From Peptococcaceae bacterium BRH_c4a (GTDB taxonomy: Bacteria; Bacillota; Desulfotomaculia; Desulfotomaculales; Desulfocucumaceae), in NCBI GenBank assembly GCA_000961585.1, contig LADN01000093.1:1-56289 (forward strand): 56,289 nucleotides of DNA, in the 5' to 3' direction. Position 1 is the first letter of the stretch, and each line of letters starts with the position of its first letter. Made by a program: the position numbers and the translations under genes. The notes beneath the pieces are model-generated. The model made no database searches. It saw nothing but the letters and a program-made list of their open reading frames with translations, and was not told the origin of the DNA. Shown here piece by piece: positions 1 to 56,289 of the stretch.

Positions 1-226
1 TATTCGGCAAGGAGACTGCCGTTTCCTGCATATTCTTTGATGATGTTCAGACCGTCATAAAGGCAGCTGGTCTCTTCGGTGCGCAGAAGGGACAGGCCTC
101 GAAGCCTCCCGTCAGGTTTATAAATCAAACATTTTTTATCCGGTTTGGCCTCGATAATTGTTTAGACGGGGATGCGGTGTTATTACACGCCAACCTGCTG
201 GCATTTATCCACCCCAGCAGCCAGAA
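1..226. repeat. 226-bp direct repeat, copy 1 (touches left edge)
   Basis: Bases 1-226 are identical to 4694-4919 in the same orientation, and the match may continue past the left edge. On the minus strand each copy carries the same open tail of a protein that reads up to an acyl-CoA ligase start in copy 2. The match ends abruptly at 226, where an A-run begins. Bases 227-398 hold no recognisable gene: only a 30-codon plus-strand reading frame of uncertain worth and the end of the downstream ORF. The repeat could be a tandem or segmental duplication, recombination between ligase loci, or an assembly artefact. Confidence 0.93.
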
Positions 227-398
227 AAAAATGATTTTCGAGGCCCCCCTGCCTGATCAGCTTCAGTTTGTTTTGGATAAAGTGAAGTGCCGGCTGGGGA
301 AAGGGGACACACCTCTCTAATGTGACTGCCTCCGGGGGTTAGAGGAATGTCCCCGACGCATAGGCGGCGGGAGCCGGAATCCAGAATAAGTAAGTCAA

Positions 399-743
399 TT
401 ACTCTCCTATCAGAAACTGCACCAGTCTTTGTTTCTGACACTTACCACTGGGGGTCTTCGGAATCTCCGGCACAAGATGGTAACGTCGGGGGAATTCAGT
501 GGCATCTAACTGACCGGAACTTTCGACAAAATGCTTTATTATTCCCGGGGTTAACCCTGAGTCAGACGGAACTATAAAAGCCGCCAGATCATAATTGCCG
601 CCGGTATCGGGCAAAAACAGGGCAACCACCTCATCTACGCCGGGATGCCGGTAAATGGCCTCCTCCACCTTGCGTATGAGGAACTGGCCCGAACCAGTAG
701 CTTCATCGGGAATATAACCCAGAGGTCTATCCTGATCATTCAT
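399..743 (-). CDS. Truncated acyl-CoA ligase: isolated AMP-binding C-terminal domain
   Basis: This 114-aa ORF matches only the C-terminal lid domain of ANL-superfamily acyl-CoA/acyl-AMP ligases. It has the EAIYRHPGVDEVVALFLPD region and, near its end, IPKTPSGKCQKQRL with the conserved adenylation lysine. The whole N-terminal domain (about 400 residues with the P-loop-like TSGTTG motif) is missing, so it cannot adenylate alone. The start at 743 follows GGAGGTG, while the longer frame to 779 has no better site. It lies 50 bp downstream of the 3-hydroxyacyl-CoA dehydrogenase gene and ends near repeat copy 1. It is probably a gene remnant, possibly still translated. Confidence 0.7.
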   Translation of the reverse strand: MNDQDRPLGYIPDEATGSGQFLIRKVEEAIYRHPGVDEVVALFLPDTGGNYDLAAFIVPSDSGLTPGIIKHFVESSGQLDATEFPRRYHLVPEIPKTPSGKCQKQRLVQFLIGE

Positions 744-793
744 GCCATTCCCACCTCCGTAATCAGCTGAACAGCCCATTCATTTTATTATAA

Positions 794-1654
794 TTATTTG
801 GCCTCACTGTAATCGTAAAAACCTCTTCCGGTCTTTCTGCCCAGGTGCCCGGCCCGAACCAGCTTTCGCAGCAGGGGGCACGGCCTGTATTTGGAGTCCC
901 CGGTTTCATTATACAGTGTTTCCACGACCATTAAAAGAGTGTCCAGGCCCACCAGATCAGATAATGCCAGAGGTCCTATGGGATGGTTGGCTCCCAGCAT
1001 CATTCCCTTGTCTATATCGGCAGCCGAGGCCACACCCTCCATCAGCACAAACATTGCCTCATTCAGCATGGGAACCAGTATTCGGTTGACGGCAAAAAGC
1101 GGCGCCTCGTTTACCATTATGGATTGCTTGCCGAATTTTTCCACCAGGTCGGTGGCTGCCAAAAGGGTATCGCCGTCTGTCTCGGCCCCCTTGATCAGCT
1201 CCACCAGCTTCATCACCGGAACGGGGTTAAAGAAGTGCATTCCGATGAACCTGTTGGCCCTTTTGGTCACCGCCGCCATTTCGGTAATGGAAAGCCCGGA
1301 GGTATTGGACGCGAATATCACTTCCGGGGGACATACACTGTCCATCTCTATATATATTTTCTTCTTGAGTTCCATCTGCTCCACGGCGGCCTCGATAACG
1401 ATATCGCAGCGGGCCAGATCCCCGATGTCGGTGGTGCCGGTCAGCCTTCTCAGGATACTGTCGCCATCTTCCCTGGTCATACGGTTTTTTTGCACATCCC
1501 GGTCAATGTTTTTTCTGATTACACCAAGACCCCGGGACACGAAGGAGTCGCTGATATCCCTCATGATCACGCTATATCCGGCCCTGGCCGCCACTTGGGC
1601 TATGCCCGATCCCATTATCCCGGCCCCTATTACACCTACGGTGGAAATCACCAT
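794..1654 (-). CDS. hbd: 3-hydroxyacyl-CoA (3-hydroxybutyryl-CoA) dehydrogenase
   Basis: This 286-aa enzyme interconverts 3-hydroxyacyl-CoA and 3-oxoacyl-CoA with NAD(P) in the cytoplasm. The Rossmann motif [14 protein letters not shown] is at residues 7-20. The catalytic region [18 protein letters not shown] places the active-site His at about 140, with the SNTS serine/asparagine at 116-119. The C-terminal helical domain ends in KTGRGFYDY. Length is normal for the short bacterial form. GAGGAGG precedes the ATG. It lies 79 bp downstream of the thiolase, so the pair can perform two consecutive beta-oxidation steps or the reverse butyrate route. The 79-bp gap contains a heptamer array. Confidence 0.95.
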
Positions 1655-1689
1655 ATCTTCCCCTCCTCTTTGTTAGGAATGCCTTCCAC

Positions 1690-1711
1690 ATTCTGAATTC
1701 TGAATTCTGAC
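1690..1711. repeat. Short heptamer array (CTGAATT)n
   Basis: Three consecutive 7-bp units of the form ATTCTGA lie between the thiolase and dehydrogenase genes. The same unit recurs at about 7343, 7479, 10432 and 47217. Confidence 0.8.
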
Positions 1712-1733
1712 CCCCAAAGACTATCCCTTAAGC

Positions 1734-2918
1734 TTATTCCTTCTCTCTTTCAAAAACCATAGCCATGCCCATTCCGCCTCCCACACACATGGATGCCACA
1801 CCCCAGCGCAGGTTTCTGCGCTTCATTTCGTGCAAGAGGCTGATGGAAATCCTCGCTCCGGTGCAGCCCACCGGATGACCCAGCCCAACGCCGCTTCCGT
1901 TTACGTTGGTAATGTCCCTGTTCAGTTCCAGAAGCTTTTCGCAGGCCAGATACTGGGCGGCAAAGGCCTCGTTCAACTCGAAGAGCTCAATCTCGGCCAG
2001 GCCTTTTCCCGCCCTCTCCAGGGCTTTCCTGATGGCTGGAACCGGGCCGTAACCCATCAGGTCGGGCTCCACTCCGGCCCGGGCAAAGCTGACAATGCGG
2101 CCCAGGGGCTTGATACCTATTTCCCTGGCCCTTTTGGCCGTCATCAGCACCACGGCCGAGGCGCCGTCGTTAAGTCCGGAGGAGTTGCCCGCAGTAACCG
2201 TTCCATCCTTGCGGAAGGTGGGCTTAAGCCTGGCCAGCTTTTCCAGGGATATATCCCGCCGGGGGTGCTCATCGGTATCCACCATTACCGGATCGCCCTT
2301 TCTATTGGGCACAGGGATGGGCAGTATTTCTTCCCTGAATTTTCCCGCATCTATGGCCATGACGGCGTTCCGGTGGCTCCTGACAGCTATTTCGTCCTGT
2401 TCCTCCCGGGAAATGCCGTACTTGTCGGCCAGCCTCTCGGCCGTTTCACCCATCATTATTTTATATATGGGGTCTGTCAGCATTTCCCACAGGGAATCGG
2501 TCATCTGCCCGTGCTGAAGTCTCTGGCCCCAGCGGGCGTTTTTCAGGGTATAGGGAACATTGCTCATGGACTCTGCGCCCCCGGCAATGACTATCTCGGA
2601 GTCTCCTGTGGCTATCTGCTGGTAGCCGCTTACCATGGCCTGCATTCCTGATGAACACTGGCGCTGTATGGTCATGCCGGTGACTTCCTTGGGCAGCCCT
2701 GCCAGAAGAGCCGCCGTGCGGCCCAGGTTGGGCTCTGCTGTGTTCTGGCCGCAGCAGCCCATGATTACTTCTTCAACCTGAGATCCCTCAATACCGGACC
2801 TGACAATTGCCTCTTTAATCACCGGCACCAGTATCTGATTGCACAGCAGGTCTTTAAACACCCCGCCAAAGTCTCCTATGGGGCTCCTTACGCCCGATGC
2901 AATTACGATTTCATCCAT
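1734..2918 (-). CDS. Thiolase (acetyl-CoA C-acyltransferase)
   Basis: This 394-aa biosynthetic/degradative thiolase condenses or cleaves acyl-CoA with CoA. The nucleophilic Cys88 sits in [11 protein letters not shown]. The catalytic His is in [12 protein letters not shown] (about 348) and the second Cys in [10 protein letters not shown] (about 378). Length fits family I thiolases. It starts an operon with the downstream dehydrogenase: a strong hairpin terminator (3000-3033) isolates it from the upstream ligase, and a 9-bp-arm inverted repeat lies just before the start. Chain-length preference cannot be read from sequence. GGGGGAG precedes the ATG. Confidence 0.95.
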
Positions 2919-2947
2919 ATGAAAAATACTCCCCCTGAAATTTCAGT

Positions 2948-2982
2948 TTTTGTTCAACAAAATTCTATTTTACTGAACAAAA
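2948..2982. promoter_or_regulatory. Inverted repeat TTTTGTTCA-N17-TGAACAAAA, candidate operator
   Basis: Perfect 9-bp arms (2948-2956 and 2974-2982) lie 30-64 bp upstream of the thiolase start, between it and the terminator of the preceding gene. The placement suits a repressor or activator site for the thiolase-dehydrogenase pair. No regulator gene is adjacent, so the partner is unknown. Confidence 0.5.
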
Positions 2983-2999
2983 GTCCTTTAAAATAATCG

Positions 3000-3033
3000 A
3001 AAAAAATGAGAACCAATTCGGTTCTCATTTTCC
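3000..3033 (-). terminator. Intrinsic terminator of the acyl-CoA ligase
   Basis: A hairpin with stem AAAATGAGAACC / GGTTCTCATTTT and loop AATTC is followed on the minus strand by a run of T. It lies 25 bp after the ligase stop codon. The A/T flanks may let it work in both directions. Confidence 0.85.
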
Positions 3034-3058
3034 ATTATCTGGGATGACCAACAAAAAC

Positions 3059-4663
3059 CTACAGATACTTTTGCCGCAATTCCTTTTTATTGAATTTACC
3101 AACGCTGGTTTTTGGAATTTCTTCAATAAATAGCACCCTGTCCGGCATCATCCATTTGGCCACCTTGCCGTCCAGGAAGTTCAGTATATCCTCTTCCCCG
3201 AGGCTTTCCCTGAATTCCGGCCTGGGCACCACACAGGCCATGGGACGTTCATCCCATTTTTCATGCGGCATGGCGATAACAGCGGCCTCGGCCACCCCCG
3301 GGTGCGCCATGATGGTATTTTCCAGGTCTACCGAAGATATCCATTCTCCGCCGCTCTTAATCAAGTCCTTGGTGCGGTCGCATATGGCAATATAGCCCTC
3401 ATCATCAATGGTGGCTATGTCATTGGTGTGTAGCCAGCCGCCCTTCATGCACTCAGCGCTTTTCTGCGGATTTTTGTAGTATTCCCCTGCTATCCAGGGA
3501 CCCCTTACGATAAGCTCACCCATGATTTTGCCGTCATGGGGAAGATCCTCACCGTTCTCTCCTATAATCTTGATTTCCAATCCAGGCGCCACCAAGCCCT
3601 GTTTGACCCGGACACGGTACTGTTCTTCAACAGTCCACTGGTCCATATAGGACTTTGTCCTGGAAAGGGTCACCAGGGGCGTGGTCTCGGTCATACCGTA
3701 AGCATGGAGAATGGGTATTCCCAGCTTTTCATCGAATGCTTTCATCAGAGACAGCGGAACGGCCGACCCGCCGCAGATAAAGCTCTTGACGCTGCTGAAG
3801 TCATAGGCCTGCTTCTCAAAAACCTCCAAAATACCCATCCAAATGGTGGGAACTCCGGCGGTTACCGTCACTTTTTCATCCTGTATCAACTGACAGAGTA
3901 TTTTGGGGTCGGGGCGGGCTCCCGGAAATACCTGCTTTGCCCCGATCCAGGCCGCCGTATAGGGCATTCCCCAGGCGTTGGCGTGGAACATGGGCACCAC
4001 CGCCATGACGGTGTCCCTTTCACTGAGCCCCATCATATCAGCGGATAAACAGGAAAAGCAGTGCAGAAAAATGCCCCGGTGGGTGTAAGCCACACCCTTT
4101 GGCTCTCCGGTGGTGGCGGTGGTGTAACACATGGCGGCGGTGGACCATTCATCCAGGTCGGACGGAAAATTATACTGTGGCGAGGCCTCGGCCAGCATTT
4201 GTTCGTAGGAGTAAACCGGACTCAAAGAAGTGTCGGGCAGTTCCTGCGAGTCAGTCATGATCACGAAGCCCTTGACGGTTTTTAATTTATCCTTAACCGC
4301 CTCCAGAAGGGGTAAAAGATCCCGGTCCACGAAAATAATGGTGTCTTCGGCGTGGTTTATAATATAGATCAGCTGATCCTGGAAAAGCCTCAGGTTAAGG
4401 GTATGCAGCACGGCCCCCAGGCAGGGGATGGCGAAATACAGCTCCAGATGCCGGTGAGTGTTCCAGGCCAGGGTGGCCACCCTGGCTCCCCTATTAACAC
4501 CCAGATCCTCCAGAACATTGGCCAACCTGCAAACCCGTTCGTAAAACCGGCCATAGTCATACCTGAAGGTTCCGGAATAATCCCTGCTAACCAATTCTTT
4601 TTTGGAATAAAGCATTTTAGCCCTTTCCAGAATGCTTTTCAATGTCAGTGGATAATTCATCAT
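3059..4663 (-). CDS. Fatty acyl-CoA ligase (AMP-forming)
   Basis: This 534-aa ANL-superfamily ligase activates a carboxylic acid to its CoA thioester through an acyl-adenylate. The AMP-binding loop is YTTATTGEPKG (about 180). HAYGMTETTPL, the hinge region ATIDDEGYIAICDRTKDLIK and the C-terminal IPKTSVGKFNKK with the catalytic Lys are all present. Overall it resembles medium/long-chain fatty-acid ligases of syntrophic and sulfate-reducing Clostridia. The ATGATG start overlaps the TGA of an upstream reading frame (ATGA), and AGAGGTG precedes it. The substrate is inferred only from the neighbouring thiolase and dehydrogenase. Confidence 0.93.
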   Translation of the reverse strand: MMNYPLTLKSILERAKMLYSKKELVSRDYSGTFRYDYGRFYERVCRLANVLEDLGVNRGARVATLAWNTHRHLELYFAIPCLGAVLHTLNLRLFQDQLIYIINHAEDTIIFVDRDLLPLLEAVKDKLKTVKGFVIMTDSQELPDTSLSPVYSYEQMLAEASPQYNFPSDLDEWSTAAMCYTTATTGEPKGVAYTHRGIFLHCFSCLSADMMGLSERDTVMAVVPMFHANAWGMPYTAAWIGAKQVFPGARPDPKILCQLIQDEKVTVTAGVPTIWMGILEVFEKQAYDFSSVKSFICGGSAVPLSLMKAFDEKLGIPILHAYGMTETTPLVTLSRTKSYMDQWTVEEQYRVRVKQGLVAPGLEIKIIGENGEDLPHDGKIMGELIVRGPWIAGEYYKNPQKSAECMKGGWLHTNDIATIDDEGYIAICDRTKDLIKSGGEWISSVDLENTIMAHPGVAEAAVIAMPHEKWDERPMACVVPRPEFRESLGEEDILNFLDGKVAKWMMPDRVLFIEEIPKTSVGKFNKKELRQKYL

Positions 4664-4854
4664 AAAAACACACCTCTTCTATCACTCATATGGTATTCGG
4701 CAAGGAGACTGCCGTTTCCTGCATATTCTTTGATGATGTTCAGACCGTCATAAAGGCAGCTGGTCTCTTCGGTGCGCAGAAGGGACAGGCCTCGAAGCCT
4801 CCCGTCAGGTTTATAAATCAAACATTTTTTATCCGGTTTGGCCTCGATAATTGT
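4660..4854 (-). pseudogene. Unidentified truncated gene tail upstream of the ligase
   Basis: A 64-codon frame without a credible start runs into the ligase ATG by an ATGA overlap. It reads ...IYKPDGRLRGLSLL...DGLNIIKEYAG... and then stops. Its residue composition looks protein-like, whereas the opposite strand is phenylalanine-rich as expected of an antisense frame. Most of it is inside the 226-bp repeat, so copy 1 carries the same tail. I do not recognise the family. It is probably the broken end of a gene formerly coupled to a ligase. Confidence 0.45.
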
Positions 4855-4919
4855 TTAGACGGGGATGCGGTGTTATTACACGCCAACCTGCTGGCATTTA
4901 TCCACCCCAGCAGCCAGAA
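4694..4919. repeat. 226-bp direct repeat, copy 2
   Basis: Identical to bases 1-226. This copy lies immediately upstream of the ligase gene, and its other border at 4919/4920 leads into about 100 bp of sequence without features before the DUF441 gene. Together with the truncated tail it fills the 356-bp gap between genes. The two copies are 4,693 bp apart, so the interval contains ligase, thiolase, dehydrogenase and ligase fragment. Confidence 0.95.
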
Positions 4920-5019
4920 TAGTGAAGCCTGCTTTAATAGCGACCCAGAAGCTAAACTTTTAGCAAGGATACCAGTTCATCATTCTGACATATAATGCGC
5001 ATGGGTTATAACAGCTTTG

Positions 5020-5457
5020 CTATTTTCTGCGGTAAAATATTTCTAAATAGAGTGCCGCTATCCCGGCCGCCATTAGCGGCCCCACCGGCACACCGCGAAA
5101 GAACACTATGCCGAAAATCGATCCTATGACCAGCCCGAATATAATCTCCGGCCTTACACCCAGAAGCTTCAGCCCCTCGCCGTTCATATGGGTGGCCACC
5201 GCCCCCCCCACTATGGCCATTATTCCGGGGAGGGAGGTTATATTGTAAATCAGGTCCTTTTCAGTGACTGATCCCTGGGCAATGGGCACCAGTATGGACA
5301 GCAGCAGGAAAAGAAGGCCCACCTCCAGTCCCCGCCTCTCCAAAAGGGGAAAAATGAAGTGCAGCCTGGAGAACCTCAGTATCAGCAGCACACAGGCGGC
5401 AATGGCTATCAGGTTGGATTGGGCGATAATCCCCACCAGAAGAAGCGACACCAGCAT
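5020..5457 (-). CDS. DUF441/UPF0756 family small membrane protein
   Basis: This 145-aa, very hydrophobic protein has four or five predicted membrane segments, for example residues 1-25, 42-62 and 102-138. It matches the DUF441 (YtwI/YeaL) pattern: a hydrophobic N-terminus, LERRGLEVGLLFLLLSILVPIA, and a C-terminal segment with GPLMAAGIAALYLEIFYRRK. The function is unknown in the family. It follows comA in the same direction with about 95 bp between, so co-transcription is possible. The ATG start has only a weak ribosome site. Confidence 0.85.
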   Translation of the reverse strand: MLVSLLLVGIIAQSNLIAIAACVLLILRFSRLHFIFPLLERRGLEVGLLFLLLSILVPIAQGSVTEKDLIYNITSLPGIMAIVGGAVATHMNGEGLKLLGVRPEIIFGLVIGSIFGIVFFRGVPVGPLMAAGIAALYLEIFYRRK

Positions 5458-5551
5458 GGTTACCCCGGCACAAAAAATCCCCCTCCCAGCTTTACCAGTT
5501 CCTGGGGATATTTATATGTGGACGGGCCTTTTTATATTACCTATGAATAGT

Positions 5552-6352
5552 TTACAGCGTTATCCTCAGGGAGTCCGACCGCAGACCCACCCTCAGGGCC
5601 TCCAGTGCCAGAACCTCATGGGTGGGGATGTTGCCCAGATTGACATTGGGGCCGAACCTGGTGATCAGCTCCAGTTGCTGGTTTTTGTTGGGGGCCTCCC
5701 ACATTATTATACGGGGATCCTCAATTTGCTCTAAAAGATCTTCCAGATCATCCTTTATAAAGTTGCCGTTCGCATCGTATAGCCCCACATTTGTTCCCGA
5801 TTCCCGCCCCTCCAGAATGACCCTGTAAGCCCCGTTTTTCAGATCCGACTTAATCTGCCCGGCAAACTCCAAAACAGGAGTTTGGTCATTCTCATCCTTC
5901 TTGCCCACCTCCGTTAAAACTTTAAATCCCATGTCAGTGGCACTGGCAATGGCTTTTTTTCTCAATTCTTTGTCCAGGGTGATGGTGCCGTCCGAAACCT
6001 CAATGCAGGTGAACCCGATGTTTTTAGACATGTACAGAAAATCCTCCAGCCTATCCTGCAGCAGGGCCACCTCCAGGAAGGTTCCGCCGGGGTATATTTC
6101 TATGCCATGGGATCTGGCCAGCTCGATTTTTTCCAGAAGTACGTTATTATTGTATAAAGCCGAGGTTCCGAAAGCCAGTTTGACAAAATCGATGTACTCA
6201 CCGGCAATACCCAGTAAGTCCCTGGTTTCCGTATAGCCCATACCCTTGTCAATAATCATAGTGAGACCCTGGTTTCTGGGCTTGGAGTTCCTCCCTCCCA
6301 ACGGAAATTTCACCACTTCCTTCCATTTAGTTCCGTACTCAAAATGAGTCAT
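5552..6352 (-). CDS. comA: Phosphosulfolactate synthase
   Basis: The 266-aa protein matches the ComA/YitD family, which adds sulfite to phosphoenolpyruvate to give (R)-phosphosulfolactate. Diagnostic stretches are KPRNQGLTMIIDKGMG, DFVKLAFGTSAL, GGTFLEVALLQ, GFTCIEVSDGTI and VILEGRESG with a TIM-barrel layout. The frame is open to 6421, but AAAGGAG lies 7 bp before the ATG at 6352, which I take as start. In methanogens the family makes coenzyme M; in Bacillus relatives it serves sulfolactate formation. No comB, comC or sulfolactate genes are adjacent. A terminator separates it from the gene upstream. Confidence 0.92.
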   Translation of the reverse strand: MTHFEYGTKWKEVVKFPLGGRNSKPRNQGLTMIIDKGMGYTETRDLLGIAGEYIDFVKLAFGTSALYNNNVLLEKIELARSHGIEIYPGGTFLEVALLQDRLEDFLYMSKNIGFTCIEVSDGTITLDKELRKKAIASATDMGFKVLTEVGKKDENDQTPVLEFAGQIKSDLKNGAYRVILEGRESGTNVGLYDANGNFIKDDLEDLLEQIEDPRIIMWEAPNKNQQLELITRFGPNVNLGNIPTHEVLALEALRVGLRSDSLRITL

Positions 6353-6454
6353 AAGAATTCTCCTTTCGGTTCCCTTTAGCTGGGAACCCTCCAGAATTAC
6401 CATGTGTTTAAAGGTATTCACAGAATAAGTAATTGGTTACCCTTCTCTGACAAA

Positions 6455-6477
6455 GAAAAAACCAGCTATAAGCTGGT
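6455..6477 (-). terminator. Intrinsic terminator of the activase gene
   Basis: Stem ACCAGC / GCTGGT with a 5-base loop is followed on the minus strand by six T. It lies 30 bp after the activase stop and before comA, so comA must have its own promoter. Confidence 0.85.
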
Positions 6478-6506
6478 ATAAATTGTCTTAGTATACTAAC
6501 TCATCA

Positions 6507-7289
6507 TTAGCCTAACCCCGGGGCAGCCTTTCCGGCCATAAGAGCCGCCCCCAGTGCGCCGGCAAGCTGTGCTTCGGGAGGAACCACCAGGCTCCGGCCT
6601 AACCTTTCCTCCAGTGCCCTGACCAGGCCGATATTTTTGGAGACGCCTCCGGTCATGACCACCTGGGGCGTTATCTTCACCCGAGCGGCCATGCCGGCAA
6701 TTCTGGAAGCCATGGCATGATGTATGCCGGCAATAATTTCCTCCTTTGATGCACCCGAGGCAATCCTGGATATAACCTCGGACTCGGCAAAGACGGTGCA
6801 CATACTGCTGATCTCGACACTGGTTCCGGCCTTAAGTGACAGCCCGCCGAAATCCTCCAAATCCACTTCCAGGGCAGTGGCCATGACCTCCAGGAAACGC
6901 CCTGTTCCGGCCGCGCACTTGTCATTCATGACAAAGTCCAGCACCTTGCCCTCCGGGCTAACCGAAATGGCTTTACAGTCCTGCCCCCCCACATCAATCA
7001 CAGTGGCCGCCCCGGACACCAGAAAACTGGCCCCCAGAGCGTGGCAGGTAATCTCTGTAAACTGCTGCCCGGCCTCTCTGACCAATGCCCTGCCGTAGCC
7101 GGTGGAAACTATGCCTGAGATTTCTTCAGTGTCTATCCCGCACCGGCTGCTGGCCTCTTCCAAAACTTCAGTGGCCGCCCGGGAACTGTTATAGCCCCTT
7201 TGGGCCACCACCCAGGACACTATTTTCTCATCCTTTAATATCACACATTTTGCCGTTATCGACCCTATGTCAACCCCCGCAAAATACAC
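6507..7289 (-). CDS. CoA-substrate-specific enzyme activase (BadF/HgdC family ATPase)
   Basis: This 260-aa ATPase belongs to the family that hydrolyses ATP to drive low-potential electron transfer to 2-hydroxyacyl-CoA dehydratases or benzoyl-CoA reductases. Seen are GVDIGSITAKCVILKD (phosphate 1 loop), VIDVGGQDCKAI (phosphate 2) and the two [4Fe-4S] ligand cysteines at 125 (NDKCAAGTGRF) and 164 (SSMCTVFAESEV). The adenosine region TGGVSKN follows. The usual partner dehydratase subunits are not adjacent, so the enzyme it activates must be encoded elsewhere or the protein belongs to the stand-alone members. Confidence 0.93.
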   Translation of the reverse strand: MYFAGVDIGSITAKCVILKDEKIVSWVVAQRGYNSSRAATEVLEEASSRCGIDTEEISGIVSTGYGRALVREAGQQFTEITCHALGASFLVSGAATVIDVGGQDCKAISVSPEGKVLDFVMNDKCAAGTGRFLEVMATALEVDLEDFGGLSLKAGTSVEISSMCTVFAESEVISRIASGASKEEIIAGIHHAMASRIAGMAARVKITPQVVMTGGVSKNIGLVRALEERLGRSLVVPPEAQLAGALGAALMAGKAAPGLG

Positions 7290-7336
7290 CCGGCAGCCTC
7301 CTAATTCGAAATACTCATGCTGAAAACCTTATTCTG

Positions 7337-7505
7337 TCGGAATCCAGAATCCAGAATTCAGAATCCAGAATGTATTGCTTACAGGCAAATAAAATCTACT
7401 TTTTTCATTCTCTGGCTGGCGGCATTGGCAACTACATGAAATAGCCATTCTTCGAGTTGCTGCGTTAGCGGCATGTAATTCTGGATTCTGAATTCTGGAT
7501 TCTGA
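7337..7505. repeat. ~170-bp intergenic element bounded by inverted heptamer arms
   Basis: The gap between activase and phosphorylase starts with GGAATCCAGAATCCAG-type heptamers (7339-7373) and ends with their reverse complement (7478-7505). About 27 bp match perfectly. The ~105-bp interior codes for nothing recognisable. Arms plus interior could fold into one long hairpin, as a MITE or a structured RNA would. No terminal duplication was identified. Confidence 0.75.
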
Positions 7506-7526
7506 CCCTGATTTCCTTCCCATAAG

Positions 7527-10073
7527 CTAGAATCTCTCCGCCCAGGTTACCAGGGGCAGCTCAAACTTGTATAAAAGCTCAGGGCTCCCCGGCCTCACAC
7601 GTACGGTATATCCGAAAGTTCCCTGGGGCATTGTCACCTGCCCGGTAAAAATGAACCTTCCGTCTCCGGCGGCGCCATCCAAAAGCATTGGGGCGGTATA
7701 AAGGTCATGCAGGCCCATCTCGGTAACACTGCCGTAAACCACCTCCACATCCACATCACCGGGGCTGATGGCCCCCAGCGCCACGTGGGCTTTCAGAGCC
7801 AGCCCCTCACCGACGTTCATTTCCCGGGTTACGTTGGTATCCACCAGGCATATTTCCACCCGGGACCAGTTTTCGGACATAAATTGCTTGTACTCCCTCA
7901 TTTTTTCAGCCGCCCGAAATTCATTTTCGGAGAAATACTGTCCCCTTTTAATGCAAGGTATATAGAACTTGTCGGTATACTCCATGACCATTCTCCCGGT
8001 GCTGAAAAGAGGGGTGATGGTGCGCATGGAATTTTTCATCAACTTGACCCATTCCCCGGGAAAGCCCATCTCCTGCCTGTAATAAACCGGAATAACCTTT
8101 TCCTCAAGAACGGTGTACAGGGAATAGCAGTCATCCCTGTCCTGCATCTCGTCGTCACTGTACCTGCGCTTTTCACCCACGGCAAATCCGTTCTTTCCGT
8201 TATACCCCTCGGGCCACCATCCGTCAGGCACGCTTACATTGACCACCCCGTTGATGGCCGCTTTCTGCCCGCTGGTGCCGCTGGCCTCCAGGGGACGCCT
8301 GGGGGTGTTCAGCCAAACATCGACCCCATGCACCAGGTAGCGGGCCATATCTATGTTATAGTCCTCCAGAAAGACAATCTTACCTTTAAATTCCTCCTGG
8401 TTTGACATGTCATAAACCAGCTTTATCAAATCCTGCCCGGCCATATCCGCCGGGTGCGCCTTTCCGGCAAAGATAAACTGCACCGGTCGCTCCGGGTGAT
8501 TGACCATGGCCGAAAGCCGCTGAGGGTCCCTGAATAAGAGCCCCGCCCTTTTGTAGGTGGCAAAACGGCGGGCAAAGCCCACAGTCAGCACACCCGGGCG
8601 AAGGAAATTTTCCGCCTCCCGGATTCTCTCGGTGGGCTCCTGATTCCTTATCCTCTGTCTCTTTAGACAGTTCCTGGCGTATCCAATCATTTTCTCCTTC
8701 AATGACTGGTGCACAACCCATAGAAGGTTTTCAGGCAATTCGTGTATATTCTTCCACATGTTCTTGTCGGCAATCCTGTCCTGCCAGTCCGACCCCAGAT
8801 AAATTGTGTAGAGATCCTTTATTTCCTGGGCCAGCCATGTCAGCACGTGCACTCCGTTGGTGACGTGCGACACCGGCACCTCCTCTTTGGGTATCTTGGG
8901 GTACAGGTAAGAGAACATCTCCCTGGAAACCTCACCGTGCAGCCTGCTGACGCCGTTACGGTAAGCCGAGTGCCGAAGGGCCAGGAGGGTCATGTTGAAC
9001 ATCTTTCTCTCTCCATCCCAGGCCAGATTAAGTATGTCCTCCCTTTCCACTCCTATTTTATCGTACAGGTGTCCGAAAAAGTGGTCCATCATTTCGGCCG
9101 GAAAAAGATCGTGCCCGGCTGGAACAGGTGTATGGGTGGTAAAAATGGTGTTGCTCTTGACCACCTCTATGGCCGTTTCAAAGGAAAGGCCCTTTTCAGC
9201 CATCAGCTCCCGCAGCCGCTCTATAATCAGAAAAGCCGCATGGCCTTCATTTATATGCCATGCCCGGGGATAAACGCCCATTCTCTTTAGAACCCTTACC
9301 CCGCCTATGCCCAGCAGTATTTCCTGGGATATCCTTACCGACCGGTCCCCTCCGTAAAGCTGGCCTGTAATGGCCCTGTCCTCCTGGCTGTTGAGCGATA
9401 AACCGGCGTCCAGCAGCAGCAGATCCACCCGGCCCACCCTGGATTTCCACACCTTAACACATACGTCCCGGCCGGGAAACTCCACCCTCACCACCAGCTC
9501 ATCCCCCTGGGAGTCATACACCGGCTGTATGGGCTGGTCATAAAAATTGTAATAAGGGTACTTTGCCTCCTGCCCGCCCTCCCTGTTTATGATCTGGTTA
9601 AAATACCCGTGTTTGTAAAGGAGTCCCACACCCACAAAGGGCAGCCCCAGATCACTGGCAGATTTCATATGGTCACCTGCCAGGAGCCCCAAACCCCCGG
9701 AATATATGGGGTGTGACTCGTGCAACCCGAATTCCAGCGAGAAATAGGCAATGAACTTATCCCTGTATTCGGGATATGTATTCTCAAACCAGCACTTACT
9801 GCCCAGATAACGGTTAAAATCGTCCATTACCTGCCTGTATAGCTTCAGATAGTCATCATCCTGAACAACTTCCTCCAGTTCCTCCTCGTTTACCATCAGG
9901 AGAAACTTGACCGGATTGTGCCTTACTTCCTCCCAGAGTCCCTCGTTTATCCTTTTAAAAAGATTTTGGGCCTGGACGTTCCAGCTAAACCAGAAATTAC
10001 GGGCGATATCACCCAGTCCTTCAATCTGCCGGGGCAATCTTGGCCTTATGGAGACAGTCCTGAAAGAGTACAT
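7527..10073 (-). CDS. glgP: Alpha-glucan (glycogen) phosphorylase, GT35 with N-terminal DUF3417
   Basis: This 848-aa enzyme releases glucose-1-phosphate from alpha-1,4-glucans using pyridoxal phosphate. The N-terminal DUF3417 segment contains IARNFWFSWN (about 25-40). The catalytic core has GGLGLLAGDH, HTPVPAGHD, NGVHVLTW, and RPLEASGTSGQKAAINGV followed by DGWWPEGYNGKNGFAVG. This is the long archaeal/thermophile type, not the ~800-aa MalP/GlgP type. The frame is open to 10127, but AGGGGGG before the ATG at 10073 supports the start used. No glycogen synthase or branching enzyme is nearby. Confidence 0.95.
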   Translation of the reverse strand: MYSFRTVSIRPRLPRQIEGLGDIARNFWFSWNVQAQNLFKRINEGLWEEVRHNPVKFLLMVNEEELEEVVQDDDYLKLYRQVMDDFNRYLGSKCWFENTYPEYRDKFIAYFSLEFGLHESHPIYSGGLGLLAGDHMKSASDLGLPFVGVGLLYKHGYFNQIINREGGQEAKYPYYNFYDQPIQPVYDSQGDELVVRVEFPGRDVCVKVWKSRVGRVDLLLLDAGLSLNSQEDRAITGQLYGGDRSVRISQEILLGIGGVRVLKRMGVYPRAWHINEGHAAFLIIERLRELMAEKGLSFETAIEVVKSNTIFTTHTPVPAGHDLFPAEMMDHFFGHLYDKIGVEREDILNLAWDGERKMFNMTLLALRHSAYRNGVSRLHGEVSREMFSYLYPKIPKEEVPVSHVTNGVHVLTWLAQEIKDLYTIYLGSDWQDRIADKNMWKNIHELPENLLWVVHQSLKEKMIGYARNCLKRQRIRNQEPTERIREAENFLRPGVLTVGFARRFATYKRAGLLFRDPQRLSAMVNHPERPVQFIFAGKAHPADMAGQDLIKLVYDMSNQEEFKGKIVFLEDYNIDMARYLVHGVDVWLNTPRRPLEASGTSGQKAAINGVVNVSVPDGWWPEGYNGKNGFAVGEKRRYSDDEMQDRDDCYSLYTVLEEKVIPVYYRQEMGFPGEWVKLMKNSMRTITPLFSTGRMVMEYTDKFYIPCIKRGQYFSENEFRAAEKMREYKQFMSENWSRVEICLVDTNVTREMNVGEGLALKAHVALGAISPGDVDVEVVYGSVTEMGLHDLYTAPMLLDGAAGDGRFIFTGQVTMPQGTFGYTVRVRPGSPELLYKFELPLVTWAERF

Positions 10074-10142
10074 AAAAGCATCCCCCCTGAATTCCTCAGG
10101 TTTTATAGCTGTATTCAACCAAAACATGCCAATTCCTTCTCT

Positions 10143-10511
10143 GGGGTCGCTCCGGGGTCACTCTGTGGCCGGTGGAGGGGTTTGAGTCCGATCTACTTAT
10201 CCTCCGGCTGAACTGGCTCTAAGCTCGTCGCCTAACGGACTGCCGACCGCCTCCAACGCCGCATCCATGCGTCGATTCCGGCTACCGGCTGCGTCCTGCA
10301 GCCGGTCCGGCAGTCCGTACGGCTCTGTCGCCAAGAGCCAGATAACAGCCTCCGGAACATCCGCCTGGACTAAAACCCCTCCCCCCTCATGCATGTCGCT
10401 TGAGGGTCACTTTTAAAGTATGCTGTCACCATTCTGAATTCTGAATTCTGGCTTCTGGATTCTGGATTCCGCCGTCTGCAAGACGGCAACGCCCGTCAGG
10501 GCGTTTTTTTA
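10143..10511 (+). ncRNA. Element A: candidate structured RNA/repeat ending in a double-hairpin terminator
   Basis: This gap between prfC and glgP holds one of two copies of a conserved element; the other is at 41879-42180, minus strand. Read on plus, block 1 (TCCTCCGGCTGAACTGGCT) is at 10199-10218. It is followed by a palindromic core with perfect 11-bp arms (10235-10245 and 10308-10318). Block 2 (ATCCGCCTGGACTAAAACCC) starts at 10358, then GAGGGTCACTTTTAAAGTAT and a heptamer array. The 3' end has two GC hairpins, GCCGTC/GACGGC and CGCCC/GGGCG, and seven T. No protein is credible here. The RNA-gene reading is inference; a mobile repeat carrying a terminator is the alternative. Confidence 0.5.
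10471..10511 (+). terminator. Tandem-hairpin intrinsic terminator on the plus strand
   Basis: GCCGTC-TGCAA-GACGGC is followed directly by ACGCCC-GTC-AGGGCGT and TTTTTTT. It points away from prfC, whose stop codon lies in the T-run, so it does not serve prfC on the minus strand. It would end only a plus-strand transcript from element A. Confidence 0.8.
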
Positions 10512-12116
10512 TTTCCTCAAGGCCTGGTTTGCTCTCTTCATAGGCGGCTGATCCAGGTATTCAACATTCTTGTTTTTATTCATTTCCCAATTAAAAGACC
10601 ACTGGTTTCTAAACAATACAACATAATTGTCATCATCGTCCAGCACCACCAGATTATCCCCGCCGGTAAACCTTGCGGGATTTATGGCAACCCATTTGGC
10701 GATGGAAAAGGGAAGGTGTTCCAATTCTATATCCGCACCGTATTCGTGGGTTAATCTGTACTGCATCACTTCGAACTGCAGAATTCCCACCGCCCCTATT
10801 ATGGGAGACTCCAAACCGATATCCGGGTTACGGTATTTTTGCACGGCGCCCTCCTCGGTCAGTTCCTCTATCCCCTTGATGAACTGTTTTCTTTTCATGG
10901 CGTCCCGCAGATGGACCCTGGCAAAAAACTCCGGCTGAAATTGAGGAATGGCTTCATAGGTGAAGCTGCTGGTTTCGGTTAATGTATCACCTATACGAAA
11001 AAGGCCGGGGTCAAAAAGGCCGATTATATCGCCGGGATAGGCCACATCAATGGTTGATATATCCTGGGCCAGAAATTGCCTGGATTGAGACAATCGGATC
11101 TGCTTTCCTGATGGTACATGCTTTACCACCATACCACGCCTGAAAACTCCTGAACAAATTCTGATAAATGCTATTCTGTCGCGGTGGGCCGGGTTCATAT
11201 TGGCCTGAATTTTAAAAACAAAGCCTGAAAACTCCTCCTGTTCCGGCTTCACTATCCCTGTTGAGGATGGTTTTACACCAGGTGAAGGGGCCATCTGTAC
11301 AAAAGAATCCAAAAAACGACCAATCCCAAAATTGGTAAGGGCACTTCCAAAATATACCGGCGTCAGCTTTCCTCTTGCAATCAGATCCTTATCAAAGCAA
11401 TAGCCGGCCATGTCCAGCAATTCAATATCCTCTTTGAGCTTGTCACATAAAGGCGGTTCTATGGCCTGCGCAAAGACAGGGTCGGTCAAATCTCCAACCC
11501 TGGACGAGGCAATGGTCTGTCCGTGTCCGCTGCTGGAATAGAGCTCTATTTTTGCGTTAATCCGATCATATATTCCCCTGAACTCTTTTCCCATGCCGAT
11601 AGGCCAATTCATAGGGAATGCTTTTATCCCCAGCACCTTTTCAATTTCATCCAAAAGCTCAAGGGGTTCCTTCCCATATCTGTCCAGTTTATTAACAAAG
11701 GTAAAAATGGGGATTTCCCTGTCTCTGCAAACCTGAAACAATTTTTTTGTTTGAGCCTCTATGCCCTTGGCCGCATCAATGACCATAACAGCGCTGTCGG
11801 CAGCCATCAGGGTACGGAAAGTGTCCTCACTGAAATCCTGGTGGCCCGGGGTATCCAGTATATTTATTTTTTTTCCCAGGTATTCAAACTGAAGTACGCT
11901 TGAGGTAATAGAGATCCCCCTCTGCTTTTCCAGCTCCATCCAGTCAGAAAGGGCATACTGCCTGGCTTTGCGCGATTTAACAGACCCGGCAAGCCGCACA
12001 GCCCCCCCATACAGTAAAAATTTTTCTGTAAGAGTGGTTTTACCGGCGTCTGGGTGCGATATTATGGCAAAAGTCCTTCTGCTTTCGATATGTTGGTTTA
12101 GGTCCAGTCCTTCCAT
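10509..12116 (-). CDS. prfC: Peptide chain release factor 3
   Basis: This 535-aa translational GTPase removes RF1/RF2 from the ribosome after termination. G1 SHPDAGKTT (20-28), G3 DTPGHQDFSEDT and G4 NKLDR are intact. The RF3-specific insert KSRKARQYALSDWMELEKQRGISI is present, as are the C-terminal domains with EELTEEGAVQKYR and GAVGILQFEVMQYRL. Length matches E. coli RF3 (529 aa). The promoter region is shared with decayed genes on the other strand. The stop codon abuts the T-run of the plus-strand terminator in element A. Confidence 0.96.
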   Translation of the reverse strand: MEGLDLNQHIESRRTFAIISHPDAGKTTLTEKFLLYGGAVRLAGSVKSRKARQYALSDWMELEKQRGISITSSVLQFEYLGKKINILDTPGHQDFSEDTFRTLMAADSAVMVIDAAKGIEAQTKKLFQVCRDREIPIFTFVNKLDRYGKEPLELLDEIEKVLGIKAFPMNWPIGMGKEFRGIYDRINAKIELYSSSGHGQTIASSRVGDLTDPVFAQAIEPPLCDKLKEDIELLDMAGYCFDKDLIARGKLTPVYFGSALTNFGIGRFLDSFVQMAPSPGVKPSSTGIVKPEQEEFSGFVFKIQANMNPAHRDRIAFIRICSGVFRRGMVVKHVPSGKQIRLSQSRQFLAQDISTIDVAYPGDIIGLFDPGLFRIGDTLTETSSFTYEAIPQFQPEFFARVHLRDAMKRKQFIKGIEELTEEGAVQKYRNPDIGLESPIIGAVGILQFEVMQYRLTHEYGADIELEHLPFSIAKWVAINPARFTGGDNLVVLDDDDNYVVLFRNQWSFNWEMNKNKNVEYLDQPPMKRANQALRK

Positions 12117-12207
12117 TGATGAAACTCCTCCATTATATATCTAGGGATATAAGTCAAAATATTATTGCAAACAATTTACTTAAATATGTCAAAAAAGCTC
12201 TATGTAA

Positions 12208-12336
12208 GATATCGTTATAGAAAACTTTCGACCGGAAACTTTGGAAAAACGGAATATAGGGCAGAGGATAGATGTTGCCCTTTATGAGGCCATATTCAGC
12301 CTTATGGGTAGTGGGCAGGGATGGGTTTCAGAATGA
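12208..12336 (+). pseudogene. CaiB/BaiF (type III) CoA-transferase remnant
   Basis: One plus-strand frame reads DIVIENFRPETLEKR and then GQRIDVALYEAIFSLMGSGQ before a stop. In CaiB/BaiF CoA-transferases the IENFRPG motif and the GQ.IDVALYEA motif lie about 100 residues apart. Here they are nearly adjacent, so the middle has been deleted. There is no start codon or N-terminal domain. It is followed in the same direction by an HMG-CoA lyase tail, a pairing seen in leucine/acyl-CoA catabolic clusters. Confidence 0.7.
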
Positions 12337-12369
12337 AAAGGATTTCATAACTTCCATAACACCCGGGGA

Positions 12370-12453
12370 ATGGGGATCGTTACCGGTATTGACCTGGATA
12401 CTGTCACAGGTGTGTCTAAAGGGCTGGAAGAGTCCGGTTCCGCCGACAATTAA
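12370..12453 (+). pseudogene. Hydroxymethylglutaryl-CoA lyase C-terminal remnant
   Basis: The frame GMGIVTGIDLDTVTGVSKGLEE then stop resembles the extreme C-terminus of HMG-CoA lyases (GLGIxTGVDLDxLxxxSxxLE). Only about 27 residues survive and the catalytic barrel is gone. It lies just behind the CoA-transferase remnant and its TAA overlaps the end of the convergent SEC-C gene. The assignment rests on a short motif. Confidence 0.55.
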
Positions 12454-13319
12454 CCGATCCCGCAGCATTTTTTGAATTTCTTCCCGCTGCCGCAGGGACA
12501 TGGATCGTTCCGGCCTGCCTTTAAAACTGCAACTCTTTGCTCAGTAACTTTTTGCTTCTTCCTCTTGATCCGCTTTTTACCAAACTCCTTCATTTGCAGG
12601 TACCGGCTTTTGAACAACCCAAAATCATTATCAATGTGCGCTTTAAAGTAATTTATAATCTCGTCCATTTCTGCTTTGCCGGTATTCTTATTATATTCTA
12701 CTTTATATTTTCCTGTATTGAACGGCATTCTGACTGCGAACTTTTCCATAGCGTCTCTTTCAGACATTATATCCACAAAAGTTAGTATAACCTCATTGCA
12801 TTTGCATTCCGGATTAGTGCAATACTGATCATCAACAAGATACTCCGTGTCATTGCATTTAAATCTAAATTTTTCTGCGTTCTTTTCTCCGTAGACCTCT
12901 GAATAACCAAAGCATGATCCATCCTCCAAGTCCAGATCATCAAACCAATCAAAGGGATTTTCTTTCGCATACTCCTTTGCTTCAGCCAGACGGTTTCTAA
13001 ACTTAGCCTTGGTTTCATCATCTAAATCAAGCAGGAAGTCATTTATCAACTCCTCGCAATTGATATCCTCCCTATGGAAATGCTTTTCCCCAACCTCCCA
13101 ACTATTGGTATTAAGATTTATTAAAAAAAGCCCGCCTTTTATCTTATTATCAACTATTTCCATAAAATCGAGCATTACATCTTTGCAACCACAATCAGGA
13201 TTTATACAGTATAGGTCATAAACCGCCACCATGGACTCATACTTATCAAACTTAACAACCATTATATTGTCGGCATTTTCTTTATCTTTGGCAAAATAGC
13301 CATAGGGCTTCATCCCCAC
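12450..13319 (-). CDS. SEC-C motif protein with duplicated Cys-rich N-terminal repeat
   Basis: This 289-aa protein of unknown function ends with the SEC-C zinc motif [19 protein letters not shown], the sequence by which SecA and many other proteins bind zinc and ribosomes or SecB. Two related segments precede it: [16 protein letters not shown] (Cys 38, 43, 45) and [16 protein letters not shown] (Cys 167, 172, 174), each followed by an alpha/beta stretch. The protein therefore looks duplicated. Start: GGGAGG is 5 bp before GTG at 13319; an in-frame ATG at 13313 is the alternative. It is AT-richer than its neighbours and has its own gap upstream. Confidence 0.85.
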
Positions 13320-13480
13320 ACTATAACCTCCCACCATTTTCCACTCCGGAGAGCTGTGTTATCAGCGGTATCAAACACATTATAATTTATATCCATTGAT
13401 ATTAACATATTTTCTCCAAAATATTATGACTTTTCTTTATCAACGGTCAGATAACATTAAGGATTCCCAATGGTTTACAG

Positions 13481-13520
13481 AAAAAGAAAGGGGAGTGCGC
13501 CCCAGGCATACTCCCCTTTC
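13481..13520 (-). terminator. Intrinsic terminator of hcp
   Basis: Perfect 11-bp stem GAAAGGGGAGT / ACTCCCCTTTC is followed on the minus strand by CTTTTT. It lies 20 bp after the hcp stop. Confidence 0.88.
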
Positions 13521-13540
13521 CTATCCTATTATTCCCCCAA

Positions 13541-14827
13541 TTAGCCCAAAATTTCCTTCAGGTCCTGGTCAGGGGTGGTAATCAGCTTGAGGTCGAAATT
13601 CTGCTGGATTACTCCCAGCACATTGGGGGTTAGAAACGCCGGGGCCGTAGGGCCTACGCGGATGTTCTTCACTCCCAGGTGCAGCAGGGTAAGCAGTATG
13701 GATACCGCCTTCTGTTCGAACCAGGACAGCACCAGACTCAGGGGCAGGTCATTGACACCGCAGTTGAATACCTTGGACAAGGCCACGGCCACCTGAATGG
13801 CGGAGTAGGCGTTGTTGCACTGTCCCATATCCAGCAGCCTCGGAATCCCGTCGATTTCACCGAGGTCCAGATGATTAAAGCGGTATTTGCCACAGCCCAG
13901 GGTAATAACAACGCAGTCCTTCGGCACTTTCTGAACAAACTCGGTGTAGTAGCTGCGGGAGGTCTTTGCTCCCTCACACCCGCCCACCAGGAAGAAGCGG
14001 CGGATTTTGCCCGCCTTGACCGCATCGACTATCTTGCCGGCTATGGACAGTACAAAATTGTGGTGGAACCCGGTGGTAAACACCGTACCCGCAGCCTTCT
14101 CCGGCAGGGGCTGCAGAGACTTGGCCTTCTTAATCACTGCGCTGAAATCGCGGTTTTTGATGTGCGCGACTTCCGGCAGCACTGCGATGCCGCAGGTAAA
14201 CATGCGGTCCTTGTATGAATCCTTGGGAATAAGCACACAGTTAGTTGTTCCCAGTATGGCGCCTGGAAATTCTTCGAATTCCTTCTTCTGGTTCTGCCAG
14301 GCCGAACCATAGTGGCCAACCAGATTCTTAAACTTCTTCAGTTCCGGGTAGGCGTGGGCCGGCAACATTTCGCAATGGGTATACACATTCACGCCTTCGG
14401 GCTCAGCCTGCCTGAGCAGCTCGTAAAGGTCAAGCAGATCATGGCCGGTAATCAGTATTCCGGGTCCGGGCCTGAAGCCTGTGGAAACCTTCGCCGGTTC
14501 CGGCGAACCAAACCGGGACACATTTGCTTTATCCAGCATTTCCATTGCCCTCAGGTTAATCTCACCGCACTTGAGCACCTTTTCAATGTGACTGTTCAGG
14601 TCGAAATTGACATTGCTCAGGGTGGTAAAGAGGGCTTCGTGCATGAAGGAATCCACCTGCTCGTCATGCGCTCCAAGTTCCCTGGCGTGGTAAGCATAGG
14701 CAGCTATACCCTTCAGCCCCAGGATAAGGGTGTCCTGCAGGCTGGCGATGTCTTCGTTTTTGCCACAGACCCCCACTTTGGTGCAGCCGGTTCCCCCGGC
14801 AGTCTGTTCACACTGGTAGCAAAACAT
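13541..14827 (-). CDS. hcp: Hybrid cluster protein (hydroxylamine/NO reductase)
   Basis: This 428-aa iron-sulfur protein detoxifies nitric oxide or hydroxylamine in anaerobes. The N-terminal cluster motif is C3-X2-C6-X8-C15-X5-C21, as in the anaerobe-type HCPs. Hybrid-cluster ligand regions are visible: GHDLLDLYELL, YTHCEMLPAHAYPEL, TTNCVLIPK, GGCEGAKTSRSYY and LGCGKYRFN. It is shorter than the ~550-aa E. coli type and lacks the domain between the cluster regions, as short HCPs do. AAGGAGGG precedes the ATG. A CRP/FNR-like palindrome is 84 bp upstream. No hcr reductase is adjacent. Confidence 0.95.
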   Translation of the reverse strand: MFCYQCEQTAGGTGCTKVGVCGKNEDIASLQDTLILGLKGIAAYAYHARELGAHDEQVDSFMHEALFTTLSNVNFDLNSHIEKVLKCGEINLRAMEMLDKANVSRFGSPEPAKVSTGFRPGPGILITGHDLLDLYELLRQAEPEGVNVYTHCEMLPAHAYPELKKFKNLVGHYGSAWQNQKKEFEEFPGAILGTTNCVLIPKDSYKDRMFTCGIAVLPEVAHIKNRDFSAVIKKAKSLQPLPEKAAGTVFTTGFHHNFVLSIAGKIVDAVKAGKIRRFFLVGGCEGAKTSRSYYTEFVQKVPKDCVVITLGCGKYRFNHLDLGEIDGIPRLLDMGQCNNAYSAIQVAVALSKVFNCGVNDLPLSLVLSWFEQKAVSILLTLLHLGVKNIRVGPTAPAFLTPNVLGVIQQNFDLKLITTPDQDLKEILG

Positions 14828-14910
14828 ATTTTTACCCTCCTTGTTATTATTTATGTTTTAAGAATACCTCTTCTACGCCCTTAAATCCTCCCGGCGAGTC
14901 ACATTAACAC

Positions 14911-14926
14911 TGTGATCTTTATCACA
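14911..14926. promoter_or_regulatory. CRP/FNR-family palindrome upstream of hcp
   Basis: TGTGATCTTTATCACA is a perfect two-fold palindrome (6-bp arms, 4-bp spacer) of the CRP/FNR-family type, centred 92 bp before the hcp start. HCP genes are commonly controlled by CRP/FNR-family nitrosative-stress regulators such as HcpR. The regulator itself is not in this window. Confidence 0.7.
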
Positions 14927-14998
14927 CCGGCATTAATATTAAAGCAATCCCAAAATCCATCGGGGACATATCGCCGGTTCCTGTCCCATTTAAGATCA

Positions 14999-15047
14999 GG
15001 GGTCAGGCTTTACATTGTGATAAAGAAACAAAGTAAAGCCTGACCCC
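14999..15047. repeat. REP-like palindrome GGGGTCAGGCTTTAC-N19-GTAAAGCCTGACCCC
   Basis: Perfect 15-bp inverted arms around a 19-base loop, between hcp and the 87-aa ORF. Sequences of the form GGGGTCAGGCTTTAC are widespread extragenic palindromes in bacteria, often linked to Y1-type (RAYT) transposases. No such transposase is in the window and no second copy was noticed. Confidence 0.85.
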
Positions 15048-15068
15048 ATTAAACCCCTATATCAAATC

Positions 15069-15332
15069 TCATGTTCCCGCCCTTACTCCTACCCATCTGC
15101 GTTCTTCTATATCTAATTCTGAACGAGAGGTGTGAACTACAAAAATCTCCCTTCCTGAATATAGCCTTTGTAACTTAGCATTTTCTAGCAAAACATTTCT
15201 GGCACCATCCATAAAACTGTCAATTACAGCTATTTTGTCGATAATCCTCTTGTTTCCTTCTGAATGAGCCTCAACAGCTTCAATTACCACCCATTGAGAG
15301 GGATAAGTATTTCTTACATCATCCCATTTCAT
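15069..15332 (-). CDS. Conserved hypothetical protein, 87 aa
   Basis: A small soluble protein beginning MKWDDVRNTYPSQWVVIEAVEAH and containing FVVHTSRSELDIEERRWVGVR. AGGAGGTGATTAT precedes the ATG, so translation is likely. I recall similar small proteins (MKWEEV..YP.QW..IEA...) in many bacteria, sometimes next to retropepsin-like aspartic proteases, but the function is unknown. No protease gene follows here: the next item downstream is the REP-like palindrome. It could be an orphan half of a pair. Confidence 0.75.
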   Translation of the reverse strand: MKWDDVRNTYPSQWVVIEAVEAHSEGNKRIIDKIAVIDSFMDGARNVLLENAKLQRLYSGREIFVVHTSRSELDIEERRWVGVRAGT

Positions 15333-15471
15333 ATAATCACCTCCTGGTGAGTATTTTAACTTATTAATGTCATTTAGTTTTCCATTAATTCTATTATATC
15401 ATTTCCAGCATGTTTGCAACAAAATAATGCGATCTGACAACTGCTGATTGCTAACTGATTTGCAGACTCAT

Positions 15472-15873
15472 TCACTGGCTGCCACTTCTGCGATATACCA
15501 GTCCTTCCGCCAGAGCGATGACCTCACCTTTTTGATCCCTCACCTCCATCCGGTAGAGCCCGGTCTTTCTGGTTAAATTTTCTTCCCGGGCAGTGGCGGT
15601 GAGCACAGCCCCCAGCTCGGTGGTTTTTAAAAACTGGATATTGACGCTCAGGGCAAGGGCCACCGGCCCGTGTGAATTGCTGGCGGCGGCAAAAACAACA
15701 TCGGCCAGTCCAAAAATCGCCCCGCCGTGGGTGACACCCACACCATTCAGCAGCTCGGGCCTGACCTCCATGGCGCCCATGGCGTAGCCAGGCTTTATTT
15801 CCAATAGCTTTATTCCCAGGTGCCGGGCCAAGGCGTCCTTTTCCATAAGTATCTGTGTATTTCTAATCTCCAT
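15472..15873 (-). CDS. PaaI-type hotdog thioesterase
   Basis: This 133-aa hotdog-fold protein probably hydrolyses aromatic or short acyl-CoA thioesters. The family pattern is clear: LGIKLLEIKPGYAMGAMEVRPELLNGVGVTHGGAIFGLADVVFAAASNS, where the N..G..HGG..F.LAD core holds the catalytic Asn/Asp and His-Gly-Gly. The beta-strand KTGLYRMEVRDQKGEVIALAEGLVYRR closes the fold. AAGGAGG is 8 bp before the ATG. It starts 21 bp after the NRDE gene stop, so the two are probably co-transcribed. Confidence 0.9.
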   Translation of the reverse strand: MEIRNTQILMEKDALARHLGIKLLEIKPGYAMGAMEVRPELLNGVGVTHGGAIFGLADVVFAAASNSHGPVALALSVNIQFLKTTELGAVLTATAREENLTRKTGLYRMEVRDQKGEVIALAEGLVYRRSGSQ

Positions 15874-15894
15874 CCCGAACTCCTCCTTGATGCT

Positions 15895-16677
15895 TTATAT
15901 TAAAGCTTTGTCTAAAGCAAACTGATAAACTGCATCCTTCCCCAATCTTCTGCCGTTGGCCCCAAAGGACCGCTCGTAAAAATTTACCCGCCCGCGCCGG
16001 TCAATCAGAAGAACGGTTGAAGCCCGGGTGCCGTAGGTTTCACCGCGGATAAAGATGGGGGATAAAAGCCTCTCCCACTCCAGGGAAACCCCTGTGCGGG
16101 GAAGTTCCTCATCCCTTGCAGGACCATCGTCGGAGAGCAGATCCAGCAGTCCTTCCGCCAGGTACGCCCCATCCCCTGCCAGTACCCTCCACATCCACTC
16201 TTTACCCTTTACCACCTTGGGCCAGGGGGTATCCGGCAGGTGATTGCTGATGCCGTAAATACCCGGACCCATTCTTTCAGGCCGCTTTGCCCTGCTGGAG
16301 CAGAACCAAAGTTCCTCACCCTCCATCAGCACAAGGTTGAAGCCGTTGTACCAACCCTTTACACCCTGCAAATTGTTAAGATACTCAGCAGATTTCCCGG
16401 AGGAGAAAAGATAATCCCTTACCAGCATTCCCCGGGAACCGGCGTTTGATCTATACGAGACCGGGTCCCGGAAATTGGTCAGGGCGGCAAAGCGGCCGCT
16501 GCGGGTAATTCCCAGCCACGTCCCCCTATGTTCCAGGTCCTTCCCGGCCAGCAATGCCGGCGCTTCATCCCAGAAGCGGGCCCCGGCCGTGGGTCTGGAG
16601 TAATACTCGTCACGGTTGGCGGCCACAACCAGAAAATAATCGGGATGATTATCATAAGCCAAAAGAATAAGGCACAT
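15895..16677 (-). CDS. NRDE/TANGO2 family protein
   Basis: The 260-aa protein begins MCLILLAYDNHPDYFLVVAANRDEYYSRPT. It shows the NRDE signature and a Cys directly after the initiator Met, as in the N-terminal-nucleophile-like TANGO2/NRDE family. HRGTWLGITRSGRFAALTNFRDP and GISNHLPDTPWPKVVKGK also fit. The frame is open to 16776, but AAAGGAG 7 bp before the ATG at 16677 and the need for Cys2 fix the start. The biochemical role in bacteria is unsettled; links to acyl-CoA or haem have been proposed. It lies upstream of the thioesterase gene. Confidence 0.9.
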   Translation of the reverse strand: MCLILLAYDNHPDYFLVVAANRDEYYSRPTAGARFWDEAPALLAGKDLEHRGTWLGITRSGRFAALTNFRDPVSYRSNAGSRGMLVRDYLFSSGKSAEYLNNLQGVKGWYNGFNLVLMEGEELWFCSSRAKRPERMGPGIYGISNHLPDTPWPKVVKGKEWMWRVLAGDGAYLAEGLLDLLSDDGPARDEELPRTGVSLEWERLLSPIFIRGETYGTRASTVLLIDRRGRVNFYERSFGANGRRLGKDAVYQFALDKALI

Positions 16678-16886
16678 AGCTATCTCCTTTAAATATACGG
16701 CGGTCTGGAATATACGCACCCAACATATTTCCACACAGCCCTTTTTATTCCCTCCCGGAAAAGTCCTTAAAGCCAATGAAAATGGTTGCGCCTGGACCTG
16801 TATAAAAGCTCATAATCCCGACAGTTAATTATTTTTAACTTTTCAATATATTACTGCTCTTTTAATTGACAAAGGAGTGAATTACC

Positions 16887-16946
16887 GTGATAAACTATGA
16901 GAAAAGGCAAAAAACCACTCTGGGCTGGGCCTCCAAACCAAGATGA
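16887..16946 (+). CDS. Possible 19-codon leader ORF upstream of the acyl-CoA ligase
   Basis: GTG at 16887 follows AAAGGAGTGAATTACC and reads MINYEKRQKTTLGWASKPR before TGA, 12 bp upstream of the ligase ATG. The ribosome site is better than chance. It could be a leader peptide, or the surviving start of a deleted gene fused to the ligase upstream region. No homologue is recognised. Confidence 0.3.
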   Translation: MINYEKRQKTTLGWASKPR

Positions 16947-16958
16947 GGAGGGACAGCA

Positions 16959-18506
16959 ATGTCGATAATCAATGTTGAACAAGGAGGAATTACTATCAGC
17001 CTAGCAGATCGAATCTTACAAAGCATTCTAAAATTCCCTGAACAAACCATTATATTTCATGACCAGGAAATCAAGTACTCCCACCTGTGGGACCAGGCGT
17101 CCATATTGCGCCAGGCTCTCCAGGAATCAGGAGTTAAGCCGGGCGATCGAATCGCTATTCAGCTGCCCAAATGCCTGGAATTTCTATACTTCCACTTGGC
17201 CAACCTGCAGTTGGGGAGTATCACCGTACCGCTGAACCCTACTTACACTCGGGAAGAAATCACCTGCTTTCTTTCCGATTCAAAAGCTAAGATTTTTATT
17301 GCCACCCCGGATAATGCCGCCAAAATCGGCGCTATTCTACCTATGCTTGCCCATTTACAGCATGTAATAGCGGTTGGCGCCAGTGAAAGCTTGAATAACG
17401 AAAAAGTGCTGGCCTACGATTCTCTCATTAAAACCAAGCCTTCTTCACAGGGTTTAACAGCCCGGCCCGCTGATACTGCGATGATACTTTACACTTCGGG
17501 AACTACAGGCCGTTCCAAAGGAGCCATGTTATCCCATGAAAACCTGCTTGCCAATATTGAATCTCTTCATATGGCGTGGGGTCATTCGGAAAATGATATT
17601 TTGCTTCATGTGCTCCCCATTTTTCACGTTCACGGCTTGGTGGTGGCCTTCCACGGGGCTGTTCACGCCGGAATGAAAATTATTATGCGCAAGCAATTCG
17701 ACCCGGCCGATACCCTGGCCTGCATTGAAAAACATCATTGCACAGTCTTTATGGGAGTTCCCACGTTGTATTACCGTTTGCTGAAGGCAGAGAATCCCCG
17801 CCAATTCAATCTCGATTCGATGCGGCTATGGATATCCGGGTCGGCTCCGCTTCCGGCTGCCGTCTTTGATCGCTTTAAACAGGTATTCGGCCACACGATA
17901 CTTGAAAGGTTTGGAATGTCCGAAACCTGCATGAATGTTTCCAACCCTCTTAACGGACCCCGTAAGCGGGGAAGCGTGGGATTGCCCCTTCCGGGGGTAT
18001 CCATTCGGCTCGCAGGACCGGATGAAAGCGATGTAGAACCCGGTGGTATCGGTGAGGTTTGGGTACGAGGCAAAAACGTTATGCAGGGATATTGGCAAAT
18101 GCCTGATAAAACCCGGGAGGCTTTTTCAGGGGAATGGTTAAAAACAGGTGATTTGGGCTATCAAGATGAAGAAGGTTATCTTTATCTGGTAGGCAGGGCA
18201 AAGGATTTAGTCATTTCCGGCGGTATGAATATTTATCCGACAGAGGTGGAAGATGTCATTGAAACCATTGAGGCAGTGGAAGAATCAGCTGTGATCGGCA
18301 TTCCCGACGATGAATGGGGAGAAAAAGTGATCGCAGTTGTCGTTCCCAAACCTAATCAAAGCGTTACCCCAGAGGAAATCGATCTGGTTTGCCGGGAACG
18401 CCTGGCGAATTATAAACGGCCCAAGGCCATCTATATAACAGATAAAATACCCCGGAATACCATGGGGAAAATCCTCAAAAGTCAACTCCGGGAAAGTTAC
18501 AGATGA
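16959..18506 (+). CDS. Acyl-CoA ligase (AMP-forming), malonyl/long-chain-type
   Basis: This 515-aa ANL ligase is one of few plus-strand genes here. It has the loop LYTSGTTGRSKGAMLSHENL (about 175), VLPIFHVHGLVVA, LERFGMSETCMN, the hinge LGYQDEEGYLYLVGRAKDLV and the C-terminal IPRNTMGKILKSQL with the catalytic Lys. The LPIFHVHGL segment resembles malonyl-CoA synthetase/FadD-like ligases, but the substrate cannot be fixed. AGGAGGG is 7 bp before the ATG. It stands alone: genes on both sides are minus strand, and the sequence after it is degraded. Confidence 0.92.
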   Translation: MSIINVEQGGITISLADRILQSILKFPEQTIIFHDQEIKYSHLWDQASILRQALQESGVKPGDRIAIQLPKCLEFLYFHLANLQLGSITVPLNPTYTREEITCFLSDSKAKIFIATPDNAAKIGAILPMLAHLQHVIAVGASESLNNEKVLAYDSLIKTKPSSQGLTARPADTAMILYTSGTTGRSKGAMLSHENLLANIESLHMAWGHSENDILLHVLPIFHVHGLVVAFHGAVHAGMKIIMRKQFDPADTLACIEKHHCTVFMGVPTLYYRLLKAENPRQFNLDSMRLWISGSAPLPAAVFDRFKQVFGHTILERFGMSETCMNVSNPLNGPRKRGSVGLPLPGVSIRLAGPDESDVEPGGIGEVWVRGKNVMQGYWQMPDKTREAFSGEWLKTGDLGYQDEEGYLYLVGRAKDLVISGGMNIYPTEVEDVIETIEAVEESAVIGIPDDEWGEKVIAVVVPKPNQSVTPEEIDLVCRERLANYKRPKAIYITDKIPRNTMGKILKSQLRESYR

Positions 18507-18518
18507 GTAGGCAAAAGG

Positions 18519-18617
18519 ATGGATGAATTTTTAGCAAACTACAGTACTTTACAAGCTTCTTCCCGCAACCCCCAGGGCATTCCGGCAGAAGCATATTTAA
18601 GCCGCCAGAAGCGGTAA
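18519..18617 (+). CDS. Possible 32-codon ORF after the ligase
   Basis: ATG at 18519 preceded by AAAAGG opens a short frame starting MDEFLANYSTLQASSRNPQG and ending at TAA 18615. It begins 12 bp after the ligase stop. It may be a small gene or a fragment; nothing was recognised. Confidence 0.2.
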   Translation: MDEFLANYSTLQASSRNPQGIPAEAYLSRQKR

Positions 18618-18635
18618 AGGCGCCATATCAGGGCG

Positions 18636-19053
18636 CTAGGTTCTGGACGTAGTCCCCTCCCAGGTACTGATCTTGGTTTCTGTTTTATCCTCCTCGCTGA
18701 ACCACCGGGAGGTTATGCACTTAGCCTCGGTGTAAAAGGCTACGCCGTCTTGGGTAAAAATGCACGACCCGTTGGCGAATTGGCTTGCGTTCATTTATCC
18801 AGTCAATTACAGACTTTTTATGGTCCGCCGAAACCACAGGCCCCAGATCGGTTTCCGGGTGGTGGGCGCACCCCACCTTGCGCTCCCTGGCGAACTTTAC
18901 CAGACCGGCGCAGCCGAAGCTGGAGTTTACGATCCCCAGAGCCGATCTCTCCAGGGCTGCGTCCTTTAACACAAGGCCGTGGTTTTTCGCCTCGCAAAGG
19001 GCCTGAACCCTTTGAATCTCCCTGGTTAAGACAATATCCAAGCCTTTTGACAT
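18636..19053 (-). pseudogene. Decayed aldehyde dehydrogenase (methylmalonate-semialdehyde dehydrogenase-like)
   Basis: Two minus-strand frames carry consecutive pieces of a CoA-acylating aldehyde dehydrogenase. The first has EAKNHGLVLKDAALERSALGIVNSSFGCAG and, after a deletion covering the active-site Cys, TDLGPVVSADHKKSVIDWIN. A frameshift near 18785 then continues as FANGSCIFTQDGVAFYTEAK and TSRWFSEEDKTETK to a TAG. The N-terminal cofactor domain and catalytic Cys are missing, so the gene is dead. This and CobO filler explain the 613-bp gap between the ligase and cobO. Confidence 0.75.
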
Positions 19054-19119
19054 AAGTCATCGGGTCAAGCTTCCCCTTTCGGCATAAGCATGTTTAACGG
19101 GCCAGTCATAAACAACCCT

Positions 19120-19650
19120 TTAATATTCTATTCCCTCACGGGCTTCTACCCCCTGGTAAAAGGGGTGTTTGACCAGGGTAATCTCGGTCACAAGATCGGC
19201 CGCCTCGATTACTTTTTCATGGGCATTTCTTCCGGTAAACACCAGTTCCACATGGGGTGGCCTGAGAGAGGTTAATTCCATTACCTGTTCAAGATTGACA
19301 AGGTTATAATAGAGAGCCACATTTATTTCATCCAGTATCACCATGTCGTAGCTGCATTCGGTCAGCACCTCCCTGGCTCGGGCAATGCCCTGGCGGGCCA
19401 GTTCCACGTCCTTCGGAGATGGGCTTTCTTCGTCCACAAAGGTTTCCAGCCCGTATTGTTCAATACTCAGCCCGGGCAGATATTTTTGTGCCGTTGTCAG
19501 CTCACCGTAGTAAGAACCTTTCATGAACTGAAGCATAATAACCTTGTGCCCGTGGCCCAGTGCCCTCATGGACAGGCCCAGCGAGGCGGTGGTTTTACCC
19601 TTGCCGTTGCCGGTATAAACCTGTAAAAAACCTCTTCTGTTATGAACCAT
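19120..19650 (-). CDS. cobO: Corrinoid adenosyltransferase (CobA/CobO/BtuR type)
   Basis: This 176-aa enzyme transfers adenosyl from ATP to cob(I)alamin to give adenosylcobalamin, the cofactor of the glutamate mutase encoded 10 kb away. The Walker A loop is VYTGNGKGKTTASLGLSMRA near the N-terminus. MVILDEINVALYYNL (Walker B) and TGRNAHEKVIEAADLVTEI follow, all typical of the CobA/CobO family. The frame is open to 19722 into the chemoreceptor gene, but AAAGGGAG before the ATG at 19650 supports this start. It lies 44 bp downstream of the chemoreceptor stop. Confidence 0.93.
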   Translation of the reverse strand: MVHNRRGFLQVYTGNGKGKTTASLGLSMRALGHGHKVIMLQFMKGSYYGELTTAQKYLPGLSIEQYGLETFVDEESPSPKDVELARQGIARAREVLTECSYDMVILDEINVALYYNLVNLEQVMELTSLRPPHVELVFTGRNAHEKVIEAADLVTEITLVKHPFYQGVEAREGIEY

Positions 19651-19693
19651 ACAAAAATCTCCCTTTGTTTTAAACTTATTTATTCTATAATGT

Positions 19694-21292
19694 TTATCCC
19701 TCTGGTATTTGTCCCTCTTCAACTCCGGACAGCTTAAACCTGCCTGACAGTTCCTGAAGCTCTATGGCAAGACTACTCAGGTTGTCGGCAGTGGTCGCCA
19801 CTACTTCCATGGCCGCCGTCTGTTGTTCGGCAGTGGCCGCCATGTTCTGCACGCTGGACGAAACCTGCTCAGCTGCCGCTGCAACGCTCTGCACCTGCCC
19901 GGTAAGGCCGTGCACCAGTTTGATGATCCCCCCCATGGAAGCGTCCACTTCTTCTACAACAAGCTTTCCCTGGACAACTTTATCCGATCCGACGGCTATA
20001 GCTTTAACGGCCTGGCTGGAACGTTCCAGTAATTTTTGAATCAGAATCCGGATTTTCTTTGCGGACTGATTTGACTCTTCGGCCAGGTTCCTGACCTCCT
20101 CGGCCACAACCGAGAAACCCCTGCCGTGTTCCCCTGCCCTGGCTGCCTCTATAGCCGCATTGAGGGCCAGCAGGTTGGTCTGCTCAGCGATACTAGTAAT
20201 CACATCCACAAACTGATTGATACTGCTTATGTCACCTTCCAGTTCATCTATTGCCCTGCGGGCTTCCATGGTTGATTCAGCTATATCCACTATTTCCCCG
20301 CAAATCTGGACCAGGCCCTGCTGGCCGGCATCAGCGCGGGATGCCATGTCAGAAGCAGCATCGGCCACCTCCTGGGCATTCTGGGCCACCTTTTCAACCG
20401 TGGCGGCTATTTCCCCGATGGTTGCCGCCGTCTGGCTGGCGCCGGCCGAGGTCTGCTGGGCCTGGGCGGCCAGCTGTAAAGATTGCTCCGAGAGTTTGCT
20501 GGCTACACTGGAAATTCTGAAGGCGAATTCGGTCAGGCTGTGCTTCATGTGGTTAAACGACTTGGCTACCTGGCCCAGTTCGTCGTTGCCCTTGACCTCG
20601 ATATCCGCTGTCGTCATGTCCCCTCCGGCGATAAGCGTCGCCTTTTCGCTCATGATAGCCAGAGGCCGCGTGATAGACCGCGACATAATAAACGCCACTA
20701 TAACCGATAGTATTATAGCCAGTGCTGCAATAATCAACGACGTAAAGGAAACTTCTTTCACCTTTTGTCCGCTCTGGGAGATATGTTGTGAAACGTTTTT
20801 TTCCTCAAATTCTACAAATTCGTCAATGGCCTTGCTCATACTATTTGCCAGGTTAATATTCAAAAGGCTGTATCTTACTATCTCTTCAGTTTTTTCGTTG
20901 TCTTTCAGGGACATCAGATCATTGGTGTATTTTTCGTACCCGGCCATTTTGCTCTGGATATTCTCCAGTAATGCTTTTGCCTCTATATTCTCTGACTTTG
21001 CGCTCATATTGCTGAAACGGGTGTGAAAATCCATTACACTCTGATTGTAGCTGCTGCGATATCTGGTGTCACCGGTTATCAGGTAATCCCGGGCGCTGTA
21101 ACCCGCCTCCAGAAAGCTGTTTTTCAACAAAAGCCCTTGCTCTTTCAGCCATATCTTATCGGCTATCAAGTCGTTGTATTGCCTGTCAGTTGCATTGATG
21201 GTATGAAGCAGGTAGCCCATAACAGCTCCCATTATGATCAGGATAATTATAAAACTGACTACCATCTTGCCTTTGATACTCAAAATTATCAC
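19694..21292 (-). CDS. Methyl-accepting chemotaxis protein
   Basis: A 532-aa transmembrane chemoreceptor. The first membrane helix is at about 10-31. A periplasmic-type helical sensor of about 150 residues (QYNDLIADK...[18 protein letters not shown]3/4HB-like) follows, and a second membrane helix lies at about 180-203. HAMP ([20 protein letters not shown]...[13 protein letters not shown]) comes next, then a long coiled-coil signalling domain with the conserved hairpin tip [26 protein letters not shown]. There is no C-terminal CheR-binding pentapeptide. The ligand is unknown. The start is GTG after GGATGGAG. No che genes are nearby. Confidence 0.95.
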
Positions 21293-21338
21293 ACTCCATC
21301 CGGTGAATATTGGTCAGCGCGCCCGTCAGGGTGTTTTC

Positions 21339-21974
21339 CTACTTAATATCCAACTTCCTGCGAAAATAGTGAGGTGTGTAGATCGCGGCCAGGGGGTTGT
21401 GCCCGGTGACCCTGTCTTTTGCCGCCAGCACAGTTACCGGGGCGGCGGAATGCATAATGAAAAGGCTGTCATGCCCAACACAAAGGCCCAGTAGTATGTT
21501 CAACTCGGTACCGGCCAGGTTCAGCACCATAGCTTGAGCAACCGGGTTGCACATAACCTCGAATTGGCCGGGACGCACCTTTTCCTCCTCTTTTATGCCC
21601 AGATCTTCCTTGGGTATAGAGCCGGTCTTGCATATCACAGATTCCACTGTAAAGCCGTTATCTTCGTATATTTTAACGACTTCCAGCGCCTCCCGGCGCA
21701 GGCCGTAGCAAAAAGCCAGTCCCAGCTTTGAGAATCCGGCCATCCGGGCGAACTCAATGATCTCCCGCACCCGGGGCCAAACACCGTAGCCGACCCCCTC
21801 CACCCTGGCCGCGCAGGAGGCATATTTGCCCTGGGCTTCCTCCCTGTAAGTACCTGCAGCCGTTCTGTAAACACCGTCATCTTTCAGCATGGGGCAGTTT
21901 TTAGGCAGCTTTTCCCTTTCACCCCCGTAACAGGCGTATACACCGCATTTTGCGCAGCTGGCCAAAAAAATCAC
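21339..21974 (-). CDS. DUF1847 cysteine-rich protein
   Basis: This 211-aa protein matches the DUF1847 pattern: SCAKCGVYACYG...KNCPM at the N-terminus (Cys 7, 10, 15, 27, probably metal-binding), RVREIIEFARMAGFSKLGLAFCYGLRREA, and GLCVGHDSLFIMHSAAPVTVLAAKDRVTGHNP. The function is unknown; the Cys cluster suggests zinc or iron-sulfur. The start used is GTG; an in-frame TTG three codons later is possible. It follows tctA by about 220 bp in the same direction and could be the last gene of the long operon. Confidence 0.88.
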   Translation of the reverse strand: MIFLASCAKCGVYACYGGEREKLPKNCPMLKDDGVYRTAAGTYREEAQGKYASCAARVEGVGYGVWPRVREIIEFARMAGFSKLGLAFCYGLRREALEVVKIYEDNGFTVESVICKTGSIPKEDLGIKEEEKVRPGQFEVMCNPVAQAMVLNLAGTELNILLGLCVGHDSLFIMHSAAPVTVLAAKDRVTGHNPLAAIYTPHYFRRKLDIK

Positions 21975-22063
21975 TTTCCTTCCGTTTTATTCGATCAGTC
22001 GGTAGGTTGCTGGCCAATATAGTAAGAATAGCCAATTTATGAAATAAGGACCGGGGAAACGAA

Positions 22064-22106
22064 GGGGAAATGTGCAAATTTTCTGCACAGTTCCCCGCGT
22101 TTTTTT
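22064..22106 (+). terminator. Plus-strand intrinsic terminator with no evident gene
   Basis: Stem GGGGAAATGTGCA / TGCACAGTTCCCC (one mismatch) is followed on the plus strand by GCG and seven T. Read on the minus strand it has no T-run, so it is a poor terminator for tctA, which ends 85 bp away. No plus-strand gene leads into it. Confidence 0.7.
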
Positions 22107-22191
22107 CCTGGTTAACCAGCAGGTTGCCCCCTGGTATGTAAGTCCGGTAAACAAACTTCTTCAAAGAGTCTATGGCTCATCGTAACTCCGT

Positions 22192-23703
22192 TTACTGCCC
22201 TAAGGTAGTCTGCTTTTGCCTGGACTTCAGCATTGGATAAAAGATAGTAAACAGCAGACCAAAAATTGAAATAAACATGACTACTCCGCTTATCGGTCTG
22301 GTGAAAAACACAGTCCAGTTATTTGAGTAGCTGATCATGGTGGTCAAGAAGGCCCGTTCGGCCAGCGGCCCCAGTATGGCGCCCAGCACCAGGGGCGCGA
22401 TGGGGTAATTATACCGCTCCATAACGTAACCGATCAGCCCGAAGACAACCATCATCCAGACGTCCGATATATTGTTGCGGATGGTAAAGGCCCCGATAAA
22501 GCACAGCACCATGATGAAGGCCGAGGAAACCGATTCCGGGGCGTCCAGCACCTTGCACATGGGTTTGACGGCCAGGTAGCCGATAATGGCCATGATTACC
22601 AGCGCCAGAAACACGGAGGCGTAAATGGTATAGACCATGTCCAGTGAAGTGGCGAACACCTGTGGGCCGGGCTGTATGCCATGCAGCAGGAATGCTCCCA
22701 AAATAACAGCCGTGCAGCCGCTGCCGGGTATACCCAGGGTCAGCAGGGGAATCAGCGCCCCTCCCACCGAGGCAGTGGCCGCAGTCTGGGAGGAAACTAT
22801 GCCCTCCGGCGCTCCCTTGCCCATTTCCTTTCTGTTTTTGCCGTACTGCTTTTCCATACCGTAAGATACGAAGGAGGCAACCGTGGCGCCGGCCCCGGGG
22901 ACCGACCCGATGATTGTCCCGATACCTATGCTGCGAAGGAAAAGCCCAATCTGCCCCTTGAATTCCAGCCAGGTGGGAAAGGTGGTTTTGACCTTGCCAA
23001 CCTGCTTAAGTGTCGGCGATACAAAACCCTCCTCAAGGCGCTTGAGGACTTCCGCCAAGGCGTAGGTGCCCACCATTACGGTCAGGTAGTCGATACCGTC
23101 CCGCAATATGGAGATCCCGAAGGTAAAGCGTTCGGCCCCGTATATGTCGTCTATCCCCACGGTGGCCACCAGAATACCGATAGCCAGGGAAATCACTGCC
23201 TGCCGGATCGTGCTGGTCCCCAGCACGATCACGCTGGTCAGGCCCAGAAACACGATGGCAAAGTATTCCGGGGTAGAAAATTTTAAGGCCACAATGGCGA
23301 AGGGTTCAGAAACGACAACCATTATGATGGCCGCCATCAGGCCTCCCCCTATAGCTGCGTAAAGGGTCCAGCCCAAGGCCTTGGCGGCCTGTCCCTGGCG
23401 GGCCATCGGGTAGCCGTCCCAGAGCAGTGGTACGTGTATGGGCTCACCCGGTATTTTAAAGAGTATCGAGGTGAAGGCCCCCCCGTAAGTACCTCCGATG
23501 TATATGGCCGTAAGTACGATGATAGCGTTGGTGGCGCTCATCGGGTAGGTGAACGGCAGGACCAGAATAACCCCCATGACCACGGTCAATCCTGGTAAAA
23601 CCCCTGAGATCAGCCCGATTAAAACGCCAACCACAAGGAGCAGCAGGGTAACCGGAGAAAGGCATTGCAGCAAACCCATACCTAGATGATAAAGAATGTC
23701 CAT
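22192..23703 (-). CDS. tctA: Tripartite tricarboxylate transporter large permease (TctA)
   Basis: This 503-aa membrane protein has about 11-12 hydrophobic segments. It is the transport subunit of a binding-protein-dependent secondary carrier for di/tricarboxylates. Family signatures GVLPGLTVVMGVILVLPFTYPM, GGTYGGAFTSILFKIPGEP and GSVPGAGATVASFVSYGMEKQY are present. It lies last in a tctC-tctB-tctA set with 42 bp after tctB. Its position at the end of a glutamate mutase operon suggests uptake of a C4-C6 carboxylate. Confidence 0.95.
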   Translation of the reverse strand: MDILYHLGMGLLQCLSPVTLLLLVVGVLIGLISGVLPGLTVVMGVILVLPFTYPMSATNAIIVLTAIYIGGTYGGAFTSILFKIPGEPIHVPLLWDGYPMARQGQAAKALGWTLYAAIGGGLMAAIIMVVVSEPFAIVALKFSTPEYFAIVFLGLTSVIVLGTSTIRQAVISLAIGILVATVGIDDIYGAERFTFGISILRDGIDYLTVMVGTYALAEVLKRLEEGFVSPTLKQVGKVKTTFPTWLEFKGQIGLFLRSIGIGTIIGSVPGAGATVASFVSYGMEKQYGKNRKEMGKGAPEGIVSSQTAATASVGGALIPLLTLGIPGSGCTAVILGAFLLHGIQPGPQVFATSLDMVYTIYASVFLALVIMAIIGYLAVKPMCKVLDAPESVSSAFIMVLCFIGAFTIRNNISDVWMMVVFGLIGYVMERYNYPIAPLVLGAILGPLAERAFLTTMISYSNNWTVFFTRPISGVVMFISIFGLLFTIFYPMLKSRQKQTTLGQ

Positions 23704-23745
23704 TTAATTTTGGCTCACCCCTTTCGGCCCGATAATAAGTCTAAA

Positions 23746-24318
23746 TTAATGTATGCCTAAAAGGCTGTAGATTATCAGGGTAAGGCCCTCAAATGGAGGC
23801 ACCCCGGTGGGCAGTGAAACGTAGACAACCTTGATGAACAGGAAGACGAAAAACAGCGTCCCCAATAAACTGCTTACAATTATAACCGTGTGCCTGCGGT
23901 AGCGGCCCGCATACATGAACCCGGCCAGGTAAAGGAAGGTGCAAATTGCAAAGCCGATAATATTGATCAGGAAAACGTAAGCCAGCGTCATCAGACAACC
24001 TATGAACAGCAGCATTGGATAGCGCTTATTCTCCTCTTCCGGAAGGCCGTCCTCCTCCTGGTTTGCTTGATCCTTATTGCCGAGAACTCCTTTTACCTCA
24101 CCGGCGGTGGATCCCTTGACCAGTCCCAGCACGATGTCATAGAAGGTCAGCACAATCACCAGGCCCAGCAGTAATCTGGGCCAGAAGCCCGGACCCAGCT
24201 GGCCTTCCCTGATGTCGTACTGGAAGTAACCTGCCAGGTAAAAAAGGTAGACGGCGGCCAGGAACAGGACCAGGTTAAAGGCTGCACCCTTTAACCTTTC
24301 AACTAAATTGTTCTGCAC
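23746..24318 (-). CDS. tctB: Tripartite tricarboxylate transporter small permease (TctB)
   Basis: A 190-aa protein with four predicted membrane helices (about 13-32, 45-65, 100-125, 140-165) and the short polar loop typical of TctB. FWPRLLLGLVIVLTFYDIVLG matches the family. It lies between the solute-binding protein (stop 21 bp upstream) and TctA. It has no independent transport function. Confidence 0.92.
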   Translation of the reverse strand: MQNNLVERLKGAAFNLVLFLAAVYLFYLAGYFQYDIREGQLGPGFWPRLLLGLVIVLTFYDIVLGLVKGSTAGEVKGVLGNKDQANQEEDGLPEEENKRYPMLLFIGCLMTLAYVFLINIIGFAICTFLYLAGFMYAGRYRRHTVIIVSSLLGTLFFVFLFIKVVYVSLPTGVPPFEGLTLIIYSLLGIH

Positions 24319-24338
24319 CCCTTGTCACCTCAGCTTTG

Positions 24339-25328
24339 CTATTTTTTGAGAAGAGCTTTCATGCTTGCCAGGTCCTCCTTGAAAAACTTGACGGCGTCTG
24401 CCGGTCCCAGGTAGCTGTCCTTGGTGCCGTACTGCTGATCCAGCCACTTCTGGTACTCGGGGGTGTCGTAGGCTTTTTTGAAGGCATCGCCCAGTTTCTT
24501 GACTTTTTCCGGGTCGGTCCCAGCCTTGATCATGACTGAGCGAGTCTGGGGCATGTAGATTTCCAGTCCCAGTTCCTTGGAGCAGGGCACATCCTTGAAG
24601 GCCGGGAAGCGCTCTTCGTTAAACACTATAATGGGGATCATCTGCTTCCCTTCGACATATTGGCGCACATCCCCGGCCTGCTCGTAAAGGGCGTCCACAT
24701 GGTCGCCTAATACCGAAACGTAGCGCTCACTGGGATTCGGGAAGGGTACTCCCTGAAGCTTTATGCCCTTGCTGGCAAGGAATTGCACGGTCATGTCGTC
24801 GGGGCTGCCCTGGCCGGTAATGCCGACCTTTATTTTCCCGGGGTTCTCCTTGGCTGCCTTTTCAAAGTCGGCCCAGTTCTTGTACTTGCCGTCGGCCTTG
24901 ACGAACAGGAAGGAGGGGGCCTTGATCATCCGGGCTACAGGTGTTAAGTCCTCGAACTTAAAAGGCGCCTTATCCCCGGCGGTGGCCAGGAGGGCGTGGG
25001 TGTCGGCGGTGTAGACCAATAGGCTGTAGCCGTCGTTTGGGGCTGCAAGCATCTTATTCATTCCGACGACACCGGTGGCGCCGGCCACATTGATCACGGG
25101 AAGAGATACGCCCAGGGCTTTTTCCACATGCGGGGCGCTGGTTCTGGCAGTCTGGTCGGCTCCGCCGCCCGGACCCCAGGGAACGATAAACTCAACCGGC
25201 TTGACTGGATATTTTTCGCCCGCCGCCTGCTGGGAAGGAGCCTTGGATTCCCCGCCGCAGCCGGCCAGGGAGACAGAAATCAAACCAACAATCGCCGCCG
25301 CTGTAATTAATCTTTTCCAACCTTTCAT
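24339..25328 (-). CDS. tctC: Tripartite tricarboxylate transporter solute-binding lipoprotein (TctC)
   Basis: This 329-aa extracytoplasmic receptor has a lipoprotein signal (hydrophobic residues 8-21, lipobox SLAGCG at about 24), so it is membrane-anchored outside the cell. YPVKPVEFIVPWGPGGGADQTAR is the Bug/TctC hallmark for carboxylate binding; INVAGATGVVGMNKML follows. AGGAGGTAC precedes the ATG. It is the first of the three transporter genes, 172 bp after the enolase-superfamily gene. The ligand is unknown; a dicarboxylate or amino-acid-derived acid fits the operon. Confidence 0.94.
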   Translation of the reverse strand: MKGWKRLITAAAIVGLISVSLAGCGGESKAPSQQAAGEKYPVKPVEFIVPWGPGGGADQTARTSAPHVEKALGVSLPVINVAGATGVVGMNKMLAAPNDGYSLLVYTADTHALLATAGDKAPFKFEDLTPVARMIKAPSFLFVKADGKYKNWADFEKAAKENPGKIKVGITGQGSPDDMTVQFLASKGIKLQGVPFPNPSERYVSVLGDHVDALYEQAGDVRQYVEGKQMIPIIVFNEERFPAFKDVPCSKELGLEIYMPQTRSVMIKAGTDPEKVKKLGDAFKKAYDTPEYQKWLDQQYGTKDSYLGPADAVKFFKEDLASMKALLKK

Positions 25329-25500
25329 TAACCGTACCTCCTAAAATATTTTTTTAAAACGGCCTTTGGAATCCCTCCTTTAAACAAGTATTAATAAGTC
25401 TTCAACTCCCCGGTCAGGTTATAAGCGCCTGAATCAGGCATCACTCCTATAAAAACCGTTTTACAGTGATTTACTCCACATTCGCCCCTGACACTGTTCC

Positions 25501-26565
25501 TCAGCATTCCCAGGAAGCCTGGGCCACCAGATACCTGTTTAGTTTTTCAAAATCCAGTTCAGGCCTGAAAAGCCGGTCTCCCTTTATTTTGCCTGAATCG
25601 AACAGCAGCGGGCGGACCAGAACGGATTCCCTCAACTTAAGAAAGCCGTTCATTTCGCCGGCGTTGGCCAGTCCCACCGCGGCTGCGGCAACCGCTTCGT
25701 GGTAGCAGCCTATCTCGCCGGCCACACCGTTTCCCAGCACAATCCCAAGCCCGGCCGCCCTGGCCGTGTTGATGAGCCTGAGCAGGTTTTTCATGCTACC
25801 GGCCTTCATCAGTTTGAACTTGACATAGGCGGAGCATTTCAGTTCGATTGCGCGCATCAGATCGTCCTCTGTGTTGATGGACTCGTCCAGCATCAGGGGA
25901 ACCGGGGAGATGCGCGACAGCCCTTCCATCTCGTTCCAGACCCCCTTGGGAAAGGGCTGCTCGAACAGCTCGATGCCGTCGGGATTGACCCCCTTGACGA
26001 ATCTCCGGGCCTGGTCATAGTTGTAGCCCTGGTTGGCATCGACCCTTATTTTTACATGATCAGGCTTTAACGATAAAATAAAGTTTACCTTATCGATATC
26101 ATGGCCGACATCGTCTATGCCCACCTTGACCTTTATGGTATTAAACCCTTTTTCGATAATTTCGGGCAGTTCCCTGCGTATCTGTTCATGGTCGCCGGTG
26201 CTTAATATTCCTACCAGTTCCACGTCCTGCAGAGTCATATCCTGATTTCCAGTTATTCCTTCCAGGGCCGTCAATAAAGGCGTGACGGCGAAGGACTGGC
26301 TTTTAATATGAGGTTCCAGCATCTCCCGGGCCGCTTCCATATCTCTGCCGATCAGCCGGGGAGCCATTTCCTTTCCGAATAGCCAGACCTGTTCGGGCGT
26401 TTCGGAGGAATAGCCCGGCAGGGGGGCTGTTTCACCCAGCGTTATGCTGTTTCCCTCGTGGATGGCGGCAATGAATATATCGAAATCGTGCAGTTCCTTG
26501 AAAGAAAGGTGATAGGGCTTTTTCAACGGCACAACTAAGTGATAAAAATCAATTTTTTCTATCAA
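25501..26565 (-). CDS. Enolase-superfamily enzyme, muconate-lactonizing/dipeptide-epimerase type
   Basis: A 354-aa protein with the N-terminal capping domain and (beta/alpha)8 barrel of the MLE subgroup. Catalytic Lys pair TIKVKVG (149/151, numbered from the GTG at 26577), metal ligands Asp180 (RVDANQGY), Glu206 (LFEQPF) and Asp231 (MLDESI), and the barrel-6 Lys in YVKFKLMKAG (253/255) are all intact. It is therefore an active racemase, cycloisomerase or lyase. It is not a typical methylaspartate ammonia-lyase, which is longer with different motifs, although it sits exactly where that enzyme would be expected. TTG at 26565 has the better-spaced AAAGGTG; GTG at 26577 is the alternative. Confidence 0.85.
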   Translation of the reverse strand: MIEKIDFYHLVVPLKKPYHLSFKELHDFDIFIAAIHEGNSITLGETAPLPGYSSETPEQVWLFGKEMAPRLIGRDMEAAREMLEPHIKSQSFAVTPLLTALEGITGNQDMTLQDVELVGILSTGDHEQIRRELPEIIEKGFNTIKVKVGIDDVGHDIDKVNFILSLKPDHVKIRVDANQGYNYDQARRFVKGVNPDGIELFEQPFPKGVWNEMEGLSRISPVPLMLDESINTEDDLMRAIELKCSAYVKFKLMKAGSMKNLLRLINTARAAGLGIVLGNGVAGEIGCYHEAVAAAAVGLANAGEMNGFLKLRESVLVRPLLFDSGKIKGDRLFRPELDFEKLNRYLVAQASWEC

Positions 26566-26598
26566 TACGGTACACACCTTTCACATTCAGGAATTCCC

Positions 26599-26673
26599 AA
26601 GTCAGAATTAAAAGACAATGTAAGCTATAATCTTACATTCATATCCGGCAGTAGTTATACTGAATTCTGACTT
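26599..26673. repeat. Nested inverted repeats inside the glutamate mutase operon
   Basis: Outer arms AAGTCAGAATT / AATTCTGACTT (26599-26609, 26663-26673) enclose inner arms AATGTAAG / CTTACATT (26617-26624, 26632-26639). All are perfect. They lie between glmE and the enolase-superfamily gene. There is no T-run, so it is not a standard terminator. An RNA processing or stability hairpin is possible. Confidence 0.7.
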
Positions 26674-26686
26674 CTTTATTCCGACA

Positions 26687-28147
26687 CTAACAACCGTCTG
26701 CTACGGCCCTTGACATTTCGTAGACATCGTTGATGGCCATCTCAATGGCCACCGGCCTATTCTCCTTTTTAGCCCTCTCGGCAAGCTTCTCCCGGTGATA
26801 CTCCAGCACTTCCCTGGGCAGCGGCAGATTGCCGGAATCATAGTAGCGGATGGCCCCGGTGAGGTCTCTGGCCGGCATTACCTTGTTGGCAACCTCCAGG
26901 CTGGGTGACCATGGAATGTCGATAACCCCTGCCTGGAAGCCGCGGACCGCGCCGAGGGCAGCGTCCCCGTCGCCCAATTCCAGCGCTTTGTCCACAATGG
27001 CCCGGACTTCCTTTCTGATCATTTCCATTTCCAGTTCCAATTCCGGACTGTCCGGCAGCCTGAAGCCGCGCATGCACTTGATGGCCTGCCTGGTGGCCCT
27101 GCAGCCGGCTGCGTTGGCTTCCTTGGTGGGGATTCCAAGGGCCTCATGGGTGGTTTTGGTGACCAGAAGGGTGGCATTGCCCAGCACTGCAATAACCCCT
27201 CCCAGAGAGATTATGCTGAAGGCCTGGGCCTCGTCAGGCGGGAAGCCCGACATCCACTGGTAGGAAACGGACACCTGGAAAATGTCTCCATACCCCATCT
27301 TCTTAAGGTATTCCCGGCACATTTCCGGGAGTACCCGCAGGGCGGCCACGTCCTGAAGCAGGGTCAGGTTCTGGCAGATACCCACATTGTAGTACTTCAG
27401 GCCCTGCCCGGCGGCCAGAAGGGTATCCAGCACAGAAACCGCTATGGATACTCCCGGCGGCACCAGAGTGCCGGTCAGAAAGCCCGGCTGCTCTCGGTTT
27501 ATTTCCACGCCATGCTCTGCGTAATAGGCCGCCAGCCGGTCAACGTACTGGTAATTCTGAATTCCCTTGGCTATGGAGAGTTCCTTGCTATAGGAAACAG
27601 TATAAGAGATTCCGGACCCCAGGAAGCCGCTGATGCCCGAGGCAATAGCAATCTCTGCCGTCAGCCTGGGAAAGGGGGTCCCTGACAGCAGGTAAATGGG
27701 TCTGTCCACCGCCTCCACCACCCGGCGCACTTCACTGACCCCGTAATTTACCACCGGCAGCCCGTTAAGCGCGGACTGGCCCTTTTTTTTGCTTTCTTCA
27801 ATGCCTTTTCCGGCCTCTTTAAACCTCTCGTTCCGGGTGTAGCTGTCGGTTGTGGTGGGAAGTATATCGGCGCCGCCCTCGTTCTGGAGATACTGCAGCA
27901 GCTCAATATGGTCATCAATCAGGGGCACGCCGCCCCTGGGGTGAATCACCGTGTCTCCGCATGCCTCAGCACGCCGGACAGTGGCCGACATCCTTTTGCG
28001 CTGGGGCAGCCGGCGGTGATATTCTATGGCCTCCTCCAGGTCGATGTCTTTTCCGGTGGGCCACATCCCGGTAACCTCTTCCCTTATGGCGAAAAACTGA
28101 TCCAGGGTCAGCTGGACGTTTTTGGGCTGGTTTTTGTCAACTTCCAC
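26687..28147 (-). CDS. glmE: Glutamate mutase epsilon subunit (methylaspartate mutase E)
   Basis: The 486-aa catalytic subunit holds the adenosylcobalamin/substrate TIM barrel of glutamate mutase (L-glutamate to 3-methylaspartate). Recognisable stretches are HPRGGVPLIDDHIELLQYLQ, GADILPTTTDSYTRNERF, LNGLPVVNYGVSEVRRVVE and GFLTGTLVPPGVSIAVSVLD. Length equals the clostridial enzyme (about 483). The start is GTG after GGGAGGGAGAAAG. The S and L partners lie upstream in the same operon, separated by a flavoprotein gene and a LUD gene. Confidence 0.96.
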   Translation of the reverse strand: MEVDKNQPKNVQLTLDQFFAIREEVTGMWPTGKDIDLEEAIEYHRRLPQRKRMSATVRRAEACGDTVIHPRGGVPLIDDHIELLQYLQNEGGADILPTTTDSYTRNERFKEAGKGIEESKKKGQSALNGLPVVNYGVSEVRRVVEAVDRPIYLLSGTPFPRLTAEIAIASGISGFLGSGISYTVSYSKELSIAKGIQNYQYVDRLAAYYAEHGVEINREQPGFLTGTLVPPGVSIAVSVLDTLLAAGQGLKYYNVGICQNLTLLQDVAALRVLPEMCREYLKKMGYGDIFQVSVSYQWMSGFPPDEAQAFSIISLGGVIAVLGNATLLVTKTTHEALGIPTKEANAAGCRATRQAIKCMRGFRLPDSPELELEMEMIRKEVRAIVDKALELGDGDAALGAVRGFQAGVIDIPWSPSLEVANKVMPARDLTGAIRYYDSGNLPLPREVLEYHREKLAERAKKENRPVAIEMAINDVYEMSRAVADGC

Positions 28148-28182
28148 CTTTCTCCCTCCCGTTGCCGGATTTATAACCTTGA

Positions 28183-28836
28183 CTAATAGCCCAGGTTTTC
28201 ACCGACCAGTATAATGGTAAAATTATTTGAGGCGGCGGGCCTGGCCTCAATAATTGTGGTCACCCTGCACAGTCGTCCGGGCATGGCACAGTCGGCACAA
28301 AGGGTGCTTTTGGCACAGGGTGTGGGATCGTTCCGCCGGTGGGTGTTTAGGGGGCAGGCGAAGTTTTTAATCCTATCCAACCCGGCCTCCACATTTTTTA
28401 CAATTTTATTTACCCCGGCCACCACGATAATGCTGCCGGGGCCAAAAATCATTGCCGCCACCCTGTTTCCGCTGTGGTCTATATTAACCAGCCTGCCATC
28501 CAGGGTAATGGCATTGGAGCTGGTAATAAACGTATCGCATACCAGGTGAGACATTCTCACCTGCCGCAGTTCCTCCGGGGTAAGGCCCTTCTGCCAGTGG
28601 TCGTAAACAGTGTTCCCCTTTGAGCGAAGGGTTTCCACCAGGTCCAGTTCCCTTAGGGTCACCGAACCGCCAAAGCCCACCTTTGCTTCGGGTGGAATTC
28701 TTTTTAAAACTTCCTCTACTGCTTCATCCTTTTTGCCAAAATATAAGGCCTCAAAGCCGTTTTTCTGAAGACTGGCCACTGTTTTTCTGGCCCTTTCCCC
28801 GTGATACCAGGTTATTGCAGCATCCGCCATACACAT
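28183..28836 (-). CDS. LUD-domain (LutC/YkgG-like, DUF162) protein
   Basis: A 217-aa protein with the LUD fold: EVLKRIPPEAKVGFGGSVTLRELDLV, NAITLDGRLVNIDHSGNRVAAMIFGP and IIVVAGVNKIVKN. A Cys-rich segment with Cys in FACPLNT, PCAKSTLCADC and GRLC follows and might bind a metal or cluster. The LutC relatives help L-lactate oxidation with LutA and LutB; neither is here. GGGAGG precedes the ATG at 28836. It sits between the flavoprotein and glmE, so it probably serves the same pathway in an unknown way. Confidence 0.88.
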   Translation of the reverse strand: MCMADAAITWYHGERARKTVASLQKNGFEALYFGKKDEAVEEVLKRIPPEAKVGFGGSVTLRELDLVETLRSKGNTVYDHWQKGLTPEELRQVRMSHLVCDTFITSSNAITLDGRLVNIDHSGNRVAAMIFGPGSIIVVAGVNKIVKNVEAGLDRIKNFACPLNTHRRNDPTPCAKSTLCADCAMPGRLCRVTTIIEARPAASNNFTIILVGENLGY

Positions 28837-28881
28837 ATAACCTCCCGTTATAATTAATTGATGAGACTAACATCTCTGCCG

Positions 28882-30504
28882 TCATGCCGGCGGTTTAATA
28901 TAAGTAACGGCAATGCCGTTTCCTTCTTTCCGCAACACCACCCATTTCAGCCAACTTTGGTCATTGGTCAGCGGGTAGTCCGCACGCTGGTGCAGGCCCC
29001 TGCTTTCAGTCCTGATACGGGCGGCGTGAGCTACCAGCCTGGATGCCAGAATAAGGTTTTTGGATTCTATGGCCTCCACCAGGTCTTTTGTACAGTCGAC
29101 CCGCATGCCTTTCCGCTCAATCTGTTCAACTGCGTCAAGACCCCTGCTCAGGTCGCCGGCGCTGCGCGTAATCCCGAAATAATTCCAGCAAACCTGCTGC
29201 AGTTCCCGTCGGATCCGGCCCGGCGCGTCACCTGAAAGGCAGCTTATGGACTGCCACCTCTGCTCTTCCTGCCTGACCTCGGACCATGTCAGCGAGGGCA
29301 TCTTGGTTCGAAAGGCTTCCAAGGCGGCGTTCCTGCCGGCCCTGCGTCCAAGAACCAGGCAGGCGGCAACTGCTCCACAGACACGGTCGGCCCCGAACAT
29401 AAGCCCGTGTCCCGCCGTTTCACCTGCAGCATACAGGCCCGGTATCCCGGCGGCGCACTGCCGGTCGATGATCACCCCGCCCAAAAATGAATGCACTGCC
29501 GGTTCCCAGGGGATTTTCTCCCTACGCCAGTCAATGCCCAATTCCTTTTCCATCTTTTCAAAGGGCATGGTAGGTTCTTTAAGGCTGCTTACATCCAGGC
29601 AGCAGGGGCCGTTACCGGCCTTCAGCTCATTGTGGACTGCCTGCACAAGCGTTGTGCGGTTGGTCAGCTCCAGCCTGTCAGGGTCATATCTGGCCATAAA
29701 CCTTTCGCCCAGGCGGTTGTGGAACACAGCTCCCTTGCCAATGGCAGGCTTTATCCCCCCGCTGGGGAACGGCGTTCCCCCGGGGGCCGGAATCAGTGTG
29801 AATTCCACAAATTCCATGTTGGCAAAGGGTAGGTTTAGTTCCCAGGCCAGGGCATATGCATCCCCGGTGGTGCTGTCGGCGGCGCTGCTGTATGGGTACA
29901 GAGCCAGGGCGCTGCCTCCCGCAAGAACAGTACACCTGGCTTGGAATGAAAAGGTGTCTCCCGATGGCGCCTCAACCCCTATGGCCCCGATAACCCTTCC
30001 GCCATCCCATGCCAGTTTGGTTATCATGATATTTTCCAGAAGCCGGGCCCCGAGGCGTAGAGCATGTTGACATAATGCCTCAACCACTGCTCTGCCGTTT
30101 CCTCTTACCGGACCAACCCTGGGGTAGGACATGCCGGAGGTAATATATCTCTCATACTTCCCGTCAGGGGTCTTGCAGAAGGGTATTCCCCAACGGTCTC
30201 CTTCTATGACCGCTTCCTGTGCCTCTTCAGCCAATATGGAAACCATTTCCAGGTTGTTTAAAAACCGGCCACCCCTGACAATATCAGCAAAATACTCAAC
30301 CCTGCTGTCCCCTGGATCCCCCCCCAGGTCCGGTGCCAGGAATGCCTGGGGGTTTCCGACCGAAGACGGGCTGGAACCGCTTCCTCCCACCCTGCCCTTA
30401 TCAACCACAATAACGCTGGCCCCATGAGCAAGGCTTTCAATGGCCGCGCTTAGCGCCGCAAGTCCACTGCCAATAACCAAAACATCGGCTCTTAAAATTT
30501 CCAT
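28882..30504 (-). CDS. FAD-dependent fumarate reductase/L-aspartate oxidase-family flavoprotein
   Basis: A 540-aa soluble flavoprotein. The FAD-binding motif VLVIGSGLAALSAAIES is at 8-24. The capping domain has YITSGMSYPRVGP, NRTTLVQAVHNEL and HSFLGGVIIDR. GIPGLYAAGETAGHGLMFGADRV and the C-terminal helical ESRGLHQRADYPLTND follow, as in NadB/SdhA. There is no His at the usual covalent-FAD site, so FAD is probably noncovalent. No iron-sulfur or membrane subunit adjoins. In this operon it might oxidise methylaspartate/aspartate or reduce mesaconate, but the reaction is unknown. AAGGGGA precedes the ATG. Confidence 0.85.
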   Translation of the reverse strand: MEILRADVLVIGSGLAALSAAIESLAHGASVIVVDKGRVGGSGSSPSSVGNPQAFLAPDLGGDPGDSRVEYFADIVRGGRFLNNLEMVSILAEEAQEAVIEGDRWGIPFCKTPDGKYERYITSGMSYPRVGPVRGNGRAVVEALCQHALRLGARLLENIMITKLAWDGGRVIGAIGVEAPSGDTFSFQARCTVLAGGSALALYPYSSAADSTTGDAYALAWELNLPFANMEFVEFTLIPAPGGTPFPSGGIKPAIGKGAVFHNRLGERFMARYDPDRLELTNRTTLVQAVHNELKAGNGPCCLDVSSLKEPTMPFEKMEKELGIDWRREKIPWEPAVHSFLGGVIIDRQCAAGIPGLYAAGETAGHGLMFGADRVCGAVAACLVLGRRAGRNAALEAFRTKMPSLTWSEVRQEEQRWQSISCLSGDAPGRIRRELQQVCWNYFGITRSAGDLSRGLDAVEQIERKGMRVDCTKDLVEAIESKNLILASRLVAHAARIRTESRGLHQRADYPLTNDQSWLKWVVLRKEGNGIAVTYIKPPA

Positions 30505-30516
30505 GTCAGCTTCCCC

Positions 30517-31914
30517 TTACTGCACTTGTTTCATATATTTTTTCGCTATCCTCAGCGCCTTGTCCCGATCCACCTCGGCTAAGAGCCCTATTGCATACAG
30601 CAGGTACAGTGAGTCAGTAAATAATCTGGGGACGGACGGCCTTAACGAAAGGGGCCTGTCAAGGCTGTACAGTGCATTTTCAATAATTTTTCCAGGACGT
30701 TCATTATAAACAATGACTCCGCCTGTGCCGATAACAGTGGATATCTCACGCAAATCCTTACCGTACTGGACCATCACCTCGCCCAGGGGGGTGAACACAT
30801 TCTCCAGTGTTCCGGCATGGCGGACTGCAGCCACCTCGATGCCCGCCCCGGCCAAGCTTAGCTCAATTGACCATTCCTCCTCGGTTTGAGGGAGATAGCT
30901 GACGTCCTTTTTAATTTTCTCAATATATTTTTCAACGGCTTCAGCGGGCAGACTGTTTCGATCGGATATTGCGCCGGTTCCCACAGCTTCAACTATGCCT
31001 CCAATGCTGTAGCGCATCCCTATGTCGCCCTCCACGGTGCGCTTGAGGAAGGGTTCGGGCAAGCCCTTAACCAACACTCCACCACGGGTAGGCTTTCCCC
31101 AGGCGGCTGTATGTACGTCGGTGGTAGCCCCCCCGATATCAACGATCATCAGTTCTCCCAACCCGGGCTCCGTCTTAGTGCCGCGAGCCAAAAGCCCGGC
31201 GGCATTTAAAACGCTGGTGGGAGTGGGCATCAGTATCCCCTCCACGAACTCCTCGGCCTTTTTCAATCCTTTTGCCATTATGATACGGTCTATAAATACC
31301 TCCCGGATTACCTCCCGGGCCTTGTCTACGTTTAATACCCCTATTTCCGGCATCACATTGTCGGCAACCCGCACGTCTTTACCGCCATTCCTCAGGGTGG
31401 CGGTAACCTCGTCCACAACCGCCTTGTTTCCGGCCGCCACGATGGGGGCACTCACCTTTGAGGCGGCCAGTTTCAGGGCGTTTGCCCTGATTACTGTTTT
31501 GTTTCCCCCGTCGGTGCCCCCGGACAGCAGAACTATATCGGGTTTTATTGACTCTATTTCACTAATTTCTTTCTCATTCAACTCGTATGCGTACACCCTG
31601 TCAACCTTGGCGCCAGCCCCCAGGGCCGCTCTCTTGGCCGCTTCGGCGGTCAGTTCGGGCACTAGGCCTATGGTGACCATGCTCAGTCCGCCGGCCGCGC
31701 TGCTGCAGGCCAGTCGCCGGCCGTAAGCCGGAGTTCCGCCGATCTTCCTCTCCAGGTCTTCCAATGCTATTTCCAGGCCCTGCATGATGTCTGTGCGCAC
31801 CGTCGTGGGTCCCTTGGCTGAGGCAATAACCGTCTCTTGGCCCAGATCCACTGCCGTTACTTTTGTATATGTACTGCCGAAATCGATCAAAAGCGTCAGT
31901 TCCAATTCACTCAC
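30517..31914 (-). CDS. glmL: Glutamate mutase reactivation ATPase (MutL/GlmL)
   Basis: The 465-aa ASKHA-fold protein reactivates or assists adenosylcobalamin-dependent glutamate mutase. LTLLIDFGSTYTKVTAVDL is the N-terminal phosphate loop. LMIVDIGGATTDVHTA and VIGTGGVIVYNE are the other nucleotide-binding stretches; DIVLLSGGTDGGNKTVI is typical of GlmL. I place the start at GTG 31914, overlapping the glmS stop (GTGAGTGA); the frame is open to a TTG at 31929. It is followed after 12 bp by the flavoprotein gene. Confidence 0.94.
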   Translation of the reverse strand: MSELELTLLIDFGSTYTKVTAVDLGQETVIASAKGPTTVRTDIMQGLEIALEDLERKIGGTPAYGRRLACSSAAGGLSMVTIGLVPELTAEAAKRAALGAGAKVDRVYAYELNEKEISEIESIKPDIVLLSGGTDGGNKTVIRANALKLAASKVSAPIVAAGNKAVVDEVTATLRNGGKDVRVADNVMPEIGVLNVDKAREVIREVFIDRIIMAKGLKKAEEFVEGILMPTPTSVLNAAGLLARGTKTEPGLGELMIVDIGGATTDVHTAAWGKPTRGGVLVKGLPEPFLKRTVEGDIGMRYSIGGIVEAVGTGAISDRNSLPAEAVEKYIEKIKKDVSYLPQTEEEWSIELSLAGAGIEVAAVRHAGTLENVFTPLGEVMVQYGKDLREISTVIGTGGVIVYNERPGKIIENALYSLDRPLSLRPSVPRLFTDSLYLLYAIGLLAEVDRDKALRIAKKYMKQVQ

Positions 31915-32323
31915 CCGTTTCCAAGCCAAGGTCTTTCTTCAGGTCCCTGACGAAGTCACCAAGATCCACGGTGGGCGGATAGATCCGGTTGAAGCCCATG
32001 GCCTTGAAATTTTTCCTTACTTCCTCAAAATCATGTTTGCCGATGGCCAAATTTCCTCCAATATAAAGAAGAATGTTTTGAAGCCCGGCCTCTTCGCACT
32101 TGTTGCGGAATCCATCGCAGTCAAGCTCGGCGTGCCCGTATAGTGATGAAACCAAAATGGCAGCCGCGCTGGTCTCAATGGCGGCCTTGATAAAATCATC
32201 GGCCGGGGTAAGTGCCCCAAGGCCCACCACTTTGAAGCCCTCTTTCTCCAGAACCTTTTGAATAATCCGATTTCCGATTATATGGGCATCAGCGCCTATA
32301 ACACCGGTTACGACGGTTGGCAT
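31907..32323 (-). CDS. glmS: Glutamate mutase sigma subunit (B12-binding)
   Basis: The 138-aa cobalamin-binding subunit has D12-A-H14-I-I-G17, the DxHxxG motif whose His replaces dimethylbenzimidazole on cobalt. SSLYGHAELDCDGF and LLYIGGNLAIGKHDFEEV complete the flavodoxin-like fold. The length equals known GlmS from ATG 32323. An AAAGGGGAG lies 15 bp before that ATG but 6 bp before an in-frame TTG (32332), so initiation may be three codons earlier. The frame stays open to 32464, a stretch I regard as leader. It is the first gene of the operon. Confidence 0.95.
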   Translation of the reverse strand: MPTVVTGVIGADAHIIGNRIIQKVLEKEGFKVVGLGALTPADDFIKAAIETSAAAILVSSLYGHAELDCDGFRNKCEEAGLQNILLYIGGNLAIGKHDFEEVRKNFKAMGFNRIYPPTVDLGDFVRDLKKDLGLETGE

Positions 32324-32332
32324 TGTATGCAA

Positions 32333-32540
32333 AGGCTGCTCCCCTTTCTGCAACAGAGTACATTCACTCAACATTTGATTAACTAATATATATTTTTGTC
32401 CCAAAAGTCCTATTTTGTCCGCTTGTAATATGCCAGCAGCAGGGTATTTCCCTCTGGCTGACACCAGATTGATCTTGGTCAGGCATCACCCTTCCGGAAA
32501 AAATATTGAATAGTGTGTTCTCAGAACTTTTGCACCTTTG
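32333..32540 (-). other. ~205-nt leader of the glutamate mutase operon
   Basis: The only strong minus-strand promoter found (32546-32573) is more than 200 nt upstream of glmS. The leader can form GCCAG..GGG/CCC..CTGGC near 32440-32465 and a CTGACCA/TGGTGTCAG hairpin beside it. No B12-box (GCCACTG) or other known riboswitch consensus was recognised. Part of it is also an open frame continuous with glmS, so an N-terminal extension is the alternative. Confidence 0.35.
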
Positions 32541-32545
32541 AAATT

Positions 32546-32573
32546 ATTATACATCCTTATTTTTATATGTCAA
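32546..32573 (-). promoter_or_regulatory. Sigma-A type promoter for the glutamate mutase operon
   Basis: On the minus strand TTGACA (32573-32568), a 16-base spacer and TATAAT (32551-32546) match the consensus completely. Transcription would start near 32539. Confidence 0.8.
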
Positions 32574-32764
32574 CAGGTTTTGCTTTATTTTAGTATCATA
32601 AGTTTTCATGTTTTTACAGATTATTTGTTTTTATATTGCCTTGAATTACTAATACCTGCCCGGTGCAATGCAGCTAGGACAAGACATGTTTTACGGCGCC
32701 GGAAATGAAAATAAATCCGCCATAAAGAAAAATCAATGGCTTAAAGCATTACATTTTATTATAC

Positions 32765-32800
32765 TTGCAACTTTACAGCTTTTAATTTATAATAAAAGCT
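32765..32800 (+). promoter_or_regulatory. LysR promoter with overlapping palindrome
   Basis: TTGCAA (32765-32770), 17 bases, TATAAT (32788-32793) lies 30 bp before the LysR start. A perfect palindrome AGCTTTTA-N8-TAAAAGCT (32777-32800) covers the -10 box, where a LysR protein would repress its own gene. Confidence 0.7.
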
Positions 32801-32823
32801 AATACTCTCCCGGGAGGGGTACG

Positions 32824-33729
32824 ATGATCAATATAAACCAGTTAAAAACATTCGTAACGGTGGTTGAGGAAGGAAGCCTGTCGGCCGCCGGCGAGAAACT
32901 GAACCTGACCCAGCCTGCCATCAGCCTGCACATCCAAAACGTGGTAGACTATTTCGGAGTCCACCTGCTGAACCGGCGGGGCAAAGAGATGGAACCCACT
33001 TCTGTGGGAGAAGTACTCTTCCAGGAAAGCAAAAAGCTGATTTCCAATTATAATAAGTTGGAAGATGTCATATTCTCCGAGATATTCAAGTCAAAAAGCC
33101 AGATCGTCATCGGGGCTGGCCCACTCATGACCGACCACATAATCCCGCATATGATGGGCTTTTTCAAGAAAAACCACCCTGACATCGACCTGGTGGTGAA
33201 CCCTATGGACACCGGCAGCACAGCCAAGGGGATACTGGACCACTCCCTGGACGTTGGTTTTATGGGGTTTCACGTAAAAAACAACAGGTTGCAGGTGGAG
33301 GAGTGGATAGATGACGAGCTGATGCTGATCCTGCCAGTGGACCACCCTTTTGCCCAAAGGGAATACATACACTTAGACGACCTGAAAGGACAGGAATTCG
33401 TATGGCACAAGCAGTTTACCGGTTTGAGGATGTTCTTCGAGGAAAAAATCAAGCAGGCGGGTAAGGATATCGACATTACCCCCAGTATCATCGTCACCAG
33501 CACCTTATCGGTTCTCACCAGCGTCCAGGCCGGTTTAGGCATCTCCCTGATCTCCAGGAGGGTGGCCGAAAATTCGGTGGAGAACGGGTTACTGGCCACG
33601 GTGCCGGTAAAGGACGTTTTACTGCTGAGAAAACTCTATATTATTACCCACCGCATAAAAAAGAAGCCCCCCGCAGTGGAAAGCTTCCTGGAGGCCACAA
33701 AGGAATTCAAGGAACAGGTTAAAATCTGA
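32824..33729 (+). CDS. LysR-family transcriptional regulator (paralogue 1)
   Basis: A 301-aa regulator with an N-terminal winged helix-turn-helix (NQLKTFVTVVEEGSLSAAGEKLNLTQPAISLHIQ, residues 4-37) and a periplasmic-binding-like effector domain (IVIGAGPLMTDHIIPHMMGFF onward). It is divergent from the glutamate mutase operon, the usual place for a LysR activator of that operon. The opening 26 bases are identical to those of the LysR gene at 40978, and the proteins are clearly paralogous throughout. GGGAGGGG precedes the ATG. Confidence 0.95.
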   Translation: MININQLKTFVTVVEEGSLSAAGEKLNLTQPAISLHIQNVVDYFGVHLLNRRGKEMEPTSVGEVLFQESKKLISNYNKLEDVIFSEIFKSKSQIVIGAGPLMTDHIIPHMMGFFKKNHPDIDLVVNPMDTGSTAKGILDHSLDVGFMGFHVKNNRLQVEEWIDDELMLILPVDHPFAQREYIHLDDLKGQEFVWHKQFTGLRMFFEEKIKQAGKDIDITPSIIVTSTLSVLTSVQAGLGISLISRRVAENSVENGLLATVPVKDVLLLRKLYIITHRIKKKPPAVESFLEATKEFKEQVKI

Positions 33730-33738
33730 AAGAGACAA

Positions 33739-33770
33739 TTTTAGGGCCACCCGAACAGGTGGCCCTAAAA
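33739..33770. terminator. Bidirectional terminator between LysR and korC
   Basis: Perfect 13-bp stem TTTTAGGGCCACC / GGTGGCCCTAAAA with a 6-base loop lies between two convergent genes. T and A runs on its sides serve both directions. Confidence 0.92.
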
Positions 33771-33790
33771 TCATTACGCTGATTTGCAGG

Positions 33791-34345
33791 TTAGCCGCAG
33801 CAGCAGCCCTTCTTCTTTCCGGCCAGGGAATATCCCATCTCAAAGGCCTTCTTATTTTCATCCTGGTACTTAGGTATCTTTTCCAGCATAACCTTGAGGA
33901 TCTCATCTTTTTTCAGAGTTCCTTCCAGCAGCCTGGTCAGGTACCCAAGGACGATTACGTTGGCGTAAATTTCCCGGCCCAGATCATTTACAGCCATATC
34001 CCTGGCTCCCACCGCCACCTGGCTGCACTGAAGGCCGTTGTCAACCTCCACGTAGTACGGCTCGTAGATTATTGTTCCGTGGCTTACCAGCGGGTTGAAC
34101 TTGTTGTAAGCAGCCTTGGACAGGGCCACCAGGAAATCGGGATTTTCACAGCCGGGGCTGTCTACGGGCTCGTCTGATATGACCACCTGGGCCCGGACGT
34201 AGCCTCCCCTGGTTTCGGTGCCGTGGCTCACCAGCATGGTGGTGTACAGTCCCTCGTTCACCGAGGTCTGGGCCAGAATCTGCCCCAACCTCACCACGCC
34301 CTGACCGCCAAAGCCGCTAATGAGCACCTCCAGTCTCTTTCCCAT
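33791..34345 (-). CDS. korC: 2-oxoacid:acceptor oxidoreductase gamma subunit
   Basis: This 184-aa subunit completes the TPP-dependent complex that oxidatively decarboxylates a 2-oxoacid to acyl-CoA. EVLISGFGGQGVVRLGQILAQTSV and SHGTETRGGYVRAQVVIS are typical. Its ATG overlaps the korB stop (TGATG), so translation is coupled. The protein ends KKKGCCCG, an unusual run of three cysteines. Convergent with the LysR gene across a shared terminator. Confidence 0.93.
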   Translation of the reverse strand: MGKRLEVLISGFGGQGVVRLGQILAQTSVNEGLYTTMLVSHGTETRGGYVRAQVVISDEPVDSPGCENPDFLVALSKAAYNKFNPLVSHGTIIYEPYYVEVDNGLQCSQVAVGARDMAVNDLGREIYANVIVLGYLTRLLEGTLKKDEILKVMLEKIPKYQDENKKAFEMGYSLAGKKKGCCCG

Positions 34346-35184
34346 CAGCGCGCCCTCCTTTGGATTTCATGTGTAAATTTACGCAGCTTCTCAGAGAATT
34401 CTTCCCGTGTGTTGCTGGCGTCCAGGTATACTCCGGTCTTGAAGGCCGTCAGGCCTTCGGGAACCTTGTCGTGCAGGCTGCAGGTGCGCTCCTTTATCCA
34501 TTTGAACATGGCCATGGGGTTCCGGGTTCCCAGTGCCCTGTCCGAAAAATTGGTGACGCAGGGATAGATCACGTGCACCAGCGAAAAACCTTTATTGAGT
34601 ATTGCCTGCTTCATGCTTTCCACCACTTCCTGCCCCTGCAGGCTGGTGTATCTGGACAGGTAGGTCGCCCCGGCGTCTTTCAGCAGGTTGAGCACATCCT
34701 GCCCTTCCTGCATGAAGTTTGGCTCGTAGGTCCCGTAGGGTGAGCTGTCTGTTTTTACCCCCAGGGGTGTGGTCCAGCCGTACTGACCGCCGGTGGACAT
34801 ATAGCCCAGGTTGTCGCAGACCACCACTGTCATGTCCACGTTGCGGCGGGCGCAGTGCAGCAGGTTTAAAAACCCTATGCCAAAGGCGTCGCCGTCACCC
34901 ACGGTGCAGATTATTTTTTTATCCGGTGGGAGGGCTATCCTCAGTCCGGCGGAAATTGCGTACACCCGGCCGTGGGTGCCGGCGTAGTTGTCACCCTTCC
35001 AGGTGTTGTAGGTCTGTCTCCCGGCGCATCCGATACCGGTTCCCCATACAACGTCTTCAAGGCCCAGCTCCAGCTCGTCAATGGCCATGACCAGTTTTTT
35101 GTGAACCTGCCCCAGGCCGCAGCCACTGCAGGCAGTGCTGGGAATTTTCCTGGGCCGTAAATATTTATTAGCTAGATAATCCAT
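34345..35184 (-). CDS. korB: 2-oxoacid:acceptor oxidoreductase beta subunit (TPP-binding)
   Basis: A 279-aa subunit that binds thiamine pyrophosphate: CTVGDGDAFGIGFLNLLHCA through VVVCDNLGYMSTGGQ is the GDG...N TPP/Mg motif. The N-terminal TACSGCGLGQVHK is the family's Cys motif and contributes to an iron-sulfur cluster. The gene order A-B-C with minimal spacing is normal for Kor/Vor types. The substrate could be 2-oxoglutarate, a branched-chain oxoacid or an aryl glyoxylate; it cannot be set from sequence. Confidence 0.93.
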   Translation of the reverse strand: MDYLANKYLRPRKIPSTACSGCGLGQVHKKLVMAIDELELGLEDVVWGTGIGCAGRQTYNTWKGDNYAGTHGRVYAISAGLRIALPPDKKIICTVGDGDAFGIGFLNLLHCARRNVDMTVVVCDNLGYMSTGGQYGWTTPLGVKTDSSPYGTYEPNFMQEGQDVLNLLKDAGATYLSRYTSLQGQEVVESMKQAILNKGFSLVHVIYPCVTNFSDRALGTRNPMAMFKWIKERTCSLHDKVPEGLTAFKTGVYLDASNTREEFSEKLRKFTHEIQRRAR

Positions 35185-35187
35185 CGT

Positions 35188-36363
35188 CTACCAGGCCTCC
35201 CATTCCCAATTGTTTGATTTGACCAGCGGCTGGCCGGCCAGAATCTGTTTGAGCTGCATCATCAGTTCGGCCACACTGGGCAGTTCACCGCATTTGCCAA
35301 AGAAGCTGACCCTGCTGCCGGTGGGTGCGCAACGCTGTACTTCTCTTACCAGTTGGCCGTCGAAATTTAATTCGGTGACTAGGTAATTGGTTTTTCTGTG
35401 GAAGAGGTCATCCAGGAAGGGCCACAGGGATATGGGCCTTATGCAGCCCACTTTGAGCCCCTGCTTCCTGGCTTCCTTTACACAGCTGACCATTACCCGG
35501 GAGGGGCTGCCGTACGCCACCAGAACCACTTCCGGGTGATCATCCATAAAATGTTCCTCATAGCGCCTGATTACATCCATGTTGTTTCTTACTTTGTAGA
35601 TAAGCCTGTGGGCGTGTTTGTGCTGGGCTTCCACCTCTTCGGTGTCGTAGCCCGACTCTGTGGGGGTCCAGTCTGAGCAGGCGCCCCCTGTATTATGTCC
35701 CAGGACCACCGGCGGGATATCCAGTTTGTCGTTGCAGGGATAGAATTCCGGGCCCCGGCATATTTCCCTGTCTTTGAAGCGGAGGCCCATTTTTTCCATT
35801 TCTTCTTTGCTTTCCGGAATTTCAAGGGTTTCCCAGCCATCGGTGACCAGTTGGTCGGCCAGTATGGTGATGGGCATTCTGAATCTTTCGGAAAGGTAAA
35901 ATGCTTCCACTGTCATGGTGAAGGCTTCCTGTACGCCGTTGGGGGCCAGTACTATGGTTTCGGCGTTCCCGCCATGGGTGGGGTACTTGGCGATGTAAAA
36001 CTCGCCCTGGCCCGGGGCCCCGGTGATGCCGGACACCGGTCCCACCCTCTGGGCGTTGACTACCACTATGGGAATTTCACTGCCCAGGGCCCAGCCGTAC
36101 GGGTCGGCATATAGAATATAGCCCGGGCCGGAGGTGGCGGTCATTGTTTTGAGACCACCCAATGCAGCTCCCACGGCGATATGCATGCCGGTCATTTCAT
36201 CTTCGGCCTGAATATAGTATCCGCCCACCTCGGGCAGCCTGCGGGACATGTTCTCTGCAATTTCGGTGGCCGGAGTGATGGGATAGCCGGCAAACACCTT
36301 ACATCCGGCGAGAATGGCCCCTTCGGTGATTGCTCTGTTACCAGTGTCAAAATACCGTTTCAT
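35188..36363 (-). CDS. korA: 2-oxoacid:acceptor oxidoreductase alpha subunit
   Basis: A 391-aa subunit. ITEGAILAGCKVFAGYPITPATEIAE is the classic N-terminus, AEDEMTGMHIAVGAALGGLKTMTATSGPG the pyrimidine-binding part, and the transketolase-C-like end contains VAYGSPSRVMVSCVKEARKQGLKVGCIRP. The ATG at 36363 overlaps the stop of the upstream flavoprotein (TAATG), which fixes the start; the frame to 36441 lies within that gene. It is coupled to the flavoprotein and so likely passes electrons to it. Confidence 0.94.
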   Translation of the reverse strand: MKRYFDTGNRAITEGAILAGCKVFAGYPITPATEIAENMSRRLPEVGGYYIQAEDEMTGMHIAVGAALGGLKTMTATSGPGYILYADPYGWALGSEIPIVVVNAQRVGPVSGITGAPGQGEFYIAKYPTHGGNAETIVLAPNGVQEAFTMTVEAFYLSERFRMPITILADQLVTDGWETLEIPESKEEMEKMGLRFKDREICRGPEFYPCNDKLDIPPVVLGHNTGGACSDWTPTESGYDTEEVEAQHKHAHRLIYKVRNNMDVIRRYEEHFMDDHPEVVLVAYGSPSRVMVSCVKEARKQGLKVGCIRPISLWPFLDDLFHRKTNYLVTELNFDGQLVREVQRCAPTGSRVSFFGKCGELPSVAELMMQLKQILAGQPLVKSNNWEWEAW

Positions 36364-37985
36364 TACTCTGCTCCACCTACCTTCGCGATGCTTATTGAGA
36401 AATCGGGACAGATAAAGAAGCACTTCCGGCAGCCCACGCACCTGTCGCTGCCGGTTACCTCCATGGGCTGGTATCCACGGTCGTTAAAGGACTGGGACTT
36501 GTTGAATATACCCATCCCGCATACTTCCTTGCAGTAGCCGCAGGCTTTGCACCCGTTGAAGTCAACCTCCACCCGGTACTGGTTGACATCACAGTTGAGG
36601 CACCGCTTTGCCTCCCTTACGGCCACGTGTTTGTTATAACCTTTTTCCACCAGATTGAAGGTTCTGAGGCGCTCTCCCAAATCCAGGGTGTTGGCTTCCA
36701 GCCGGCTGTATCCCATGGGGGAGGCGCTGCCGGGAACAGCTTCGCCCTCTGTCAGGGTTTCACACAGGCAGCCGCCTCCGCCCAAATGTTTATCGATGGC
36801 TGCCGCCGCCTCCTTACCCTGGGCGATGGCCCTGATGATGGATGAAGGTCCGGTTATGGCGTCACCAGCCGCAAAGATTCCATTTATACCGGTGGCATAG
36901 CCGTCTGCAACAATCACGGTTCCATTGGCGTTGGCGGGAAGTCCCAGGGATGAGGCATCGGCCTGCTGGCCCACGGCAGCGATGACAGTGTCACATTCCA
37001 TGTCAAACTGGCTTCCCTCCACGGGTACCGGACGGGGTCTGCCGCTGGAGTCTTTGGCGCCCAGCTTCATCTTGACGCAGCTTATCTTTCCTGCCTCTAT
37101 TTTTACCGGTGAGGCCAGAAATTCCATCTGGACACCCTCTTCCAGGGCGTCTTTCACCTCTTCGGGATCCGCCGGCATTTCTGCCCTGGTCCTGCGGTAC
37201 ACCAGCACCACCTCTTCCGCCCCCAGGCGGACCGAGGCTCTGGCGGCGTCGATGGCGGTGTTTCCTCCGCCTGCCACAACCACCTTTTTACCTATATTCA
37301 CACTGCTGCCGGCATTTACATTACGAAGGAAAGAAATACCATCCAACACCACTGCCCCGGGGTCCTCTGCGCCTATCTTGGAACCGAACCAGGCCCCGGT
37401 GGCCACAAATACAGCTTCGTACCGGCCCAGCAAACTTTCAGCCGAGTTTACCGGAGATCCGGTTTTAATCTCCACGCCCCTCTCGGCAATGGCGGCTATT
37501 TCCCGGTCAACCACCTGATTGGGAAGCCGGTATTCAGGAATACCGTATCTCAGCATGCCGCCGGCGGCGGGCATGGCCTCATACACTGTTACCTTATGGC
37601 CTAACCCCGCCAGGTAATAGGCCGCTGTCAGCCCACAGGGGCCTGACCCGATAATAGCTACTTTTTTAACCGTGGGGGAGGCCGTTTTTGTATTTTGCTG
37701 CCAGGAGCCGTTTGCATTTTCTTCCGCTGCCCTTTTCAGCATGCGGATGGCTACAGGTTCGTCATATTGGGCCCTGGCGCACTTGCCCTCACAGGGATGC
37801 ACGCAGGCATGGCCGCAAACTGCGGGGAACGGGATGCTCTCACGTATCACAGCCAGAGCTTCGTCAAACCTGCCCTCCCTGATAAACCTGATATACCTGG
37901 GTACGTTCACACCCGCCGGGCACGCTTCCCGGCACGGGGTCATAAAGTTTTTAGCGCAATCTGATGTTCCCATCGTAGAATTCAT
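36363..37985 (-). CDS. GltD-like NAD(P)/FAD oxidoreductase with C-terminal two-cluster ferredoxin
   Basis: A 540-aa fusion. The N-terminal GltD-type domain has Cys clusters CREACPAGVNVPRYI and CGHACVHPCEGKCARAQYDEP. FAD binding is in AIIGSGPCGLTAAYYLAGLGHKV and NAD(P) binding in VVVAGGGNTAIDAARASVRLGA. The C-terminus carries two [4Fe-4S] motifs, CKACGYCKEVC and CVGCRKCFFICP. GAAAGGAG before the ATG at 37985 sets the start. Coupled to korA by TAATG, it resembles the NAD-reducing flavoprotein of phenylglyoxylate-type oxidoreductases, so the complex may reduce NAD(P) directly. Confidence 0.92.
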   Translation of the reverse strand: MNSTMGTSDCAKNFMTPCREACPAGVNVPRYIRFIREGRFDEALAVIRESIPFPAVCGHACVHPCEGKCARAQYDEPVAIRMLKRAAEENANGSWQQNTKTASPTVKKVAIIGSGPCGLTAAYYLAGLGHKVTVYEAMPAAGGMLRYGIPEYRLPNQVVDREIAAIAERGVEIKTGSPVNSAESLLGRYEAVFVATGAWFGSKIGAEDPGAVVLDGISFLRNVNAGSSVNIGKKVVVAGGGNTAIDAARASVRLGAEEVVLVYRRTRAEMPADPEEVKDALEEGVQMEFLASPVKIEAGKISCVKMKLGAKDSSGRPRPVPVEGSQFDMECDTVIAAVGQQADASSLGLPANANGTVIVADGYATGINGIFAAGDAITGPSSIIRAIAQGKEAAAAIDKHLGGGGCLCETLTEGEAVPGSASPMGYSRLEANTLDLGERLRTFNLVEKGYNKHVAVREAKRCLNCDVNQYRVEVDFNGCKACGYCKEVCGMGIFNKSQSFNDRGYQPMEVTGSDRCVGCRKCFFICPDFSISIAKVGGAE

Positions 37986-38035
37986 ACACTCCTTTCCATG
38001 AGTCCTGGTGTTATCCTTCCACACTTTTTAGTTGA

Positions 38036-39568
38036 CTAAGTGGCCTTTGCTACGGCAATCTCCTGTTCGGCCAACTTTAAGCGCTGTATCTTGCCCGAGG
38101 GCCCTTTGGGCAAATCCTCCCTGAAAAAAACCCTCTTGGGAGTTTTAAACTTACCCAGTTCCTTCAGGCAGAATGAACGCATCTCTTCCTCGGAGCATAT
38201 CAAGCCCGGCTTTAAAACCACACAGGCCATTATTTCCTGCCCGTAAGCCTCATCGGGAATCCCAAAGGCAGCGGCGTCCAAAACGGTGGGATGCCTGTAA
38301 AGAACCTCGTCGATCTCCCTGGGGGCTATATTTTCCCCGCCTTTAATTATAAGTTCCTTGATCCTCCCGGTGACGAAGAAATAGCCGTCCTCATCCTTGT
38401 AGCCTAGGTCGCCGGTGTACAGCCACCCGTCAATTATTGTTCTGGCGGTTATATCCGGGGCCTTATAATACTCCTTCATTACATTGTCGCCCCGGATGAC
38501 TATCTCCCCTATTTGTCCGGGAGGAAGCTCATTCCCATCGCTGTCCACTATTTTACCCTGGTTGCCCACCGCCACGCCGGGGGATCCGTATTTCTGCGAC
38601 TTCCTGTCCAGGGGATTGGAAAATACCGGAGCGGCGGTTTCGGTCAGCCCCATGGTCTCAACCACAGACACCCTGAACTTTTCTTCAAATGCTTTATGTA
38701 CCGAGGGCGGAAGGGCCGAAGACGCCGATCTGCCAAATCTTACCTGTTCCAGGTTATACTTGGTATCACTGTTGTACGGGTCGGCGCCATTTAAAAGGTA
38801 CGAAATCATTGTGGGAACCACACTGAACCAGGTGCACCGGTACCGGGAAATCAGCTCCCAGAACTGGGATACGCTGAATCTGTGGGGCATTACCACACTG
38901 CCGCCGTGAACCACCGGGGAAACCGCGGTAACCACCAGGCCGTTGATGTGGTACAGAGGAAGGGAGCAAAGTGCCCGGTCAGCGCTGGTCAGGTGGTGCG
39001 CTGAGGCGGTGTACTGCCCACCGGCCACCAGGTTTTTGTGAGTCAGCACAACCCCCTTGGGCACCCCGGTGGTACCTGAGGTGTAAAGCAAAAGGGCTGG
39101 ATCTTCCTCGTCAACATCCGGCAACGGATGGTCTTTGTGTTCAATGTCCTCCAGAAGGGCCGGGCTATCTGCATCAATCACAAATACCTTTATTTCCCGA
39201 GATACTTTTTTAAGCGATTCCTCCAGCCTCTCCCTGTGTTTTTCCGATACAAAAACAACCTTGGTATCGGAGTGATCCAGAACGTATTCAAGCTGAGAGC
39301 GATGGGACAGAAGATTTATGGGGGCCACCACAAAGCCGGAGTAGATAATTCCCAGGAAAAACTTGGCCGTCTGGTAACCATTGTTCAGCATGTAAGAAAC
39401 CTTTTCGCCCTTTTGCAGTCCCATGTTCAGTAGCTTTTTTCCCAGCAGATCCGACTCCCGTTTAAGCTGTGCGTAGGTTAATTCCAGGTTGGGCTCGGGA
39501 GCGCAAAGGTACACCTTGTCGGGCTGTACTGCAGCCTGTTCGTCAATGAATTCTCTTATAGTTCGCAC
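38036..39568 (-). CDS. Acyl-CoA ligase (AMP-forming)
   Basis: A 510-aa ANL ligase with LLYTSGTTGVPKGVVLTHKNL (about 170), LPLYHINGLVVTA, VVETMGLTETAAPV, the hinge LGYKDEDGYFFVTGRIKELI and the C-terminal LPKGPSGKIQRLKL. First gene of the operon with the flavoprotein and korABC (50 bp to the next gene). A ligase in the same unit as a 2-oxoacid oxidoreductase suggests that both make CoA esters of related acids, for example an aryl- or branched-chain acid and its oxoacid. This is inference. Confidence 0.92.
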   Translation of the reverse strand: MRTIREFIDEQAAVQPDKVYLCAPEPNLELTYAQLKRESDLLGKKLLNMGLQKGEKVSYMLNNGYQTAKFFLGIIYSGFVVAPINLLSHRSQLEYVLDHSDTKVVFVSEKHRERLEESLKKVSREIKVFVIDADSPALLEDIEHKDHPLPDVDEEDPALLLYTSGTTGVPKGVVLTHKNLVAGGQYTASAHHLTSADRALCSLPLYHINGLVVTAVSPVVHGGSVVMPHRFSVSQFWELISRYRCTWFSVVPTMISYLLNGADPYNSDTKYNLEQVRFGRSASSALPPSVHKAFEEKFRVSVVETMGLTETAAPVFSNPLDRKSQKYGSPGVAVGNQGKIVDSDGNELPPGQIGEIVIRGDNVMKEYYKAPDITARTIIDGWLYTGDLGYKDEDGYFFVTGRIKELIIKGGENIAPREIDEVLYRHPTVLDAAAFGIPDEAYGQEIMACVVLKPGLICSEEEMRSFCLKELGKFKTPKRVFFREDLPKGPSGKIQRLKLAEQEIAVAKAT

Positions 39569-39657
39569 AAAACTGTCCCCGCCTTCCTCTAGTGTAAGCC
39601 ATTAATTTGTCCTGCCCCAATCACCCCGCTCGATAAGGCAATGTTATCTTACTTGTT

Positions 39658-39686
39658 ATATTACATCTCCTAATACGGTATGTCAA
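39658..39686 (-). promoter_or_regulatory. Promoter of the ligase-kor operon
   Basis: Minus-strand TTGACA (39686-39681), 17 bases, TAATAT (39663-39658), about 90 bp before the ligase start. It lies on the operon side of the insertion sequence, so the promoter core is intact. Confidence 0.65.
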
Positions 39687-39758
39687 TTAATTATTGTTAT
39701 ATTTAGTTAAATTAAATTTTTCGTATAATTTGCGGGGTATCTTTGGCTTTTCATAAGT

Positions 39759-39789
39759 GAGAAGACTGAAATTTTTATTCAGTCTTCTC
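39759..39789. repeat. Perfect 12-bp palindrome GAGAAGACTGAA-N7-TTCAGTCTTCTC
   Basis: A strong hairpin between the operon promoter and the insertion sequence, without a T-run on either side beyond short stretches. It may be a terminator remnant or an operator. With the promoter it accounts for the visible content of the ~390-bp gap 39569-39958. Confidence 0.75.
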
Positions 39790-39851
39790 GGCTGCCGTAC
39801 TTTTGCTTTTTCAGTTCTCCGCTCCGGACAGCGCTGGCCCAGAGGAATCGA

Positions 39852-40875
39852 GATATAAAATAAGATGACTATCAAGTTTAATCAGGAAACTCTTCCCTCC
39901 GTCGAACATATGTGCTATAATTATTCCAGAACATATGTTTCAAGGAGGGTAATTTCTAATGGCCCAAAGAGAGCCTATTAGTTTTATGGAGTTTCAAAAT
40001 CGTTTTGCCAACGAAGAGGCCTGCTACCAGTACTTATTTGATATGCGCTGGCCCGAGGGATTTTGTTGCCCGCGTTGTGGCCAGAAAGAGTATTATTTTG
40101 TCTCGAAACGCCGCCTCTACCAATGCAAGACCTGTAATTATCAGGCTTCTCTCACTGCCGGGACAGTTTTTCACAAGACTCATACGTCGCTGCAAAAGTG
40201 GTTTTGGGTCATGTTTTTGGTGGCAACTGATAAAAGAGGCTACTCAGCTCTCGCCTTGATGAAAGCCATCGATGTCAGTTACCCCACTGCCTGGCTCATG
40301 CTGCAAAAAATTAGAAAAGCCATGTCTGAGCGTGATAATATTTACCAGTTGTCCGGCCTTATTCAGTTGGACGAAGCTTTTTTCGGTGGCCCTGATGGCA
40401 AGCAAGGCCGGGGGACAGATAAAATGGCGGCATACGTAGCGGCGCATCAACCACTGATGAGGGGAAACCCCTATATGCCAAAATGGAGCTAACTGAGCAC
40501 GTTAATAAGGCAACCGCCCTTGACTTCGTCACTCGTACTGTATCACCGGGAAGCATTGTCACCACCGATGGGTTGAATGTATATCCCCAGTTGAAAACCC
40601 ATGGTTATGTGCACGACCGTATTTTGTCTGGTGAAGAGAAAGCTGAAGAAAAACTACGTTGGGTGCATACCCTGATATCTAACGCCAAAGCCTTCATAGG
40701 TGGTACGCATCATGGACTTGATAAGAAACACTTACAAGCCTACCTGGACGAGTTTTGCTACCGTTTTAATCGTAGGGTATGGCAACCCCAGCTTTTTGGC
40801 CGCCTTTTGTCCGCATGTGTTAGTGGCCCAATTGTCACTTATGCGGAGCTAACTTTATAGTCATCTTATATTATC
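39852..40875 (+). mobile_element. IS1595-family insertion sequence (~1.02 kb)
   Basis: Imperfect terminal inverted repeats bound a transposase: left 39852-39872 (ATAAGATGACTAT inner part) and right 40857-40875 (ATAGTCATCTTAT outer part), with 13 identical terminal bases in the best stretch. No clear 8-bp target duplication was seen, and the outermost bases are uncertain. It lies between the ligase-kor promoter and the second LysR gene. Confidence 0.75.
39959..40860 (+). pseudogene. IS1595-family transposase, frameshifted
   Basis: The N-terminal part (177 codons) has the zinc ribbon CCPRCGQKEYY...LYQCKTCNYQ and QLDEAFFGG, which holds a catalytic acidic residue of the DDE-type domain. Near 40450-40470 the frame shifts; the true continuation (TDEGKPLYAKMELTEHVNKA) is in the second frame, which runs to 40860. 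It includes VTTDGLNVYPQL, HTLISNAKAFIGGTHHGLDKKHLQAYLDEFCYRFNRR and a normal end. The family normally uses a single frame, so this copy is probably inactive unless it frameshifts. Confidence 0.88.
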
Positions 40876-40908
40876 ATTAAAAAATATGAATATATTATTA
40901 GGTCTTAA

Positions 40909-40937
40909 TTGACGGATACTTAAAAGAAACTTATAAT
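40909..40937 (+). promoter_or_regulatory. Sigma-A promoter of the second LysR gene
   Basis: TTGACG (40909-40914), a 17-base spacer and TATAAT (40932-40937) lie 41 bp before the LysR ATG, just outside the insertion sequence. Confidence 0.8.
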
Positions 40938-40977
40938 CTATGTAAACTATTATCAGTCTGAAAAGCAAGGTGATTGG

Positions 40978-41880
40978 ATGATCAATATAAACCAGTTAAA
41001 AACCTTTGTCACGGTGGTTGAAGAACAGGGAATATCCTCGGCCGCCGAAAAAATTGCACTGACCCAGCCTGCGGTCAGCCTTCATATTCAGGGACTGGAG
41101 GATTGCGTTGGCACCGGACTTTTCATAAGGCGGGGCCGGGGCTTGGAACTGAACAGCATTGGCAGGGCACTCTTCGATAAGGCGAAGGAAATGGTTTTAA
41201 ATTATGAGAACGCTGAAAAGTCTATAATCAATACCATAAACATGATAAAACAAGATATCACCATCGGCGCCGGACCCATAATGTCGGATTATGTGCTGCC
41301 GCATGTGATAGCCTCCTTTAAAAAGGACAACGCCAACATAGAAGTAAAAATTGAGCCGTCAGAAACCTCCCTGATTATAAAGGGTGTGTTGGATCATTCC
41401 TTTGACCTGGGATTTATCGGCGCCCCGGTTGGAAATGAAAAAATTGAAATGGAAGAATGGATTGAAGAGGAGCTTTTGTTGATAGTTCCCCCAAATCACC
41501 CCTTTGCCAAAAGAAAATCAATAAATTCCAAAGAACTGGAAGGTCAGAATTTTATTATGCGTAAAGAAATAACCGGGATTAGAATGTTTCTGGAACAAAA
41601 GCTTCGGTCGGCCGGGTTAAAGGAGTCGGTGCTGCAGCCGGCCTTTGAGGTTCCCAGCACCACCTCGGTTCTGACCAGTGTTGAGGCCGGACTTGGAATA
41701 TCTTTTGTGTCCAGGTGGGTGGGCAAGCAGGCCATTGAGCTGGGAACGGTGGCTTTAGTACCCATTGAGAACGTTTCCCTGATTCGCAACCTCTATATTA
41801 TCAACAGGAAAAACAAAAGAAAGCTCCCCTGCGTGGAAAGCCTCCTAACCCACCTCCGACGGTACAAAGACCAAGTGTAA
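40978..41880 (+). CDS. LysR-family transcriptional regulator (paralogue 2)
   Basis: A 300-aa LysR protein with HTH NQLKTFVTVVEEQGISSAAEKIALTQPAVSLHIQ and effector domain from ITIGAGPIMSDYVLPHVIASF. It is a close paralogue of the regulator at 32824: the first 26 bases are identical and similar motifs continue to the end. It faces the ligase-kor operon divergently, like paralogue 1 and the glutamate mutase operon, but an insertion sequence now separates them. AAGGTG precedes the ATG. Its TAA runs directly into element B. Confidence 0.95.
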   Translation: MININQLKTFVTVVEEQGISSAAEKIALTQPAVSLHIQGLEDCVGTGLFIRRGRGLELNSIGRALFDKAKEMVLNYENAEKSIINTINMIKQDITIGAGPIMSDYVLPHVIASFKKDNANIEVKIEPSETSLIIKGVLDHSFDLGFIGAPVGNEKIEMEEWIEEELLLIVPPNHPFAKRKSINSKELEGQNFIMRKEITGIRMFLEQKLRSAGLKESVLQPAFEVPSTTSVLTSVEAGLGISFVSRWVGKQAIELGTVALVPIENVSLIRNLYIINRKNKRKLPCVESLLTHLRRYKDQV

Positions 41881-42180
41881 AAAAACGCCCTGACGGGCGT
41901 TGCCGTCTTGCAGACGGCGGAATCCAGGAGCCAGAAGCCAGAAGCCAGAATGGTGACAGCATGCTTTAAAAGCGACCCTCAAGCGACCCCACAGCGACAT
42001 GCAGTGAGGGGGAGGGGTTTTAGTCCAGGCGGATGCTGGAATAGTCGTCAGTCGTAGGACTTCAGACGTCGGAATAGTTTTATTTTACCTCTGGTCAAAA
42101 GACTTTAAGACCTACGACTGAAGACTGACGACCGACGACTGATACAGCCAGTTCAGCCGGAGGAGTTAAAACCACATCTC
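41879..42180 (-). ncRNA. Element B: second copy of the candidate structured RNA/repeat
   Basis: Minus-strand counterpart of element A. Block 1 (TCCTCCGGCTGAACTGGCT) is at 42146-42165, and block 2 with GCCTGGACTAAAACCCCTCC at about 42009-42034. The GAGGGTCGCTTTTAAAGCAT block, three GCCAGAA heptamers and the same double hairpin with a T-run (41921-41879) follow. The core between blocks 1 and 2 is unrelated to that of A but again a palindrome with perfect 11-bp arms (42048-42058 and 42111-42121). The terminator is oriented to end minus-strand transcripts, possibly also from thiC. It fills most of the 392-bp gap. Confidence 0.5.
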
Positions 42181-42232
42181 CATGGCCCGGCCTGAAAGTT
42201 CCTCCCAATTTCATACACTCCGGCTAACTCTT

Positions 42233-42262
42233 TTAGCTTATAGCTTACAGCTTACAGCTTAC
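42233..42262. repeat. Heptamer array (AGCTTAC)n
   Basis: Four 7-bp units of the type AGCTTAYA after the thiC stop, related to the AGCTTAA units at 45065 and 55014. Confidence 0.75.
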
Positions 42263-42272
42263 GTCTAACGAC

Positions 42273-43568
42273 TCACATAGGGTCTTCACCGGCCAGTACC
42301 TTGTTCATATTGCGGACGGCGCACATTTTTCCGCACATGGTGCAGGTGTCCTCATTTTCAGGCTTGGACTCCTCTCTGTAGCGCCGGGCTTTTTCGGGGT
42401 CCATGGCCAGTTGGAACATCTTTTCCCAATCCAGATTGCGTCTGGCCTCGCTCATCCGGTCATCCCACTCCCTGGCCCCGGGTATCCCCTTGGCAATGTC
42501 GGCGGCGTGGGCTGCTATGCGGGAGGCCATGATACCCTCCTTCATATCCTCCAGGGTGGGCAGCCTGAGGTGCTCGGCCGGAGTGACGTAGCAAAGGAAA
42601 TCCGCCCCGTGGGCTGCCGCGATGGCGCCCCCTATGGCGCTGGTGATGTGATCGTAGCCGGGGGCAACGTCGGTAACCAGAGGCCCCAGTACATAAAAGG
42701 GTGCGCCGTGGCACAACTTTTTCTCCAGAAGCATGTTGGCTGCAATCTCATTCAGGGCCATGTGGCCCGGGCCCTCGATCATGACCTGGACGTCTCTTTC
42801 CCAGGCCCTTTTGGTCAGCTCTCCCAGAACGATCAGCTCCTGTATCTGAGAGGCGTCGGTGGCGTCCTTTAAGCTCCCCGGCCGGCAGGCGTCGCCCAGG
42901 CTGATGGTGACGTCATATCTGCGGCAGATTTCCAGCAGATCATCATAATACTCATAGAAGGGGTTTTCCCTTCCGTTCATTTCCATCCAGGCGAAAAGCA
43001 GCGCCCCGCCCCGGGAAACAATATTGGTGAGCCGGGAGCTTTTCCTGAATCTGGCGGCGGCTTCCCGGTTAATCCCGGCGTGGATGGTCATAAAGTCCAC
43101 CCCGTCCCGGGCGTGTTTTTCCACCACACCCAGTAACTCCTCTACGGTTAACTCTTTTAGTTCCTTATCAAAGTAGCCCACGGCATCGTATATGGGGACA
43201 GTCCCTATGGCGGCCGGCGATATTTCAACTATCTTCCTCCTGAATTCCTCAGTTTTGCCGTAGCAGCTCAGATCCATTATGGCCTCGGCCTTCAGCTGCA
43301 CTGCTATCCTTACCTTTTCCAGTTCCGTCTCCATGTCGCAGCAGTCCTTGGAAACCCCCAGATTGACATTGATCTTTGTCCTCAGTCCCTGCCCGATTCC
43401 GCAGGGATCAAGGGATCTGTGGTTCCTGTTGGCAGGTATAACCACCTTGCCTTCGGCCACCAGGTTCCGCAGTTGTTCCGGGCCGAGGCCTTCTTTCCGG
43501 GCCACCGCCTCCATCTCCGGGGTTGTAATCCCTTTGCGGGCGGCCTCCATTTGTGTGCTGTAATTCAA
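42273..43568 (-). CDS. thiC: Phosphomethylpyrimidine synthase
   Basis: The 431-aa radical-SAM enzyme converts aminoimidazole ribotide to hydroxymethylpyrimidine phosphate. [16 protein letters not shown]-like start ([23 protein letters not shown]), [17 protein letters not shown] and [20 protein letters not shown] are conserved. The C-terminal cluster motif is CTMCGKMC (Cys 409, 412, 416). This is the short clostridial/archaeal form without the N-terminal extension. A benzimidazole-forming paralogue (BzaF) looks similar, but the thi operon and riboswitch favour ThiC. AAGGAGG from the thiE end precedes the ATG. Confidence 0.95.
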
Positions 43569-43571
43569 TGG

Positions 43572-44231
43572 CTATACCTCCTTATGGCTGAACGATTCTT
43601 TTAGGGCGCATACCTTGGCCTCTATATCCTCAGCCCCTGCTATTTCCGTCACCAGTGCCACGCACCTGGCCCCACGGCCGATGACTGCGGCGATATTGTG
43701 TTCCTTTATACCCCCGATGGCCACCTGGGGAAGGCTTATATTCTTCACCGCATATTCCAGATATTCCAGTCCCACCGCATCACAGACATCTTTTTTTGTG
43801 CTGGTGGGAAAAATGGGCCCCACCCCTATGTAGTCAACCGCCGAGGACTCCTCCGCAGCCAGGGCCTGTTCAGGCGAGTGAGTGGAAAGTCCGATGATCA
43901 TTTGATCCCCCACCAAATACCTGACCTTCTGCGGAGGCAAATCGTCCTGGCCTATATGCACCCCGTCGGCGCCCACCAAAAGGGCTAGGTCGGCATGATC
44001 GTTTATTATAAAGGTGACCCCGGCCTTTGCTGTCAGCTCCCTTATTTTCAGGCACTCCCGGTATTTTTGCCCCATGCTCTTTCCCTTTTCCCGGTATTGA
44101 ATCACCCGGATGCCCGAGCCAATCATACGGGCCACCACCTCTATATTACTCCTGCCCAGGGAGTATTCTTCAGCGGTTATCCCGTAAATGCCCCCCTCCA
44201 GGATGGGCTCCATGCCCCGTTTAATGGCCAT
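43572..44231 (-). CDS. thiE: Thiamine-phosphate synthase
   Basis: This 219-aa enzyme joins hydroxymethylpyrimidine diphosphate and thiazole phosphate. GIYGITAEEY, VIQYREKGKS, FIINDHADLALLVGADGVHIGQDDLP, GLSTHSPEQA, YIGVGPIFPTSTKKD and QVAIGGIKEHN are the family motifs. GGAGGTG lies 6 bp before the ATG at 44231, one base after the thiF stop, so I use it in place of the frame's upstream ATGs (44252, 44279). Confidence 0.95.
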   Translation of the reverse strand: MAIKRGMEPILEGGIYGITAEEYSLGRSNIEVVARMIGSGIRVIQYREKGKSMGQKYRECLKIRELTAKAGVTFIINDHADLALLVGADGVHIGQDDLPPQKVRYLVGDQMIIGLSTHSPEQALAAEESSAVDYIGVGPIFPTSTKKDVCDAVGLEYLEYAVKNISLPQVAIGGIKEHNIAAVIGRGARCVALVTEIAGAEDIEAKVCALKESFSHKEV

Positions 44232-44232
44232 C

Positions 44233-44856
44233 CTATACACCTCCGCTTTCATGCCCCAGAAAAAAGCTGAAAACAACATCGGCCTGTTTTGCCGCCGCCG
44301 TGATCACCCTGGGGGCCATGGCCGGGCACTGGGGCCCCACCTCGGAGACCAGGTCCCCCACCAGGAAGAAATTATCCTTAATGCTGTGCACCTTTATGGC
44401 GTCAGACCTGCCCCAGCCGGCCAGACCCGAGGCCGACACCAGGAGTTTTTCCGAATCCATGAAATGCTCCGCCAGCATCCTCTTGCAACCGGCTCCGTCC
44501 AGGGCCTCCACCACCGCCTGGCAGTCGCTGAAAAGGCTCTCCAGTGTTTCCTTTTCTATCTTACGGTGCAGCGCTTCTACCTGGATATCGGGATTGATAA
44601 GCAAAAGGTTTTCTTTCAGGGCCTCAACCTTTTTTAGTCCCACCTGCCGGGGAAAGAAAAACTGGCGATTCAGGTTGCCCGCATCCACATGATCAAAGTC
44701 CACTATGCAAAATCTCTTAAAACCGCTTCTAACCAGCATCTGAGCACAGTTGGAGCCCAGCCCCCCGGCGCCGGCCACCCCCACCTTTACCCTCTGAATC
44801 CTGGCGAGTTTTTCTTCCCCCAGCACCCCGGCCAAGGCCCTCTCAAGCAGATTCAT
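44233..44856 (-). CDS. thiF: ThiF-type sulfur-carrier adenylyltransferase
   Basis: This 207-aa E1-like protein adenylates the C-terminus of ThiS. The nucleotide loop is KVGVAGAGGLGSNCAQMLV; DFDHVDAGNLNRQFF follows with the catalytic Arg. The zinc-binding C-terminal Cys pairs of long MoeB/ThiF are absent, as in short clostridial ThiF. The start at 44856 follows GGGGG with 6-bp spacing; an ATG at 44877 has none. It is separated from thiH by a ~240-bp gap with a repeat. Confidence 0.9.
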   Translation of the reverse strand: MNLLERALAGVLGEEKLARIQRVKVGVAGAGGLGSNCAQMLVRSGFKRFCIVDFDHVDAGNLNRQFFFPRQVGLKKVEALKENLLLINPDIQVEALHRKIEKETLESLFSDCQAVVEALDGAGCKRMLAEHFMDSEKLLVSASGLAGWGRSDAIKVHSIKDNFFLVGDLVSEVGPQCPAMAPRVITAAAKQADVVFSFFLGHESGGV

Positions 44857-44945
44857 ATCAGACCCCCATTTCCGCACCTGAAAAAACTGTAATCTCTCCC
44901 GTCAGATGCCGCTGACACCGCACCAACTGAAGGATAAAAATCCCC

Positions 44946-45092
44946 TTTTTGCCACAGAGGACACAGAGGTCACTGAGAAATTTATAATTATATTAGAGTA
45001 AGCAAATAAGGAATGCCTTGGCCATATTGAATACTCTGTGTTCTTTTGATCTCTGTGGCTAATAAAGCTTAAAGCTTACCGCTTATCGCTAT
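44946..45092. repeat. CACAGAG/AAGCTTA composite repeat, copy 1, inside the thi operon
   Basis: GCCACAGAGGACACAGAG (44951-44968) is answered by CTCTGTGTTC and CTCTGTGGC (45034-45060), an interrupted inverted repeat. AGCTTAAAGCTTACCGCTTATCGC follows at about 45065. The latter half matches the reverse complement of 54898-54951. The element occupies the gap between thiH and thiF, where no gene is seen. Confidence 0.8.
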
Positions 45093-45099
45093 TTTCCGT

Positions 45100-46209
45100 C
45101 TAAATCATTTGCCAATCCTTATAAACCGGCTGGTAGCCGTGGTCGTAAATGGCCTTGGCCATTTCGGCCACGCCGCGCTGGTCTGATATTTCAAACTGAC
45201 CGGTTGACTCCTGATCGGACCGGCCTCCAACGGCGGTGCAGGAACCGGCGGACATTTTGGTTGCCCCCAGCCTGATCAGGCGGTCCCGCAGATCCTTTCC
45301 CTCCCGGGTGGAAATGGTGATCCCCCCCCTGGGCATAAAAAGCCTGAAGGCCAGTATGTACTGCACCAGGTTTTTATCGCTGACACTGACTCTGGGCTGA
45401 AAGCCCCCCAGGTGCGGGCGCATCCGGGGGGGAGAGATACTCACCTCCACGTCCGGGAAGCTGTCCTGCAGATGGTTGGCGTGAATTCCGCTGAAAAAGG
45501 CCTCGCTGCGCCAGTCATGAAGTCCCAGCAGAGCGCCCACATTGACCGTCCTGATACCGGCCCGGCAAGCCTTCTCCGGGGCGTCCAGCCGGAAGCGGTA
45601 ATTCCTTTTGGGACCGGCAGGATGGAGCTGGGAGTATACCTCCCGGTTATATACCTCCTGGTAGATGGTCAGACCGTCCACCCCGGCGGCAATAAGCTCC
45701 CGGTACTCTTCCTCCTCCAGCGGGTATATCTCTATGCTGATGGAGGTGAAGTATTTTTTAAGTATCCCGACGCACTCCCTTATGTATGAAACGGGCGACT
45801 CTCTCCTGGATTCCCCGGTAAGTATAAGTATGTGCTTTAAACCGGTGGAGGCTATGATCCTGGCCTCGGCATCCACCTCCAGGGGGGTGAGCTTCTTTCT
45901 TTCCATGCTGTTATGCGCCTGAAACCCGCAATATACACAATGGTTCACACAGTAATTGGAAAGATACAGCGGGGTGAACAGCAGCATAACCCTGCCGAAG
46001 TGCCTTATTGTTTGACTGTGTGCCCTTTGGGCCATTTCCTCCAGACACCTTTCGGCCGCCGGTGACAGCAGGGCCAGGTAATCCAGTTGGGTAAGCCGTT
46101 CCTTGGCAATAATCTTTTTGACAGCGGAATCTTCTATGCCGTCGAAAAAGGCTTCAAAATCAAAATCCCGGTATTTATTCAGTTCTTCGTAAAAAATCAT
46201 ATCGGTCAT
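45100..46209 (-). CDS. thiH: 2-iminoacetate synthase (tyrosine lyase)
   Basis: This 369-aa radical-SAM enzyme cleaves tyrosine to dehydroglycine for thiazole formation, the anaerobic route (aerobes use ThiO). The cluster motif is [10 protein letters not shown] (CX3CX2C). [43 protein letters not shown] and [17 protein letters not shown] match ThiH. The frame begins ATGACCGATATG; the second ATG (46200) is better spaced from AAGAGGG. It starts 9-18 bp after the thiG stop. Confidence 0.94.
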
Positions 46210-46217
46210 CCCTCTTC

Positions 46218-46988
46218 TTAATCCCTTAAAAATCCTGTCAGGGGTGAGGAGGCCCTGGCATACTGGGCGGTTTCTCCGGGCCCGGCCAGAAAAGCCGTCC
46301 TCCCGGCCTCAACGGCCAGTCCAAAAGCCCTGGCCATGGCCACCGGGTCCCCGGCCGTGGCCACAGCGGTGTTCACCAGCACGGCCGCCGCCCCCATTTC
46401 CATGGCCTCGGCAGCCTCGGAAGGCCTCCCTATGCCGGCGTCCACAATTATGGGCAGCGGTATTTCCTCAATCAAAATCCTCACCAGCTCCCGGGTTTTC
46501 AGCCCCCGGTTGCTGCCTATGGGCGCCCCCAGGGGCATCACCGCCGCCGCCCCAACCTCGGCCAGTTTCTTAGCCGCCATCAGGTCCGGGCTCATATATG
46601 GCAGCACCACAAAGCCCTCGGAGGCCAGTATCTCGGTGGCCTTGATGGTTTCGTAATTATCCGGCAGAAGGTACCTGTTATCGGCTATAACCTCAATCTT
46701 AACCCAGTCCCCGCAACCGGCCGCCCGGGCAAGCCTGGCGATCCTCACCGCCTCCATGGCATTCCTGGCTCCTGAGGTGTTGGGCATCAGTATGCACTCC
46801 TTCGGCACATAAGCGGCTATGTTCTCCTCCTGGTACTCCAGGTCCACCCTTCTCAGGGCTACGGTTACCACCCTGGCCCCTGAAGACCTGACCACCTCGG
46901 GAATCATCCTGTTAGCAGAGAACTTGCCGGTACCCAGGAACAGGCGGCTTTCCACCTCCTGCCCGCCTATTTTCAATATATCCCTCAT
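46218..46988 (-). CDS. thiG: Thiazole synthase
   Basis: This 256-aa TIM-barrel enzyme makes the thiazole phosphate ring from deoxyxylulose phosphate, dehydroglycine and ThiS thiocarboxylate. [70 protein letters not shown] and the phosphate loop [15 protein letters not shown] are diagnostic. The ribosome site is the G-run that encodes the C-terminal glycines of ThiS. Confidence 0.96.
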
Positions 46989-46991
46989 GGA

Positions 46992-47192
46992 TCAACCCCC
47001 CCCCACAAAACTCAGTATTTCAAGGCTGTCACTTTCCCTGAGAACCACCCCGGCCCAGTTCTCCCTTTTCACCAGCAGCATATTGCACTCAACCACAATG
47101 GTATCCGGATTCAGTCCCTTTAGCTCCACCATATCCTCAATGGTGATCCTCTCTGGCAAATCTGTCGGCTTTCCATTAATTAAAATCCTCAT
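46992..47192 (-). CDS. thiS: Sulfur carrier protein ThiS
   Basis: This 66-aa ubiquitin-fold protein carries sulfur as a C-terminal thiocarboxylate. It starts MRILINGKPTDLPERITIED, contains VVECNMLLVKRENWAGVVL and ends SFVGGG with the required Gly-Gly. The start at 47192 follows GGAGGGGGGAT; the frame upstream to 47285 runs through the heptamer array and terminator and is not coding. First gene of the thiamine operon. Confidence 0.95.
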   Translation of the reverse strand: MRILINGKPTDLPERITIEDMVELKGLNPDTIVVECNMLLVKRENWAGVVLRESDSLEILSFVGGG

Positions 47193-47215
47193 ATCCCCCC
47201 TCCTTTCGGGGTCCA

Positions 47216-47251
47216 AATTCTGGATTCTGAATTCTGAATTCTGGATTCTGA
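47216..47251. repeat. Heptamer array in the thi operon leader
   Basis: Five ATTCTGA/ATTCTGG units lie between the riboswitch terminator and thiS. Confidence 0.85.
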
Positions 47252-47276
47252 CAGTAGAGCATTTCAGTATAAGCAC

Positions 47277-47304
47277 AAAACGCACCCCCCTAAGGTAAGG
47301 TGCG
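47277..47304 (-). terminator. Riboswitch-controlled terminator
   Basis: Minus-strand stem CGCACC / GGTGCG followed by TTTTG, directly after the TPP aptamer. It is the probable off-switch when TPP is bound. The T-run is short. Confidence 0.75.
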
Positions 47305-47310
47305 CTTTAA

Positions 47311-47404
47311 ACTCCTTTCCCTACGCGGGCATTATCCCGATCAGGTTTTTAGGGTCAGGTGCTATAAAGCCCTTTCTCAGCCCATATCATGAGCTCCCCT
47401 GTCC
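47311..47404 (-). promoter_or_regulatory. TPP riboswitch (THI element)
   Basis: The minus strand reads GGGGAGCTC..., GGGCTGAGAAAGGG..., ACCTGATCGGGATAATGCCCGCGTAGGGAA, the full set of conserved THI-box segments (CTGAGA, ACCTGAT, GGATAATGCC-GCGTAGGGAA). It precedes thiS-G-H-F-E-C and is followed by a terminator, so TPP should reduce transcription of the operon. Confidence 0.97.
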
Positions 47405-47454
47405 AATATTCACTTTTGCTTAACATAAATACCAATTATTTATGACTTAACTGG

Positions 47455-47483
47455 ATCATACCAGTTCCCGAGCACCCTGGCAA
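47455..47483 (-). promoter_or_regulatory. Promoter of the thiamine operon
   Basis: Minus-strand TTGCCA (47483-47478), 17 bases, TATGAT (47460-47455), about 50 bp before the aptamer. Confidence 0.65.
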
Positions 47484-47489
47484 GAACTA

Positions 47490-47523
47490 AAAAACAACCC
47501 CTGTAACGATTGTAACAAGGGGT
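47490..47523 (-). terminator. Probable terminator of the Rpn-like gene
   Basis: Minus-strand ACCCC-T-TGT ... ACA-GGGGT stem (one bulge) followed by TGTTTTTT, 30 bp after the nuclease-like gene stop. It separates that gene from the thi promoter. Confidence 0.65.
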
Positions 47524-47554
47524 GCCCACCTGTCCCAGACAACAAGTTAATAAA

Positions 47555-48502
47555 TTAAGAGACTGTCCCCACAAGTGCCTGGCATTCTTTTGCGAATTCT
47601 TCCACGCTCTTCGATTTTACCGCCCGGCGCAGGATCTTCTTCAGCAGATCTCCATCCTTGATTGTAGATAAGCTCTCCTTTAACCAGCCCGGTCTCTGCC
47701 CTGTGTTTTCTTCCAGAGCTTCCAGAATGGCTTCTACTATTCCTTCACTGTGGCCCTCTATGTGGCCTTCTTTGCGGCCCTTTTCGATACCCTTTTCGAT
47801 ACCCTTTTCAATACCTCTTATTTCGCCCCTGGTTTCCCACTCTTCCCTGATGCCATCAAACAGCGGGGAGTTTTCCATCTTAATCACCTCCAGAACCTTT
47901 AAAATTATCTCCCTGGGATATTTCAATGACGACATAACACCGAGGCACAGGTAAAGGGTGGACCTCTCTTCTTCGCCCGGCACTTCGCTTTCCAGCCGCC
48001 TTGCGCATTTCTCCAACACTTTTTCAGGTGATTCGTCATGTTTCATCAGAGGCACAAGGGGGATTAATCCAACCAATCCCCGGTACAGGTACTCCATGCC
48101 GTCCAATTCTCTCAGGTTTATCTGGCGATAACTGAAGTCCATTACGGTGAGGCCCAGGCAGTCGTACCTGTATTGTTCTTCTAAGCCCCTGCCGGTCAGG
48201 TTCACCACCACGGGGTATACAGGTCTTCTGTGCCGCCGGTGAAGTATGGCTGTGTACTCCAGCATCCTCAGGGGCATTTCCCTGTCGGGCCTGGTCTGGA
48301 ATTCAACCAGCATCAGATAATCATAGCCGCCCTCACGCACCTTTAATAGTATGTCTGATGTGCGCCGGACGGATACCGCCTCCCTGTCCTGCTCCTCGAT
48401 CTCTATGCGCTCCACCGGGACTTCCAAACCCCGGACAAGGGCTGCTACATGGCCCATATACCGCTCGGTGAGGGCCTTGATTAAATGGTCGTATTCGGCC
48501 AC
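47555..48502 (-). CDS. Rpn/YhgA-like PD-(D/E)XK nuclease family protein
   Basis: A 315-aa protein of the transposase_31/Rpn-type group. The catalytic core is DILLKVREGGYDYLMLVEFQTRPD (Asp, then ExQ), with PLRMLEYTAILHRR after it. The C-terminal third holds a charged repeat (GIEKG three times, then GRKEGHIEGHSEG), common in these proteins. The family recombines or cleaves DNA and often varies in copy number. Start: GGAGG is 7 bp before the GTG at 48502; the GTG at 48508 overlaps the ribosome site. It stands alone between pil and thi operons. Confidence 0.85.
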   Translation of the reverse strand: MAEYDHLIKALTERYMGHVAALVRGLEVPVERIEIEEQDREAVSVRRTSDILLKVREGGYDYLMLVEFQTRPDREMPLRMLEYTAILHRRHRRPVYPVVVNLTGRGLEEQYRYDCLGLTVMDFSYRQINLRELDGMEYLYRGLVGLIPLVPLMKHDESPEKVLEKCARRLESEVPGEEERSTLYLCLGVMSSLKYPREIILKVLEVIKMENSPLFDGIREEWETRGEIRGIEKGIEKGIEKGRKEGHIEGHSEGIVEAILEALEENTGQRPGWLKESLSTIKDGDLLKKILRRAVKSKSVEEFAKECQALVGTVS

Positions 48503-48707
48503 CGGCACTCCTCCCTTGGGTCATATTATAACAGAAATACCCTTTTGGAGCAACCTGAGAGGTCAGCCCTTGACATTGGACAGATTTCGTTCTGGCAAAA
48601 TAATCCAATACGAGATAGGCAGGGCGGGGATCTGGACGATTTAGATTGAGAGGGAGTTGCTTTCCGCCGCGCGTATATTCCGGAGGCTGTTAACCGGCCC
48701 GATTAAT

Positions 48708-48723
48708 AGGAATGCCTTGGCCA
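48708..48723. repeat. 16-bp repeat AGGAATGCCTTGGCCA
   Basis: Identical to 45009-45024 in the same orientation. It lies in the 261-bp gap between the Rpn-like gene and pilO, which otherwise holds no gene or clear signal. A nearby TTCCGGAGGCTGTTA (48678-48692) equals a stretch of element A in reverse. Confidence 0.7.
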
Positions 48724-48769
48724 ACTCCTGTCTCCTATTTTTTCTTAGCGCCCGCCCACCTGTGAAATA

Positions 48770-49768
48770 CTATCGGCCCGCCCGCTCCGGGGGTATCACC
48801 TGTCCCCTGGGTTGAAGCCGGGAGTCTGTATACCAAACTATCCCGTCCGTTAAAACCAACATTTTTTGTGCCTCAGCCCTGGGAGCCGAAGTCCCGCTAA
48901 ACTCCTTACCTGCCGCCGGAGGGGATAATTGTCCCTTTAGTTGAGGCGGCGCATTATTGGAAGGCGGAGCCACCTCTTTTGGGGAAGGACGGATAAACGG
49001 GTTTTTAGGCAGTTCCATGGGCGTTGCTTTAAGGGGAGGCATAAACAAGGGTACCTCTACGGGTGTCTGACCACCCTTTTTGAAAAAATCGGGATTTAAT
49101 CTTATTATTTGAGTAAATATGCCATAGGGCTGATTTTTACTCATTTCCCCCACCATAAAGGGATAATCAGGCGGGTCCGGGATCATTTCGTGCAGCACAT
49201 AAAATTCAACGGTCAGTGAGCACAGGATCAGCCCGGGAGTGACCGGAAGAAAGATGACTTCGGATATTCTGTTTAACCTGGTATAATTTTCCAGTGTATC
49301 TATAAAGTTATAAATGTTCATATTTGTGCCCATAAAGACCAGTGTAATGTCAAAGGTGCTGTAGCCCTTGCCCTCCGCCTCTTTCAATTCGCTGAACTTA
49401 ATATTCTCGGTCATGAGCCTGTGAGCCACTGTCATTTTGTATAAATCCACCATCAGAGTGGGCTCGTCCTTTATGTTGGATATCTTCAGATACATTTTAT
49501 CGATCTTTGATTTTATCTCAGCGGTCTGCAGCCGCAAGTCCCCGATGTCCCCCCAGCCCTGGGCTTTTCGCTGGTTAAGCGCCTGCTGCTGGGTTTGCAG
49601 CTCGGCCCTGAATTTTTGAATATTTTTCCACTGGGGCTCAAATACAAATCTATAGTAACCGTAAATCATGGCAGACAACAAAAATAAGACAACCAGTATT
49701 ACTTCCCGCTTGCTGAGGTTGGGCATTTTAATTGCTGCAGACCCGTTAAGCTTCAATCTAGGCGTCAT
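48770..49768 (-). CDS. pilO: PilO-like type IV pilus assembly protein
   Basis: A 332-aa inner-membrane protein: cytoplasmic N-terminus, one membrane helix at about 22-42 (VILVVLFLLSAMIYGYYRFV), a coiled coil (QKFRAELQTQQQALNQRKAQ) and an alpha/beta extracytoplasmic domain as in PilO. A proline-rich C-terminal extension of about 100 residues (KEVAPPSNNAPPQLK region) is longer than in standard PilO. With PilM and PilN it forms the alignment complex connecting the pilus motor to the envelope. Last gene of the pil operon. Confidence 0.85.
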   Translation of the reverse strand: MTPRLKLNGSAAIKMPNLSKREVILVVLFLLSAMIYGYYRFVFEPQWKNIQKFRAELQTQQQALNQRKAQGWGDIGDLRLQTAEIKSKIDKMYLKISNIKDEPTLMVDLYKMTVAHRLMTENIKFSELKEAEGKGYSTFDITLVFMGTNMNIYNFIDTLENYTRLNRISEVIFLPVTPGLILCSLTVEFYVLHEMIPDPPDYPFMVGEMSKNQPYGIFTQIIRLNPDFFKKGGQTPVEVPLFMPPLKATPMELPKNPFIRPSPKEVAPPSNNAPPQLKGQLSPPAAGKEFSGTSAPRAEAQKMLVLTDGIVWYTDSRLQPRGQVIPPERAGR

Positions 49769-49786
49769 CCTTTACGATATCCGTAA

Positions 49787-50461
49787 TTAATTGCCGGGCT
49801 TTACCAGCTCCTGTAACTTCTGTATCTTCCCGGCCGTGTTATCACCCTTCTTTCCCGCTTCCGTTCCGGCATCTTTACCGCCTTTTTCTTTATCTTTTTC
49901 TTTATTCTCGATGGCGCCGATGAACACCAGTTTAAATTCAATTTCCCGCAGGCCCGTGGAAAAAGGAACCTCGGTGACATCGGCCAGTTCCACCTTTTTA
50001 AACAGGCCCAGATTCCTCAGCCCCACCAGTATGCGGGCCGTCTCCACCGGGTCATTGGTCATTACCCTGATAATCATTTCCTCCTTTGCCCTGACTCCCA
50101 TTACAGTAACAAAGCAGCCCCGGGGCAATATGGAGTTTATTTTTTTCAGTATATCCGTTATCTTCTGCTGCCTGCCTTCAATATCCTTTATGGCCAGTTC
50201 CTTTTTGGACGCCTCTTTCAAAAGCCTTTCCTTTTCCTCAAAATATGGTCTGGCCGGCTCCAGTTTGTTTATTTCCAGTTTAACCCCCTGAAGGCTGGAC
50301 TGGTAGCCGTGGGCAATCTTCACCGGCAGCCACAGCGCCCCTCCCAGCATAGCCGATAAAAGAAGCCCGGCAGCGCCATAAATGACACTGAGCCTTCTTT
50401 TCCGTCTGGTCAGCAGTATTCTCTCAGGAAGGAAGTTTATGTCTTTCAACTTATTATTCAC
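49787..50461 (-). CDS. pilN: PilN-like type IV pilus assembly protein
   Basis: A 224-aa bitopic protein starting with INFLPERILLTRRKRRL, which contains the conserved PilN motif (INLLP) that binds PilM. A membrane helix at about 27-48, a coiled coil with GYQSSLQGVKLEINKLE, and a ferredoxin-like domain (MIIRVMTNDPVETARILVGL) follow. The C-terminus is lysine-rich and low complexity. It lies 17 bp downstream of pilM. Confidence 0.88.
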   Translation of the reverse strand: MNNKLKDINFLPERILLTRRKRRLSVIYGAAGLLLSAMLGGALWLPVKIAHGYQSSLQGVKLEINKLEPARPYFEEKERLLKEASKKELAIKDIEGRQQKITDILKKINSILPRGCFVTVMGVRAKEEMIIRVMTNDPVETARILVGLRNLGLFKKVELADVTEVPFSTGLREIEFKLVFIGAIENKEKDKEKGGKDAGTEAGKKGDNTAGKIQKLQELVKPGN

Positions 50462-50478
50462 AATGGTTCAAACCCACC

Positions 50479-51477
50479 TTAAGCTCCCAGTGATTCTCCG
50501 GAAGACTGTACAAAGCTTTCACTCACCGCCGCCGGCGAGATCTGGTGTCTGCCGCCCCTCATCATAAGGCCCAGGTTGCCGGAATACACGGCTGCCTGGG
50601 TATTAAAGCCGGCAGCCCGGCCCTTGAATTTTAAATAGCCCGCCCCGGACAAGCCCACGTTTATGGGCAGTGGAATATGCTGCCCCAGCAATCCGGCGGC
50701 ACCTTCCAGCCCGGCCAGTTCACCCAGTATGGTGATGCCGTCCACCGTTTTTCCGAAATTCCGGGAGGAAAAATAATCCAGGTAACCCCGCAGCTCACCG
50801 GCCAGCACAGAAAAGTCATTCTCATTTTCACCCAGGGAAAAGGGCACATCGGTATACATAAAAAGAGTCTTACCCTTAAAAATGGCCAGTCGGGTGCCGT
50901 CCAGTCCTCCGTCCACCACCAGGGTATCCCGGAAAGGCATATGGGCCACCAGCCTTTGCAGCATACTGGGAAGAATATCAAACACCATTGGCTTCAGACC
51001 GGCCTCCTCCAGCAGGGAGGCGCACTGCTCCGACTGGGCCCGGCTTACCGCCGCCACCATAAGCTCCAGGCTCTGGGCCCCGCCCTCCTCCTCCACCAGA
51101 TCCAGCACCTTGTAGTCAAAGGCATACTCCTCGGGGCTCACCGGCAGGTGGTCGCTGATGTTCAGCTTCATCATGCTCTCCAGGTCTTTCGGGGCCATAT
51201 TGGGCACCCTTACAATCCGGGTGATCACCCCGCTCTGCCCCAACCCGGCCACCACCCTGGCGGCCTTCATACCGTTTTCCCGCAGAAATTCCTTCAGCCT
51301 GGCGGCGTTGGCCACCAGTGTTTTGTCGTCATTCCTGAAGCCAAGGTGGCCGGGCAGCGCCACAGTGCCAAAACCGTCCACGGTAAAGGTCAGGTTGTCG
51401 TCCATGGGGCGGCCCTGCACAACTCGCAAAGTCTCTCCTCTAATGTCCATAAACAGAGTGGATTTATTAAAAAACAT
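50479..51477 (-). CDS. pilM: PilM-like type IV pilus assembly ATPase (actin-like)
   Basis: A 332-aa cytoplasmic actin-fold protein that binds the PilN N-terminus. LFMDIRGETLRVVQG is the N-terminal phosphate region. DLESMMKLNISDHLPVSPEEYAFDYKVL is the PilM signature. MPFRDTLVVDGGLDGTRLAIFKG is the second nucleotide stretch. It is somewhat shorter than typical PilM (about 350). It lies 58 bp downstream of the PilX-like gene. Confidence 0.9.
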   Translation of the reverse strand: MFFNKSTLFMDIRGETLRVVQGRPMDDNLTFTVDGFGTVALPGHLGFRNDDKTLVANAARLKEFLRENGMKAARVVAGLGQSGVITRIVRVPNMAPKDLESMMKLNISDHLPVSPEEYAFDYKVLDLVEEEGGAQSLELMVAAVSRAQSEQCASLLEEAGLKPMVFDILPSMLQRLVAHMPFRDTLVVDGGLDGTRLAIFKGKTLFMYTDVPFSLGENENDFSVLAGELRGYLDYFSSRNFGKTVDGITILGELAGLEGAAGLLGQHIPLPINVGLSGAGYLKFKGRAAGFNTQAAVYSGNLGLMMRGGRHQISPAAVSESFVQSSGESLGA

Positions 51478-51535
51478 TTTTTCACCATGCCATTATTGTA
51501 TTTTGACAATTAACGACAGTCTTTTGTTCCCGGGC

Positions 51536-52690
51536 CTACTGCGGGAATGTAAATCTGGGATCTGTATGGGAATTTGTGCCGTCTATCAATATCAGCCTGC
51601 CCGGCCTCAGCGTGGTGGCCGATGTGTAATTGAAGGTCTGCCCGGTGTTGTCCGAGATGTTTATGCTGAGGTTGTTATTCTGGGACGAAACCTGTATCTG
51701 GTAGTTTGAGCTGGCGTCCAGCGTTCGGGTGAAATTAACCGGCACTGTTATATTGGAGTTGTTTCCGTCCCTGATGGTCAGCGAAACTTTGGGGCTGTTG
51801 CCCACTTCCACTATGGTCAGGGCCACCATCAATTCCGATGTCCCTGCGGTTCCTCCGCTTTCGGGTATGTAGCCCAAACCCACCCTCAACTCCGACCCCG
51901 GCCATTTACTGCTGTTACTGCCAAGAATAAACTGGGCATGCATATTAAGGTTGTAGGGCGCCGTCAGAACAGTGTTGGTATATATTGAATCGGAGTTTCC
52001 GGATTCAAAGATCCTGCTTATGGTATCGGTGGTTGTATTATAAGTCCACCTGGTATCGGTCTGGTTTGTATCGGTGTTAGTCCAGCTATCTGCTCTAATG
52101 GGGGGCACGAAAGTGTCCGGAGGCGGCGGGTTGATCACAGGGGCCCCGTTGCCCTTGTATGCCTCGGCTGTCCTGTTCCGGTAATACCACAGGCGCACCT
52201 TCTGCTCAGCCGAGGCATTTCCGTAATTTCCCGTAACGGTTAAGTTTAAAAAATAAGGAGTATCGGCTGTCTGGGTTATATCCAGGCTGCCGCTTGCAGG
52301 ATCACCGCTGAAACTTATTGTAACCGTGGCGGAGTTGCTGGCCAGCAGATAGCCCCCCCTGATTTTTTGCTCAAGGGTGTCCTTCGGGGTACCGTCAAGC
52401 CGGGTCATAAAGGCGGTTATATCGGCCTTGTCCCCGGTAAAGCTGCCATCTGCGTTTACCAGGGGCGGAAGGCTTGCCACATAATCTTTCCACTGCTTAA
52501 TAGCCAGGTCGGCCCCGGCCTCGGCCACATAAAAGGCTCTGGCGTTGTCACCGTAATTATCAATTATACGGCTCTCGGATGAGGCCATCCTTAGAAGAAG
52601 TGTTCCCGTGATCACCAAAACAGACATTATAACCATCACGGTCAGCAAGGCTATGCCCTTCTGGCTGTCCTGACCCTTGAACAAAGGCAC
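51536..52690 (-). CDS. PilX-like minor pilin / pilus assembly protein
   Basis: A 384-aa protein with an N-terminal prepilin-like helix, QKGIALLTVMVIMSVLVITGTLLLRMASSESRI, after a short basic leader. This is the PilX_N pattern (GIALLxVM..), and AFYVAEAGADLAIKQW follows as in PilX/PulK relatives. The rest is Thr/Ser/Asn-rich beta structure (fibre-like, 150-384). The Glu at position +5 typical of pilins is absent. The frame begins with GTG within the ribosome site; an in-frame TTG two codons on is possible. Surface-exposed after assembly. Confidence 0.82.
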   Translation of the reverse strand: MPLFKGQDSQKGIALLTVMVIMSVLVITGTLLLRMASSESRIIDNYGDNARAFYVAEAGADLAIKQWKDYVASLPPLVNADGSFTGDKADITAFMTRLDGTPKDTLEQKIRGGYLLASNSATVTISFSGDPASGSLDITQTADTPYFLNLTVTGNYGNASAEQKVRLWYYRNRTAEAYKGNGAPVINPPPPDTFVPPIRADSWTNTDTNQTDTRWTYNTTTDTISRIFESGNSDSIYTNTVLTAPYNLNMHAQFILGSNSSKWPGSELRVGLGYIPESGGTAGTSELMVALTIVEVGNSPKVSLTIRDGNNSNITVPVNFTRTLDASSNYQIQVSSQNNNLSINISDNTGQTFNYTSATTLRPGRLILIDGTNSHTDPRFTFPQ

Positions 52691-52699
52691 ACCCTCCCT

Positions 52700-53224
52700 T
52701 TACAGCGGATTGTAGCTGCGGCCTTTCCTCAGCCGGGTGGACAGGGTCTGGCCGGGATCGGCCGGGTTGCCGGGAGGCACCGACTTCACGGCAACCCTTA
52801 TAACCCCCTCAGCCGGCTCATCTACAAAACTAATTGACAATATCCCCCTGGCCACCGTGGCGCCGGAGCCGTTCCGAAGCTCACCCACACCTCTGGCGCT
52901 GTCCCAAAAGAAAAAATATCTATACCCGGCTATATTAGTGGTGTTTTGGTTAAAATTAACCAGATTAACCGGAGAATCCTGATCCACTTGCACATCAAAC
53001 CCGGTAATTTTAATGCTTTGATACTCTCGCAGCAAATTTTCCAGCCTTTGCATGGCGATCCTGCCCTGGAGCTGGTAGTCCTGCTCCCCGCCCCGCTGGT
53101 TCATGAATCTCAGGTTAAAGTTTAAAAAGCCGTATACCACGCCGAAAAAAATTCCCAGCACGGCCACCGTCATGATCATTTCCAGCAGGGTAAAGCCCCG
53201 GTTGTCAGTTAACTTGTATTTCAT
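52700..53224 (-). CDS. Type IV prepilin (PilW-like minor pilin)
   Basis: A 174-aa protein with a class III signal, DNRG/FTLLEMIMTVAVLGIFF, cleaved by prepilin peptidase between Gly and Phe, and Glu5 present. The mature domain starts with the helix GVVYGFLNFNLRFMNQRG and ends in a beta-rich globular part. The 10-bp spacing to the PilX-like gene and 14 bp from the upstream pilin show one operon. Confidence 0.9.
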   Translation of the reverse strand: MKYKLTDNRGFTLLEMIMTVAVLGIFFGVVYGFLNFNLRFMNQRGGEQDYQLQGRIAMQRLENLLREYQSIKITGFDVQVDQDSPVNLVNFNQNTTNIAGYRYFFFWDSARGVGELRNGSGATVARGILSISFVDEPAEGVIRVAVKSVPPGNPADPGQTLSTRLRKGRSYNPL

Positions 53225-53238
53225 AATCCATCTCCGTT

Positions 53239-53655
53239 TTACAAAACTGGGGGAATATACGACACCAGGACGTAATTATCGGGGTTATCGGCACTCAGCG
53301 GTCCGGGAGCCGCCGGTACCGGACCCACAACTATCTGCATTATGACATAGAGGGGTTCGGTGTCGTCCCGGTTGTAGGTGATATAAAATTTCTGCTCAGA
53401 CCCGCCCGGGGGGTATTCTATTTCCCCGTGAGTTCCATAGACGCCCCCGGCCTTTACCCTTTCCATCTCGGCCTGGGCCAGCTCCATCATCATCACCCGG
53501 TTGAAATTATCCCCGGATATCCTGTTGCTGGTGGTGGTCATCTGGGAGGTAAAAGCCAGTATAATGCCGAAAACGGCCACCGCCATCATTACCTCCACCA
53601 AGGTCATCCCCCGGCTGCCTCGTAGAAATTTAATCAAACCGGCCAGACCCCTCAC
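53239..53655 (-). CDS. Type IV prepilin (PilV-like minor pilin)
   Basis: A 138-aa protein with prepilin signal GSRG/MTLVEVMMAVAVFGIILAF, Glu5 present, after a 17-residue basic leader. The small C-terminal domain contains EIEYPPGGSEQKFYITYNRD. It probably works as a minor pilin priming assembly with the neighbours. The gene follows pilC by 9 bp. Confidence 0.9.
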   Translation of the reverse strand: MRGLAGLIKFLRGSRGMTLVEVMMAVAVFGIILAFTSQMTTTSNRISGDNFNRVMMMELAQAEMERVKAGGVYGTHGEIEYPPGGSEQKFYITYNRDDTEPLYVIMQIVVGPVPAAPGPLSADNPDNYVLVSYIPPVL

Positions 53656-53664
53656 CCCCCGGAT

Positions 53665-54885
53665 TCATCGCTTGATATTGCTGAACATGTCCATCATGGG
53701 CAGCAGAACTGAAATAATTATGACGCTGACCATTCCCCCGATGACCACCAGCATGATGGGCTCCACCATGGCCAGAAATTTTGCGAACCCGGCGTCCGAC
53801 TCCTGGTTGTAAAACTCGGCCATTTCGTTAAGTATTTTTTCCAGCTCACCGGTTTCCTCCCCGATGGAGAACATCTGAATGGCCATGGTGTCGAAGTAGT
53901 CCGCCTTGACCAGGTTCTGGGCCATGGACTCTCCCCTTTGCAGCCCGTCTATGGCATAATCCATGGCCTTTTCGGCCACGGCGTTGTTCAGATTCTTTTT
54001 GATCAGCTCCAACCCCTGCAAGAGGGGCACCCCGCTGTGGATCAGTATGTAGGCCGTACGGGCGAAGCGCATGGTGGAAACATTGCGAATGAGTCCGCCC
54101 GCCATGGGCACCTTCAGCATAAATTTGTCCCGGTTCAGCCTCCCTCCCGGGGTTTTGAAGTATCTGTTCAAAACTACCCCCAGGGTGACGACGGATATAA
54201 GAATAATAAGATAATACCTGGTAAAAACCTCGGATATAGCAATTACAATTCTGGTTATCAGTGGGAGCTTGCCACCGGTGGCTGTGATCATACCCAGAAT
54301 CTGGGGGAGAAGAAAATTAAAAAAAAGTATGATTATCCCCACCGCCATTACGGCCATCACAATGGGGTAAACCGATGCGGACTTTATCTTCTGCTTAATC
54401 CGGTGCTCCTTGTCATAAAACTCCGACATGGTGCGCAGCACATCTTCCAGGCTGCCGCTGGCCTCACCGGTGGCCACCATTCCGGAAAGCATCTCCGGTA
54501 TAAGGGAGCCCGGGCTGCGCATGGCCTCGGATATATTCTTGCCGGTCTGCACCTCCCGGAAAATCCGTCCCACCTCGGACCGCATAAGCTTGTCCGGGGT
54601 CTGCTGGCTCATAATTTCCAGTCCCTTTAAAATGTTGACACCGGACATCATGATCACCGAAAGCTGCCGGCAGAAATGGCTCAGCGCCTCGCCGTTGACC
54701 TCCCTTTTGGGCTTGAAGGAGGAAAGCACCCCGGACAGCGCCCCGCCAGCCCCTTCCCTGATCTCCAGGGCAACCAGACCGTCATTTTTCATGCTCTGCC
54801 GCACGGCCAGCATACTGTCGCCGCTAAGGCTGCCGGCAACCACCTGTCCGCGGGAGTCAAGGGCACGGTAGCTGAATTTAGGCAT
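53665..54885 (-). CDS. pilC: Type IV pilus inner-membrane platform protein
   Basis: A 406-aa GspF/PilC-family protein with two GspF domains. The first contains ALSHFCRQLSVIMMSGVNILKGLEIM, the second RFARTAYILIHSGVPLLQGLELIKK. Three membrane helices are visible (VYPIVMAVMAVGIIILFFNF, YYLIILISVVTLGVVL and, at the C-terminus, MLVVIGGMVSVIIISVLLPM). It works with the PilB ATPase to extrude pilins. It is separated from pilB by a 170-bp repeat-rich gap with no pilT. Confidence 0.94.
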   Translation of the reverse strand: MPKFSYRALDSRGQVVAGSLSGDSMLAVRQSMKNDGLVALEIREGAGGALSGVLSSFKPKREVNGEALSHFCRQLSVIMMSGVNILKGLEIMSQQTPDKLMRSEVGRIFREVQTGKNISEAMRSPGSLIPEMLSGMVATGEASGSLEDVLRTMSEFYDKEHRIKQKIKSASVYPIVMAVMAVGIIILFFNFLLPQILGMITATGGKLPLITRIVIAISEVFTRYYLIILISVVTLGVVLNRYFKTPGGRLNRDKFMLKVPMAGGLIRNVSTMRFARTAYILIHSGVPLLQGLELIKKNLNNAVAEKAMDYAIDGLQRGESMAQNLVKADYFDTMAIQMFSIGEETGELEKILNEMAEFYNQESDAGFAKFLAMVEPIMLVVIGGMVSVIIISVLLPMMDMFSNIKR

Positions 54886-54897
54886 ATCTCACCATCC

Positions 54898-55056
54898 CTG
54901 AAATAGCTGTAAGCTATAAGCGGTAAGCTTTTTTTGCCACAGAGAACACAGTATTAAATAGGCTGGTTGATTCCCCACTCCTACAACCTATTACCTATCA
55001 CTATTACCCGATGCTTATAGCTTAAAGCTTAAAGCTTAAAGCTCATAGCTTACAGC
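54898..55056. repeat. Repeat-rich gap between pilB and pilC (composite repeat copy 2 plus heptamers)
   Basis: Bases 54898-54951 repeat, in reverse orientation, the CTCTGTGGC...AAAGCTTACCGCTTA half of the thi-operon element: AAGCGGTAAGCTT, then GCCACAGAGAACACAG. A second heptamer array (AGCTTAA-type units, 55014-55054) follows. No gene was seen in the gap. Confidence 0.8.
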
Positions 55057-56289
55057 TCAGTTTGTATACGTAACCCGCAGCATTTCCTCCAGGGTGGTGA
55101 CTCCCTCCAGCACCTTCCGGCGGGCGTCTTCCCATAGTGAAACCATGCCGTGGCTGAGGGCGGCGTCCCGCAGTTGGTCGGCGGCACACCTGCCGTCAAT
55201 GAGAAGGCGTATTTCCTTGCCCGCCTCCATTATCTCGAAAACCCCGATGCGGCCCCTGTAGCCGGTCTTGTGGCAGTAGTCGCAGCCCGATCCCCTTTCA
55301 AGGATCAGGGGCTTGTCCTGGTCGCACCCCAGTATGCGCTTCTCCCTTTCATCGGCCTCATAGGGCTTTTTACATTCCGGGCAGATCTTGCGGACCAGCC
55401 TCTGGGCCACCACCCCCAGCAGGGATGATGAAAGGAGGAAGGGCTCCACCCCCATGTCTGTAATCCTGGCCACCGCCCCCGGGGCATCGTTGGTGTGCAG
55501 GGTGCTCAGCACCAGGTGGCCGGTAAGGGCGGCCCTGGCGGCTATCTCTGCCGTCTCGGCGTCCCGTATCTCCCCCACCATGATTATGTCAGGATCCTGG
55601 CGAAGTATCGATCTCAGTCCGGTGGCGAAGGTAAGTCCGGCCCTGATGTTGATTTGGGTCTGGTTTATTCCCTTCATGTCGAATTCCACGGGATCCTCAA
55701 GGGTGATTATATTCTTTTTTTCGTCATTCAGCTCGGCCAGCATGGAGTAGAGGGTGGTGGTTTTACCGCTGCCGGTGGGTCCGGTGACCAGTATTATTCC
55801 GTGGGGCCTGCTGATCAGATTTTGAAACTTCTCCACATCGCCCCGGCCGAAGCCCAGATTTTCCTTGCCCACCATGAAATTGGCCCGGTCCAGTATCCTC
55901 ATGACCACCTTTTCACCGTAGGAGGTGGGCATGGTGGACACCCTCAGGTCAATATCCCTTTTGTCCGCCGAAATCATTATGCGGCCGTCCTGGGGCACCC
56001 TCTTTTCCGATATGTTCAGCCCGGCCATGACCTTTATCCGGCTGGTTACAGCAGAGTGCACCTTCAGACTGGTGGTGAGGTTCTCCTGCAGTATTCCGTC
56101 CACCCGTATGCGCACCCGCAGCTGGTCGTGGTTGGGCTCTATGTGCACATCGCTGGCCCCGCTGCGCACCGCGTTTTCCAGCACCGACCCCACCAGCCGC
56201 ACAATGGGGGCGGAGTTTATGTCCAGGGAGGCGTCCTCAAGCCCCTCCAGCAGCCCGGACTGGGACTGCACAAAGTCGGCGGCGGCCTT
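55057..56289 (-). CDS. pilB: Type IV pilus assembly ATPase, partial (N-terminus beyond right edge)
   Basis: The visible C-terminal 410 codons cover the GspE/PilB motor. Present are SGASDVHIEPNHDQLRVRIRVDG, Walker A ILVTGPTGSGKTTTLYSML, the Asp box ITLEDPVEFDMKGINQTQIN, Walker B RQDPDIIMVGEIRDAETAEIA, the His box TGHLVLSTLHTNDAPGAV, and the tetra-cysteine zinc site CPEC...CDYC. The frame stays open to base 56289, so the N-terminal domain lies outside. It drives pilus extension in the cytoplasm with PilC. Confidence 0.95.
   Translation of the reverse strand, partial: KAAADFVQSQSGLLEGLEDASLDINSAPIVRLVGSVLENAVRSGASDVHIEPNHDQLRVRIRVDGILQENLTTSLKVHSAVTSRIKVMAGLNISEKRVPQDGRIMISADKRDIDLRVSTMPTSYGEKVVMRILDRANFMVGKENLGFGRGDVEKFQNLISRPHGIILVTGPTGSGKTTTLYSMLAELNDEKKNIITLEDPVEFDMKGINQTQINIRAGLTFATGLRSILRQDPDIIMVGEIRDAETAEIAARAALTGHLVLSTLHTNDAPGAVARITDMGVEPFLLSSSLLGVVAQRLVRKICPECKKPYEADEREKRILGCDQDKPLILERGSGCDYCHKTGYRGRIGVFEIMEAGKEIRLLIDGRCAADQLRDAALSHGMVSLWEDARRKVLEGVTTLEEMLRVTYTN

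Follow-up and report, generated by a model that had tools for sequence, protein, structure and literature searches.

Miniature inverted-repeat transposable elements (MITEs), the palindromic repeats termed REP, REPIN or BIME, and intergenic arrays of heptamers are the described systems closest to the element reported here. Heptamer repeats between genes are documented, in the accessible part of one study, as GGGAATC in Xanthomonas and GGGGA(C/T)T in Nostoc; the same text already reported the over-representation of period seven in bacterial intergenic arrays and suggested polymerase slippage (PMC4692102). A further heptamer, TAACTGA, is recorded in the available portion of another paper from Beggiatoaceae, cyanobacteria and Bacteroidetes, with a patchy distribution across phyla, and in the BOGUAY genome most of its repeats are located shortly before start codons (PMC4679880). 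Literature searches by topic retrieved no title or abstract naming the present element or the wider 9-bp family to which it is compared below (supplementary files and most subscription journals were outside their reach). A search with sequence strings yielded a Bacteroides fragilis match, which in the accessible text is a primer near a polysaccharide locus, and otherwise unrelated titles.

The element lies in a window (the whole stretch of DNA analysed, 56,289 nucleotides) from Peptococcaceae bacterium BRH_c4a, and the best full-length ThiH matches (76%) indicate that this host is related to Pelotomaculum and Desulfotomaculum. Below, G000 denotes this genome and G002 its sister species; the genus members are G000 and two others. 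Equal coordinates or sequences suggest that G002 is Peptococcaceae bacterium BICA1-7 and that G001 is the MAG of record JAMCVT010000082. The stretch between thiH and thiF probably represents a single copy of a palindromic, non-autonomous repeat of intergenic DNA that is spreading through the genome, and it would have reached this gap after the split from the sister species.

Anatomy of the insert in the thi operon

The first-pass annotation placed a composite element at 44946–45092, within the thi operon. An element is indeed present there, but the insert is longer (approximately 44880–45099) and includes a hairpin module at 44904–44935. The features of the locus are as follows.

42273–47285, minus strand: host operon thiS-G-H-insert-F-E-C (ThiC, ThiE, ThiF, ThiH and ThiS named by NCBIfam above cut-off)
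47301–47410, minus strand: TPP riboswitch ahead of thiS (Rfam RF00059, 67.6 bits, gathering 54.3)
44880–45099, minus strand: non-coding thiH-thiF stretch, taken as the insert (about 220 bp), up to the conserved thiF leader (reverse complement of 44870–44879)
45064–45098, minus strand: 7-bp array AAAATAGC-GATAAGC-GGTAAGC-TTTAAGC-TTTATTA, read from the sequence
45034–45059, minus strand: arm 1 of the 9-bp part, namely GCCACAGAG, a spacer and a second CACAGAG (motif and inverted-repeat searches)
44978–45033, minus strand: core of type GGCCAAGGCATTCCTTATTTGCTTRCTCTAATATAATTA (similarity search of the genome)
44951–44977, plus strand: arm 2, inverted, GCCACAGAGGA-CACAGAGGT-CACTGAG (period 9)
44904–44935, minus strand: GC-rich hairpin module, a divergent form of the CATCCTCCGTGGTGCCGCTGGCGGCAT found at the same place in other copies
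44880–44899, minus strand: putative far end GGAGAGATTACAGTTTTTTC, which on reading resembles, in inverse, the CTGAAAATA end of other copies

The gene at 46218–46988 was taken as thiG by position alone, its NCBIfam matches being weak and to other families. The gap between the thiH stop, which ends at 45100, and the thiF start inferred at 44856 measures 243 nt, and the single ORF of at least 25 aa lying wholly inside 44880–45099 encodes 31 aa.

On the coding strand, the insert begins with ACGG, AAAATAGC, three NNTAAGC heptamers, TTTATTA, GCCACAGAG, the second CACAGAG and the core, and continues with CTCAGTG-ACCTCTGTG-TCCTCTGTGGC, the GC-rich hairpin module, GGAGAGATTACAGTTTTTTC and then AGGTGCGGAAATG. 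Its CACAGAG part forms an inverted pair (44951–44968 and 45034–45059). One other near-full-length match was detected, in contig C67 (85%, query 13–151; 40 of 85 candidates scored), and pieces are also present alone elsewhere in the genome. In contig C91 (67466–68381), three copies of a piece of the core, spaced 442 bases apart, apparently lie in a long tandem repeat.

Counted singly, the motifs are no more frequent in the window than expected by chance: CACAGAG occurs 8 times (mean 4.5; 9 of 100 shuffles reach 8) and AAGCTTA 10 times (mean 6.6; 15 of 100 shuffles reach 10). It is the composite, not its single motifs, that exceeds chance.

The window also holds other repeats. At 10137–10500 there is a second, larger nested palindrome with GACCCC 11-mers, GGAGGGGTTT/AAACCCCTCC, GGCAGTCC arms, ATTCTG heptamers and a terminator-like end, of which the CCTCCACCGGCCACAGAG part has 13 occurrences in a 795,581-base sample of G000. 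Behind thiC (41880–42262), heptamer arrays of GAAGCCA, ACGACTG and AGCTTAC are combined with inverted CGACTGA-type arms in one gap.

The thiH-thiF gap in related genomes

The 86 loci with matches gave 38 measured rows, equal to 37 distinct records (L069 and L145 are from the same genome). Left out were (i) 24 loci where no thiF was found, (ii) 21 loci for which extrapolation to the thiF start gave a gap beyond the range of −60 to 400 nt, and (iii) three loci on the minus strand. Nineteen of the 21 out-of-range loci, at −61 to −67 nt, thus have no space for an insert, and in the other two thiF lies elsewhere. Among the minus-strand loci, L146 (G003) has a gap of less than 20 nt, and L147 and L152 (G001) are represented by L099.

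The gap measured at most 69 nt in 35 of the 38 rows (34 of the 37 distinct records), including both other genus members; the three relatives with gaps of 204–238 nt were two Desulfovibrio and one distant member of the Bacillota. Neither CACAGAG nor an AGC heptamer array was found in the thiH-thiF gap of any of the 38 rows. The thiF leader of G007 contains a match to GGTGCGGAAATG, positioned close behind the thiH stop. This comparison of spacing had been proposed in the first-pass annotation, with conservation of gap and sequence in distant relatives as the result that would speak against an insertion. No such conservation was found, since the measured relatives lack the sequence and nearly all of them lack the gap.

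A copy in the pil operon

The right half of the thi element had also been reported to reappear, reversed, in the pil operon, and the alignment bears this out. The reverse complement of 45047–45092 matches 54903–54948 without gaps at 37 of 46 positions; its local score is 47, whereas 1,907 stretches of 196 bases drawn at random from the window reached at most 33 on either strand. The host of this copy is a pilus or type II secretion operon, and the following parts were distinguished.

54903–54951, plus strand: heptamer array, T-run and GCCACAGAGAACACAG (alignment to the thi insert)
54986–55008, plus strand: internal array of another heptamer, ACCTATT (tandem-repeat search)
55013–55057, minus strand: inverted heptamer array closing the copy, with the stop codon of the upstream GspE/PilB-type ATPase at its outer edge

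The pil copy is thus an inverted pair of heptamer arrays (54905–54931 and 55031–55057, 89% complementary), in which the 9-bp part is a remnant comprising its first 16 bases only. The gap measures 171 nt here versus 25 nt in G004, the sole relative measured, this being the only one of six pilC loci with a well-matched neighbour adjoining. The predicted RNA fold of 54890–55065 is unusually stable (z = −4.19).

Copies across the genome

The composite is dispersed over the genome. Its array joint, AAGCTTTNNNNGCCACAGAG, was found at 20 places in G000 with at most one mismatch (15 of them exact; reversed control, 0). With the same tolerance, 59 relatives contained four joints, three in G002 and one in G058; the other 57 of the 60 genomes had none, and the reversed control gave one match each in two of the 59 others. 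The three joints of G002 all carry one mismatch, and no AGC array is visible at these places.

In the 795,581-base sample of G000 we detected 38 AGC heptamer arrays (2 in the reversed control), and 12 of 25 GCCACAGAG ends abut a heptamer array. The observation that CACAGAG is joined to heptamers in the same order, originally made for the thi and pil copies, therefore holds for many copies. In the same sample, 13 of 39 GCCACAGAG matches belong to a different repeat. The raw GCCACAGAG counts of the three genus members (118, 64 and 187) were not accepted as copy numbers because, at least in G000, this other repeat family is mixed in.

We aligned 11 fuller copies, chosen by ourselves. Throughout this set the T-rich joint and GCCACAGAG hardly vary; two main types and several lengths of core occur, and the order of modules is unchanged. 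In most of the 11 copies, TTTTCATYCTCC and a hairpin come after the far arm, CTCTGTG..CTCTGTGGC, and in many copies the outer 7-bp array starts with CTGAAAATAGC. Module exchange was seen in the subfamily CTCGGGTC. In one subfamily ACCTCGGGTCTTTATTA stands in place of the heptamers; in copy L044 it is part of a terminator-like hairpin, as if flanking DNA had been captured. Ten of the 11 chosen copies retain the GCCACAGAG/CTCTGTGGC pairing, but the pair is not terminal and the outer ends vary. Short direct repeats, read by eye, flank three copies; their ends do not coincide, so that no common end emerges, and one recurs in another copy. GACGG was considered as a target-site duplication at the thi copy and dropped, because CTGACGGGAGAG also adjoins the C91 copy.

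Placement in the sister species and within gene gaps

Simple ORF calling in the G000 sample (795,581 bases) and in 1,600,000 bases of G002 gave 213 reciprocal best hits and 98 conserved adjacent pairs. By script, CACAGAG units occurred in four of these conserved gaps in G000 only, in seven in G002 only and in none in both. Inspection by eye changed the figures to three, six and one shared: at C8p 12677 the G000 unit is present too, inside a mispredicted ORF, and at C23 62203 G000 holds only a piece like the hairpin module. In every one-sided case the carrier gap is longer, by 141 to 383 nt (−4 to 222, −7 to 330, 6 to 331 and 12 to 277 nt, among others); the medians of the unit-free conserved gaps are 45 and 50 nt. 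The positions are thus mostly lineage-specific, and this, together with the longer carrier gaps, indicates that copies are quickly gained or lost.

The G002 units inspected have arms of the same kind and other cores, and no AGC heptamer array was detected in 400,000 bases of its sequence (control, 1). The 9-bp arms are therefore older in the genus; their fusion with the AGC heptamers looks special to the lineage of G000.

Of the 16 co-directional gaps that contain AGC arrays, 10 have an AAGC-oriented array starting between −8 and +13 nt from the end of the upstream stop; among the other gaps it starts 46–165 nt away in three and is absent in three. The GCTT-oriented arrays stand 15–45 nt from the next start in five of seven gaps (85 and 122 nt in the other two). 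The closeness to stops arises partly by construction, since arrays read in the AAGC direction hold stops in all frames; the remainder fits insertion that spares ribosome-binding sites. The composite is found in either orientation relative to genes, and its copies adjoin unrelated genes.

Occurrence beyond the genus

The sequence CACAGAGNNCACAGAGNNCAC was found in 8 of 299 Bacillota genomes, including G000 (reversed control, 0), with 19 matches in G000, 11 in G192, 9 in G264 and 1–2 in each of five others. Triplets are numerous in two other Bacillota families. CACAGAGNNCACAGAGNNCAC was also present in 3 of 50 genomes reached via thiH loci, one of them being, as judged by an equal place, one of the five low-count genomes. 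In viral contigs, which may be phage or host DNA, the 9-bp triplet occurred in at least 120 stretches versus 43 for the reversed control; preceded by TTANC, it was found in 97 stretches, some sharing one contig, versus none. The boundary before the first 9-bp unit is conserved as a TTARC-like sequence in the viral contigs, G000 and G002, and reads AC in G192 and G264.

An inverted partner within 400 bases accompanied 24 of 26 sites in G002, 8 of 15 in G000, 6 of 9 in G264, 1 of 6 in G192 and 19 of 126 in viral contigs. A period-7 array within 150 bases was detected at 10 of 11 clusters in G000, 6 of 7 in G192, 3 of 8 in other Bacillota, 2 of 14 in G002 and 0 of 8 in G264, and at 5 of 26 reversed-control sites, all with one unit. 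The corresponding 37 of 121 cases in viral contigs (random positions there, 6.3%) are not independent, since many share the unit TTAAAAC and may be related. Of the viral triplet sites, 95 of 126 lie inside a stop-free frame of 120 codons, versus 34 of 37 control sites. The exact 40-base composite joint was absent from the viral contigs, one full copy gave no match to annotated phages at E 0.01, and among plasmids the only match was a weak partial one, to a plasmid of Bacteroides finegoldii (50 bases, 82%, E 4e-3). In the IMG/VR contig L283, six CACAGAG triplets are adjoined by long 7-bp arrays (TATCCAG over 166 bases).

It is conceivable, though we hold it only tentatively, that these sequences form an unnamed class of composite non-coding mobile elements, spread across distant bacteria and viral contigs, in which TTANC is followed by (CACAGAGNN)2-3, often as an inverted pair, and 7-bp arrays of fixed period and free sequence are recruited. 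The thi insert would then be a recent product, and period seven would reflect a shared enzyme or copying step, not common ancestry of the units. If this were right, the motif scattered over environmental genomes and viral contigs would mark a genuine family of mobile elements whose boundary can be defined, and a genus in which positions still shift between sister species would be the place to look for its mover.

Origin of the repeat

The unit is modular, comprising an outer 7-bp array, 9-bp CACAGAGNN arrays in inverted arrangement bounded by a TTARC-like sequence, a core differing by subfamily and species, and a GC-rich hairpin. It often lies just behind stop codons and probably leaves the ribosome-binding site of the next gene intact, which would explain why operons tolerate it. 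We infer that copies move as units, mobilized in trans by an enzyme that recognizes the inverted arrays, and are not products of recombination and slippage. The variable outer limits, the mixed orientation and the inconsistent flanking repeats speak against a repeat moved in trans, and the module exchange of the CTCGGGTC subfamily suits recombination. A rather unlikely alternative is that the composite was built in place and nothing transposes: 7-bp and 9-bp units would form locally, or be transferred from other intergenic spaces by conversion, and would then lengthen through polymerase slippage. This is a serious rival, since period seven accounts for 189 of 346 intergenic arrays of period 4–30 in the G000 sample, with many unrelated units (AATCCAG, ACAGGAG, ACGACTG, AACCTCT), and conserved gaps can carry different units in the two species. 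Among the 98 conserved gaps, 7-bp arrays are present in both species in five, in G000 only in seven and in G002 only in nine (one-sided Fisher P 0.013; P 0.007 among gaps of at least 30 nt in both species); the units differ in four of the five shared gaps (G000 C67 23569, 24925 and 52284; C23 11804 and 14300). However, slippage does not readily yield gains of 141–383 nt with a fixed module order, nor does it readily account for the comparable bases that precede the first 9-bp unit in other hosts.

The first-pass annotation had called the element a mobile or repeat-derived unit in operon gaps; its repeat-derived nature and lineage-specific placing stand, but a transposase search confined to the Y1_Tnp family revealed no linked gene in the loci examined. 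A REP/REPIN-like element moved by a RAYT (Y1 transposase) would account for palindromic, intergenic, many-copied repeats, and Y1_Tnp genes occur in all three genus members. Yet G000 has only two Y1_Tnp matches, and none of the 19 Y1_Tnp loci examined (of 21) carries the arrays; eight of these loci are from carrier genomes, which have 15 Y1_Tnp matches. The intact G000 gene (L141, contig C77) lies at a contig end, and its one flank has a different palindrome, GACAGGGGACGGTTCTCGCTGTC; G003 has 12 Y1_Tnp matches, yet GCCACAGAG shows no real excess there (15 versus 10 in the control) and the joint is absent. We therefore consider movement by RAYT improbable. The palindrome beside L141 holds GGGGACGGTTCT, which is present too at the Y1 loci L478 and L481 of relatives. 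Least probable of all is a cis-regulatory RNA of the thi operon (an attenuator, a processing site or a second riboswitch), for which the arms could pair as RNA in an operon that is under a TPP riboswitch. At the thi element there was no Rfam match at E up to 1, the fold has unremarkable stability (z = −1.34, matched by 21 of 200 shuffles), no promoter or terminator matched on the coding strand, and none of the nine stem pairs covaried among 11 copies, a weak test given that most pairs are invariant. The element is moreover absent from the measured thiH-thiF gaps of relatives, and stands beside unrelated genes. As modelled, a transcribed thi element could form a stem-loop in the thi mRNA; the altered thiF-E-C expression suggested in the first-pass annotation is possible but not indicated.

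Comparison with known systems

The known kinds are MITE-like palindromes and intergenic heptamer arrays, and the thi element is a variant of these. The dispersed repeat resembles MITEs in that its copies are short, non-coding and numerous, have inverted arms and shortened cores, and occupy intergenic, lineage-specific places. It differs in that no autonomous partner was found among the Y1 transposases searched and there is no consistent target-site duplication, and in that its arms are tandem 9-bp and 7-bp arrays and not one terminal repeat. With the REP, REPIN and BIME repeats of RAYT systems, as far as the accessible text describes them, it shares a palindromic, intergenic, composite structure and a high copy number, but the unit is larger and is not linked to Y1 transposase genes (PMC2817692, PMC3116915, PMC3733652). 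It is in turn like the heptamer repeats of Xanthomonas and Nostoc and the TAACTGA repeats, again as described in the available parts of those reports, in having tandem 7-bp units between genes. Unlike them, it occurs in a genome with many different 7-bp units, one of which is fused to inverted 9-bp arrays, and, in contrast to TAACTGA, the AGC arrays often stand behind stop codons. If the reading as a mobile family is right, the element would also offer a test case for why bacterial intergenic arrays favour period seven.
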